This document shows, in pieces, positions 1-39,730 of a DNA stretch of 39,730 bases. Each line of letters starts with the position of its first letter. Position 1 is the first letter of the stretch. The stretch is from positions 1-39,730 of the IMG/VR virus record IMGVR_UViG_3300009128_000049; one strand, given 5' to 3'. The position numbers were made by a program, and so were the translations under genes. This DNA comes from a virus. The notes beneath the pieces were generated by a model. It saw nothing but the letters and a program-made list of their open reading frames with translations. It had not been told where the DNA came from and searched no databases.

Positions 1-56
1 AGCACATCGGCTCGGCACCCGAGGTGATCGAGGCCATGAGAGCGAGGGCGCTGTGA
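1..56 (+). CDS. 3' end of an unidentified protein (partial)
   Basis: An open frame enters from the left edge and reads HIGSAPEVIEAMRARAL before TGA at 54-56. Only the last 17 or so residues are inside the window, too few to identify it. The next + strand gene starts 3 bases after the stop, which suggests both belong to one transcript. It could equally be a short chance frame. Confidence 0.45.
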   Translation, partial: HIGSAPEVIEAMRARAL

Positions 57-59
57 GCC

Positions 60-557
60 ATGGAGCAGTCTGAGCACGAGAAGGTGCAGAAAGCGCTGGC
101 CCAGATGCCACCCGAGAAGGCTGCCATCGCTGAGGGCATCGCCCTGCGACTGCAGGGATACTCCTACAGAAAGGCCGCAGAGATCGCCGGCTGCAACCAT
201 GAGACCCTGCGCAGGAATGTCCAGAAGCTCGGAGTGTCGGAGCGAGACATTAACCAGATGGTCCGCGATGGCGCCGCCCTTGCCTACGAGATCACCGACG
301 AAGCCGGCAGACAGACCATCGAAGCCCTGCAGGAAGGCAGACTCAAGGACTCGCAGTTGCCCATCGTCTACGGCATCGCCATGGACAAGCTCACCCGCAT
401 TCAAGCGCAGTATCGAGGCGAAGCAGCCGCCGGAGCACTCGAAGCCGTCATCTCCAAGCTCTCCGATGCACTCGACGGTAAGACCGTGTCACTCACCATC
501 GAGCCTGCGCCACCCGATGCGGAAGCGATCGACGTGACGCCGGAGGAGGAATCATGA
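60..557 (+). CDS. HTH protein, possibly terminase small-subunit-like
   Basis: The 165-residue protein has an N-terminal helix-turn-helix around residues 33-60 (YSYRKAAEIAGCNHETLRRN), then a long helical middle and an acidic Pro/Glu-rich tail (residues 145-165). An HTH plus helical oligomerisation region and acidic tail is the layout of many phage terminase small subunits, which recognise packaging sites. However, the gene lies far from the large terminase and next to a gene-poor region with inverted repeats, so a DNA-binding regulator is an equal possibility. It overlaps the next gene by 4 bases (ATGA), so the two are probably translationally coupled. The HTH call is firm; the role is inference. 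Confidence 0.75.
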   Translation: MEQSEHEKVQKALAQMPPEKAAIAEGIALRLQGYSYRKAAEIAGCNHETLRRNVQKLGVSERDINQMVRDGAALAYEITDEAGRQTIEALQEGRLKDSQLPIVYGIAMDKLTRIQAQYRGEAAAGALEAVISKLSDALDGKTVSLTIEPAPPDAEAIDVTPEEES

Positions 558-922
558 CACCGGACCACCTCACCCTCTCCTATCCCAAAGACAAGCTCGT
601 CGAGATCATCGAATCTCAGCGGGAAGAGCATGTGCATCGAGTAGCCCGGGCAACCGAACTCTATCGTCGTACTCTCATCGACAGGCTCCGAGAGAAGATC
701 GCCAAGGTCGAGTCCATGGTTGAGGTCAGCCACCACATCAGCATCACCAAGCCGATCGACAAGACGGACGAGTACGACGCGATACTTATGATGCTGCGAC
801 TGTCGGACGGTGAGCAGGTAGAACTGACGGAGCGGCAGTTTCGCTGCTTCGTGCTGAACCAGTGGGAACGGAAGGACGCCTACACCGAGTCTACGGCCTG
901 CTACGTCGATGAGATAGACTGA
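554..922 (+). CDS. hypothetical protein coupled to the HTH gene
   Basis: This 122-residue protein starts in an ATGA overlap with the previous gene, with GGAGGAGG just upstream. It is charged and helical at the N-terminus (residues 10-55, rich in Glu/Arg), followed by a mixed alpha/beta stretch containing MMLRLSDGEQVELTERQF. I recognise no family. The codon choice (mostly C or G in third position) and tight coupling make it a real gene. A partner or modulator of the upstream HTH protein is plausible but not shown. The stop is at 920-922, followed by a small inverted repeat (GATAGA/TCTATC, about 925-941). Confidence 0.75.
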   Translation: MTPDHLTLSYPKDKLVEIIESQREEHVHRVARATELYRRTLIDRLREKIAKVESMVEVSHHISITKPIDKTDEYDAILMMLRLSDGEQVELTERQFRCFVLNQWERKDAYTESTACYVDEID

Positions 923-1086
923 CCGATAGATACCGTCTATCACTGTCACACGCTCCCGCCCGCTCCCACCAAAACCACGCTCCCAGGCGCCATCTCGAGT
1001 TCTCCGAGGCCCGAATCAGCGCCTCTGAGCGTCACCGAGCGCCAGTCTACGCTCTAAGTGCGCGGTAACGCTCGGGAATACGCCCA

Positions 1087-1116
1087 TGGTTACGCATTGT
1101 CGGAAATGTGTAACCA
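1087..1116. promoter_or_regulatory. 7-bp inverted repeat, operator-like
   Basis: TGGTTAC at 1087-1093 and GTAACCA at 1110-1116 are exact reverse complements separated by 16 bases, one and a half turns centre to centre. A TCGGAAA motif lies in the spacer. This is the form of a dimeric regulator site. Which protein binds it is unknown; the HTH protein of the 60-557 gene is the nearest candidate. Confidence 0.4.
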
Positions 1117-1388
1117 CGTCCTCGAACTCGACGGGGGTGCTGGGGGTCCCCCCACCCCACCTCGAAGCTGACTGTTCCCCCCGCGGACAGTTTTCCGAGA
1201 AAATGAGGCTTTCCGAAAAAAGATGTCGGAAAAGCGCTCGCTGCGTCCCTTTATAGGAGGGGGGTGTGCCCCGCACCCGAGCGTTGCCAGCCTCGAACAG
1301 GAGAGAGCCACACGCCTTACCAAGTCGCGCCCCGCACCTCAACGCAAACGCAAGGGGCGTAGAGCAATGGCTACGTAAGCCAAAAGAC

Positions 1389-1421
1389 GAGCGCCGCACG
1401 GTTGGCAGACCGGCGGCGCTC
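1389..1421 (-). terminator. possible terminator of the minus-strand accessory operon
   Basis: GAGCGCCGC (1389-1397) and GCGGCGCTC (1413-1421) form a perfect 9-bp GC-rich stem with a 15-base loop. Read leftward the stem is followed by GTCTTTTGG, so it could stop transcripts of the 3056-1626 operon. Read rightward it sits two bases before GGAGG of the frame at 1434 and could instead affect translation there. The T run is short, so termination is only likely. Confidence 0.4.
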
Positions 1422-1625
1422 ACGGAGGACTAAATGATTCGCTCCAAAAGTCCTGATAGGACGGTACGTCCTGCCCCCGACAAAGGCAAGGGATTTCAGC
1501 AGCCCACCGGCGATTTTAGCACCCGCGCTCTTGGCGGGAGCACGCATACACCCGCAGCGGAGGGGGAACTCCTACTCCCCTTTACCTTACAGAATCTCAG
1601 AAAAACTAGGTGTGGTGAAAAAGGG

Positions 1626-1895
1626 TCATTGAACGCAGGGGGTGGGCCATGTCTCGCATCCGACGTTTCGCTTGAGGAGAGCTTGGTACTCAGCCAGTTC
1701 CTGCTCGTTCAGGTGCTCGTGGTAGGCGAACATGAGTATCGGGGTGGTCATCACCGCCACGAGGCACGCGGTGAGCACGAGTACGCGCAGCCGCGTTCTG
1801 CCCTCGGTGCGAATGATGAGGGCACACGCGTACGCGCAGCCACCCGCGATGATCGTGATGATGGCTCCGAACATGTAGGAGGCTTCATGGTCCAT
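1626..1895 (-). CDS. small two-helix membrane protein
   Basis: The 89-residue protein has two hydrophobic helices: roughly residues 8-27 (MFGAIITIIAGGCAYACALI) and 37-56 (LRVLVLTACLVAVMTTPILM), joined by a short basic loop. An amphipathic tail follows (HLNEQELAEYQALL). The ribosome site is weak; Met8 is an alternative start. It is the last gene of the leftward accessory operon. Small two-helix phage proteins are often holins or superinfection-exclusion proteins, but nothing here chooses between these. Confidence 0.6.
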   Translation of the reverse strand: MDHEASYMFGAIITIIAGGCAYACALIIRTEGRTRLRVLVLTACLVAVMTTPILMFAYHEHLNEQELAEYQALLKRNVGCETWPTPCVQ

Positions 1896-1985
1896 GTGAA
1901 CTCAGGATACACCAATCCCCAGTCTTGGGGGGTGGTTGTGATTTCGATCGGCTACCGGCTATTTCAGCTTGGGAGCGACGGAGCT

Positions 1986-2288
1986 CTACTCGACATCTGA
2001 GGCCAGTCCAGCTGATGTCGATCGAGTGGTCGTGCCCGGATACTGCTCGCCCTGGGTCTTTCGTCTGGTCGGCGAGTCGCCTTCCCCTTTCGGGTCTTCT
2101 CCGGGGTCCCCACGGCATATCGGTTGATCTGCGTGAGGCTGGGGGGTGGATAGCTCAGAGCCCCCCGTCGCTTGGTTTGCCGACAGCGTTCTGAAGATGT
2201 CTTCCGCCATTTCGCGGTAGTAGGCTTCCTGCGCCGCCTCGGCGGATTCGACGAATCGGTCCCACAGGTGCTCGATCAGGGTGCCCAT
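1986..2288 (-). CDS. hypothetical acidic protein downstream of the sigma-like gene
   Basis: This 100-residue protein starts MGTLIEHLWDRFVESAEAAQ. The start is fixed by a TGATG overlap with the stop of the upstream sigma-region-4 gene; an open frame extends further upstream but would bury that gene. The first 40 residues form an amphipathic helix. The remainder is low-complexity, rich in Pro, Gly, Thr, Arg and Asp, and probably disordered. No family recognised. The coupling suggests it is made together with the sigma-like protein and might act on it. Confidence 0.6.
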   Translation of the reverse strand: MGTLIEHLWDRFVESAEAAQEAYYREMAEDIFRTLSANQATGGSELSTPQPHADQPICRGDPGEDPKGEGDSPTRRKTQGEQYPGTTTRSTSAGLASDVE

Positions 2289-2560
2289 CAGTCCCCCCTC
2301 TCCGCGGTCATGACATCCTGAAGCCTGGTGATGGCGCGGCGAGTAATTTGAGAGCATCGCTCTCTACTGAGATGGAGCTTCTCGCCGATTTCTTCGTAGG
2401 TGTGCCAACCCTGCCCGGAAAGACCGAACCTCCACGAGAGCACAGCCCTGTCACGGCCTTGAAGTTCTCGGAGCTGGTCCCTCGTGGCTGCCGCGACAAT
2501 CTTCTTCTGGTCTCGGTAGCGGCGCTCAGTCTCGGAGAGCGTGTCTTTCGCGTAGCCCAT
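2288..2560 (-). CDS. sigma-70 region 4-only protein
   Basis: The 90-residue protein carries one recognisable domain, sigma-70 region 4, at about residues 31-84. RDRAVLSWRFGL is followed by TYEEIGEKLHLSRERCSQIT and RRAITRLQ, matching the region 4.2 HTH that binds -35 elements in housekeeping sigma factors. Regions 1-3 are absent, so it cannot open a promoter alone. Known small proteins of this kind act as co-activators, sigma remodelers or anti-sigma partners. The start (Met at 2560) overlaps the upstream stop in TGATG. It lies 600 bases from the divergent promoters at 3148-3287 and is a good candidate regulator of virion or accessory genes (inference). Confidence 0.8.
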   Translation of the reverse strand: MGYAKDTLSETERRYRDQKKIVAAATRDQLRELQGRDRAVLSWRFGLSGQGWHTYEEIGEKLHLSRERCSQITRRAITRLQDVMTAERGD

Positions 2561-2934
2561 CACCCCTCCCGCCCCGCGAGCCACTCAGTGCCCTTGGTGA
2601 ACACCTCGTCGTAGCGGGGAGCCGGGTAGGGCACGACTCTGCGGTCGGCTATCCGGCGCTCGGCCAGCTTTCTGCGAACTCTGTCTCGGAGTGAGACGGG
2701 CTCGAAGACGTAGATCACCCGCTCCTCGTGGGGCTGGTAGAAAGCCCACACGGTTTGGTCGGGTCCAGTGCCCCAGTCCACCTCGGTGCCCTGGCTTTGG
2801 CACCACGACACCGGCTCCTCGCCAGGCGGCAACGGGATCCCCGCCGGCGCCGCGCTTCTCGGCGGGATCATGGCGGTGACCGCGGCCGCGACGGGCGCGA
2901 GTCCGAGCATCTGCAGGAAGGAGCGGCGGTTCAC
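2560..2934 (-). CDS. Tat-signal exported protein of unknown function
   Basis: GTG at 2934 is chosen as start because GAGGAG lies 8 bases upstream and the codon overlaps the previous stop (GTGA). The 124-residue product begins VNRRSFLQMLGLAPVAAAVT, a clear twin-arginine signal (RRSFLQ, then a hydrophobic Ala-rich stretch and small residues before about residue 29). The mature part is about 95 residues with one Cys (SWCQSQG), aromatic residues and a basic region (RDRVRRKLAERR). Tat substrates fold before export, often with a cofactor. No family recognised. Phage Tat substrates are uncommon, so a role in the lysogen (envelope change, exclusion) is a reasonable inference. Confidence 0.7.
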   Translation of the reverse strand: MNRRSFLQMLGLAPVAAAVTAMIPPRSAAPAGIPLPPGEEPVSWCQSQGTEVDWGTGPDQTVWAFYQPHEERVIYVFEPVSLRDRVRRKLAERRIADRRVVPYPAPRYDEVFTKGTEWLAGREG

Positions 2935-3056
2935 GGCACGCACTCCTCGTGGGCCAGCCGCACGCGACCGTCGGCGTAGCTGACGCGCCGGGACTTCTGT
3001 CCCGGCCAGACTGCCTTGCGGCAGAAGGGGCAGAATCGGTATCGCCGCCGTCTCAT
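2931..3056 (-). CDS. 41-residue zinc-ribbon-like peptide
   Basis: Starting at ATG 3056 with AGAGG four bases upstream, this short frame encodes MRRRRYRFCPFCRKAVWPGQ and ends HEECVP. The CPFC pair (residues 9-12) with the downstream His36 and Cys39 could hold one zinc. The stop overlaps the start of the Tat-signal gene (GTGA), so the two are coupled. It is the first gene of the leftward accessory operon, about 90 bases below the promoter at 3148-3176. The very basic N-terminus fits nucleic-acid binding. No family recognised. Confidence 0.6.
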   Translation of the reverse strand: MRRRRYRFCPFCRKAVWPGQKSRRVSYADGRVRLAHEECVP

Positions 3057-3147
3057 CCAACCTCTCTAGCCACCCCTCTCTGGGTCGGCCCCGGCTGACC
3101 GAGGCTTGCCGAGACCGACCGCCAGAGGGGTATGGACCAGAGTCACA

Positions 3148-3176
3148 CCTATACCACGACGCCCCACCTCCTGCAA
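3148..3176 (-). promoter_or_regulatory. leftward promoter of the accessory operon
   Basis: Read on the minus strand: -35 TTGCAG (3176-3171), a 17-base spacer, and -10 TATAGG (3153-3148). The -10 and the two bases after it (TATAGGTG) are identical to those of the rightward promoter at 3259-3287. Transcription would start near 3140, upstream of the 41-residue peptide gene. Confidence 0.6.
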
Positions 3177-3202
3177 CAAAAAGCGGCGGCACTTGTCGCG
3201 AA

Positions 3203-3242
3203 AAGTGGAAGATTCGTTCCACGTGGAACGTTTTTACCACTT
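3203..3242. promoter_or_regulatory. parS-like 16-bp palindrome with outer half-sites
   Basis: CGTTCCACGTGGAACG (3215-3230) is a perfect palindrome. Its inner 14 bases equal the core of the chromosomal ParB site parS (TGTTCCACGTGGAACA class); only the outermost base on each side differs. A second pair of arms, AAGTGG (3203-3208) and CCACTT (3237-3242), is centred on exactly the same point. The element sits midway between the -35 boxes of the two divergent promoters. No parA or parB gene is visible in the window. It may recruit host ParB, or be an operator for a phage regulator. Confidence 0.7.
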
Positions 3243-3258
3243 ATGGGAAAACTTTTAC

Positions 3259-3287
3259 TTGACATGCAGCCTGAGTTGGCATATAGG
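3259..3287 (+). promoter_or_regulatory. rightward promoter of the virion operon
   Basis: A perfect -35 TTGACA (3259-3264), a 17-base spacer, and -10 TATAGG (3282-3287). Transcription would begin near 3294, leaving a leader of about 140 bases before the first gene at 3434. It is the strongest sigma-70-type promoter seen ahead of the 26-kb virion operon. Confidence 0.7.
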
Positions 3288-3372
3288 TGCAACAAAATGC
3301 TGCACCCCCGCCGGCTCCGGTAGGTGGACTCAGTTGAGGCGAGGGGGCCTAGGCGAGCGTGCGGCACCCACC

Positions 3373-3427
3373 GGGCAGGGCTGGTTGTAGCCAGTGAGCT
3401 CCCGGCCCTGCCCTCCTCCCCGGAGGG
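3373..3427 (+). promoter_or_regulatory. structured leader with mutually exclusive hairpins over the ribosome site
   Basis: GGGCAGGGC (3373-3381) pairs with GCCCTGCCC (3405-3413), enclosing a smaller CTGG/CCAG hairpin. Just downstream, CCCTCC (3411-3416) can pair with GGAGGG (3422-3427), which is the ribosome binding site of the gene at 3434. Bases 3411-3413 belong to both stems, so only one can form. This is the arrangement of a translational switch, though it could also be a chance effect of GC-rich sequence. Confidence 0.4.
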
Positions 3428-3433
3428 AACAGG

Positions 3434-3733
3434 ATGGAAGTGGCGAGTCGGGTGATACCGGAAGACATCCAGGCGCTCATGTCGGATTTCTGGGGTCGCG
3501 GCCCCGGGTCTCGAGAGCAGCTCGATCTGATCGCGGGGCAGATGCGACTGCTCGATCGGCCGCAGGTAGAGCTTTTGGGGGCGTACATCCCCCCGGGCCA
3601 GGGTCTCATCGGCGAGCGGTGCGAGCGGCTGCGTGGCGTGGTCCGCGGCGTGCTCGCGGAGTTCGATGCCGCGGACCTAGCGGCCCGAGAGGCTGCGGAA
3701 GCCGAAGCCGCTGCAGCCGCCGGGATCAAGTGA
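3434..3733 (+). CDS. first gene of the virion operon, hypothetical
   Basis: This 99-residue, mainly helical protein starts MEVASRVIPEDIQALMSDFW with GGAGGG seven bases upstream. The N-terminal half has a helical pattern (REQLDLIAGQMRLLDRPQVE). The last 25 residues are an Ala/Glu-rich helix (AADLAAREAAEAEAAAAAGI). It stands where many phages put a terminase small subunit, two genes before the large terminase, but I see no HTH. Role unknown; packaging partner is a weak inference from position. Confidence 0.65.
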   Translation: MEVASRVIPEDIQALMSDFWGRGPGSREQLDLIAGQMRLLDRPQVELLGAYIPPGQGLIGERCERLRGVVRGVLAEFDAADLAAREAAEAEAAAAAGIK

Positions 3734-3734
3734 C

Positions 3735-3785
3735 ATGGGCTGCAAGCGCAAGAAGGGCCGCAAGGGCGGCGGGAGGAAGAGGTAG
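3735..3785 (+). CDS. 16-residue Lys/Arg/Gly-rich micro-peptide (possible)
   Basis: Between two clear genes lies ATG followed by codons for MGCKRKKGRKGGGRKR and TAG. The peptide is more than half Lys/Arg, with the rest mostly Gly. It begins one base after the previous stop, and the next gene begins directly after its own stop. Its purine-rich 3' end (GGGAGGAAGAG) also serves as the ribosome site of the next gene, so the frame could be a by-product. A DNA- or RNA-coating peptide is conceivable; nothing proves translation. Confidence 0.4.
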   Translation: MGCKRKKGRKGGGRKR

Positions 3786-4463
3786 ATGGCGGCAGTGACG
3801 CTCGGAACGCCCCACACGGCACTGAACGGCGACCCCCTGAAGGTCATCCCGATCCGAAACACCGCCACCAGCGGAGTGCCCGAGGACGTGACCCCTCGGC
3901 ACGGGCTCCAGCACATCTGTCTCTACTTCTCCTCGGTCGCGAACGCCAACACCTTCGCCTTCGGCCGTCCCATCGTGTGCTGCGCCTACGTGGACACCAA
4001 CGCGAACACCGTGCGCCCCGACTGGGATCCGGACGACTCGACGGGGACGGTGACCTTCACCGAGGCCGGCGTGGGCGCGTCCACCGGGTACCTGCACATC
4101 TGGTACTACCCGGGACCCACGGACAGCTCCGGCACGACCACGGCAACGATCGGCACGCCGCACAGCGCGAACAACGGTGACCCCCTCCGTTGCCTCCCGA
4201 TCCGGAACACGGCCTCGGCGGGTCGCCCCGAGGACGTGCTGTATGGGAAGGAAGGGCTCCAGTGCAGGGTCCTCTACAGCGGGTCTGTGGCGAACAACGC
4301 GCACTTTGCCACGGGTCGCCCTGTGATCTCTGCCGCGGTCATACCCGCCGCCGCTACGCAGACCTGTGCGACGACGTGGGATCCCGACGACGCAACGGGA
4401 GCAGTGTACGCGACGATGACTGGGACCATTGCGGCCTGGTGTGTGGTTTGGAGCCAGGAGTAG
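3786..4463 (+). CDS. duplicated-domain beta-rich protein, probably virion-associated
   Basis: The 225-residue protein consists of two homologous halves: residues 4-93 and 120-209. Shared blocks include GTPHxAxNGDPL, PIRNTAxxGxPEDV, SVAN, FAxGRP and WDPDDxTG. Each half is rich in beta-type residues and ends in a Trp/Tyr-containing strand. The halves are joined by a GVGAST...PTDSSG linker. No family recognised. Lying between the operon leader and terminase it is probably structural, for example a capsid-decoration or host-binding protein; that is inference. There is an extra Cys pair (VCCAY) in the first half only. Confidence 0.7.
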   Translation: MAAVTLGTPHTALNGDPLKVIPIRNTATSGVPEDVTPRHGLQHICLYFSSVANANTFAFGRPIVCCAYVDTNANTVRPDWDPDDSTGTVTFTEAGVGASTGYLHIWYYPGPTDSSGTTTATIGTPHSANNGDPLRCLPIRNTASAGRPEDVLYGKEGLQCRVLYSGSVANNAHFATGRPVISAAVIPAAATQTCATTWDPDDATGAVYATMTGTIAAWCVVWSQE

Positions 4464-4500
4464 CTCGTTGCACGCGCGCCACTTCTTCCACGAGGACGGC

Positions 4501-6009
4501 ATGGAGAAGTCCAAGGCCGTCCTCTACGACATCACGGGCTACAAGATGTACGCCCCGGAGGTGAAGCGCGCACACCAGAGCTCGGCGCGGCTCCTGATCG
4601 CATCGGCGCCAGCCCGAACCAGCAAGTCCTTCACGTTCGGCCACGGCGAGGTGGTACACGACTTCTTTCCGCAGCTCACGCGACACGAGGGCGTGTGGAA
4701 GCCGCTCATTCCCGACAAGAACGACGCGGTGCGCAACTGGCTCATCGGCACCGACTACGACACGATCAAAGAGTGGGACTACGCCTGGACGGATCTCATC
4801 GACAACGGTCTGATCGAGTCGATGGGGGGACGGGTAGAGAAGGCCAACAACTCGCCCCGCCAGGGCAACATGATCATCCAGGCCGTCTTCGGCCGCGACC
4901 CATCCGGCAAGATCGTCCGCTCCATTCTTCAGGGCAAGTCGGCATCGAACGAGCGCTCCCTTCAGGGCGAGGAGGTCCGCACGGGCATCCTGTCCGAGTC
5001 GGCGGAGCATGAGGAGCGGGTCTACACCAAGTATCTCTCGACGCGCTGCGGCCGGGTGATCTGCCCGACGACCCCGAAGCGCAAGGCTCTTTGGCTCTAC
5101 GAGCTGATGGAGGCCGGCGAGGAAGACCCCACCCTCGGGATCGAGTCCATCACCTTCACTCCCCACTGCAACCCGTCCTATGACTGGGAGCGCTACCACC
5201 AGGCCCGCCGACTGGCGGAGTCCAGGGCGGGTGAGGGGAAGGCGCACGAGGACTCCGAGTTCGCGGAGCAGTTCCTCGGGCTCTGGATCTTCGAGGGTGG
5301 CAAGGTGCTCCCGTTCCGGTGGATGGATCTCGAGGACGGCAGACCGTCCCACGTCGTGGATGAGCCCCCCTTCGGGATCGAGATGGCAGAGTGGTTCGTC
5401 TCGACGGACTACGGGTACGACCATCCGGCAGTGGCCCTCTGGTGGGCGCGACTCCCGGACGACCGCGTGCATATCGCCCACGAGCTCTACGAGCGCGGCC
5501 TCAATACCTCCGCCTTTGTGAACTGGGTCCGCGAGATCTCGGCGGACAAGGGGATCAAGCCGGCGTATTACGTGGGTGATCCCCGCCGCCCCGAGGTGGC
5601 GGACCTGATGGTGCAGATGGGGCTGCCCATCTACCCGCGCGACGCCAAGTTGATGAAGGAGCGCGCCGGATCGCACGCGGCCCTGGTTGAGCTGATGAGT
5701 CATAGCCCCGACACGAACCAGTGCCGGTTCAGCATCTCAAGCGAGTGCAAGGACACCATCACCGAGTGGAAGCACTTGCGCCGCAAGGATGGGTGGACGG
5801 GTGACGAGCACGCGGCTGCGGCGCTGGTGGGCAGGGATGACGCATACGACTGCGCTCGCTACGGCGCGTCCACCGTCGTTCGCGAGCGGAAGGAGCGCTC
5901 ACCGAACGCGATGGTCGAGCGGCATCGGAGAGCGCGGAAGAGGGCGCTGCGCATGAAGCGGAAGACCGGCCCGGAACTGGTGGGCTACAGCCCGGGGATG
6001 ATGGCCTGA
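4501..6009 (+). CDS. terL: terminase large subunit (packaging ATPase and nuclease)
   Basis: This protein packages phage DNA into the prohead. An N-terminal ATPase carries a Walker A-like loop SAPARTSKS (residues 35-43), with Ser in place of the usual Gly before Lys, and a Walker B-like ILSESAEHE (163-171). PTTPK (189-193) fits the coupling motif. A C-terminal RNase H-like nuclease follows: Asp303 in STDYGYD, Asp360 in YVGDPRRPE and Asp446/Asp450 in GRDDAYD. The length of 502 residues is normal. ATG 4501 has GAGG upstream; TTG at 4468 with AGGAG seven bases before is a real alternative adding 11 residues. The stop overlaps the portal start. Confidence 0.92.
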   Translation: MEKSKAVLYDITGYKMYAPEVKRAHQSSARLLIASAPARTSKSFTFGHGEVVHDFFPQLTRHEGVWKPLIPDKNDAVRNWLIGTDYDTIKEWDYAWTDLIDNGLIESMGGRVEKANNSPRQGNMIIQAVFGRDPSGKIVRSILQGKSASNERSLQGEEVRTGILSESAEHEERVYTKYLSTRCGRVICPTTPKRKALWLYELMEAGEEDPTLGIESITFTPHCNPSYDWERYHQARRLAESRAGEGKAHEDSEFAEQFLGLWIFEGGKVLPFRWMDLEDGRPSHVVDEPPFGIEMAEWFVSTDYGYDHPAVALWWARLPDDRVHIAHELYERGLNTSAFVNWVREISADKGIKPAYYVGDPRRPEVADLMVQMGLPIYPRDAKLMKERAGSHAALVELMSHSPDTNQCRFSISSECKDTITEWKHLRRKDGWTGDEHAAAALVGRDDAYDCARYGASTVVRERKERSPNAMVERHRRARKRALRMKRKTGPELVGYSPGMMA

Positions 6010-7781
6010 TGCGACCCGAACTCATCAAGACGTGGGAAGACCGGCTCCGGTTCGCCGACCGCGTGTGGGAACGCAAGGGGCTGAAGGGCGGCGAGGGCGC
6101 AGAGCAGACAGCCCGCGAGGGAATGATCGCCTATCGAAACAAGAGCGACGCGCTCAGCGGCTGGGGCGGACTCGACGAAGAGGCGATCCAGAAGGTTCCC
6201 ATCACCTTCTCGTCGATGAACACGATGGAGGCGCAGCTACTCGCGCGTGACCCGCAGATCAGCCTCTACCCTCGCACCGAAGCCGCCGCCGAAGCGGCTC
6301 CCATCGTCGAGAACATCGTCAACCACTTCATCGTCGAGCAGCGGATGCGGCGTCAGTGGAGACGGGCGCTCAAGGACGCGAACCTCGTGTCCGGCTTCGG
6401 CATCGTGTGGCACGGGTACACGCCACCGCTTCGCAAGTATAAGCTCGACAAGGATGGCGTTCCCGATCGGCTGATCGAGGTCTACGACCCGGCCCAGCCG
6501 GATACTCCGTGGCTGCGTCGGGTCCCGCCGTGGGACGTGCGCATCGACCCGACCGCGTCGAGCTTCCATCCTGATGAGGACGCGGCATGGGCCGCACGGC
6601 GGTATCTCATCACACCTCAATGCTTCCGCGACGACCCGATGTACGCGCGCATCAACGTCGAGCCGACCGCGATGCTCGACGTCCGCGCAACACGGAACCA
6701 CATCCGGCGCTCGACCGACGAGGGTCCCGACTTCCCCAAGATGATCGAGATCTGGGAGTTCTACGACAAGGTCAACCAGATCCTATTCCACCTGTCGCCG
6801 GGCGCAGAAGGGAAGATCGTCACCAAGGGCGGCGAGCGCGGGTGGCCGGACGGGATTCCGAAGGAGGGGCTTCCCTTCTCCTATCTGGCGTTCAACGAGC
6901 AGGCCGACGACCCGTTCCCGATCTCCTATGAGTCGATGATTCGGGACCAGGCGATCGAACTCAACAAGCTCCGCACCATGATGGCTGAGTTGACCAAGCG
7001 GCTGCGGCGCGTCGTGCTCTACCGGAGCGACCTGCTCGGCGAGGGAGAGGCAGAGCGCCTGATCGAGGAGATCGGGCTGAAGGAGTTCATGGAAGCCAAG
7101 GGCGGCGACATGGACAAGATCGTCAAGGAGATCACCCTCGGTCAGTTCCCGCAGGAGCTCATGCTCTACGAGGATCGCATCGTCGGCACCATCCGCGAGA
7201 TCCTCGGGCAATCCCGGTTCCAGCGAGCCCAGCGAGAGAACGTCGAGTCGGCCGAAGAGGCCGCGCGCATCGGCCACGGTGATGACACCCAGGTGGGTCG
7301 CAACCAATCGGCGATGGAGGAGTTCATCACCGACTCGGTGCGCAAGTGGTACCAGGGGTTCCAGGCGGTCGCGACCGACGACGTGACGATCCCGCTCATG
7401 AACGACAACGACGCGCGCACGTTGGAGCAGGCCGGCGCGTCGTTCCAGACGGCGACGCCAGACGAGATTCGCGGCGAGTTCCTGTTCCGGATGCGGCTCG
7501 GTTCCTCGCAGCCCGCGAACGAGGTGCGGGAGCAGCAAGAGGCGCTCCAGATGCTCGCCACGGCGTACAAGCTGAACGACCCGTTGCTCTCAAAGCCGCA
7601 GTTCCTCCTGAACTGGCTGCTCGCATACAACAAGAGCCCGAAGCGGTTCCTGCTGAATCAGAAGGAGCGGGAAGCGACGGGGGCCGGCCTTCCAGAAGCA
7701 GAGGATGGCGCAGCTGGCCCCGGAAACGGCGTTGACCTCATCGACCAGAACATCCTTCGACCACCCGGCGGGGTGCAGTGA
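6009..7781 (+). CDS. portal protein
   Basis: This 590-residue protein follows terL directly (overlapping ATG) and has the size, helical content and position of podovirus portal proteins, the dodecameric DNA channel at the capsid vertex. Visible features: an N-terminal helical region, a beta-type central part with PPWDVRIDPTASSF, the segment SYESMIRDQAIELNKLRTMM resembling the portal stem helices, and a helical crown region (EDRIVGTIREILGQSRFQRA). The C-terminal 45 residues are Pro/Gly-rich. The stop overlaps the next start (TGATG). Identification rests on position and general character rather than a diagnostic motif. Confidence 0.85.
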   Translation: MRPELIKTWEDRLRFADRVWERKGLKGGEGAEQTAREGMIAYRNKSDALSGWGGLDEEAIQKVPITFSSMNTMEAQLLARDPQISLYPRTEAAAEAAPIVENIVNHFIVEQRMRRQWRRALKDANLVSGFGIVWHGYTPPLRKYKLDKDGVPDRLIEVYDPAQPDTPWLRRVPPWDVRIDPTASSFHPDEDAAWAARRYLITPQCFRDDPMYARINVEPTAMLDVRATRNHIRRSTDEGPDFPKMIEIWEFYDKVNQILFHLSPGAEGKIVTKGGERGWPDGIPKEGLPFSYLAFNEQADDPFPISYESMIRDQAIELNKLRTMMAELTKRLRRVVLYRSDLLGEGEAERLIEEIGLKEFMEAKGGDMDKIVKEITLGQFPQELMLYEDRIVGTIREILGQSRFQRAQRENVESAEEAARIGHGDDTQVGRNQSAMEEFITDSVRKWYQGFQAVATDDVTIPLMNDNDARTLEQAGASFQTATPDEIRGEFLFRMRLGSSQPANEVREQQEALQMLATAYKLNDPLLSKPQFLLNWLLAYNKSPKRFLLNQKEREATGAGLPEAEDGAAGPGNGVDLIDQNILRPPGGVQ

Positions 7782-8116
7782 TGGGTTGGAAGCTGGATGA
7801 CTACGAGTGTGACAGATGCGGTCACACCGAGGAGCATCTCCTCGGGGCCGGCGAAGTCCCGACGTGCTCGCGGTGCGACGGCACCATGTCGGTGATCTTC
7901 CTCAAGGCGCCCTACACCGACGTCTACGGCTCGGAGCAGTTCGACTCGAAGAACGAGATCAGCTTCACGAGCGAGACGGAGCGCCGCCGGAAGATGAAGG
8001 ATCTCGGGCCGGGGTTCGAGCCCGCTCCCTCGGCAGACAAGCATCACGGTGCGCGGAACGAGTCGCACCTGAATCTCGGAAAGACGTACTCGTACAGAGG
8101 AGCACGTTGTAGCTAA
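7781..8116 (+). CDS. FmdB-like zinc-ribbon protein
   Basis: This 111-residue protein starts MGWKLDDYECDRCGHTEEHL. It has two Cys pairs, CDRC (residues 10-13) and CSRC (about 29-32), in the spacing of an FmdB-type zinc ribbon, followed by a charged tail with a PYTDVYGSEQFDSKNE segment. Similar small zinc-ribbon proteins often sit between portal and scaffold genes in phages; their role is unknown. ATG 7781 overlaps the portal stop. It ends at 8116, followed by two hairpins. Confidence 0.75.
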   Translation: MGWKLDDYECDRCGHTEEHLLGAGEVPTCSRCDGTMSVIFLKAPYTDVYGSEQFDSKNEISFTSETERRRKMKDLGPGFEPAPSADKHHGARNESHLNLGKTYSYRGARCS

Positions 8117-8125
8117 ATAGTGTTC

Positions 8126-8148
8126 CCGCCGGGTAGGCCACCCGGCGG
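8126..8148 (+). repeat. hairpin after the zinc-ribbon gene
   Basis: CCGCCGGGT (8126-8134) and ACCCGGCGG (8140-8148) form a perfect 9-bp stem with a 5-base loop. No T run follows, so this is more likely an RNA-stability or processing element than a terminator. A stronger structure follows at 8171. Confidence 0.6.
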
Positions 8149-8170
8149 AGGCGGCAGAGGAACTGTCATG

Positions 8171-8219
8171 ACGGGGTTCCTTCGTCGGCGAAAGCCGATG
8201 GGGAGCCCCGTTTCCTTTT
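8171..8219 (+). terminator. Rho-independent terminator or attenuator before the scaffold gene
   Basis: ACGGGGTTCC (8171-8180) pairs with GGAGCCCCGT (8202-8211), with one G-U pair. Inside is a second stem, TCGGC-GAAA-GCCGA (8185-8198), closed by a GNRA tetraloop. The stem is followed by TTTCCTTTTG. It lies 33 bases before the scaffold gene, so it probably lowers or resets transcription between the packaging genes and the capsid genes. Confidence 0.7.
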
Positions 8220-8252
8220 GCCGCCACCCAACTCCAAACGCCAGGAGGAGAC

Positions 8253-9185
8253 ATGGCGGAATCACAGGAAAGCCCGGGGGCTGGAACCGACCCGGGCACC
8301 GGAACTGCCGATGCGGCGGGTCTACCCACCGAGGGAACCCAGGCCACGGCTGGCAGCGATCAGGTCATAGAGGATCCGTCTCAGAGTCAACCGAGCGAGG
8401 AACTCGATGAGATCAGGCGCACTGTGAGCGCCGGAGGTGAGAAGGCCGTGCAGATGTTCGTGCACCAGCAACAGGTGGCGTCACGGCATGGCACGGAGCT
8501 CGCGAAATTCAAGCCGCTCGAGGATCTGGTGGCAGAGCACGGCGCGGACGCGGTGAGGCAGGCGTGGGACGCAAGCGGGCAGGCGTGGGCACGAATCAAC
8601 GCCCACCCGCAGGCAGCCGAGGCCGTCAATCACTTTGTCCGAACCGGTGAATGGAAGATGTCCATGGCTCAGCAACCCGATGACCCCGACTACGGCTACG
8701 AAGACGAGCCCACACCCGAGCAGAAGGAGATCGCCACGTTGAAGGACGAGGTGAGATCGCTGCGCGGGGATGGTGCGGCCCAGAAGATGAAGACGTTCGT
8801 GGGACAATTCTTCGGCAAGGACATGGGCGGGGGCGTCACCCTCGGGCAGGTTCTCACCGACGAGCAGAAATCCCGCGCACTGGCTGGACTGGAGAAGCAG
8901 ATCCAAGGTCTCCAGGCCACGGACTCCGGGCAGCAGACTCTTCGCAGTCTGGATGCGGACATGGTGAAGCGAATGCTTCAGCTGCAGATCCCGCTGGAAG
9001 AGTGGGCTCAGGTCGGCGAGACAGCGCACCTCCGAAAGATCGAATTGAAGAAGGACGCGGCCACGGGGGCCGCGCCCGCTGGTGGTACGACGGGAAACGA
9101 AGAGAGGGCGTACAGCGACGACCTGACAACGGCCGTCGCCGAGTTTGCCAAAGAAGAGGGCATCGACCTCTACAACCTCCCGTAG
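8253..9185 (+). CDS. scaffolding protein
   Basis: This 310-residue acidic, helical protein lies immediately before the major capsid gene. The N-terminus (residues 1-50) is disordered, rich in Gly, Thr, Ser and Pro. Helical stretches follow (EELDEIRRTVSAGGEKAVQM), an acidic patch (DDPDYGYEDEPTPEQ), a coiled-coil (IATLKDEVRSLRG) and a C-terminal segment with basic residues near LRKIELKKD. This is the usual design of scaffolding proteins, which direct procapsid assembly and leave before or during packaging. A strong AGGAGGAG ribosome site precedes ATG. No protease motif seen. Confidence 0.8.
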   Translation: MAESQESPGAGTDPGTGTADAAGLPTEGTQATAGSDQVIEDPSQSQPSEELDEIRRTVSAGGEKAVQMFVHQQQVASRHGTELAKFKPLEDLVAEHGADAVRQAWDASGQAWARINAHPQAAEAVNHFVRTGEWKMSMAQQPDDPDYGYEDEPTPEQKEIATLKDEVRSLRGDGAAQKMKTFVGQFFGKDMGGGVTLGQVLTDEQKSRALAGLEKQIQGLQATDSGQQTLRSLDADMVKRMLQLQIPLEEWAQVGETAHLRKIELKKDAATGAAPAGGTTGNEERAYSDDLTTAVAEFAKEEGIDLYNLP

Positions 9186-9214
9186 TGCTGCCGTCCTTCT
9201 AGGAGGGAAGAAAC

Positions 9215-10237
9215 GTGGTAGCGACGCTATCCGAAACCCGCGTTCAGGATCGACTCCTGACGTTCACGCGGGACAAGATCTACAACAAGATCGTGGATTC
9301 GGCGTTCAATCACGATCCGCTCGGAGCCATGCTCCTCGGGCAGCTGTTGGGTGACTTCGACGTCACCGAGCAGGTCCGGGGCAAGATCACGCAGAGTGGC
9401 GGCGAGAGCATCGTGGTGCGCCCCAACCTCGGCAAGTCGCAGAACGCCAAGAACTCCGCTTCGCAGTGGAGTACGGTCTCGAACGCGGCCCAGGACACCG
9501 TCCGGCTCGCGCGAGAGAACTGGCGCTTCTACGACGGCGCGTGCGTCATCTCGAACCACGAGAGGCGCGTCAACAAGGGTCCGGAAGCGATCTCGAGCAT
9601 GGTGTCTCACTACACCGAGCTGGAGGTCACGTCCGTCGCGGATGTCATCATGGACGACATCTGGAGCGTGGGCACGCCGACGACCGAAGTGGTCAACCTC
9701 GATCTGATCGCGAGCGCGGGAACGAGCACCCTGCACGGCATTGCGGTGGCGACCTACGCGCCGTGGCTGAGTCGCGGGTTGTCCACCCGCGGCACGGCGG
9801 CCGCGTCGGTCTCGTTCGCAAGCGGCAGCTTCGCGGTCCAGGGCCTGCAGGACCTGCGGACCAGCTTCAACAACGCGACCGAGGGTAACAAGAGGCCCCA
9901 CGCCGGCTTCACCGACTGGGTGACGTTCGGGTACCTGGAGGGTTCGATCCAGCCCCAGGAACGTTTCCAGAACACGGATGCCGCCAGCGTGGGATTCCAG
10001 ACCTTGGCCTTCAAGGGCCGGCCGGTCTTCGCGAGTGACAAATGCACGAGCGGGTACTGGTATTGGCTCAACTTCGACCATCTCCGCATGGTGATGCTCG
10101 CGGGCGCGGACTTCGCGACCGAGGAGTTCCACCCGTCGGAGACCCAGAAGGCCAGCACAGCCAAGATCGAGGTCGAGTGCAATCTGATCTGCGACTGTCG
10201 CAAGTATCAGAACAAGCTCACCGGGATCACGGCGTAG
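9215..10237 (+). CDS. major capsid protein
   Basis: This 340-residue protein starts at GTG 9215, nine bases after AGGAGGG. It directly follows the scaffold and has the size and composition of an HK97-fold shell protein. Features include an N-terminal region (RDKIYNKIVDSAFNHDPLGA), a long helix-like WSTVSNAAQDTVRLARENWR followed by a capsid-like YDGACVISNHERRVNK, and a C-terminal part with repeated aromatic residues (TSGYWYWLNFDHLRMV). It ends in a Cys-containing ECNLICDCRKYQ. The identification rests mainly on gene order. Confidence 0.85.
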   Translation: MVATLSETRVQDRLLTFTRDKIYNKIVDSAFNHDPLGAMLLGQLLGDFDVTEQVRGKITQSGGESIVVRPNLGKSQNAKNSASQWSTVSNAAQDTVRLARENWRFYDGACVISNHERRVNKGPEAISSMVSHYTELEVTSVADVIMDDIWSVGTPTTEVVNLDLIASAGTSTLHGIAVATYAPWLSRGLSTRGTAAASVSFASGSFAVQGLQDLRTSFNNATEGNKRPHAGFTDWVTFGYLEGSIQPQERFQNTDAASVGFQTLAFKGRPVFASDKCTSGYWYWLNFDHLRMVMLAGADFATEEFHPSETQKASTAKIEVECNLICDCRKYQNKLTGITA

Positions 10238-10250
10238 GGGGAGGAAAGCA

Positions 10251-11111
10251 ATGAGTTTCAGCAATCCTCGACTGGTGGATTCCGGCATCAAGTCCCCCCA
10301 GAGCATCTACGCGCTCGACACGGTGCAGCAGCACGAGATCGGGCAGTGCGGGACGCTGACCGGAGGCCGGGTGTTCTACTACTCCCGATACTCCGCTTCG
10401 GCGACCACGGCGCGCGGCCTGATGTTCGCGGCGGCGACTCCGAGCGCCCTGTTCGAGAACGTGGCGATCGGTACCCTCGGTGTAGGTGCGAAGACGCTGA
10501 CGGGCATCTCGGGAGGCGCGACGGCAGCGGCCGCCGTGACGAAGAATGCCTATCAGTATCTCGGGGTGAACGACGGAACCGCCGAAGGCGTCATGTTCCG
10601 TCTGGAGTCGCATGGGACCATCACCAACACCACAACGACCCAAACCGGCCTCACCGCGAAGCTCTACGACACGCTTCCGATTGCCATTCCCGCTGCGAGT
10701 GAAGTGACTCTCGTCAAGGATCTCTACGCGGACGTGGTGGTAGCGCCGTCGGACGGGGCGGACCGGATTGCCGGTGTGGCGCACGTGGACATGGTGGATT
10801 CGTCCACCACGGCTCGGTACTTCTGGTGCCAGAGCTACGGTCCTGCTGCCGTGTTCGTGAGCACGAACGCGCTGGGTCCCGGGACTCCGCTGGTCATCGG
10901 CACGACCAACGGGCATCTCATCCAGGCCACCACCACCGTGGGATCGGTGTCCATCGTTGGAACGCACACGTCCAACGCGACCAAGATCTCCACCACGGTG
11001 ACTCCGACAGCCAGCACCACGGCGAACCGGGTGATGGCCTACACGATCGGGAACACCAGCATCACCACCGAGGTGAACATGGTGGATCTGGTCGTCAAGG
11101 GGGCATCCTAG
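10251..11111 (+). CDS. virion structural protein after the capsid gene (decoration-like)
   Basis: This 286-residue protein is rich in Thr, Ala, Gly and Val, with beta-strand patterning throughout, and has no transmembrane segment. It starts 14 bases after the major capsid gene with GGAGG upstream. Proteins in this place are often capsid decoration or cement proteins; this one resembles that class in composition (TAAAAVTKNAYQYLGVNDGT; ANRVMAYTIGNTSITTEVNM). No specific family recognised. High copy is likely because of its position. Confidence 0.7.
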   Translation: MSFSNPRLVDSGIKSPQSIYALDTVQQHEIGQCGTLTGGRVFYYSRYSASATTARGLMFAAATPSALFENVAIGTLGVGAKTLTGISGGATAAAAVTKNAYQYLGVNDGTAEGVMFRLESHGTITNTTTTQTGLTAKLYDTLPIAIPAASEVTLVKDLYADVVVAPSDGADRIAGVAHVDMVDSSTTARYFWCQSYGPAAVFVSTNALGPGTPLVIGTTNGHLIQATTTVGSVSIVGTHTSNATKISTTVTPTASTTANRVMAYTIGNTSITTEVNMVDLVVKGAS

Positions 11112-11115
11112 TCCC

Positions 11116-11709
11116 ATGACGGATCGAGGCGGAGAGGTTTTGTTCGACGACGGCATGACGCGCCTCTACTTCGGAGACGCGAACGAAGTGATCCCTCAAC
11201 TGGGGGAGATCTTCGATGGCGTTGTGTTTGATCCTCCCCGCCTCGGTTCCGTCACGATGTCTGCCATCGAGCTGGCGCGTGTCCTCGTGCCATACACCGA
11301 TGGCTGGATCATTCACCTGGCCGGCGGGAAGCAGTGGGATTTCTGGGCGATGCCCAACCTCCCTCACCGGATGCCCCAACCGCTGCTTCCGAACTACAAC
11401 GAGAACGAGTACGTGGTGTTCGTGCATCCATCCGGGTTTACGCAGGGAGCGGTGCAGGCGCCCCACCTCAAGGACAACTTGGAGCCGTACACGCCACCGG
11501 CCTGGTGTCGGGTCGCGCGTCACCCAGAGCTCTATCGCTGGCTCTACTCGTTCCTGATGCCACAGGGAGATGCGTTGCTTCTTGACCCGTGCTGCGGGAG
11601 CGGGAACTCGCTGCTGGTGGCGCGGGAGATGGGGATTCGCTCGGTGGGGATCGAGTGGAACGAAGAGACGGCGCACCACATTCAGGACAGGCTCAATGAG
11701 TGCTGTTGA
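11116..11709 (+). CDS. DNA methyltransferase-like protein with altered catalytic motif
   Basis: This 197-residue protein has both signatures of beta-class N4/N6-amino methyltransferases: motif IV at DPPR (residues 39-42) and the SAM-binding motif I DPCCGSGNSLLVAREMG (157-173) followed by SVGIEW. The family normally has an aromatic residue (Y, F or W) after the two prolines to hold the flipped base; here it is Arg. The target-recognition part is short. It may therefore be inactive, act on something else, or have shifted chemistry. It lies inside the capsid gene cluster and overlaps the sulfotransferase gene by 14 bases. Confidence 0.8.
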   Translation: MTDRGGEVLFDDGMTRLYFGDANEVIPQLGEIFDGVVFDPPRLGSVTMSAIELARVLVPYTDGWIIHLAGGKQWDFWAMPNLPHRMPQPLLPNYNENEYVVFVHPSGFTQGAVQAPHLKDNLEPYTPPAWCRVARHPELYRWLYSFLMPQGDALLLDPCCGSGNSLLVAREMGIRSVGIEWNEETAHHIQDRLNECC

Positions 11710-12415
11710 GCGACCCGAAGAGGTGAAGCAGGCCCTGAGGGAGAACAAGGAAGCCGTTCCCGAGAACCTCAACGAGGCCAAGGTCAAGACCGAAGACTTC
11801 CCGAAGGGCATGATTGTGTCCAAGCGGCTCCTCGTCACGGGCTGCCCTCGTAGCGGAACGCGGGCGATCTCTGCAGCGTTCACCAATGCGCGCTTCCCGA
11901 TCGGCCACGAGCGGAGCGGGGCGCGCGGCATCTCGTCTTCTTTCTTCGCCGCGCATGATTGGTTCTACCCTGGAGCGCACCGAACGACGCTTGAGAGATT
12001 CCGCTTCGACCACATCTGGCACCAGACCCGCCACCCCCTCAAGGTCATCTCCTCGATGGCAGACGCGATGCCCGACACATGGTGGCACTGGCAGGAGAAG
12101 CACTCGGGCGTGTCGGGTGGCATGGAGCCGGCGGGGGCGCGATGTGCGCTCTACTGGGTTCGGTGGAATCGGCTGGTCGAGAAGAACCACCCCGGTGCGT
12201 GGCGATACCGCATCGAGGACGTGAAGGAGTTGTGGCCGGAGATGTGCGAGCGGCTCGGCATCCCTCCGTGCGAGTACACGCCGGACGACGACCACGGCCA
12301 CAGCGCGAAGAAAGACAACCGTCACAAGTTTTCATGGGACGAGATCAAGTCCCTTGACGTCGCCGCGTATGACGACCTGAGAGCGCTGGCCGGGAGGTAC
12401 GGGTATGGATCCTAG
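11696..12415 (+). CDS. sulfotransferase family protein
   Basis: This 239-residue protein has the two nucleotide-binding signatures of PAPS-dependent sulfotransferases. The 5'-phosphosulfate loop is GCPRSGTRAIS (residues 49-59, preceded by strand RLLVT). The 3'-phosphate-binding segment is RHPLKVISSM (112-121). Such enzymes move a sulfate from PAPS to a sugar, protein or small molecule. A basic HSAKKDNRHKFSWDE segment near the C-terminus fits the usual late substrate/cofactor loop. The start at 11696 overlaps the methyltransferase-like gene; the 3' end overlaps the next gene. Its target is unknown; host surface sugar or a virion component is inference. Confidence 0.82.
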   Translation: MSAVERPEEVKQALRENKEAVPENLNEAKVKTEDFPKGMIVSKRLLVTGCPRSGTRAISAAFTNARFPIGHERSGARGISSSFFAAHDWFYPGAHRTTLERFRFDHIWHQTRHPLKVISSMADAMPDTWWHWQEKHSGVSGGMEPAGARCALYWVRWNRLVEKNHPGAWRYRIEDVKELWPEMCERLGIPPCEYTPDDDHGHSAKKDNRHKFSWDEIKSLDVAAYDDLRALAGRYGYGS

Positions 12416-12746
12416 CCTCCACAGGGTCGCGCAGACCAAGCCGTTCTCGAGCGCTGTTGCCGGGACCACGGTCCTCTTCAGCCCTGACTCCGACAAGACG
12501 TTCGTGGTGACCAAGTGGTACTTCACGTCGGCCGGCGCGCAGACCATTCTCTTCGACTCGAAGCCCACGGGGGCGGAAACTAATCTCACCGGGGCTCTCG
12601 ATTTCCCTGCGGCCGGATCGCTGAGTGATGGAAGTGGTGATGAGGCCGTACTCATCGGAAACGCCAATGGCGATGACCTTCGGATCACGACGAGCCAGGC
12701 CGTCCAGACAGACGGTTACGTCGTCGTGGCACAGAAGCAGGAGTAA
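12405..12746 (+). CDS. small beta-rich virion protein
   Basis: This 113-residue beta-rich protein starts MDPSLHRVAQTKPFSSAVAG and overlaps the sulfotransferase gene by 11 bases. Strand-like segments alternate with Gly/Asp turns (TTVLFSPDSDKTFVVTKWYF; DGYVVVAQKQE). No signal peptide and no Cys. It resembles small head-decoration or head-tail connector proteins in size and composition, but no family is recognised. Confidence 0.65.
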   Translation: MDPSLHRVAQTKPFSSAVAGTTVLFSPDSDKTFVVTKWYFTSAGAQTILFDSKPTGAETNLTGALDFPAAGSLSDGSGDEAVLIGNANGDDLRITTSQAVQTDGYVVVAQKQE

Positions 12747-12749
12747 GGA

Positions 12750-13577
12750 ATGAGCGAGGCTGTCGGCAGTACCGATCCCTACCAAGTGACTCGGGGGCAG
12801 TGGGTTCCTGAGCGGAATAGCGTGGTGCCCGCGTGGGCGCCAAAGATCAACGACTTCTCCGTGACCGTGGTGGTACAGGAGGGGGACGCACGCATTCCCG
12901 TCGCGCCCGGGTTCACGGTCGGGGAGGTAGCCCCGGAGCATCGTTGGGCCATCAGCGATCCGGATACTGGCGTCGTGATGGACCAGGCGCACTTCAACGA
13001 GAAGTTCCAGTCCTGGTACGCCCTTCACTACACGATGCAGGGGATGAAGGTGGAGGGGAAGCCCGAGAGCATCCCAAGCGTGCTCGACTTCGTCTCACGC
13101 AAGGTTCACCCGGACGATATCACCAAGCTCGTTCCGATGACCTTCGACCCCAATCGTCCAGTCATCTCCAAGGTGAAGCCGGTTCATGACCGGGACGGCG
13201 AGAGGCTCTCCCCGGAGCGACTCGCGGAGTTGGAGGGCCGCAAGAAGGCAGACGAGGCCGGTGCGAAGATGGCGCAGCTCGTCGAGCTTCACGAGGTCGG
13301 CGACATCAATGACGAGACATTCATGAAGCGCAGCAAGGAACTCTACGGCGGCTCGGTCGTGGTCGGGGCGGAGAACGCCGACAGCGCTGCGCCGGTTGCG
13401 GTCGAGTCGCCCCACGGCTGCGAGCCCGTGACGCCAGCGCCCCCCGAAGCCGAAGCCGCACCGACCACCACCGCCCTCTGCGGTGCCACCGTCAAGGTGC
13501 GGGGCAAGGCCATCCACGAGGTGAACTGCAAGAAGTGCGCGCTCGTGAGAGACAAGCCGGAGACACAGGAGGAGTAA
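12750..13577 (+). CDS. hypothetical virion-operon protein with Cys-rich tail
   Basis: The 275-residue protein has a mixed N-terminal part (residues 1-125), a charged helical middle (ERLAELEGRKKADEAGAKMA), a Pro/Ala-rich linker (PPEAEAAPTTTA) and a C-terminal block with Cys and His (LCGATVKVRGKAIHEVNCKK, then C). The C-H-C-C set may bind zinc. RBS AAGGA precedes the ATG. It lies between capsid-type and tail-adaptor genes; connector or assembly factor are possible. No family recognised. Confidence 0.6.
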   Translation: MSEAVGSTDPYQVTRGQWVPERNSVVPAWAPKINDFSVTVVVQEGDARIPVAPGFTVGEVAPEHRWAISDPDTGVVMDQAHFNEKFQSWYALHYTMQGMKVEGKPESIPSVLDFVSRKVHPDDITKLVPMTFDPNRPVISKVKPVHDRDGERLSPERLAELEGRKKADEAGAKMAQLVELHEVGDINDETFMKRSKELYGGSVVVGAENADSAAPVAVESPHGCEPVTPAPPEAEAAPTTTALCGATVKVRGKAIHEVNCKKCALVRDKPETQEE

Positions 13578-14603
13578 GTGTCCACCACGACAGCGCTCCA
13601 GATGGTCAACCGCTTTCTGCGGAAGTACCGGCTCGACACCGTGTCTGTGCTCACGTCTCCCGAGGCACTCGCGGCACTCGACTGCATCAACGATGCGAAG
13701 GAGGAGGCGCTCGACAGCCGGACGTGGACATTCGACGAGCGCGAGGATGCGCTTGCCACCCTGCCGTACTATGCGTCTGCGTCCACCACGCTAGCCGCTA
13801 CCAATGGTGCCAACATCGCTGGTGGCGCCGATGCTACCAGCGGTGCGACCTTGGATGGGTCACACACCCTCCGCGTCGTGATCTCCAGCTCCAGCGACAG
13901 AGCCAATACGGCCCATGCTTGCTCGGGTGTGCAGATCATTGGAGGGGCCATTTCTTTCTACCTGACGCACGCATGGGATGGAACGACCGCAACCTCGCAA
14001 ACCGCGAACGCATTTGCGGCGGAGTACCAATTCCCGTCACACACAAACGGCGACTCGCAGGTTCGGCAGCTCCTCTCGATGACCCATCAAGAGCGCCCGC
14101 TTCGCCTGATCGAGATCGACAAGAACTTCCACTTCGACCGGCTCGTCACGCGACTTCACGACAGCATCGGTTCGGACCCCGAGGTGGTTTACTACGGGCG
14201 CCCCATCTATAGCACCGACTCGAGTGTATCGACGCCGACCCGGGCGCTGCGGAGCGGCTGCATCATCTGGCCCATCCCAACCTCCAGCGCGAGGCTGGAT
14301 TACACCTACCGCTACCGGCACACGCGGCTCGAGGCCACCACGGACACGCTGGAAGGCGTTCCGGAGAACGTGGTGAACGCCATCGTCGAGCTTGCTTACG
14401 GGTTCAGCCTCAACACGAAGTTTGGGAACGATCCGAAGCTGGCGGACCGTGTGATTGCGGCGGCCACGACTCGGGTGCAACGGCTACACGATGCGGACAG
14501 GCGGACGCCTCACCGGCCGAAGCCGGTCCCGTCGCTGGATAATGTGGGTGGCAATCACCAGACCGGGCGGCGCATCTCCAACGATCTCATCGTGGGGTAC
14601 TGA
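13578..14603 (+). CDS. head-to-tail adaptor (tail tubular protein A-like)
   Basis: This 341-residue protein starts at GTG, four bases after AGGAGGAG-type purines. The helical N-terminus (TALQMVNRFLRKYRLDTVSV, then ALDCINDAKEEALDSRTWTF) is typical of adaptor proteins of the T7 gp11 / P22 gp4 class, which form a ring under the portal. A Thr/Ala/Gly-rich insertion follows (residues about 70-150). Then comes an adaptor-like C-terminal half with PVVY-type strands (DPEVVYYGRPIY) and helix VPENVVNAIVELAYGFSLNT. The next gene, overlapping by one base, looks like a nozzle, which supports the call. Confidence 0.75.
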   Translation: MSTTTALQMVNRFLRKYRLDTVSVLTSPEALAALDCINDAKEEALDSRTWTFDEREDALATLPYYASASTTLAATNGANIAGGADATSGATLDGSHTLRVVISSSSDRANTAHACSGVQIIGGAISFYLTHAWDGTTATSQTANAFAAEYQFPSHTNGDSQVRQLLSMTHQERPLRLIEIDKNFHFDRLVTRLHDSIGSDPEVVYYGRPIYSTDSSVSTPTRALRSGCIIWPIPTSSARLDYTYRYRHTRLEATTDTLEGVPENVVNAIVELAYGFSLNTKFGNDPKLADRVIAAATTRVQRLHDADRRTPHRPKPVPSLDNVGGNHQTGRRISNDLIVGY

Positions 14604-16300
14604 TGGGCGGCAGCTTCCAGACATTCGATACGAAGGAGTGGAAGGGACTCAACGAGGATGAGAACCCGACCGCGCTTCGTATGGGCGAACTCGCCATCGC
14701 CGAGAACGTGTGGAGATACGGGCACCTGATTGGTACCCGCCCTGGGACGCAGTACGAGGGGACTGATGGCGACTGGGACGAGACGGTGGACGCAGGGGAG
14801 GGCGTCGAGGATCCGTGCCAAGGGCTCCACGATTGCTCCAACGCTTTCGACGCCACCCGCAAGCTCGTGGCGATCTTCGGCGGAGACATCTACGACGCGC
14901 ATGACAACGTCATCGGGAAGGCTGGCGCTGCACCGGCCACCGTGACGGCGGGCGCGGACAACATGTGGACCTTCGCAATGCACGCGGGGAATGTGTATGC
15001 GGCGGGTGGCGCCACTGCGGCGCCGGATACCGTCTGGTACTGGGATCTCGCTGCGGGGAACGTGGAGGCGGTGACCTTCGAGGAGTCCACGGGTGTCGGG
15101 CAGATCTTCGCCGGCTACATCTTTGAGAAGTGGAACCGCCTCTGGATCAACGGCCTCACCGGCACCGCGGCCAGCAACAACCCGATGGTGGGGCGGTACT
15201 CGGCGCTCAACGATGGCACCTCATGGTCCCCGGCGAACACCATCGGCGGGAGCAGCGCGGTGGGCGGCTTCTCCTCCTACGGCGACGAGTTCTCCACCGG
15301 GTGGGGCTCCTACCACGACAACCAGACCGGCGATTTCCTCCTGTTTCTCACCAACAAGAACATCTACTCCATCGTGCAAGAGGGGAACGTCTATACGCCG
15401 TTTAGCACCAATGACGTGATCCCCACAGGATGCGTGTCACAGCGCGCGTTCGTGGATCTCGGGGTGGACGCGGGCGACGCGGTATACCTCTCCGAGAAGG
15501 GTGTGCACTCCCTCCGGCAGTCACAGATCCACGGGCCTCGGTCCGATCGCTTCCTCTCGTGGCCTATCCGCAACACGTTCGCGACGCTCAACCGCTCGCG
15601 CCTCAAGTACGCGACGGGTGCCTACCTGCACGAGCACGGCTTGGTAATCTTCGCCGTGCCGACTGGGTCGAACACATACAACGATCTGATCTTGGCGCTC
15701 GACGTGCGCGACGCGGACACCAAAGAGGGGCTCACATCGGAGAGCGCCATCTGGTACATCTGGCGGCTTGCGAGTAGCGATGCCATGCACTTCCCGCAGG
15801 TTCTCGTGCCTGCCCGTGACCGTTCCAGCAGCGAGACGCCTTACGTCTACGGCGGGAACCTGAAGGGGGACGTGTTCCGGTTCACCACCGCGAACTTCTC
15901 CGACATGGGCGCGGCCTACGCGACACACTTGCGAACTCGCCACGATGATTTCGGTGTCCCGATGGTGACGAAGATTCCAGGGAACGGAGAGGTGTGGGTC
16001 GAGCCCACGGACGACTACTCCATCACGATGAACCTCGTGTTCGACAACGGCAGGCGAACGTCGAGCGCCCGCACACTGGATCTCGTATCCCACGGGCTCA
16101 CGCTTTCGTTTGTCCTCGATGACACAGCCATTCTCGGGTCGGAGAGCAACCTCCAGCGTAAGGTGTTTTTCGGAACGGGGCACGGCGAGACGATTGCCCA
16201 CGACTTTCACCACAGCGGCGCGAATCAGCCGTTCTGGATTGCCCGCATCTCGCAGCAGGTTGCTGGGCTAGGAGACGAGCTAGGCGATGTGGCAGCATAG
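14603..16300 (+). CDS. tail nozzle (tail tubular protein B-like)
   Basis: This 565-residue protein starts MGGSFQTFDTKEWKGLNEDE. The opening pattern (a short lead, then GLNEDENPTALRMGELAIAE and NVWRYGHLIGTRPGTQYEG) is characteristic of podovirus nozzle proteins, which form the lower tube of the short tail. The remainder is beta-rich with repeated Trp/Tyr-Gly turns consistent with a propeller-like body. It overlaps the adaptor upstream and the fibre-like gene downstream. Normal length for the family is near 550-800. Confidence 0.8.
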   Translation: MGGSFQTFDTKEWKGLNEDENPTALRMGELAIAENVWRYGHLIGTRPGTQYEGTDGDWDETVDAGEGVEDPCQGLHDCSNAFDATRKLVAIFGGDIYDAHDNVIGKAGAAPATVTAGADNMWTFAMHAGNVYAAGGATAAPDTVWYWDLAAGNVEAVTFEESTGVGQIFAGYIFEKWNRLWINGLTGTAASNNPMVGRYSALNDGTSWSPANTIGGSSAVGGFSSYGDEFSTGWGSYHDNQTGDFLLFLTNKNIYSIVQEGNVYTPFSTNDVIPTGCVSQRAFVDLGVDAGDAVYLSEKGVHSLRQSQIHGPRSDRFLSWPIRNTFATLNRSRLKYATGAYLHEHGLVIFAVPTGSNTYNDLILALDVRDADTKEGLTSESAIWYIWRLASSDAMHFPQVLVPARDRSSSETPYVYGGNLKGDVFRFTTANFSDMGAAYATHLRTRHDDFGVPMVTKIPGNGEVWVEPTDDYSITMNLVFDNGRRTSSARTLDLVSHGLTLSFVLDDTAILGSESNLQRKVFFGTGHGETIAHDFHHSGANQPFWIARISQQVAGLGDELGDVAA

Positions 16301-17672
16301 ACTACTCCTCGCGTTTCTGGTGTGGCTCATTGCGGTACCTGCGCTCGCGACCACCATCACCCGCGTCACGAAGCCGAGCGGCGGCACCGCGTGGCAGACG
16401 GGTGACCAAGTCACCGCGACCGACCTGAACGGCGATTTCGATGCCATCGTGACCGTGGTCAATGGGAACCTCGACGAGAACAACCTGCCCGATTACCCGG
16501 TAGGGTCTCTCGCTGCTGGCGGAGCCGCGGACGGCGCCTTCTCGATCACCCTCGAAGCGAATGACATCGACGATTACTCGGCCGACGAGGCCGAAGCCAA
16601 CAACGACACGGCGCCCAGCGTGTCGGGGACTCCGGCGCTGGCGACGAACGTCGAGGGGGAGATCGAGAATCTGCGCTACGGCATCCGGCGTGCCACCACC
16701 GGGATCAACGTTCAGCGCAATGACAACGGTTCGATGACGGCCGTGGACTGGTGGGAGCTACCCGTGCGCGGCCCGAACCTCATCACGAATGGACAGTTCG
16801 GAGTGGGCACGGACGACGGTGCCGGGAACGTTCTCGCAGACGGGTGGACTCTCGTTGATGGAGACGCAGATGCCACGATGACCCTCGTTGCCAACAGCGA
16901 GCCAGAGGGTGGCGGCTACAGCCAGGACTTCGTGGCCGGTGACAATGTCGGCGATGGATTCAGCCAGACGGTCGATGGCCTCAAGGCGTCCACGCGATAC
17001 CTCTTCTGTGCGCGAGCCAAGAGCGCGGTGGACACGATCGACATGACCATCGCTGGTCCCGTTGCCGGGGAGTGGCAAGCGATCACCGCTGGAGACATTC
17101 AGTTCAGCTCGGGCACCTACGAGATCAAGTGCGCAGTGGTCGAGACGGACGCGGTTCCCGCGAACCTCGTCATCAGCTTCCTCTCGACAGCCGGCGCTGA
17201 TGACTGGAACGTCGCGGACGTTGCGGCCTATGAGCTCTCTGAGGACTTCGTTCCCTCGCCGAGCCCGTTTGCCTCCTACGTGGAGGTGAACACGAAGCAG
17301 GATTGCGATTCCGGGGCGTGGGCAGATATCACGGACCTGACGACCACGGTCATGCCTCGCAACGATGGGAGCATCGTCGTGGTGGACGCAATTGTGACGC
17401 TGTACCAGGCCACTGGCGGCAAGCGAGTGATCTCCATTCGGTTGGACGAGAACGGATCGACCGTCGCGGGGCCGGTGACCCAACGGGTTCACGACGGTGC
17501 GAATACTGGTCACGTCATCACGTTGCACTACGTGAACCCCGCGCCCACGCCGGGCACCGCGCTGGTGTATCAGGTGGAGTACATCCGGGACTCCACGGGC
17601 ATCGACTGTAACCACGCCCAAGGTCCCGGTGGGCAGACTGCGTCCTCGATTCGGGCGGTGGTTCACCAGTAA
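16287..17672 (+). CDS. fibre-like tail protein with Sec signal peptide
   Basis: This 461-residue protein opens with a classic Sec signal: MWQHRLLLAFLVWLIAVPAL, then ATT (cleavage predicted near residue 22). Next is the tail-fibre start pattern GDQVTATDLNGDFDAIVTVV plus NGNLDENNL. The middle (residues about 165-315) resembles a carbohydrate-binding jelly-roll (NLITNGQFGVG...VLADGWTLV, ASTRYLFCARA). The C-terminal 130 residues form another beta domain. It lies between the nozzle and the ejection proteins. A tail fibre or receptor-binding protein is likely. Why a virion protein has a signal is unclear. Confidence 0.72.
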   Translation: MWQHRLLLAFLVWLIAVPALATTITRVTKPSGGTAWQTGDQVTATDLNGDFDAIVTVVNGNLDENNLPDYPVGSLAAGGAADGAFSITLEANDIDDYSADEAEANNDTAPSVSGTPALATNVEGEIENLRYGIRRATTGINVQRNDNGSMTAVDWWELPVRGPNLITNGQFGVGTDDGAGNVLADGWTLVDGDADATMTLVANSEPEGGGYSQDFVAGDNVGDGFSQTVDGLKASTRYLFCARAKSAVDTIDMTIAGPVAGEWQAITAGDIQFSSGTYEIKCAVVETDAVPANLVISFLSTAGADDWNVADVAAYELSEDFVPSPSPFASYVEVNTKQDCDSGAWADITDLTTTVMPRNDGSIVVVDAIVTLYQATGGKRVISIRLDENGSTVAGPVTQRVHDGANTGHVITLHYVNPAPTPGTALVYQVEYIRDSTGIDCNHAQGPGGQTASSIRAVVHQ

Positions 17673-17683
17673 GGAGATATCCG

Positions 17684-18904
17684 ATGGCAATCGGCTTCGA
17701 CACATGGGTCTCGATGGCTGCCGCGAAGAAAGCGGCGGACGAGCAGGAAGATGCCATCAAGAAGTGGCACAAGCGACTTCAGCAACTTGCGGGTGAACTG
17801 GACCTGACGACGGATCCGGAGTGGGTCTTCGTGGACCCGCTGGCGCACTACGGGAACGCGCTCACCACCAACGAGATCGCGCTAATGCTCGGGCAGCCTG
17901 GGGGCACTCCCGGTGCGCGAGGCGGCCCTCTGTCCCAGGCGTACTCCATTGCCGGTGGGATGGGATACGACGTCTCCGATAAGAACAAGAGGAAGAAGGG
18001 GATTGCGGCTGCTGCGAAAGCAATGGGGTACAGCGGAACCTCAGAGCTCAACTCAGCTCAGGCAGAGTGGGAGCGTGAGCAGGGAGCATGGGCCTCTGCG
18101 ATGGAGCCCACCCGGCGCCTGATCCAGCAGGGGCGTGCCGGTGGATACGAGAACCTCGCTGCCATTCTTCAGGACTTCCCGACACCGACCCGCGCCGGAA
18201 TCGAGGCCGAGCGTGGGATTCAAGAGGATGCGCTATACGCGGAGATCGCGAGAGACCGACAGCTCGAGGAAGCCGCCATCATGGAGGCGGCGAACGCATA
18301 CGGCATGAATCCCGCCGGCCCGGTGGGGCAGCTTGCCGAGCGCACCACACTGATGCGTGAGCAGGCCCGCGCAGACGCGATCACCCGGGCGCTCGAGATC
18401 ATCACCGGTCAAGTCAACGCGGCTGGCGGTGCGGTGAGCGGACTCCAGGCTGGCTTGCTCCCGGCGGTAGAGGCGTCTCTGGCTCTTGGTGGTCAGCAGA
18501 CTGAAGGGATGGCGACGCTCGGCCGGAACGCTGCCGCGCAGATGAATGCCATCAACCAGATCCGATCCAACGAGAACATGGCCCAGGAGATGACCAAGTT
18601 CATGGCGGAGCTGGGGTTCCCTGTGGATCTCCTGCTCGGTCAGAACCAGGCGAACATGTACGCGACCCAGGGCGCCATCATGAGCGAGTCGGTGGACTTG
18701 GATCAGGACGTCAACAACGCGATTAGCTGGTATTCCTCCCTGCGCGGCGGGCAAAACACAAGTCAAGGCGGTGGATATGCCGGCAATGTGTTGCAAGGAG
18801 GCAATCGTAGCGGGCCAGCCACCACGGGCCAGGGGTGGACTACCGGCAACACTGGAACCGGCGACTGGACCGGCTCTGGTGCTTGGGTGTCCCCCCACGA
18901 ATGA
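17684..18904 (+). CDS. internal virion (ejection) protein 1
   Basis: This 406-residue helical, Ala/Gln/Gly-rich protein follows the fibre-like gene. The N-terminal 60 residues are charged helix (AAAKKAADEQEDAIKKWHKR). The centre carries repeated helices with ALxLGGQQTEGM-like amphipathic segments, and the last 50 residues are Gly/Thr/Ser/Trp-rich. Podoviruses have three consecutive ejection proteins that leave the capsid with the DNA and form a channel in the envelope; this gene and the next two occupy those places. Call made on order, composition and size, not motif. Confidence 0.65.
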   Translation: MAIGFDTWVSMAAAKKAADEQEDAIKKWHKRLQQLAGELDLTTDPEWVFVDPLAHYGNALTTNEIALMLGQPGGTPGARGGPLSQAYSIAGGMGYDVSDKNKRKKGIAAAAKAMGYSGTSELNSAQAEWEREQGAWASAMEPTRRLIQQGRAGGYENLAAILQDFPTPTRAGIEAERGIQEDALYAEIARDRQLEEAAIMEAANAYGMNPAGPVGQLAERTTLMREQARADAITRALEIITGQVNAAGGAVSGLQAGLLPAVEASLALGGQQTEGMATLGRNAAAQMNAINQIRSNENMAQEMTKFMAELGFPVDLLLGQNQANMYATQGAIMSESVDLDQDVNNAISWYSSLRGGQNTSQGGGYAGNVLQGGNRSGPATTGQGWTTGNTGTGDWTGSGAWVSPHE

Positions 18905-18917
18905 GGGGTAACGTAAG

Positions 18918-20474
18918 ATGCCTTCCTACCCGACACAGCCGATAGGGAACTACCCGCCGCTGGTGAGTCTCGACGCGCTGCGCCCGAAGCCCTCGTCTCA
19001 GAGCTCGGGCGATGCGATGCGGGCGATGATGCAGATGCGTCGGCAGCAGGAGGCGGAGCAGCGTCGTCTGGAAGAGAACGCGACCCAACAGTTGCTTCAG
19101 TTCGCCAGCGATCCCGACGCCAACCTGGATTCGGTTGCCCCGTCGATTCCGAACCTCTCGATGAAGGGGTACAAGCTCGCGGTAGAAACACAGCGACTCG
19201 GGAAGGCGCGACGAAAGCGCGAAGAGGAGATCGCTGGAGCGAATACCGCGCTGGGTGGGGCGGCTCGCCTTGGTGCCGGGAGGGTCAACGAGCAAGGGCA
19301 AGTGGTTGTGTCCCCAGAGAACGCGGCCCTTGCTAAGAGGACGAAAGAGAAAGCCCTCGCCACGGTCGGGGCGCAGCGTCCCGGGTTGGTGAACCAGACA
19401 CGAGCACTGTTTGACCTCTCGCGTGCCATCGCCACCCAGGAACTTCAAGCGCAAGCCACTGGTGTTCGCGCGCAGCAGCAAGACGAAGAGATCGACAACT
19501 GGGCCACTCGGTATGCGGGCCAAGCGATGGGCGTGCTCCGGCAGGAAGACATCGAGGGAGAGATTCGCGAGCGGTACGGGCCAGAGCAGGCCCCTGGGAT
19601 CCTCGCTCAGGTTGTGAACCAGGGGAAGGCTGAGTTGGTGAGCAGAAAGCTCATGGCAGCTAGTCCCGCCGGGCGCAGCGAGTTTGACAGGAAGGTGTGG
19701 GCCTACCGAGAGCTGTACGGCTATTCAGAAGCCGAGGCGATTGCTGTAGTGGACGGAAAGGGATTCGATGATCCGGTCACCGGGAAGCTCATCATTGGCA
19801 TGACCTCGTCTCAGAAGGAGAAGAGGTATGCGCTCAATGAGCTCATCAACTCAGTGCCTGATCTGCGAGAGGCCGCGACTGATGCGGCCCGGGCTGGGGC
19901 GGAGCGGGGAGCGTTCATCGGTCCTGCGCTCGGAACCCCCGCGATTCAGGACATGACCCGATTCTTCGGGATCCAAGATCCTGCGGTTGCGAACTACGAG
20001 CTGCAGTACCGGAACTTCACGAGCCGAATGCTCAAGGCGATCCAGGGCAGCCGCCCGTCCGACTTCGATCTGCGTTTCTACCTCGGCCTGATGCCGATGC
20101 TCACAGAGCTGTGGATGACACCCGAGGGCACACTCAACCCGGCTGCGGAGCAGCGGCTGGCAACGATGGAGAAGATGCTGCGCACGTCTGCCGAGACGCC
20201 ATTCGACAAGAAGTTGGGGGCGCAAGCAAGGCGGCTTAGGGGTATCGATCGCAGGGCGCCTACGTCAAGACACCCAGAGGGAGAACTTACAAACCCAGAG
20301 GACAGAGCAATTCAGGCTGCGCTAGAAGCGTACTCCGCTGGGACCATGTCGCTGGAGGAGTTTACCGGCTTGGCGTCCAAATGGAAGCAGTCTCGGGGCA
20401 GTAGGTTCATCCCGGATAGTGTCCGCACCGGCCCGGCTTCCACAGACCCCCTCGATCTCTATCTGAGAGAGTAG
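18918..20474 (+). CDS. internal virion (ejection) protein 2
   Basis: This 518-residue helical protein is rich in Gln, Arg and Glu, with a strong coiled-coil at residues 30-60 (MRAMMQMRRQQEAEQRRLEE). A long helical body follows, with the segment RYALNELINSVPDLREAATD. No signal peptide or enzyme motif. It sits between the other two large helical proteins and starts with GGGGTAACG upstream of ATG. Most likely the second ejection protein of a podovirus-like set. Confidence 0.65.
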   Translation: MPSYPTQPIGNYPPLVSLDALRPKPSSQSSGDAMRAMMQMRRQQEAEQRRLEENATQQLLQFASDPDANLDSVAPSIPNLSMKGYKLAVETQRLGKARRKREEEIAGANTALGGAARLGAGRVNEQGQVVVSPENAALAKRTKEKALATVGAQRPGLVNQTRALFDLSRAIATQELQAQATGVRAQQQDEEIDNWATRYAGQAMGVLRQEDIEGEIRERYGPEQAPGILAQVVNQGKAELVSRKLMAASPAGRSEFDRKVWAYRELYGYSEAEAIAVVDGKGFDDPVTGKLIIGMTSSQKEKRYALNELINSVPDLREAATDAARAGAERGAFIGPALGTPAIQDMTRFFGIQDPAVANYELQYRNFTSRMLKAIQGSRPSDFDLRFYLGLMPMLTELWMTPEGTLNPAAEQRLATMEKMLRTSAETPFDKKLGAQARRLRGIDRRAPTSRHPEGELTNPEDRAIQAALEAYSAGTMSLEEFTGLASKWKQSRGSRFIPDSVRTGPASTDPLDLYLRE

Positions 20475-20478
20475 ACAC

Positions 20479-22542
20479 ATGGGATCACTCCGCGACAGTC
20501 CTGAACAGTTCGCCGCGTGGCTGGATGCGAACGGGTACAGCGAACAAGTCAAGGCGCAGAAGCTCAAGGAGTTCTCTCAGCGCAGGAAGCGTCTTCTAGT
20601 CGAAGGTGCTGTTCAAGACGAGCAGCGTGCACAGGCTGGTGGGTTTCTTCGCGGTGCTGCTGGAGCAGCGGGCTCCGCCGCGATGAACTTCGCAAATACC
20701 GCAACGCTTGGGTATCTCCCGAAGATTGCCGGTGCTGTTGCTGGGTCTGAATCGCGCGAGCGCATGGAGGTGGGGCTTGAGGCATCTCGTCAGGTGAACC
20801 CTGGCGCTGCGGCGGCGGGCTCCTTGGGTGCGTTCTTTACGCCGGGATCGGCTGCCAGGATGGCTACGCAAGCCGGAGCGCGCGGCGTCACGGCTCTCAC
20901 CGGAACACGGCTCCTCACCCAGCGAACGGTTGAGTCTGCCCTTGCGGCGCGCGCGGGATCGCAGATCGCTCAGAACTTTGCGGGTGCTGCGGGCGGGATT
21001 GGCGCCATGCGGTTGCTTGAGTCCCGAGACGAAGACAACTCTCTCAGCGCCCGTCTCTCGACAGCGGCAGAGGATATCCGGTCCCCGGTGACACTCGGCA
21101 CCAGCGTGGCGTTCGGTGCGGCGACTGCCCGATTGACTGGACCCCGGTCAACGAAGTCTCTACAGGATCTCTTCGATAAGTACCGGAAAGAGACGGGCCG
21201 AGAGATCCCGCCGGATATCGCCACGGACAATGCGGAGCTCCAGAAGTTCATGGATGCCGCTGCTCGCGTTCCAGGTCTCGCGAACTCAGTCGAGCGGGTT
21301 CGCACGGAGCTGATCGGCGGATTGCGGGCAATGCTGAATCAGGTTGCCAAGAGATCCGGCGTTCCGATGTCGAAGCCCAGCCGAACGGCGGCACATGGGG
21401 CGCGACACCTTGTCGGCGGGAGAGATGCGGGCGCCGTCACCAGGGCGAGGAGAGGTCCCCAGGAGGCTGCGCTGACACGGGAGGGACGAAACACCCTCAC
21501 CTCCCTGCAGCAGCAGAACCTCATCGCCGCGCTTCGCAAGAGTATCTCTGGGAAGCCGCTCTCCGATGAGCGCGGCGCGGAGATGACGAAGTTCGTTCGT
21601 GACTTCATCCGCGTTGCCGGAAAGAAGAGGCTAGACGTGGAGGAACTCGAGGGCTTCAGAAAGCGCGCGGGCTCACTCGGCTACGGATGGGGAAGGGGGC
21701 CGATGGACTCTCGCGTCGCGGAGCGTGGTCGCGTAGAAGCGCGTCGTTTCTATACGGCGCTCGACGAGGCCATCGAGAGTGCCGGGCCTCAGTATGCCAG
21801 GGCTCTCCACGCGGGAGAGCGCCTACGCCGGATGGAGGAATCACTTTCCTCGGTCAAGGTGTCCGACGTGGATGACGTCATTCTCCACAGCTTCTGGGGT
21901 ACCAAGGGGAATCCGCTCAAGCGCTGGGAGGCGCTGCAGGAGTACGGTTCCCCTACCGACATCGCAGCGATGAAGGGGTGGTACTTCTGGCGCTTGGTTG
22001 AGGGCGCCAGCGCCAAGAACGGGACACTTCTCCCCAACAAGCTCGAGAGGATGTTCAGTGGCGCGGGGATGTTCAATCGGCAGGTAGTGGACAAGGTACT
22101 GCCCGGCGTTCGCCGCGAACTCATGGACCACGCCCAGATCGCCGAGCTTGCACGGAAGGGCATCCTTGCGGCGGAGGGATCCCAGACCGCGGGCAGGGGT
22201 GCGCGGCTTGCGCTAGGCACTGGGGCAGCGGGTACGGTTGCCGCCCTCCTCGCGAACCCATTCGCAACTATTGGCCCCGTCCTTGGTGTCGGCGCCACGG
22301 CGTGGGTGATCCGGCGCGCGTCCAGTTCACTTGTCGAGGGCGCTACGGGGCAGGCGGTAAGTCGCCTTGCCCAGGGAGTTCCACCTCGTGGCCTCGCATC
22401 GCTGCCAGCGGCTTTACAGAGTCGCGGTGGCATTGAGGGGCTAGGTAGGGACGCCGTTGGCGCCCTTCGGGATCTGACACAACTCGGCGGGAGCGGCGTG
22501 CAGTCAGCGATACGCACCCGACAGCAAGGAGAAACACAATGA
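20479..22542 (+). CDS. internal virion (ejection) protein 3, largest
   Basis: This 687-residue protein is the largest in the window. It has a charged N-terminus, then Gly/Ala-rich hydrophobic segments at about 53-80 (GGFLRGAAGAAGSAAMNFAN) and 110-125. A long helical region follows, and another Gly/Ala hydrophobic stretch near the C-terminus (RLALGTGAAGTVAALLANPF, then a second hydrophobic block to WVIRRASS). Membrane-active segments inside a large helical virion protein are typical for ejection proteins that cross the envelope. No lytic transglycosylase motif was seen. The stop overlaps the following ATG. Confidence 0.68.
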   Translation: MGSLRDSPEQFAAWLDANGYSEQVKAQKLKEFSQRRKRLLVEGAVQDEQRAQAGGFLRGAAGAAGSAAMNFANTATLGYLPKIAGAVAGSESRERMEVGLEASRQVNPGAAAAGSLGAFFTPGSAARMATQAGARGVTALTGTRLLTQRTVESALAARAGSQIAQNFAGAAGGIGAMRLLESRDEDNSLSARLSTAAEDIRSPVTLGTSVAFGAATARLTGPRSTKSLQDLFDKYRKETGREIPPDIATDNAELQKFMDAAARVPGLANSVERVRTELIGGLRAMLNQVAKRSGVPMSKPSRTAAHGARHLVGGRDAGAVTRARRGPQEAALTREGRNTLTSLQQQNLIAALRKSISGKPLSDERGAEMTKFVRDFIRVAGKKRLDVEELEGFRKRAGSLGYGWGRGPMDSRVAERGRVEARRFYTALDEAIESAGPQYARALHAGERLRRMEESLSSVKVSDVDDVILHSFWGTKGNPLKRWEALQEYGSPTDIAAMKGWYFWRLVEGASAKNGTLLPNKLERMFSGAGMFNRQVVDKVLPGVRRELMDHAQIAELARKGILAAEGSQTAGRGARLALGTGAAGTVAALLANPFATIGPVLGVGATAWVIRRASSSLVEGATGQAVSRLAQGVPPRGLASLPAALQSRGGIEGLGRDAVGALRDLTQLGGSGVQSAIRTRQQGETQ

Positions 22543-22982
22543 CCAACCGAATCTTGGCGCTGGCGCTGCTCTCGGCATTTCTCGCGATGCCAGCATCTGC
22601 CGATGTGGCGCCGACCGCAACCACCCTCGCGAACGGCTGCATCAGATACACGATGTGCGATGCGCAGCCGACCGGCTCGACGGGTGACTGCACGTCTCGC
22701 GCGAACGGTGACGAGATTGTTCAGCAGACCGGCAGCTTCTACTCGCTCCGGTTCGACGCGACACAGAGCACGGCGACGACTTTCACCTGCGACATCGAGG
22801 CTAACAACCAAGGGCACGACGATTCGAGTGGGGACGGAGAGGACATGAGCCCGTCTTCCATCACACAGGCCGCTCGCATCGCGTCGCTGACGCCGGCACC
22901 GGACTACGTGTGGATCACCTGCTCTGCCATTGGGGACAACGCGGTTACGATCACGATGACCGCGTGCCCGCTGTCTCGGTAA
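22539..22982 (+). CDS. secreted small Cys-containing beta protein
   Basis: This 147-residue protein starts in an ATGA overlap and has a clear Sec signal: MTNRILALALLSAFLAMPAS, ending at AxA near residue 22 (ASA|DVAP). The mature domain is about 125 residues, beta-rich, with six Cys (NGCIRYTMCD, GDCTS, FTCDI, ITCSA, TACPL), probably in disulfide bonds. No family recognised. It opens a run of exported proteins at the 3' side of the ejection genes. Confidence 0.7.
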   Translation: MTNRILALALLSAFLAMPASADVAPTATTLANGCIRYTMCDAQPTGSTGDCTSRANGDEIVQQTGSFYSLRFDATQSTATTFTCDIEANNQGHDDSSGDGEDMSPSSITQAARIASLTPAPDYVWITCSAIGDNAVTITMTACPLSR

Positions 22983-22992
22983 GGGGGCAATC

Positions 22993-23862
22993 ATGCGAAA
23001 GCTTCTTCTCATCCTAGCGGCGCTTGCCGTGTTCGCTCTTGCTTCGTGGCCGGTCTTGTCTGGCGTGGGGCAGGGGTTTGAGTGGTGCGTGGGCACGGCC
23101 TGCACAATCGGGGACCTCGTCGCCGAGGACGTGACGGTTGATTCGCTTACGATCAACCCAGACACCAACCTTGGTGGCACCGTTTCCATGTGCGAGTGCG
23201 AGGGTGGAACCAACTGCGAGGTCGCGGATGCTGGAGAGTGCGTGACTGTCGGCCTGCTCGACAACGCCAATTCCCTTCCTGCGGCAAAGAAGTATTTACC
23301 TGGGTACACGCTGGTGCGGGGTCATCACAATTCCGCTTTTGACGCGGATGACGATGGAGACGATTGTCTGATTTATGATTGGGGTGACAATCAGGCACAG
23401 AAGTGCGACGACCCCAGTGTGCAGACTCGTTCTGCGGCACCGATGGCCGATGGCCTCGCAATGGAAACCTGCACAGTTACGATCTACGAAGATCTCAATG
23501 ACTGGGAAGTGAATGAGTATCTCGCCTATCAGATTACCGTCTACGACGTTGACACATCAACCAGAGACAATGTTGGTGACACTTTCACTATTGCCAACAC
23601 GACCGATGGATGTGCCAACCTGACGCCGAACTGCGTCTCACCAGTCGAAGGATCATACACATGGTACGTCCATCGGGACGCTGGAAACTGCATCGCCGAC
23701 AATAATCCATACGATTGCTGCACGGATGCAGACACGGGCGCAGACTGCCCGGGATTTAGCACGGTGACGAACGGATACGTGTCGATTCGGATCGAGTCGT
23801 CTTCACATGACAACGATGGGACCACCGAGGCGAGGGTGGGGTTCGTGTGCAACTACTACTGA
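22993..23862 (+). CDS. secreted Cys-rich protein
   Basis: This 289-residue protein has the N-terminal signal MRKLLLILAALAVFALASWP, followed by a Cys-rich mature part. Around 17 Cys residues are scattered in short motifs (EWCVGTACTIG, CECEGGTNCEV, CTVTIY, NPYDCCTD). Asp/Asn/Thr content is high. Cys and acidic content suit a disulfide-stabilised extracellular fold, perhaps with calcium sites (DADDDGDDC). AT content is higher than in neighbours, notably at 23280-23760, suggesting recent acquisition. No family recognised. Confidence 0.7.
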   Translation: MRKLLLILAALAVFALASWPVLSGVGQGFEWCVGTACTIGDLVAEDVTVDSLTINPDTNLGGTVSMCECEGGTNCEVADAGECVTVGLLDNANSLPAAKKYLPGYTLVRGHHNSAFDADDDGDDCLIYDWGDNQAQKCDDPSVQTRSAAPMADGLAMETCTVTIYEDLNDWEVNEYLAYQITVYDVDTSTRDNVGDTFTIANTTDGCANLTPNCVSPVEGSYTWYVHRDAGNCIADNNPYDCCTDADTGADCPGFSTVTNGYVSIRIESSSHDNDGTTEARVGFVCNYY

Positions 23863-24704
23863 TTGTCGTGCTCTTTGCGCTGCTCTGGTCTTTCCCGTTC
23901 GTTGGAACGAGTGCCTCAGAGACGGGGTCAAGTCGCGGTGTAGGTCTGATCGCAACATTTGCGGTTCTCGGGCAGAGCAACGGTAAGGGTTCTGGCGGAA
24001 TCTCCGGAACCCCCGGTATTCGGTGGGATCCCCCCTCGGTGGGTCCTCGTATCTCCCAGATGTTCAGATACAGTGGGTCTGCGTGGCAACCCATGAATGA
24101 TGATCTTATCTGGCCTACTGCACTCGGGTACTCCTATGAGGCGACTCAATGGCCTTGGTTCGCCAAGAAGTGGATGACCGAGGTGGGTCGTCCGGTGCGA
24201 ATCATCATGGCCGCAGAGGGTGGCACTTGCCTCGTTGGAGACGACGGTAGCCCCGGGGAACCCGTGTGGGATCCTTCTACTGGATCACGGTACTCGGCCG
24301 CTATGGCGCTCATCAACACGACAGCCGGAGCGGGGAGGGCATTACGGGCTGTTCTTTGGGATCAGGGCGAGTGCGAGGGAGGGCTTGGGACAGCACAGGC
24401 CACCTACCAAACGGCTATGGAAGGACTGGCGGACAGCATCGCAACGGATCTTGGGGTGCCGATCATTGCCAGTCCGGTGAGTCTGAAAACCGGAGACATC
24501 GGAAGTTGTCCCGCGGCAAGTGCGAATTACATCGCGATTCACAACGCTACGGATGCAGCGATCGCTTCTCACCACAACCTAATCGGCACTGTCAACAAGG
24601 ATGATCTGCAACATATTACGGGTGACTGCTCTCATGTGTACGATGTGCAGACACTTGGGGAGCGCTGGTTCGACGCCGTTCAGGCTGAGGGGCTAGCCTA
24701 CTGA
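23847..24704 (+). CDS. SGNH/SASA-family carbohydrate esterase with signal peptide
   Basis: The 285-residue protein begins with a hydrophobic signal (MQLLLIVVLFALLWSFPFVG). The catalytic blocks of the SASA (sialate O-acetylesterase / CE6-like) domain follow: GQSN with nucleophile Ser44 (residues 42-45), WDQGE (171-175), and Asp260/His263 in GDCSHVYDVQTLGERW. These enzymes remove acetyl groups from sugars in glycans. It overlaps the upstream gene by 16 bases and touches the propeller gene downstream. A deacetylase acting on host capsule or O-antigen is the natural inference; the leader suggests export or membrane passage. Confidence 0.82.
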   Translation: MQLLLIVVLFALLWSFPFVGTSASETGSSRGVGLIATFAVLGQSNGKGSGGISGTPGIRWDPPSVGPRISQMFRYSGSAWQPMNDDLIWPTALGYSYEATQWPWFAKKWMTEVGRPVRIIMAAEGGTCLVGDDGSPGEPVWDPSTGSRYSAAMALINTTAGAGRALRAVLWDQGECEGGLGTAQATYQTAMEGLADSIATDLGVPIIASPVSLKTGDIGSCPAASANYIAIHNATDAAIASHHNLIGTVNKDDLQHITGDCSHVYDVQTLGERWFDAVQAEGLAY

Positions 24705-25750
24705 TGATCGACCCCGAGACCGGCACCCACTACCGGCGCCTCACGCGAGACGACTCGCGGTGGGCGAAGCACGTCTACCCGGGCGTGTCGCCGTGGAATC
24801 CGCGAGGGATCGCTATCGCCTACGCCTCTGGATTCGACGACACGAAGGAGCCCGCGGAGCTCTACGTCACTGGGCCGAAGGGCGACATCCACTGGCGCAT
24901 CGCTGACGACGGCTGGTTCTCTCGGCACATCGGCTGCTTCCAGACGTGGGCACCGGACGGGAGTGGGGTCTACTACTGGTCGCGCCGGGGTGGGCAATGC
25001 TCGGAGTTCCTCGACTTCTCCACGATGACCCGGTTTATGATCGGCCCCCTCTACACTGACCTCTCGCCAGACGGCCACCATCTCCTGTATCGCGAGACCG
25101 GGCAGCGTGCCGACCACCAGCGATTCAGCGGGCACGATCTCTGCGTGATGCGATCGGACGGTGGTGGGCACCGCGTCCTCGTTGCGTACTCGCTGCTCGA
25201 GAGGGTGAGCGGGGTGCCGGGGAACGGGCTCATGTTCACGGGTGCGATCTTCTCGCCGGACGGCCAGAAGGTACTGTTCGGCTCGTCGCGAGGCGAGTCG
25301 TTCGTGGCGGTGCCGCGGTGCCACTTCTGCAGCTCGGTGGAGGTGATCCCGCTTGGTCGCATGGGTCACTGCTCCTGGTTCCCCGACTCCGAGCGGATCG
25401 TCTACATGACGGACGATGGGGTCAACGTGGTGCGGTTCGATGGGAGCGGGCGCCACCTGCTGACCGGCGACCGCCGCGCCTACGGATCGCCCGGATCGCA
25501 TCCCGTGGTGAGCCCCGATGGCAGGCGGATCGCCTCGGAGAGCTACGTCCCGGGAGCGTTCGCTCTCCACCTGATCGACGCGGAGACGGGCGAGGGTGGC
25601 AAGTTGCTCAACGTCGGTTCTACCTACGGCGCGGGCAAGCCCGAGGGCACGCACATGCACCCGGTTTGGAGCCCAGACGGGTCACAGATCATCTACGACT
25701 CAGACGAGACAGGGCGCAGCCAGGTCTACGTCGCGGAGGTTCCAGCGTGA
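24704..25750 (+). CDS. beta-propeller protein, TolB / oligogalacturonate-lyase-like
   Basis: This 348-residue protein carries repeated propeller blades with the WSPDG-type signature: TWAPDGSGVYY, LSPDGHHLLYR, FSPDGQKVLFG, WFPDSERIVYM, VSPDGRRIASE and WSPDGSQIIY. The first blade (DPETGTHYRRLTRDDSRWAK) and the last (GTHMHPVWSPDG, His317 and His319, then YDSDETGRSQVYVAE) resemble oligogalacturonate lyase (PL22), in which clustered histidines bind the catalytic metal. A polysaccharide lyase role would fit the adjoining esterase. A TolB-like binding protein is the alternative. No signal peptide. It overlaps both neighbours by 1-4 bases. Confidence 0.7.
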   Translation: MIDPETGTHYRRLTRDDSRWAKHVYPGVSPWNPRGIAIAYASGFDDTKEPAELYVTGPKGDIHWRIADDGWFSRHIGCFQTWAPDGSGVYYWSRRGGQCSEFLDFSTMTRFMIGPLYTDLSPDGHHLLYRETGQRADHQRFSGHDLCVMRSDGGGHRVLVAYSLLERVSGVPGNGLMFTGAIFSPDGQKVLFGSSRGESFVAVPRCHFCSSVEVIPLGRMGHCSWFPDSERIVYMTDDGVNVVRFDGSGRHLLTGDRRAYGSPGSHPVVSPDGRRIASESYVPGAFALHLIDAETGEGGKLLNVGSTYGAGKPEGTHMHPVWSPDGSQIIYDSDETGRSQVYVAEVPA

Positions 25751-26175
25751 GGCTCGCACTCCTTCTGGTCTTCCTCGCTCTGCCGTTCGCCGCAGTTGCT
25801 CAGCCCGCGGACCTCTACCCTCCGCTGGTGACGGGCACGGTACAGATCACCGCAGAGATGGGCGCCTACCAAGAGGGCGTGGTGGATGCCGCCTCTCTTG
25901 CGATTGTGCAGATGAACGCCGCAAGCGGTGCGGTAAATCTCGTGTGCGCGTCGGACGTGACGCCCGGCCAGGTGGTCGCGTTCTCCGAGGTGGCCGTCGA
26001 GGCGCCGGGGGACGGCTCGCCTGCGATCCTGAAGGCTCGCGCTTTCACCGCTCCCGACTGCACCGGAGACTTCTACGCGGACTCGCTGAACTCGGCCCAC
26101 GTAGTGTTCGGTGCGCCCGCGGAGCCGATGCTGATCCCGTTCGGATCGAAGCCACCGGACGTGACTGTGCCATAG
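25747..26175 (+). CDS. small secreted beta protein
   Basis: This 142-residue protein starts at GTG 25747 (GTGA overlap with the upstream stop). The N-terminus VRLALLLVFLALPFAAVAQP is a Sec signal with cleavage after AVA. The mature part is a beta-rich domain with two Cys (NLVCASD, APDCTGD), probably disulfide-linked, and strands such as GQVVAFSEVAVEAPGDG. No family recognised. It closes the block of exported carbohydrate-related proteins. Confidence 0.68.
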   Translation: MRLALLLVFLALPFAAVAQPADLYPPLVTGTVQITAEMGAYQEGVVDAASLAIVQMNAASGAVNLVCASDVTPGQVVAFSEVAVEAPGDGSPAILKARAFTAPDCTGDFYADSLNSAHVVFGAPAEPMLIPFGSKPPDVTVP

Positions 26176-26187
26176 GAGGATGCTGCC

Positions 26188-26457
26188 ATGCCGCTGAACG
26201 GAACGCGAAACGGGCGCCTTGTGAACTGGGCTCTTGGTGTAGTCGGGACGCTCGTGGTGGCGGCGTTCTTGGCGGCGGCCAACACCTGGGCGCAGTCGTC
26301 CGCGACGGCGGAGAAGGTGGCGAAGACCGAAGCTCACCAGTCGAAGCACTGTGAGAAGATCCAGCAGGCTGAGAAAGACGTGGTAAGGCTTCAGACGAAG
26401 TTCGCCTCGATCGACACGAAGCTCGACGACATCAAGGACATACTCCAGAAGGAGTGA
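26188..26457 (+). CDS. single-helix membrane protein with coiled-coil (holin- or spanin-like)
   Basis: This 89-residue protein has a basic N-terminus, one transmembrane helix (residues 13-33, NWALGVVGTLVVAAFLAAAN), and a charged coiled-coil tail (residues 50-88, IQQAEKDVVRLQTKFASIDT). That is the layout of an inner-membrane spanin or of some single-span holins. It is followed within 3 bases by the DUF5675 gene and then by a lipoprotein-like gene, giving a lysis-like cassette. RBS AGGAGG lies 8 bases before the ATG. Confidence 0.65.
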   Translation: MPLNGTRNGRLVNWALGVVGTLVVAAFLAAANTWAQSSATAEKVAKTEAHQSKHCEKIQQAEKDVVRLQTKFASIDTKLDDIKDILQKE

Positions 26458-26460
26458 GCC

Positions 26461-26901
26461 GTGCGCCTGACCCTCAAGCGGTTCGCAGACTTCGGCGACG
26501 GTGGGATGCTGGGCCGGCTCAGTCTCGGTCGCTGGGAGTGCTGGTCGATGGAGGCGCCGTGGAGGGATAACCAGCGGTTCGTCTCCTGTATCCCTGCGGG
26601 CATGTACCGGCTCGAGGAGCATCACGGGGATCGCTACACGGGAACCTTCGCCCTCGTGGGCGGGACGGTCTCTCACTGGGAGGATCCCGATTGCGCCCGA
26701 TACGCCTGCGTCCTGCACCCGGCTCGGTACGCCCGCGACCTCCGGGGCTGCATCGCCTTCGGCCTGTCCATGTCGCTTGAGGTGAACGTCCCGATGCTGG
26801 GCGCGCGGGGTGCGGCGCATCGCTACGTGCTCGACTGCATCGGGATCGAGGACCAGCACGAGTTCTTGATCGAGGATCACCCCGGAGGGTGGGAGACATG
26901 A
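26461..26901 (+). CDS. DUF5675 family protein (lysis-cassette candidate)
   Basis: This 146-residue protein starts at GTG 26461. It has the DUF5675 pattern: a first strand MRLTLKRF...GMLGRLSLG, a CIPAGMY block (residues 43-49), and HPARYARDLRGCIAFG (86-101) matching the H..N...D..GCI.xG core that ends in the conserved Cys. The family is common in phages; the function is not established, but the Cys/His pair recalls L,D-transpeptidase-like or amidase-type chemistry. Between a putative holin/spanin and a lipoprotein, it is the best candidate here for a cell-wall enzyme. Confidence 0.78.
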   Translation: MRLTLKRFADFGDGGMLGRLSLGRWECWSMEAPWRDNQRFVSCIPAGMYRLEEHHGDRYTGTFALVGGTVSHWEDPDCARYACVLHPARYARDLRGCIAFGLSMSLEVNVPMLGARGAAHRYVLDCIGIEDQHEFLIEDHPGGWET

Positions 26902-27305
26902 CTTTTCCCAGGTTGACCAAGAAATTGAAAGGCTCACCTTCAATCCGCCAGATCGGGAACGCATTCCCGATCAGCCGGGCCAAGGCGGGACGATTTGCAC
27001 TCGCGGTGCCGATTATCCTGATGATCTGTATTCCAGTCCTTATGGCCGGCTGCGCAGGAATCGCGGTGAAGCGCGAGAGCGGCGAGGTGATCGTCATCTC
27101 GGAGTGGTTCCGCTCGGGCGAGTACAGCGTTTCTGCCCGGGAGGTGAAAATGGAGACGGCGGAAATGTCGCCAACCCTTGCCGGCGTCGTTGCGGGCGGA
27201 CTCGCAGCGGGACTCCCGGGTGCTGTGGCCGGTGGTTCGGTGGGGCTGCTCTCCGAAGGGGTGGATTTGCTCGTGGACGACGGGGTATCGGGGGGAAATC
27301 CATGA
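26898..27305 (+). CDS. lipoprotein-like membrane protein
   Basis: This 135-residue protein starts in an ATGA overlap. A basic N-terminus (residues 1-32) precedes a hydrophobic stretch ending in a lipobox-like LMAGC with Cys52. The C-terminal third has a Gly/Ala-rich hydrophobic segment (TLAGVVAGGLAAGLPGAVAG, then GS). It could be an outer-membrane spanin, though the lead before the lipobox is unusually long; GTG or ATG starts further in cannot be excluded. Part of the lysis-like cassette. Confidence 0.6.
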   Translation: MTFPRLTKKLKGSPSIRQIGNAFPISRAKAGRFALAVPIILMICIPVLMAGCAGIAVKRESGEVIVISEWFRSGEYSVSAREVKMETAEMSPTLAGVVAGGLAAGLPGAVAGGSVGLLSEGVDLLVDDGVSGGNP

Positions 27306-27739
27306 CCGCGACAGTCAAGATGCTGCCCCCCGGCCCGATTCAGACCGAGCGGCTCCCCGACGGGCGCCGCCGGCTGATCCGGCCTCTCCGTCTCTCGATC
27401 GGCGGCGAGCTCGTGCTGATTCCCGAGGGCTTCGTGACCGACTTCTCGAGCTGGCCGCGCTGGCTCCCGGGACCAGCGATGCATCGGATGGATGTGGCTG
27501 GGATCGTACACGACTACTTATTCCAGTACGGCCGGCTCGGGCTGGGTGGCCGCAAGATCGGCTACGTCGAGTCGAATCAGGTCTGGTTCGCGGTGGCGCG
27601 GGGTGGGCAAGAGGTCGCGAGCGCGGGGTGGTTCTGGGGCTGGTGCGGCAGGCTCGGGCTGTTCGTGGGCTCGTGGCCGATCTGGCTCAAGTACCGCCGG
27701 CGCGATGAGGTACTCGATGCCGAAGAGAGCCCTGACTGA
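27302..27739 (+). CDS. DUF1353 family protein
   Basis: This 145-residue protein is recognisable by GFVTDFSSWPR (residues 43-53) and VHDYLF (69-74), the two conserved blocks of DUF1353 (GF..D.aS.Pr and HD..Y). A further pattern QVWFAVARGG follows, and the C-terminus is hydrophobic and aromatic (WFWGWCGRLGLFVGSWPIW). The family is found in many phages near lysis or tail genes and has no proven function. The His-Asp pair suggests metal binding or catalysis. ATG 27302 overlaps the previous stop. Confidence 0.8.
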   Translation: MTATVKMLPPGPIQTERLPDGRRRLIRPLRLSIGGELVLIPEGFVTDFSSWPRWLPGPAMHRMDVAGIVHDYLFQYGRLGLGGRKIGYVESNQVWFAVARGGQEVASAGWFWGWCGRLGLFVGSWPIWLKYRRRDEVLDAEESPD

Positions 27740-28013
27740 GGAACAGCAGGCGGCGGAGATCGCCCGCAGTATCGAGCCGTCCGCTCGCGGCGGCCGAATT
27801 TGCAGCTCCTGCCAGTCACCGTGGCGCGAGCGCATTCGCGGGATGCTGATGGTCAAGATCGAGGAGCGCCCAGAGCTCTCTGTCTCTCACATCCACGAGA
27901 CGCTCAAAAAGGTCTACGGCTACAACCGCGAGAAGACGGCGTTCCGCTCGCACCTCGTGAACCACGAGCCCGATCTCTGGGCCAAGGTGGAGGAGCAAGA
28001 ACGTGGCAAGTGA
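27717..28013 (+). CDS. small Cys-pair DNA-binding-like protein
   Basis: The 98-residue protein starts at ATG 27717, six bases after GAGG; the frame is open further upstream. It has a single CSSC pair (RICSSCQSPW) followed by a helical region, RERIRGMLMVKIEERPELSV, then HIHETLKKVYGYNREKTAFR and SHLVNH. The latter reads like a winged or HTH fold (SVSHIHETLKK...REKTAFRSHLVNH). It overlaps the metallophosphoesterase by 11 bases. It might be a terminase-like or replication accessory protein; no firm family. Confidence 0.6.
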   Translation: MPKRALTEEQQAAEIARSIEPSARGGRICSSCQSPWRERIRGMLMVKIEERPELSVSHIHETLKKVYGYNREKTAFRSHLVNHEPDLWAKVEEQERGK

Positions 28014-29130
28014 GGAGGAGCAGGCTGCTCAGGTCGCGCGGGAACAGAGCGATCTCCAGCGGCTCCAACAGTGGAAGGACGACGAGACCCGCGTCTTCCG
28101 TAGTGACGTGGCGGTACTCCAGCGCAAGCTCGACCGCTACCGCAGCAAGTACACGGTCCTACTCGACGCGGTACGCGAGGCGACAGAGAAGGCGCCTGAT
28201 CTCGCCGTTCCATCTGCTCCACCCCGCGACAGGCGGAAGAAGGAGACCCGCACCGCCGTCCTCCAGATTTCCGACACCCAGCTCGGGAAGCGGACCGCCA
28301 CCTACAACATGGACGTGGGCGAGGAGCGTATCCTTCAGGCGGGTGAGAAGGCGATCCGGCTGACCCAGGATCTCCGACCCTCCTACCGCTGCGACGAGGT
28401 AAGGGTCTACTTCACCGGAGACCTTGTTGAGGGTGAAAGGATCTTCCCGACCCAGGCGCACCTGATCGAGTCGTCACTCCTCCGGCAGGCGGTGGTTCGC
28501 GCACCCTCGATCTTCGCGAAGCTGATCCTGCTCCTGCTCGGCAGCTTCCGGCGCGTCGAGACGGTATGGGTGCCGGGGAACCACGGGCGGGACGACAAGG
28601 CTGCGCACCCGGAGACGAACTGGGACACAGTGGTCGCAGAGTTAGTGAAAGCCCAACTCTTGGGTAGTGATGTCTACCCCCGCCGCGAGCTCGTGGGGCG
28701 CCTCACCTTCAACATCTCCCACGATTTCTACGCGATCGACACGATGCCCGGTGGGTGGAAGAACCTGATCGTCCACGGCCACCAGATCCGGGGCGGCTTC
28801 GCGGGGATTCCGCACTACGGAGTGCAGCGGGCGACACACGGCTGGTTCCAGTCGATCCCGTCGGAGGGCTGGGACTACCTGTGGGCGTCCCACTTTCACC
28901 AGACGGCAATGGCGGTTGTCAACTACACGGAGTGGCGGCTCAACGGCACGACCCAAAGCGCCGATGATCCCTACGTCCTCGAGCACCTGAAGGCGGCGGG
29001 ATACCCGATGCAGCGGTTGGCCTACTTCAACGAGGACGTGGGGCTGGCGCAGGAGAGCAACCTCTACCTCGTGCGGCCCGGTGAGCGCGGCCCGGTGACG
29101 GTGAGGTTTGGGGGCAGCGATGGCGGCTAA
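28003..29130 (+). CDS. calcineurin-like metallophosphoesterase
   Basis: This 375-residue protein starts at GTG 28003. It has a coiled-coil lead (residues 5-65), then the metal-binding blocks of the family: SDTQ (Asp91; Gln93 replaces the usual His), GD (139-140), GNH (192-194), HGH (258-260) and HFH (297-299). Such enzymes cleave phosphomono- or diesters with two metals; the Mre11 branch cuts DNA. The Gln substitution occurs in some phage members. The substrate is not evident. A repair or DNA-processing role is plausible given the phage context. Confidence 0.85.
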   Translation: MASEEEQAAQVAREQSDLQRLQQWKDDETRVFRSDVAVLQRKLDRYRSKYTVLLDAVREATEKAPDLAVPSAPPRDRRKKETRTAVLQISDTQLGKRTATYNMDVGEERILQAGEKAIRLTQDLRPSYRCDEVRVYFTGDLVEGERIFPTQAHLIESSLLRQAVVRAPSIFAKLILLLLGSFRRVETVWVPGNHGRDDKAAHPETNWDTVVAELVKAQLLGSDVYPRRELVGRLTFNISHDFYAIDTMPGGWKNLIVHGHQIRGGFAGIPHYGVQRATHGWFQSIPSEGWDYLWASHFHQTAMAVVNYTEWRLNGTTQSADDPYVLEHLKAAGYPMQRLAYFNEDVGLAQESNLYLVRPGERGPVTVRFGGSDGG

Positions 29131-29359
29131 GCTCAGCGCGAAGAACGGCACGAAGCCTCCCGCGAGCATGAGCGCCCACAAGCGCAAGATCACGCTGCGC
29201 CGCTGCAAGGCACTCGCCGAGAGGATGCTGGAATGGTATCGCGAGCCGTTCGAGCAGTACGTCAGAGCGCACCGCGAGCTGTATGGTTTCGACCCGGACA
29301 CCGAAGAGGTATCGAATGTGTGGAGCGAGGATGCCGTCGAAGTCATCGACGAGCGGTGA
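29120..29359 (+). CDS. small basic helical protein
   Basis: This 79-residue protein starts at ATG 29120, overlapping the previous gene by 11 bases. The N-terminus is basic (MAAKLSAKNGTKPPASMSAH, then KRK), followed by an amphipathic helix (RRCKALAERMLEWYREPFEQ) and an acidic C-terminus (DPDTEEVSNVWSEDAVEVID). No family recognised. It may bind nucleic acid or partner the metallophosphoesterase. Confidence 0.6.
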   Translation: MAAKLSAKNGTKPPASMSAHKRKITLRRCKALAERMLEWYREPFEQYVRAHRELYGFDPDTEEVSNVWSEDAVEVIDER

Positions 29360-29549
29360 GCCGATTCTCGTGACCTACCTGCGCGCAACGGCAGAGGCGC
29401 GGCGGTATCTGGACGAGCACATCCACGGCTACACGCCATGCGACAGTTACGCGACGCGAGAGTTGACGGGGCTGCTGATGCGGTGGTGGATCAAGGGGGA
29501 CTCGGCGGGGCACGGTAGCGTCCAGAATCGTGGGCCGCAGGGGGGCTAG
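29331..29549 (+). CDS. small hypothetical protein, last of the virion operon
   Basis: This 72-residue protein starts at ATG 29331, with GGAG five bases upstream, overlapping the previous gene by 29 bases. The body is helical (LVTYLRATAEARRYLDEHIH) with a later TRELTGLLMRWWIKGD. Its TAG stop shares the four bases CTAG with the stop of the convergent minus-strand gene. The last codons lie inside the first copy of a 17-bp direct repeat. No family recognised. Confidence 0.5.
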   Translation: MPSKSSTSGEPILVTYLRATAEARRYLDEHIHGYTPCDSYATRELTGLLMRWWIKGDSAGHGSVQNRGPQGG

Positions 29550-29563
29550 TGTCCAGAATCGTG
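29516..29563. repeat. 17-bp direct repeat at the convergent gene ends
   Basis: TAGCGTCCAGAATCGTG (29516-29532) and TAGTGTCCAGAATCGTG (29547-29563) differ at one base and are 31 bases apart. They span the end of the rightward operon and the end of the leftward genes. The spacing equals about three helical turns. Purpose unknown; a related AGAATCGTG occurs at 37624. Confidence 0.6.
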
Positions 29564-30103
29564 AGCCTTCTCCCCTCCCCGCGCTGCGTCGATGGCTCGT
29601 CTGATAACCTCAACGCAGTCAGCCCTAACGAAGTACTGTGACACGCGGTCGGCGCGGCTGTGGTCCTCGTGTGTCGGCATGGCGTTGATAGCCTTCATCG
29701 CGATCAGGCCACCTCGGGCGATGCCTTGGGTGTAGTTGTACTCGGCGTCGGACTCGGCGATGCGGAGCTTCTCCCGCAGCGCGTCCCCGCGCTCCACCTC
29801 CCTCTCCCCCCGCTCGAGGAGCGCCTTGATCTCTTCCTCCAACGGCTCCCGGGCCTCTTGTACGGCAGCCTCGATCTGGCGGTTGTATCGGACTGCGCAT
29901 TCCTCCCTCGCCTTGGCGGCGGCTGCCTGCGCAGCGTCATAAGCATGAGCAGCGAACGATTCAATGAGCCACTCTTTGAGTGCTCCTTCTTCGTCCACCA
30001 AGTCGCTCGGTCGAGTACCTGTGTGATACCAATCATTCACGAACCTTTCGGCTCGTCTCTCCTCCGCACTCGGCGCGGGCGGGGTCGTGGGGTCATTCGT
30101 CAT
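29546..30103 (-). CDS. coiled-coil hypothetical protein
   Basis: This 185-residue protein starts MTNDPTTPPAPSAEERRAER. GAGGAG lies seven bases upstream, inside the end of the preceding gene, and the start overlaps that gene's stop (ATGA). It has a long Ala/Glu-rich coiled-coil (residues 60-125, AHAYDAAQAAAAKAREECAV and EAREPLEEEIKALLERGERE). The C-terminal part (RVSQYFVRADCVEVIRRAID) recurs in many small phage early proteins. No enzyme motif. The leader sequence GGAGAAGTGCGATGAC is the same as that of the upstream gene. Confidence 0.65.
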   Translation of the reverse strand: MTNDPTTPPAPSAEERRAERFVNDWYHTGTRPSDLVDEEGALKEWLIESFAAHAYDAAQAAAAKAREECAVRYNRQIEAAVQEAREPLEEEIKALLERGEREVERGDALREKLRIAESDAEYNYTQGIARGGLIAMKAINAMPTHEDHSRADRVSQYFVRADCVEVIRRAIDAARGGEKAHDSGH

Positions 30104-30918
30104 CGCACTTCTCCTCTCAGATACTCCACGAGGCGGGCGGTCTGCCATTCGCGCTCCGCGGCTCTGTCCGCGGCGCTGTACGCGCTGTACGCGGCGCTGA
30201 GCGCGGCGCTGGCCGCGGCTCTGTCCGCGGCGCTGAGCGCGCTGGCCGCGGCGCTGTACGCGCTGTCCGCGGCGCTGTACGCGGCGCTGTCCGCGGCTCT
30301 GTACGCGGCGCTGTACGCGCTGTCCGCGGCGCTGTACGCGGCGCTGTCCGCGGCGCTGTACGCGGCGCTGTCCGCGGCTCTGTACGCGGCGCTGTACGCG
30401 CTGTCCGCGGCGCTGTACGCGGCGCTGTCCGCGGCTCTGTACGCGGCTCTGTACGCGGCGCTGAGCGCGGCGCTGTACGCGGCTTCGAGGTCGTCCAGCG
30501 TCGCACTGCCGTCAGCGTAGAGGCGAGCCACCTCTATCGAGTCGCGCACGCGGGAGTCGTCGGGATACTTTACCTCATAGTTGCCCAGCACCCGCTCCGC
30601 GCAATCGCACGCAAACAACCGTGCGGTGCGCTCGTCCCACTCTTCTATGCGACGCAGGAGACGTGCTTCGCCAACGACGATCTTGTGCTTGTCCTCGATC
30701 ACCTCACCGCGATACTCCGCGGTGTAGATGACAGGGCCGAGCCAGTGGACGAGATCCTGCTCGCGGCAGATGTGGTAACCGCTCGCGCACGGCTCCATCC
30801 TCTTGATTCGCGGCATCCAGTCGCCGGGTGTCTCGCCGTCGGGTAGTGACCATGTACCGTGGCCGCCGTGGCACGGCGAGCCATCTTCGCCTAGCACCTT
30901 GTAGTAACTACTCGTCAT
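30100..30918 (-). CDS. DUF7666-type protein with long Ala-rich repeat tail
   Basis: This 272-residue protein has an N-terminal domain (residues 1-140) with blocks I associate with DUF7666: GTWSLPDGETPGDWMPRI, CASGYHICREQDLVHWLGP, and WDERTARLFACDCAERVL. From residue 146 to about 260 it changes into tetrapeptide units A-A-(Y or D)-(S or R), with occasional three-residue units. It ends with an ordinary charged tail (EREWQTARLVEYLRGEVR). The repeat is predicted helical. The protein function is unknown; the repeat probably expands and contracts. RBS AAGGAG lies 8 bases upstream of ATG 30918. Confidence 0.75.
   Translation of the reverse strand: MTSSYYKVLGEDGSPCHGGHGTWSLPDGETPGDWMPRIKRMEPCASGYHICREQDLVHWLGPVIYTAEYRGEVIEDKHKIVVGEARLLRRIEEWDERTARLFACDCAERVLGNYEVKYPDDSRVRDSIEVARLYADGSATLDDLEAAYSAALSAAYRAAYRAADSAAYSAADSAYSAAYRAADSAAYSAADSAAYSAADSAYSAAYRAADSAAYSAADSAYSAAASALSAADRAAASAALSAAYSAYSAADRAAEREWQTARLVEYLRGEVR
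30162..30484. repeat. 12-bp unit minisatellite inside the DUF7666-type gene
   Basis: Twelve-base units of the type GCGGCGCTGTAC / GCGGCGCTGTCC, interspersed with nine-base units, repeat some 26-28 times. Each codes (minus strand) for A-A-Y/D-S/R. The sequence has no stop in several frames on both strands, which creates spurious open frames there. Units are not perfectly identical, but blocks of several units recur. Confidence 0.9.
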
Positions 30919-31191
30919 CGCACTTCTCCTTCACTCTTCGCGGCGGCTATGAAGAAAAGAGGTTCTGTAGAGTTGGTCTTCTCTGGTCATCGGGCTGCTT
31001 GCTTCACTGAGCACCAGCCCGCTCACCGCGCGCCCCCATCGTCTAAGCATCGGCTATGGAGAGTGCCGATATCGGCCACTACAGCCCCTCTCCCTGCCTT
31101 GTCGCGTTCTGGCGCATACCGCGACGGCACGAAAAGCCTTTCTGTTTCAATATCTTGCAAGAGCGCCCTCGGCGTATTGGCTAACCATCGG
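30919..31191. other. intergenic region between integrase and the DUF7666-type gene
   Basis: About 270 bases with no convincing gene. It holds the duplicated element at 31010-31097 and TTGGCTAACCATCG (31177-31190), which recurs at 33807-33820. On the minus strand a long frame without a standard start ends at a TGA inside the duplicate. It encodes segments similar to the frame across 33791-33973 (AGRGAVV...DGGAR vs AGRGAVV...NGGAR). It is probably a decayed gene or duplicated regulatory DNA. Confidence 0.5.
31010..31097 (-). repeat. duplicated element, copy A (after the integrase)
   Basis: The first 28 bases (31010-31037) match 33778-33805 exactly, and the last 21 (31077-31097) match 33845-33865 exactly. 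The spacing between the two blocks is 67 bases in both places, so the whole 88-bp stretch is homologous although the middle has diverged. It lies just downstream of the integrase on the minus strand. Confidence 0.8.
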
Positions 31192-32439
31192 CTATTCCCT
31201 CACCAGCCGCACCAGCGACCCGTCCTGGTGGAGCGAGTACCGCTCGGTAGTCTTCACGTTGGCGTGTCCCAGCATCCGCTGGATCAGCGGGAGCATCGCA
31301 GGGTCGGCACTCCGCGCAGCCGTCGCGCTGGAGTGTCGCGTGCCCTCGCGCACCGGAACTGCCGGCACCTTCGCCGCCTCACACGCCCGCTTCCAGTGAA
31401 CCTCCAGCGCCTTGTGCCCCCACATCCGCCCGGTGGCCCCAGGAAACAGGAACTCCTGCGTCACCCGCGCATCGGTGGGGACGTGCTCCGCGATCCACCC
31501 CGCGAGCTGATCGCTCACCGGCAGCGTCCGCACCCGCCGCGTCTTCGTCCACTCGCGCACGGGGGAGGAGACGAACGGACCAGCCGCCGCCCGCTTGATC
31601 GTCATCCACCCAGCCGGATCGCGGGGGCCTCGCTCCCGTACCACCTCGTACACTTCGGGGCGCAAGGCTCGCGCCTCTGAGGGGCGAAGCCAGAGGTTCG
31701 CGAGGGCGAGGAAGATCCCCCGACGACCCGGCGGGATGGCCTCGAGGACTGCCGTCTGCTGGGCTGGGGCGAGAAGCTGGGGGGCATGCTCCGGCATCCT
31801 GATCGACGGGAAGTCGGGAACGGCGTGGAACTCCTGCCGCATCTTCAGCCAGCCCATCATCGCCCGCATGGTGGCGAGGATGTTGCGGACGGTGCCGGGG
31901 GCGAGGCCTTGCGTCTGGAGATCCATCGCCCAGTCGTGGAGGTGGCGGGTGCGGATCTCGTGAACGCCGACGCCTTGCCACCGCCCGAAGTGCTTCTCGA
32001 TCTTGCCGGTTATGTGGCGCACGCTCAACTCGGCGATCTCGCCGGCCCGCGCCCGCTCGTCCTGGTGCTCGAGCCACCGCTCGGCGCAGGCGAGGACGTG
32101 GTATCTGCCGGTGGGGCGGAAACTGTCGAGCACGGCTTCGAGGGGCTCGCCCTGGGCCACCCGCACCCGGATGTGGTGCAGCGCGTCGCGGGCGGTGTCG
32201 GCGTCGCGGATGGGCATCGGCCCTGCGGGGCCGGGAATGGAGTTGATCCGCCCTACCCTCTCGGGGATGCCCAGTCGGCGCGCTTCCTTGCGGAAGTCGA
32301 GCTCGTACCTCTGCACCCCCGAGGGGGTACGCCTACCTTGGATTCGCCCGTACTCTCGCATGGCTGCCCATGCTTGTACCCCAAGCGGCAGCGGCGTGGA
32401 ACCCGCGAAAGTGGGGCGTAAGTCGAGCGCTGCGCTCAC
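31192..32439 (-). CDS. int: tyrosine integrase
   Basis: This 415-residue protein performs site-specific recombination between phage and host attachment sites. An N-terminal arm-binding/core-binding part occupies residues 1-215. The catalytic domain has Arg252 (WLRPSEARAL), Lys299 (WTKTRRVR), Arg368-His369 (REGTRHSSATA), His392 (MLGHANVKTTERY) and nucleophile Tyr401. In the second box the usual first His is Glu, as in a known EGT(R/K)H subgroup. GTG 32439 overlaps the previous stop. Its first 14 codons are duplicated at 33884-33926. An attachment site next to the gene is expected but cannot be pinned down. Confidence 0.92.
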   Translation of the reverse strand: MSAALDLRPTFAGSTPLPLGVQAWAAMREYGRIQGRRTPSGVQRYELDFRKEARRLGIPERVGRINSIPGPAGPMPIRDADTARDALHHIRVRVAQGEPLEAVLDSFRPTGRYHVLACAERWLEHQDERARAGEIAELSVRHITGKIEKHFGRWQGVGVHEIRTRHLHDWAMDLQTQGLAPGTVRNILATMRAMMGWLKMRQEFHAVPDFPSIRMPEHAPQLLAPAQQTAVLEAIPPGRRGIFLALANLWLRPSEARALRPEVYEVVRERGPRDPAGWMTIKRAAAGPFVSSPVREWTKTRRVRTLPVSDQLAGWIAEHVPTDARVTQEFLFPGATGRMWGHKALEVHWKRACEAAKVPAVPVREGTRHSSATAARSADPAMLPLIQRMLGHANVKTTERYSLHQDGSLVRLVRE

Positions 32440-32440
32440 C
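32398..32440 (-). repeat. duplicated integrase start, copy B
   Basis: These 43 bases match 33884-33926 with five mismatches; the first 21 are exact. Here they form the start of the intact integrase (GTG and the codons for SAALDLRPTFAGS). The other copy is a stub. Confidence 0.8.
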
Positions 32441-32651
32441 AGGAGGCCCTCGAAATCGCCCCAGGAGCGCCGATCTCCCTCGTGGAGGTGCTACCGGACC
32501 CCTCTGAGTGCTTTCGCCATCCCTTCGCCTGAGGAACGCGGCCAGGGGGCCAGCAGATGGGACAGATCCACTCTCCCACCGGCTCGCAGCCCTTCCGACG
32601 GTTCGGATGCCCCGCGGGAAGGTCGGGGTAGTCGGCGTTCCCCTTAGCCAC
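32436..32651 (-). CDS. small Cys-motif protein between methyltransferase and integrase
   Basis: This 71-residue protein starts at GTG 32651, overlapping the methyltransferase stop, and its own stop overlaps the integrase GTG. Residues 22-33 read CEPVGEWICPIC, a possible zinc site. The C-terminal half is Gly/Ser/Arg-rich and probably disordered. Overlap at both ends argues for translation in series with its neighbours. No family recognised. Confidence 0.55.
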   Translation of the reverse strand: MAKGNADYPDLPAGHPNRRKGCEPVGEWICPICWPPGRVPQAKGWRKHSEGSGSTSTREIGAPGAISRASW

Positions 32652-33609
32652 CGATGGCCTCTTTCGCCGTCACGACGAAGACCGCCGCGACCTGCGGAAC
32701 GATCGCATTGCCCGCACCCCGCAGGAGCCCCACTCTTTCGGATACCCCATGAGCCACAGGGAAAAGTGCGGGTTCAACCGGAATCCGCCTCTGGTTGCCG
32801 TCTCGGCAGAGGTGCCAGCGGCATGGCACACCCGCCCAAGCAGGGCATTCTCCGAGGTGTTCTCGCAACTCTTGGCGGTCCCATCCTTGTGATCGCGGGT
32901 TGTCGGCGTCGGCCAACCCGATAGAAGTTCCGCCTGGTCCTCCAACTTCCTCAGGCCGCCGCCCGGGGTGTTTCGCTCGCAACCCCCACCGCTGGGGAGT
33001 TTTGGGGTCTGCCAACCTGCGACTGTATGTACCTGTAGTCGCAGGTTGGCAGGGTCTCGCTGCAACTCCGATGGGCTCGCGTCTCCATGTTTCGCATCCT
33101 GCTCTGTCGGTGTGCCCCACCCACCATAAGCGTTGGCGGATGTGCGGGGCGCCGACGCCCGCAGCGCACAAATCTGCGGCCCCGACCGCGTATCCCATGC
33201 CCTCCAAGTCAGTTCGTACTCCTTCGACCCACGCTCGCCCATCAGTCGACGCAACCTGCTCGCCAAAGATGATTGAAGGTCGGCGCTGGGCGATGAGCCA
33301 CCGAAAAGCGGGCCATAGGTGTCTCTCGTCGTCAATTCCTTCGCCTTTCCCGGCGACACTGAATGGCTGACAAGGGCACGATCCGGTCCAGATGGGTTGG
33401 TCGTCGGGCCAATGAGCCATCTGGAGTGCGTAAGACCATCCGCCAATGCCTGCGAAAAAGTGACACTGGAGAAATCCGTTGAGGTCGGATGGGCAAACCT
33501 CTGTGATGCTCCTTTCGTCAACCTCTCCCTCTGCAATCAACCGCCGCGCAATCAACTCTCGCAGCCATGCTGCGGCGCGCGGGTCGTTCTCGTTGTAGTA
33601 GGCCGCCAA
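32644..33609 (-). CDS. C5-cytosine DNA methyltransferase
   Basis: This 321-residue enzyme has the ordered motifs of C5-cytosine methyltransferases: I FAGIGG (residues 52-57), IV PCQPFS with catalytic Cys80, VI EQV (117-119, Gln for the usual Asn), VIII PHIRQRLWWVG (155-165) and X GNAIVPQ (about 302-308). It transfers a methyl group from SAM to DNA, here probably for protection against restriction. The target-recognition region contains repeated LAD(A/P)-like segments. The start TTG 33609 is the first usable in-frame codon; the frame continues upstream to TGA at 33652. A second open frame lies inside it. Confidence 0.88.
   Translation of the reverse strand: MAAYYNENDPRAAAWLRELIARRLIAEGEVDERSITEVCPSDLNGFLQCHFFAGIGGWSYALQMAHWPDDQPIWTGSCPCQPFSVAGKGEGIDDERHLWPAFRWLIAQRRPSIIFGEQVASTDGRAWVEGVRTDLEGMGYAVGAADLCAAGVGAPHIRQRLWWVGHTDRAGCETWRREPIGVAARPCQPATTGTYSRRLADPKTPQRWGLRAKHPGRRPEEVGGPGGTSIGLADADNPRSQGWDRQELREHLGECPAWAGVPCRWHLCRDGNQRRIPVEPALFPVAHGVSERVGLLRGAGNAIVPQVAAVFVVTAKEAIGG
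32670..33536 (-). CDS. alternate-frame open frame inside the C5 methyltransferase gene (possible dual coding)
   Basis: A 288-codon frame on the same strand, in another phase, lies wholly within the methyltransferase gene. Its product contains ordered segments I recall from many independently annotated hypothetical proteins: SPSADLQSSLASRLRRL, LTWRAWDTRSGPQICALRAS, three GWxTPxxxD/K-type blocks (GWGTPTEQDAKHGD, GWQTPKLPSGG, GWPTPTTRDHKDG) and NPHFSLWLMGYPKEW. Either it is a real overlapping gene, or it reflects conservation of the main frame. Starts are TTG only. I keep it as possible. Confidence 0.4.
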   Translation of the reverse strand: MQRERLTKGASQRFAHPTSTDFSSVTFSQALADGLTHSRWLIGPTTNPSGPDRALVSHSVSPGKAKELTTRDTYGPLFGGSSPSADLQSSLASRLRRLMGERGSKEYELTWRAWDTRSGPQICALRASAPRTSANAYGGWGTPTEQDAKHGDASPSELQRDPANLRLQVHTVAGWQTPKLPSGGGCERNTPGGGLRKLEDQAELLSGWPTPTTRDHKDGTAKSCENTSENALLGRVCHAAGTSAETATRGGFRLNPHFSLWLMGYPKEWGSCGVRAMRSFRRSRRSSS

Positions 33610-33651
33610 TGGCTCATACCGCCCCTCTTGGATCAGCCCCCGGAAACCAGA

Positions 33652-33756
33652 TCAGCTCCCCGCCCCCCGGAGGGCGCCGCGAGTACGCAAGCTGCGGTGT
33701 TCTTCGTATGCAGCCACGGCGGCATCGATCTTGTCTTTGGGTAGGGGCGCAGGCAT
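33652..33756 (-). CDS. 34-residue ORF upstream of the methyltransferase, possibly truncated HTH
   Basis: From ATG 33756 the frame reads MPAPLPKDKIDAAVAAYEEH and ends at TGA 33652. The first 25 residues look like the opening of a small HTH protein (a KIDAAVAAYEEHxSLR start is common). The stop is followed in frame, after 14 more codons, by the methyltransferase TTG. So this could be a lost N-terminal extension, a decayed gene or a short leader peptide. No clear ribosome site was seen. Confidence 0.35.
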   Translation of the reverse strand: MPAPLPKDKIDAAVAAYEEHRSLRTRGALRGAGS

Positions 33757-33777
33757 TATGCGTACCCCAAGATCGAC

Positions 33778-33926
33778 AGCACCAGCCCGCTCACCGCGCG
33801 CCCCCGTTGGCTAACCATCGTCCATCAACTCCCTCGATTCCGGGCACTACAGCCCCTCTCCCTGCGGCAAGCGGGAGGCGTGCGGAACCCGCGAAAGTGG
33901 GGCGAAGGTCGGGCGCTGCGGTCACC
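33778..33926 (-). repeat. duplicated element, copy C: integrase start joined to the post-integrase element
   Basis: This stretch unites two repeats that are separate around the intact integrase: the 43-bp integrase start (33884-33926) and the 88-bp post-integrase element (33778-33865). They are only 18 bases apart. It looks like an integrase locus from which nearly all the coding part was lost. TTGGCTAACCATCG (33807-33820) recurs at 31177-31190. Confidence 0.75.
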
Positions 33927-33973
33927 GCGAGTTCTCGCCCTGGGAGGCACTCTGGGGCCGGGTCACGCGCCAT
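33791..33973 (-). pseudogene. integrase 5' stub / decayed frame
   Basis: On the minus strand, GTG 33925 opens a frame encoding VTAAPDLRPTFAGSARLPLA, which matches the integrase start (SAALDLRPTFAGSTPLPL). It then runs on into unrelated sequence and ends NGGAR at TGA. An in-frame ATG at 33973 overlaps the end of the N4/N6 methyltransferase and would add 16 residues. I read it as a remnant after deletion of an integrase body; a newly made small gene is possible. Confidence 0.55.
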
Positions 33974-34847
33974 CCAGCGCGAACAACTCGCCCAAGGCTA
34001 GCTGCTCCGCGTGCTTCAGGTTCTTCACGGCGATCTCGTAGTATTCCTCCTTCAGTTCCATCCCGACGAATCGCCTCCCTGCTTTGACCGCCTCAAATCC
34101 CTCACTTCCGATCCCCGCGAACGGCGAGAGCACCACGTCGCCCGGGTTCGACCACAGCCGAACGCACCGCTGGATCAGGTCGAGCTGAAGCGGGCAGATG
34201 TGGCGCTCGTCATCTTCGCCGCGGGCCTCGGCGACGTTGAGAGTATTGGTCTCCCTGATCCCGTACCAGACCGGGTGCGCCCACTTGATCCATTCCTCGT
34301 TCGACACGTCCGTCTTGACTGGCTCCGCGCTCTCCCCGGGTGCCCGGAAGAGCAGCACGTAATCCGCCATCGCGGGCCGGCTCCACGTCGAGTCCTTGTT
34401 CTTCTGGATGAACATCAGGGCTTTGGCCTTTGTGCGGATCGCCTGCGCTTGCGGGTTCTTGTCTACAACGATCTCCCCGTCGTAAATCCACCCGGCCTCG
34501 ACGTGATGCCTCACCACATCTGCCCGGAAGTCTCGCCACCCGATGACGCCATGAGTGGCCTTCGTGGTCGTGATCTGCTGGACGTGGACGCAGGAACGGC
34601 GGGCGGGTTTCGTGGAGCGCAGGATCTCCTGAATCACGAAAGAATAGTGCTCGAAGAACTGGTCATAACTATCGGAGTTCCCTAGGTCGCGCTCGCTCGC
34701 GGTGTAGGTGTAGAGAGACGCGAACGGTGGCGAATACACCGACAGTCCGACACTTTCATCGGGAACCCCGCGGAGTGCTTCGCAGCAGTCCGCGCGATAG
34801 ATCACCCACCCTTCGCCATGTGTCTGCCCGATCACGGTATGGGTCAT
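33963..34847 (-). CDS. N4/N6 (amino) DNA methyltransferase
   Basis: This 294-residue protein carries the beta-class signatures: motif IV SPPF (residues 39-42, after VGLSVY) and motif I SPFAGIGSEGFEAVKAG (241-257) followed by FVGMEL. SPPF favours N4-cytosine methylation, though N6-adenine members exist. The middle is the target-recognition part. It is the last intact gene of the leftward chain and overlaps the MazG-like gene by 4 bases. With the C5 enzyme, it would help the phage avoid host restriction. Confidence 0.88.
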   Translation of the reverse strand: MTHTVIGQTHGEGWVIYRADCCEALRGVPDESVGLSVYSPPFASLYTYTASERDLGNSDSYDQFFEHYSFVIQEILRSTKPARRSCVHVQQITTTKATHGVIGWRDFRADVVRHHVEAGWIYDGEIVVDKNPQAQAIRTKAKALMFIQKNKDSTWSRPAMADYVLLFRAPGESAEPVKTDVSNEEWIKWAHPVWYGIRETNTLNVAEARGEDDERHICPLQLDLIQRCVRLWSNPGDVVLSPFAGIGSEGFEAVKAGRRFVGMELKEEYYEIAVKNLKHAEQLALGELFALDGA

Positions 34848-35101
34848 CGCATCCCGCTTCGCTTTAGTGTCGCCTCATTCTCGTCGGTGAGGCTGGCCGC
34901 GAGGCGCCAAGCCACCGCGGCCACCTGGCACGCTTCCATCTGTACCACCACATCGCAGTTGGATCGGATTGCGTCCAGCAACTCGGCCACTTCCTCGGCA
35001 AGCACGCCGTAGCCTTCGTGGGCACTCGTGAACGGTCCGTACTTGACCTGCGCCTCGCGCATCTCTTCGTCTATCCTCTGGTCGACTTCTGCGGTGGTCA
35101 T
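34844..35101 (-). CDS. MazG-like nucleotide pyrophosphohydrolase
   Basis: This 85-residue all-helical protein has the pattern of small MazG-like NTP pyrophosphohydrolases: YGPFTSAHEGYGVLAEEVAE with Glu36, Glu37 and Glu40, and a later helix VQMEACQVAAVAWRLAASL. Such enzymes hydrolyse (d)NTPs to monophosphates and can clear modified nucleotides or lower alarmones. The second acidic pair is only partly visible, so activity is not certain. ATGA overlaps at both ends. Confidence 0.72.
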   Translation of the reverse strand: MTTAEVDQRIDEEMREAQVKYGPFTSAHEGYGVLAEEVAELLDAIRSNCDVVVQMEACQVAAVAWRLAASLTDENEATLKRSGMR

Positions 35102-36462
35102 GTGGCCTCCATGAATGAGGGAAGTTGCATCGCGTGGTTCGCTTTGTAGGGAACGGTCCCTCGCAGCGTTCCGTGAACCGCCTCTAACTCTGCATCGCGC
35201 ATGTAGCGGATAGTCTCCTCGGCCTGCATATGTGCGTCAGATTCCTTCCGCAGGACGTTCCGTACCACGTCCTCTTCAGAGTCGCTGGTCACGATCCACA
35301 CCGACACGGGGGAGCGTTGGCCGAACCTCCAGCATCGGCGGATCGCCTGGTAGTACTGCTCATAGGAGTCTCCGAGCCCGAGGAACGCCATTCGGTGGCA
35401 GTGCTGCCAGTTCATCCCCCATCCGAAGATAGACGGCTTCGAGATGAGTACCCGTGCGCGCTCTGATTTCCATGCGTCATGTCGATCTCGGCGTGAGTCT
35501 TCACCGTCGGTCCCTTCAATCAGTACCGCTTCGTCTCCGAGCGACTCTTTCAGCTTGCGCCCCTCATCGTTCAGTCCGCACCATACGAGCCATTGCCCGG
35601 GGGTCGATTCGACGAGATCAGCGCACGCGGCTACCCGCTGATCTAGCGTCCTCTTCCTGGCCTCCGATCTCCCGGTGATCCCCGATAGCTTCCCGATCGG
35701 AAACAGCATCCCGTCTGGCGTGTATCCCGCCTCGACCGTCAACGAGTGAATCTCCAGCGGTGGCAGGTTAAACCCGGAGTCATCGAAATCGAGATCGCTC
35801 GGGCGCCGCAGGTACAACCCCCACGTCGCGAGCCATCGCCAAAAGGATTCGCGGGCGTGCCCTTTGAGTCGCCATATCCGTTCGTCATGCACGAAGAACG
35901 TCGCGAGCATCTCAACCCTGCTCATTGCGCCGAGGAACTCCGCATGATTCGCAAGTTCGGCGATTTCGTTCGGGGCGGGGGTGGCCGTACAGCAGAGCCG
36001 ATAGGGGATGTCGGTGAACTCGCGTATCAGCATCGTGCGGGTCTTCCCGTCGAGGCTCTTCAGGATGCTCGACTCATCTAGGACTATCGCTCCATATTCA
36101 TCGTGTCCGATGAATCGCTTGAGCCTCTCATAGTTGGTGATCCAGATACCCGGGAGAGACATCGGCTCCGTGCAGTACGTTACGCGGATGCCCATCTGTC
36201 GCGCCTCTTCGATGGTCTGATCGGCAACGCAGAGAGGAGCCACGATCAGCGAATGCGCAGCCATCTGGGAAGCCCACTCGATCTGCATCCGTGTCTTCCC
36301 GAGGCCACAGTCTGCGAAGATCGCAGCTCGCCCGCGTCGGATCGCCCACTCCGTGATCGCGGATTGGAACGGGTAAAGCGAGGGGTGGAGTGACCGGGGC
36401 TCAATCCCGCTCGCCGGGACAGGGTAAGACTTGCTCGCGATGAAGTCCGTGTAGTCGCTCAC
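35098..36462 (-). CDS. SNF2-like SF2 helicase / translocase
   Basis: This 454-residue ATPase has motif I DCGLGKT (residues 51-57), motif II LDESS (128-132, DE box with Ser variants), motif III TATP (159-162) and motif VI QAIRRCWRFGQ (372-382), the last typical of SNF2-type proteins. It lacks a nuclease domain. In phages such helicases are encoded near recombination and methylation genes and act in replication, repair or DNA remodelling. It overlaps both neighbours by 4 bases. Confidence 0.88.
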   Translation of the reverse strand: MSDYTDFIASKSYPVPASGIEPRSLHPSLYPFQSAITEWAIRRGRAAIFADCGLGKTRMQIEWASQMAAHSLIVAPLCVADQTIEEARQMGIRVTYCTEPMSLPGIWITNYERLKRFIGHDEYGAIVLDESSILKSLDGKTRTMLIREFTDIPYRLCCTATPAPNEIAELANHAEFLGAMSRVEMLATFFVHDERIWRLKGHARESFWRWLATWGLYLRRPSDLDFDDSGFNLPPLEIHSLTVEAGYTPDGMLFPIGKLSGITGRSEARKRTLDQRVAACADLVESTPGQWLVWCGLNDEGRKLKESLGDEAVLIEGTDGEDSRRDRHDAWKSERARVLISKPSIFGWGMNWQHCHRMAFLGLGDSYEQYYQAIRRCWRFGQRSPVSVWIVTSDSEEDVVRNVLRKESDAHMQAEETIRYMRDAELEAVHGTLRGTVPYKANHAMQLPSFMEAT

Positions 36463-36782
36463 GCGGCGTCCTTCTCTGGCGCAGCCCCCGGAAACCAGAT
36501 CCGCGGCTTCGTCCCCTGCCCCACCGGACGCGCCCGCTTGTCCTCCGCGATCTTGTGCATCCGCTTGCCGATCTGGTGCGCGTCGAGCTCCGGGATCACA
36601 TCGGCGAGTCCGTGGACATTGCGGCCCGGGTGCAGCCGGATCGCCTCCACGATGAGATCTTCGTGGCGCGCGAACTCACCGCTTGCGGTTCCGTCCTCGC
36701 CAGCCTTCATGCTGCTCGCCGGACCCTCGCGGCGGGAGAGCGGGCGGGCCTTGTAGTTGAGTGCGAGTTGGTCGCGAGTCAT
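36459..36782 (-). CDS. winged-helix-like small protein
   Basis: This 107-residue protein begins MTRDQLALNYKARPLSRREG. The segment HEDLIVEAIRLHPGRNVHGL...IPELDAHQIGKRMHKIAED reads like a winged-helix domain. It ends KPRIWFPGAAPEKDAA, a beta-wing-like tail. It is placed between the recombination-type protein and the helicase and overlaps both, so it is likely an accessory or DNA-binding partner. No specific family. Confidence 0.6.
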   Translation of the reverse strand: MTRDQLALNYKARPLSRREGPASSMKAGEDGTASGEFARHEDLIVEAIRLHPGRNVHGLADVIPELDAHQIGKRMHKIAEDKRARPVGQGTKPRIWFPGAAPEKDAA

Positions 36783-37612
36783 CAGAAGGCCCCCGCGTCG
36801 CCCAGTTCCGGCTGCCCCGCGTCGGCCTCCGAGTTCTCGCTCTGCGCCCTGTCATTGATGATCGCGAGACAGGACACGACCCGACCGAGATCGTTCTCGT
36901 TCTTCGCGGCCCACTTCCCGTCGGGATCTTCCTTGATCTTCTCGCGGAGCCAGCCCGCCATGTACTCGAGGTAGCTGTAGCGCTCGCCACCGACAGAGCC
37001 CTCGCTCACCCACTCCCAGGTCTTCCCCGCGTACTTCTTACCGATCATGTTCGTCCGCAGCCACGTCTCCCCCTCGGGTGCGGCGGACTCCCGCGGCGGC
37101 TCCTGCGTCGGGTACTCACGAGCGGGGGGGTGGTACTCGGCGGGAGCGTCCCGGTTGATCTCGTCCGCGCTCACCTCGCCGAACCCGACGAGGTTGGAGA
37201 TGGCCCGGTTGATCGCTCGCGTCGCAGCGTGCGCACGGACGTTGTGAACGGTCGCCACCATCCCCTTCTTTTCACTCGCGAAGCAGGCACCGTCACCGTC
37301 CATGCGTCGCCCGTTCGGGGCGGTTGCTCGCGCCATCGCGAGGTAGCCCCAGTCCCCATCCTCGAGGACTTCCTTGCGAGGCTCGCCGAGGAGTTCCACG
37401 TCGATGTTGAACGCCGTGGCGACGCCCATCCAGTACATCTTCTTCCGGTGATCTTTCCCGCTGATGTTGACGATGCACTCGGGCATGGCCTTATCGAGGA
37501 TGTCCTGAATCCTCTGGTATTCGGCGACGGCGAGCTCCACGTCAGCGGACGCTCGGACGATGCCGGTCTCCTGCGGTTCGGCTATCACGAGTTCACTTGC
37601 GGTGTCGCTCAT
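36782..37612 (-). CDS. single-strand annealing / recombination protein (putative)
   Basis: This 276-residue protein has an N-terminal region with strand-turn-strand character (PECIVNISGKDHRKKMYWMG). The segment HNVRAHAATRAINRAISNLV, ending GFGEVSADEI, resembles the core of Rad52/ERF-type phage annealing proteins. A Pro-rich linker (residues 165-195) precedes a C-terminal domain (GKKYAGKTWEWVSEGSVGG), as in several annealing proteins. It is followed by a helicase gene, fitting a recombination module. ATG 37612 has AGGAGG seven bases upstream. Confidence 0.62.
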   Translation of the reverse strand: MSDTASELVIAEPQETGIVRASADVELAVAEYQRIQDILDKAMPECIVNISGKDHRKKMYWMGVATAFNIDVELLGEPRKEVLEDGDWGYLAMARATAPNGRRMDGDGACFASEKKGMVATVHNVRAHAATRAINRAISNLVGFGEVSADEINRDAPAEYHPPAREYPTQEPPRESAAPEGETWLRTNMIGKKYAGKTWEWVSEGSVGGERYSYLEYMAGWLREKIKEDPDGKWAAKNENDLGRVVSCLAIINDRAQSENSEADAGQPELGDAGAF

Positions 37613-37788
37613 TTCGTCCTCCTAGAATCGTGCCCGCCCGGTGGTCTCTTCACTCCGATACCCTTGATGAGTTCGGCGTCCACCGGACGGGCTCCCGCTG
37701 CGCTGAATCCCGACTTCCTTGCGCAGCAGGTACGGCGACGACCCTCGCCACCGAAAGAAAAGCGCGACCCCCGCGCCGACGGGTGCAT
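37609..37788 (-). CDS. possible 59-residue protein overlapping the recombination gene
   Basis: The region 37613-37828 has open frames in all three leftward phases, so the real one is uncertain. This one starts at ATG 37788, encodes MHPSARGSRFSFGGEGRRRT and ends at a TGA overlapping the recombination gene's ATG (ATGA), in keeping with the rest of the chain. A second frame, starting at ATG 37832, overlaps the stop of the 25-residue peptide and runs to 37650. Neither has a clear family. Confidence 0.3.
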   Translation of the reverse strand: MHPSARGSRFSFGGEGRRRTCCARKSGFSAAGARPVDAELIKGIGVKRPPGGHDSRRTK

Positions 37789-37828
37789 CCCCCAGAACAG
37801 GGGCGCCGATGACGAGGGTCGCGGGGGG

Positions 37829-37906
37829 TCATACCAGCCACCACGCGCCGACCGCGCACGCGACAGCGATGAAAGCGAGAATGGCGTCGTAGCTGATCGG
37901 TGTCAT
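37829..37906 (-). CDS. 25-residue membrane peptide
   Basis: ATG 37906, in an ATGA overlap with the preceding stop, encodes MTPISYDAILAFIAVACAVG then AWWLV. This is a short lead and a single hydrophobic helix of about 18 residues. Tight coupling to the zinc/transmembrane protein suggests translation. Single-helix micro-proteins commonly adjust a membrane partner; here the partner could be the upstream membrane protein. Function unknown. Confidence 0.5.
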   Translation of the reverse strand: MTPISYDAILAFIAVACAVGAWWLV

Positions 37907-38217
37907 TGCAGGAGCCTCGGGATCGCTGCCGCGACGATCTCCGCGAGCAGGTAGAGGCCCAGCGCCCCGACCGCCCACACCAGCCCGAGCAGGCCCGCTG
38001 TCTCCAGCGCGTCGCGCCAGCCGCGGAACAGGCCGGGGAGGGCGACGCGAGCGGGACTCGCCCAGGCCGGCAGCAGCTTCGGCTCGCCGAACTCCGTCGC
38101 GAGGCAGCCGACACAAATACTGTGACTCTCGCCCGTCTCGCCGCGCCCATCCTTCGTACCGAGGTCGGCAGCGCACCAGCCGCAGCGGATGCGGAGTTCG
38201 GTAACCGCAGAACTCAT
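37903..38217 (-). CDS. zinc-ribbon membrane protein
   Basis: The 104-residue protein has a four-Cys site, CGWC (residues 12-15) and CVGC (35-38), followed by a linker and a hydrophobic C-terminal helix (ETAGLLGLVWAVGALGLYLL, about residues 71-92). It is therefore a membrane-anchored protein with a zinc head. It overlaps the upstream Cys-rich gene and the downstream micro-peptide by 4 bases each. No family recognised. Confidence 0.65.
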   Translation of the reverse strand: MSSAVTELRIRCGWCAADLGTKDGRGETGESHSICVGCLATEFGEPKLLPAWASPARVALPGLFRGWRDALETAGLLGLVWAVGALGLYLLAEIVAAAIPRLLQ

Positions 38218-38639
38218 CGCTTCACCCTCGCGAAGTTGTCGAGCACCGCGGCGAAGATCGGATGGACGCGAGAGGGTGACGACTGCGCCACCTCGGCCAA
38301 GTGCTCCGCGTGGTCGATCGCGTCGTCACTCGGCCCCGGCTGCCTGATGCCGTCGATCTCCTCGCGCTCGCGGTTGCAGGAGGCGCAGAGAAGCTCACCG
38401 TCGCCCACCTCCACGAGCCGGTTGCTCGTGGCGATGTCGATCCCGTGCTCGCCCTTCGTCAGGCGCTCGGGGCCGCAGCCGCAGTCAGCGCAGCGGCGCG
38501 GGGGGCGGTTCTCGGGGAACTCTCGAGGTGCGCAGTCGATCAAGCAGGCGTAGCAGTAGCGCTTGCCGTCGGCGCCGGTCGTCTCTGCCGGGGTCGCGCA
38601 CATCGGCGTAGAGCAGGTGAGCGGGTTGTAGGTCGGCAT
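38214..38639 (-). CDS. multi-Cys zinc protein, HNH-like
   Basis: This 141-residue protein starts MPTYNPLTCSTPMCATPAET. The start is fixed by a TGATG overlap with the upstream gene. It has several Cys pairs: CYAC (29-32), CADC (50-53), CASC (85-88, followed by NRE). The stretch CADCGCG...KGEHGIDI...LLCASCNRE resembles the zinc frame of HNH endonucleases, but the catalytic His-His/Asn set is incomplete, so a structural zinc protein is as likely. The tail is helical. Confidence 0.6.
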   Translation of the reverse strand: MPTYNPLTCSTPMCATPAETTGADGKRYCYACLIDCAPREFPENRPPRRCADCGCGPERLTKGEHGIDIATSNRLVEVGDGELLCASCNREREEIDGIRQPGPSDDAIDHAEHLAEVAQSSPSRVHPIFAAVLDNFARVKR

Positions 38640-38824
38640 CAGCCGATTCCGTGGCAAACTTCGCAGCGCAGCGGCACGTCTGCGGCGATGGAGTCGGCGG
38701 TATCGGCGGGCGTGATCGCCTGCCAGTGATCGAATACCCACGTATCGCTGCCGCGCAGCGGGGCGTGGGCGCCGCAGTTCACCATCCCTCGTTCGTCCCA
38801 GAAGAGTCGATCCTTGTCGGACAT
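38639..38824 (-). CDS. small Cys protein, first gene of the leftward early operon
   Basis: The 61-residue protein starts at ATG 38824 with GGGAGG eight bases upstream, and ends LRCEVCHGIG, with a single CxxC pair plus Cys18 (GMVNCGAHAPLRGSDTWVFD). It is the first gene below the early promoter at 38859-38887. Early phage genes of this size often counter host defence or alter host metabolism. No family recognised. Confidence 0.6.
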   Translation of the reverse strand: MSDKDRLFWDERGMVNCGAHAPLRGSDTWVFDHWQAITPADTADSIAADVPLRCEVCHGIG

Positions 38825-38841
38825 CGCTGGCCTCCCATAAA

Positions 38842-38855
38842 TTGCGTTCACGCAG
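38842..38855. promoter_or_regulatory. operator O1 (TTGCG-N4-CGCAG)
   Basis: TTGCGTTCACGCAG is one mismatch from the TTGCG-N4-CGCAA consensus. It lies just downstream of the -10 of the leftward early promoter, covering the start region. Confidence 0.7.
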
Positions 38856-38858
38856 CTT

Positions 38859-38887
38859 ATTATCGTCCAGAAGTTGCGATAACGCAA
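38859..38887 (-). promoter_or_regulatory. leftward early promoter
   Basis: On the minus strand: -35 TTGCGT (38887-38882), a 17-base spacer, and -10 GATAAT (38864-38859). It drives the chain of early genes starting at 38824. The -35 is inside operator O2 and O1 follows the -10, so binding at either would block RNA polymerase. Confidence 0.75.
38874..38887. promoter_or_regulatory. operator O2 (TTGCG-N4-CGCAA)
   Basis: TTGCGATAACGCAA is a perfect 5-4-5 inverted repeat. It overlaps the -35 box of the early promoter. Confidence 0.8.
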
Positions 38888-38937
38888 GGTTTTTCTGCAA
38901 ATAGGGTGGGGGTAGCCGAAAAGCCTATAGAAAACGA

Positions 38938-39222
38938 CTAGTTATCGAGGTAGGCGTCGTCCGGGCGCGGGCGTGCGCGCTCCACAGCCGTCAAGAGCTC
39001 TGCCTTCGACTCGATGCCGGTGAGGCGCTTCAGGCCATCGTAGATGCGGGCGGAGACCCGCTGGGTGCGTCCTTTCCGCAGCCGCAGGATCGTGGTGGGA
39101 TGCACCCCCATCGCGTATGCGACCGCCTGGACGTTGACCCGTTCGTTCAGGAGAAAGAACTTCGGGCGCCGCTGGGCCTCCCAGTAGATGAAGTCGAGCA
39201 CCTGCTCTCTCTCGTCGGCCAT
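38938..39222 (-). CDS. HTH regulator, Cro-like
   Basis: This 94-residue protein has a helix-turn-helix at residues 31-52 (VQAVAYAMGVHPTTILRLRK), with recognition helix HPTTILRLR, close to that of the divergent regulator (HPSTIGRIR). A helical N-terminus and an ordinary C-terminal tail complete it. It is transcribed leftward, away from the other regulator, and precedes the early operon; this is the place of Cro. Weak ribosome site (TAGG, eight bases). Confidence 0.78.
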   Translation of the reverse strand: MADEREQVLDFIYWEAQRRPKFFLLNERVNVQAVAYAMGVHPTTILRLRKGRTQRVSARIYDGLKRLTGIESKAELLTAVERARPRPDDAYLDN

Positions 39223-39241
39223 GAATGGAACCTACCCGAAC

Positions 39242-39255
39242 CTGCGATGGCGCAA
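39242..39255. promoter_or_regulatory. operator O3 (CTGCG-N4-CGCAA)
   Basis: CTGCGATGGCGCAA is one base from the TTGCG-N4-CGCAA consensus. It lies 20 bases above the start codon of the leftward regulator and may control it. A further half site (GCGCAA) follows at 39265-39270. Confidence 0.65.
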
Positions 39256-39278
39256 TGGCGATCGGCGCAAATCCTCTC

Positions 39279-39310
39279 TTGACAACGAAGTTGCGAAAAC
39301 GCAATATATC
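39279..39310 (+). promoter_or_regulatory. promoter of the rightward regulator
   Basis: -35 TTGACA (39279-39284) is perfect. The -10 is either AATATA (39303-39308, 18-base spacer) or TATATC (39305-39310, 20-base spacer). Operator O4 fills the spacer. The start of transcription would be at or next to the ATG at 39314, so the mRNA would have no leader. Confidence 0.6.
39291..39304. promoter_or_regulatory. operator O4 (TTGCG-N4-CGCAA)
   Basis: TTGCGAAAACGCAA is a perfect 5-4-5 inverted repeat between the -35 and -10 of the rightward promoter. Binding here would repress the rightward regulator gene. Confidence 0.8.
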
Positions 39311-39313
39311 GAA

Positions 39314-39553
39314 ATGGACTTTCGGATCTTCATGGAGCGCGTCGGGGCGAAACCGGCGGACGTTGCGAGAAAGACTGGGCTTCACCCGTCCACCATCGGG
39401 CGAATCCGAGACAAGGCGCAGGTTCCCGATGCGACGACCATGCTCAAGCTCAATCGCTGGGCGGAAGAGGCTGCGACAGGTGTGGGGCTGAAGCCTTCAG
39501 AGCGTCTCGACTGGGACTATCTGATGGAGAAGGACGCAGGCGCGGCGGCGTGA
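39314..39553 (+). CDS. HTH repressor, CI-like
   Basis: The 79-residue protein reads MDFRIFMERVGAKPADVARK then TGLHPSTIGRIRDKAQVPDA, a Cro/C1-type HTH at residues 14-36. ATG 39314 is chosen because it begins directly after the -10 and no upstream start has a ribosome site. It has no C-terminal peptidase or dimer domain like that of lambda CI, so release would need another signal. It is probably the lysogeny regulator. The opposite regulator shares its recognition helix. Confidence 0.78.
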   Translation: MDFRIFMERVGAKPADVARKTGLHPSTIGRIRDKAQVPDATTMLKLNRWAEEAATGVGLKPSERLDWDYLMEKDAGAAA

Positions 39554-39572
39554 GGGCTGGGGGGCATACGCC

Positions 39573-39730
39573 TCATCGTGTGCCCATCGTGGCATAGAAG
39601 TCAAGCGAATTCTCGGGGGTGAGAGGTTGGCCGTCGGTCTTTTCGCGAGCGAAAGCGAGGCGTTCCAGATCAGGCTCGTGCGGGAGGAGGACGGGGATTC
39701 CTTCCGCTGCCAGGTCCGAGACGATGAGGG
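39573..39730 (-). CDS. 3' end of an unidentified protein (partial)
   Basis: A minus-strand frame enters from the right edge and reads LIVSDLAAEGIPVLLPHEPD, continuing LERLAFAREKTDGQPLTPEN, to TGA at 39573-39575. About 52 residues are inside. The codon usage fits a real gene and it faces the CI-like gene tail to tail. No family can be recognised from this piece. Confidence 0.5.
   Translation of the reverse strand, partial: LIVSDLAAEGIPVLLPHEPDLERLAFAREKTDGQPLTPENSLDFYATMGTR

Follow-up and report, generated by a model that had tools for sequence, protein, structure and literature searches.

Mycobacteriophage Avani (Avanivirus) carries an integrase and a switch of two divergent HTH genes, a 164-aa repressor and cro, between which lie three perfect copies of the 14-bp palindrome TTGCG-N4-CGCAA; one variant copy lies within the repressor gene. 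The cro-side copy forms a -35 element (TTGCGT-N17-TACATT), and we infer that the copies function as operators in this switch. A 1.1-kb piece of the region matches 348 phage records, many of them annotated as immunity repressor or Cro. In phage lambda, the two HTH regulators CI and Cro share one operator family (OR/OL) that overlaps divergent promoters, CI has a C-terminal self-cleaving/dimerisation domain, and the repressor transcript from PRM is leaderless. Leaderless transcripts encode both cI and cro in the immB region of the telomere phage PY54, where a Cro site precedes the repressor gene, only one operator is present and the proteins are lambda-type (PMC4488713). In the integration-dependent immunity system of BPs, an operator (CGACATATGTCG) sits between the -10 and -35 elements of a switch promoter, the promoters are divergent, and attP lies within the repressor gene (PMC4557955). 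Cluster A mycobacteriophages have a repressor-controlled early promoter and stoperators that are asymmetric and dispersed over the genome (PMC9283540).

Here we analysed an IMG/VR virus record (IMGVR_UViG_3300009128_000049) from position 1 to 39,730, and refer to this whole 39,730-nucleotide stretch as the window. A sequence-only reading had reported two perfect and two single-mismatch copies of TTGCG-N4-CGCAA, and all four are present where it placed them. O1 (38842-38855, TTGCGTTCACGCAG, one mismatch) covers the predicted start site of an early promoter; O2 (38874-38887, TTGCGATAACGCAA, no mismatches) supplies, with its first six minus-strand bases TTGCGT, the -35 element of the same promoter; O3 (39242-39255, CTGCGATGGCGCAA, one mismatch) overlaps the -35 region of a promoter proposed for the regulator P1; and O4 (39291-39304, TTGCGAAAACGCAA, no mismatches) falls within the -35/-10 spacer of the putative promoter for the divergent regulator P2. 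The centres of O1 and O2 are 32 bp apart, about three turns, which puts them on the same face of the DNA.

This clustering is not random. When the surrounding 800 bp were subjected to 3000 dinucleotide shuffles, never more than two sites with at most one mismatch arose, and when any 5+5 palindrome with a spacer of 0-12 was allowed, the observed cluster score was not reached once in 400 shuffles. Four copies of a 5+5 palindrome in a span of 470 bp, with two perfect ones among them, are unique to the switch region, a tandem-repeat stretch at about 30.1-30.5 kb aside. That stretch (30157-30483) consists of about 28 copies of a 12-bp repeat, CGCGGCGCTGTA, inside overlapping plus-strand open frames where the structural region ends. 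Whether the motif occurs as often elsewhere in the genome had been raised as a possible objection; the only further site with at most one mismatch in 39.7 kb lies at 15929, within a structural gene. A weight matrix built from O1-O4 scores 19-28 bits on its own sites and at most 10.3 elsewhere in the record, a comparison that, the matrix having been trained on these same sites, mainly shows the absence of dispersed copies.

Each of the four sites overlaps a promoter that we read by eye from the sequence; a strict sigma-70 consensus scan of the region passed none of the three. The putative early promoter (38859-38887, minus strand) reads TTGCGT-N17-GATAAT, with a start predicted near 38852, and conforms to a 17-bp rule proposed across viruses (see below). 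The candidate P1 promoter (39229-39255, minus strand; sequence reading only) reads TTGCGC-N15-TAGGTT, and the putative P2 promoter (39279-39307, plus strand) reads TTGACA-N17-CAATAT, with a weak -10. For both regulators the predicted start falls at or next to the ATG, and their transcripts would thus be leaderless. The placement proposed earlier, with O2 over a -35, O1 after a -10 and O4 in a spacer, agrees with these promoters, to which we add the overlap of O3 with the -35 region of the candidate leaderless P1 promoter.

The two divergent HTH genes flanking O3 and O4 are both supported as coding by codon usage, which rejects the frames overlapping them. P1 (38938-39222, minus strand, 94 aa, +0.43 bits per codon) has the predicted recognition helix HPTTILRLR with Arg47, and P2 (39314-39553, plus strand, 79 aa, +0.38 bits per codon) has PSTIGRIR at residues 25-32 with Arg30. 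The helices of the two proteins (VHPTTILRLR and LHPSTIGRIR) conform to a common pattern, G[VL]HP[ST]TI-x-R-[LI]-R. That both genes encode HTH proteins had been claimed from the sequence, and the evidence for P1 is weak: HTH_31 and HTH_26 matches below the curated cut-off. P2 matches HTH_31 with an E-value of 0.00047, also below the curated cut-off, and phrog_2328, a transcriptional repressor family, with an E-value of 0.00049. A structure model of P2 made without an alignment is confident (pLDDT 86) and shows a five-helix HTH domain, whose structural neighbours, none at an E-value of 0.001 or better, are Cro/C1-type HTH proteins including P22 c2, SinR and restriction controller proteins; the single-sequence model of P1 was poor and too weak for use. 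Searching a solved-structure collection by sequence gave no match, tblastn of P1 and P2 against phages gave none either, and P2 had no relatives among genomes, phages or plasmids. The earlier remark on the unknown family subgroup of the regulators stands: judged by these comparisons, P1 and P2 are too diverged for placement in a named subfamily.

Leftward from 38824, an early operon takes in a helicase and a pair of DNA methyltransferases and reaches as far as a tyrosine integrase (31192-32439, minus strand; PF00589 over cut-off, phrog_1 at 1.4e-30), and because the phage encodes this integrase we take it to be temperate. The first gene of the operon (38639-38824, minus strand, 61 aa) is supported by codon usage and by a GGGAGG ribosome site at 38831-38836; it has no family match, and viral contigs gave three short matches that were not useful. 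The two methyltransferases, of C5 and N6/N4 type, adjoin the helicase at 32644-34847, and this helicase is 46-49% related to helicases of actinobacteriophages.

How does this locus compare with the described systems? It shares with Avani the operator sequence, a similar number of operators, two divergent HTH genes and an integrase, and differs in that P2, at 79 aa, is shorter than the Avani repressor and in that the early operon has a putative promoter of its own beyond P1. The Avani proteins have only short HTH similarity to P1 and P2, and homology beyond the HTH is not demonstrable. By analogy, the window's switch should work like an Avani-type switch on the same operator. It resembles lambda in having two HTH regulators with one operator family overlapping putative divergent promoters, and the predicted P2 transcript is leaderless like that of the lambda repressor, but the operator sequence differs, there is no tripartite OR, and no site occupies the lambda activating position. 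A lambda CI in the strict sense is ruled out, as P2 is an HTH domain only, with no space for a cleavable C-terminal domain. As in PY54, the regulator transcripts of the window are predicted to be leaderless, and a putative site for the Cro-like protein (O4) lies ahead of the probable repressor gene. With BPs the window shares putative divergent promoters and, at O4, the placement of an operator in a predicted promoter spacer, whereas the operators themselves are unlike; BPs-type integration-dependent immunity is ruled out by the distance between the integrase and the repressor candidate at 39314, about 6.9 kb. The stoperator system of Cluster A, although it resembles the window in the repressor control proposed here for an early promoter, is likewise ruled out, since the window's sites are palindromic and confined to the switch, and none of high score occurs elsewhere in the 39.7 kb. 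We also rejected the inverted repeats of Adephagia as a parallel, as its authors place none in the repressor/Cro region (PMC11373665).

The same operator recurs more widely. Viral contigs scanned for pairs of operators separated by 10-30 bp gave 37 stretches, several of which are the repressor/Cro region of Avani and its kin. By an automatic pattern, an HTH-like gene lies within 800 bp of 8 of the 37, against 1 of 24 for an arms-reversed control, and reading of the loci adds L023, L033 and L044 to those with an HTH. A -10-like hexamer exactly 17 bp after the operator's TTGCGN was found at six sites, against a shuffle mean of 1.1 (P = 0.0012), in a reduced-redundancy set of viral loci from which the window itself was left out. 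A second scan, for the operator followed by TATAAT at any gap, gave at least 13 cases at 17 bp among the matches listed, compared with about five at each other spacing (P = 0.0025); also among the matches listed, a second operator lay nearby in 5 of 13 at 17 bp and in 2 of 82 at other spacings (P = 0.0004). At positions 4741-4787 of L023, a phage of low GC content whose CI-type gene is unrelated, the operator likewise serves as a -35, 17 bp from TATATT. On the protein side, of the HTHs no more than 700 bp away from a perfect operator, 13 of 14 have an arginine at one recognition-helix position, compared with 0 of 6 elsewhere in the same loci; with some of the 13 mutually related and the background small, this count is a lead and not proof. 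Both window proteins have this residue (P1 Arg47, P2 Arg30).

The sequence-only reading had taken the locus for an independent version of the switch. This part is not supported, because known actinobacteriophages and other viruses have the operator sequence, the number of operators and the arrangement of divergent HTH genes as well; the locus appears to be a switch of familiar type and not an independent invention. What seems new is that in unrelated viruses the first half of the operator would supply the -35 of a promoter whose -10 lies 17 bp away and, as a lead, that an arginine at one recognition-helix position may mark the HTHs beside such operators. We suggest, tentatively and at somewhat less than even odds, that TTGCG-N4-CGCAA is a widespread operator class, adopted convergently by unrelated phages since its first half can serve as a -35 (TTG) at 17 bp from the -10, and read by recognition helices with one fixed arginine. 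If so, repressor binding and promoter strength would be written in the same bases and operators would be predictable from protein sequence; if the operator/-35/arginine rule holds, sequence could serve to predict the operators of uncultured phages and the immunity groups to which they belong.

We read the region as a CI/Cro-type lysis-lysogeny switch, the immunity region of a temperate phage, with a probability of roughly 0.8. It is the best reading because the phage has a tyrosine integrase, and the lambda-like switch proposed earlier is borne out by the operators and their placement, their non-random clustering, a divergent pair of coding HTH genes and the HTH fold modelled for P2, and by mycobacteriophages in which this operator accompanies genes annotated as repressor and Cro. 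For the mechanism we infer the promoters, the binding, the assignment of the repressor role and the order in which the sites fill. P2 and P1, as small Cro/C1-type HTH proteins, would bind TTGCG-N4-CGCAA as dimers; that both bind the same operators is predicted from their shared recognition helix. In the lysogen, P2 made from its leaderless transcript would fill O2, O1 and O3, covering the -35 and the start site of the early promoter and the P1 promoter, respectively, so that the early genes are off. At O4, in its own promoter, P2 would limit its own level, and in lytic growth P1 would switch P2 off at this site. P2 is probably the lysogenic repressor and P1 probably the Cro-like regulator.

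The identity of the repressor is less sure than the switch itself, and we favour P2 at about three to one. The roles could be swapped, with P1 as lysogenic repressor and P2 as lytic Cro-like regulator: P1 is the longer protein, P2 is Cro-sized, and weak HTH matches do not tell a repressor from a Cro. We nevertheless consider this unlikely, as P1 is read in the same direction as the early operon and P2 away from it, like Cro and CI in known switches, and as the best scores in a small comparison set, weak as they are, link P1 to phage Cro proteins and P2 to a phage repressor. That both proteins are small also fits a reading in which their role is auxiliary and the actual immunity repressor is encoded beyond the record. 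The record stops 177 bp past P2 and may be incomplete; a search for an end repeat, as a sign of completeness or circularity, found none. A repressor beyond the record is still improbable, given that the operators lie only on the early promoter and both regulator promoters, where a main switch acts.

It is very improbable that the palindromes act as terminators of transcription or as RNA hairpins and not as protein-binding sites. A terminator scan does flag O1, O2 and O4, owing to T-rich stretches behind them, but the stems are of 5 bp only, none of the flagged places coincides with the end of a gene on the strand concerned, and other viruses keep the arms and the distance to the -10 while the spacer letters change. 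Five-base arms separated by N4 are also typical of the sites of CRP/FNR-type proteins, and the string TTGCGNNNNCGCAA occurs in a comparative study of regulators, FNR-like ones among them (PMC1274295); a literature search with the operator strings gave nothing on phage switches. Binding of such a host regulator is nonetheless scarcely credible, since four copies stand at phage switch promoters with none elsewhere in the phage bar the single-mismatch site at 15929, and since the operator recurs beside phage-encoded HTH pairs with a common recognition-helix residue.

With the CI/Cro-type reading, the window extends the recognisable two-protein switches to a very diverged phage. Its terminase (4429-6009) has a sole match, to Microbacterium phage Shocker at 25% identity, and its integrase has no match among phage records; from these we conclude that the phage is deeply diverged. 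Against genomes, the integrase gave one weak Sulfitobacter match only, and among viral contigs no relatives were found for P1, P2, the terminase or a 276-aa early gene. Convergent with P2, a leftward frame (39573-39728) whose codon usage resembles that of coding sequence is truncated by the end of the record. At 554-922, a probable coding frame matches an otubain-type cysteine peptidase family (PF10275) at 20.0 bits, below the cut-off of 24.3.
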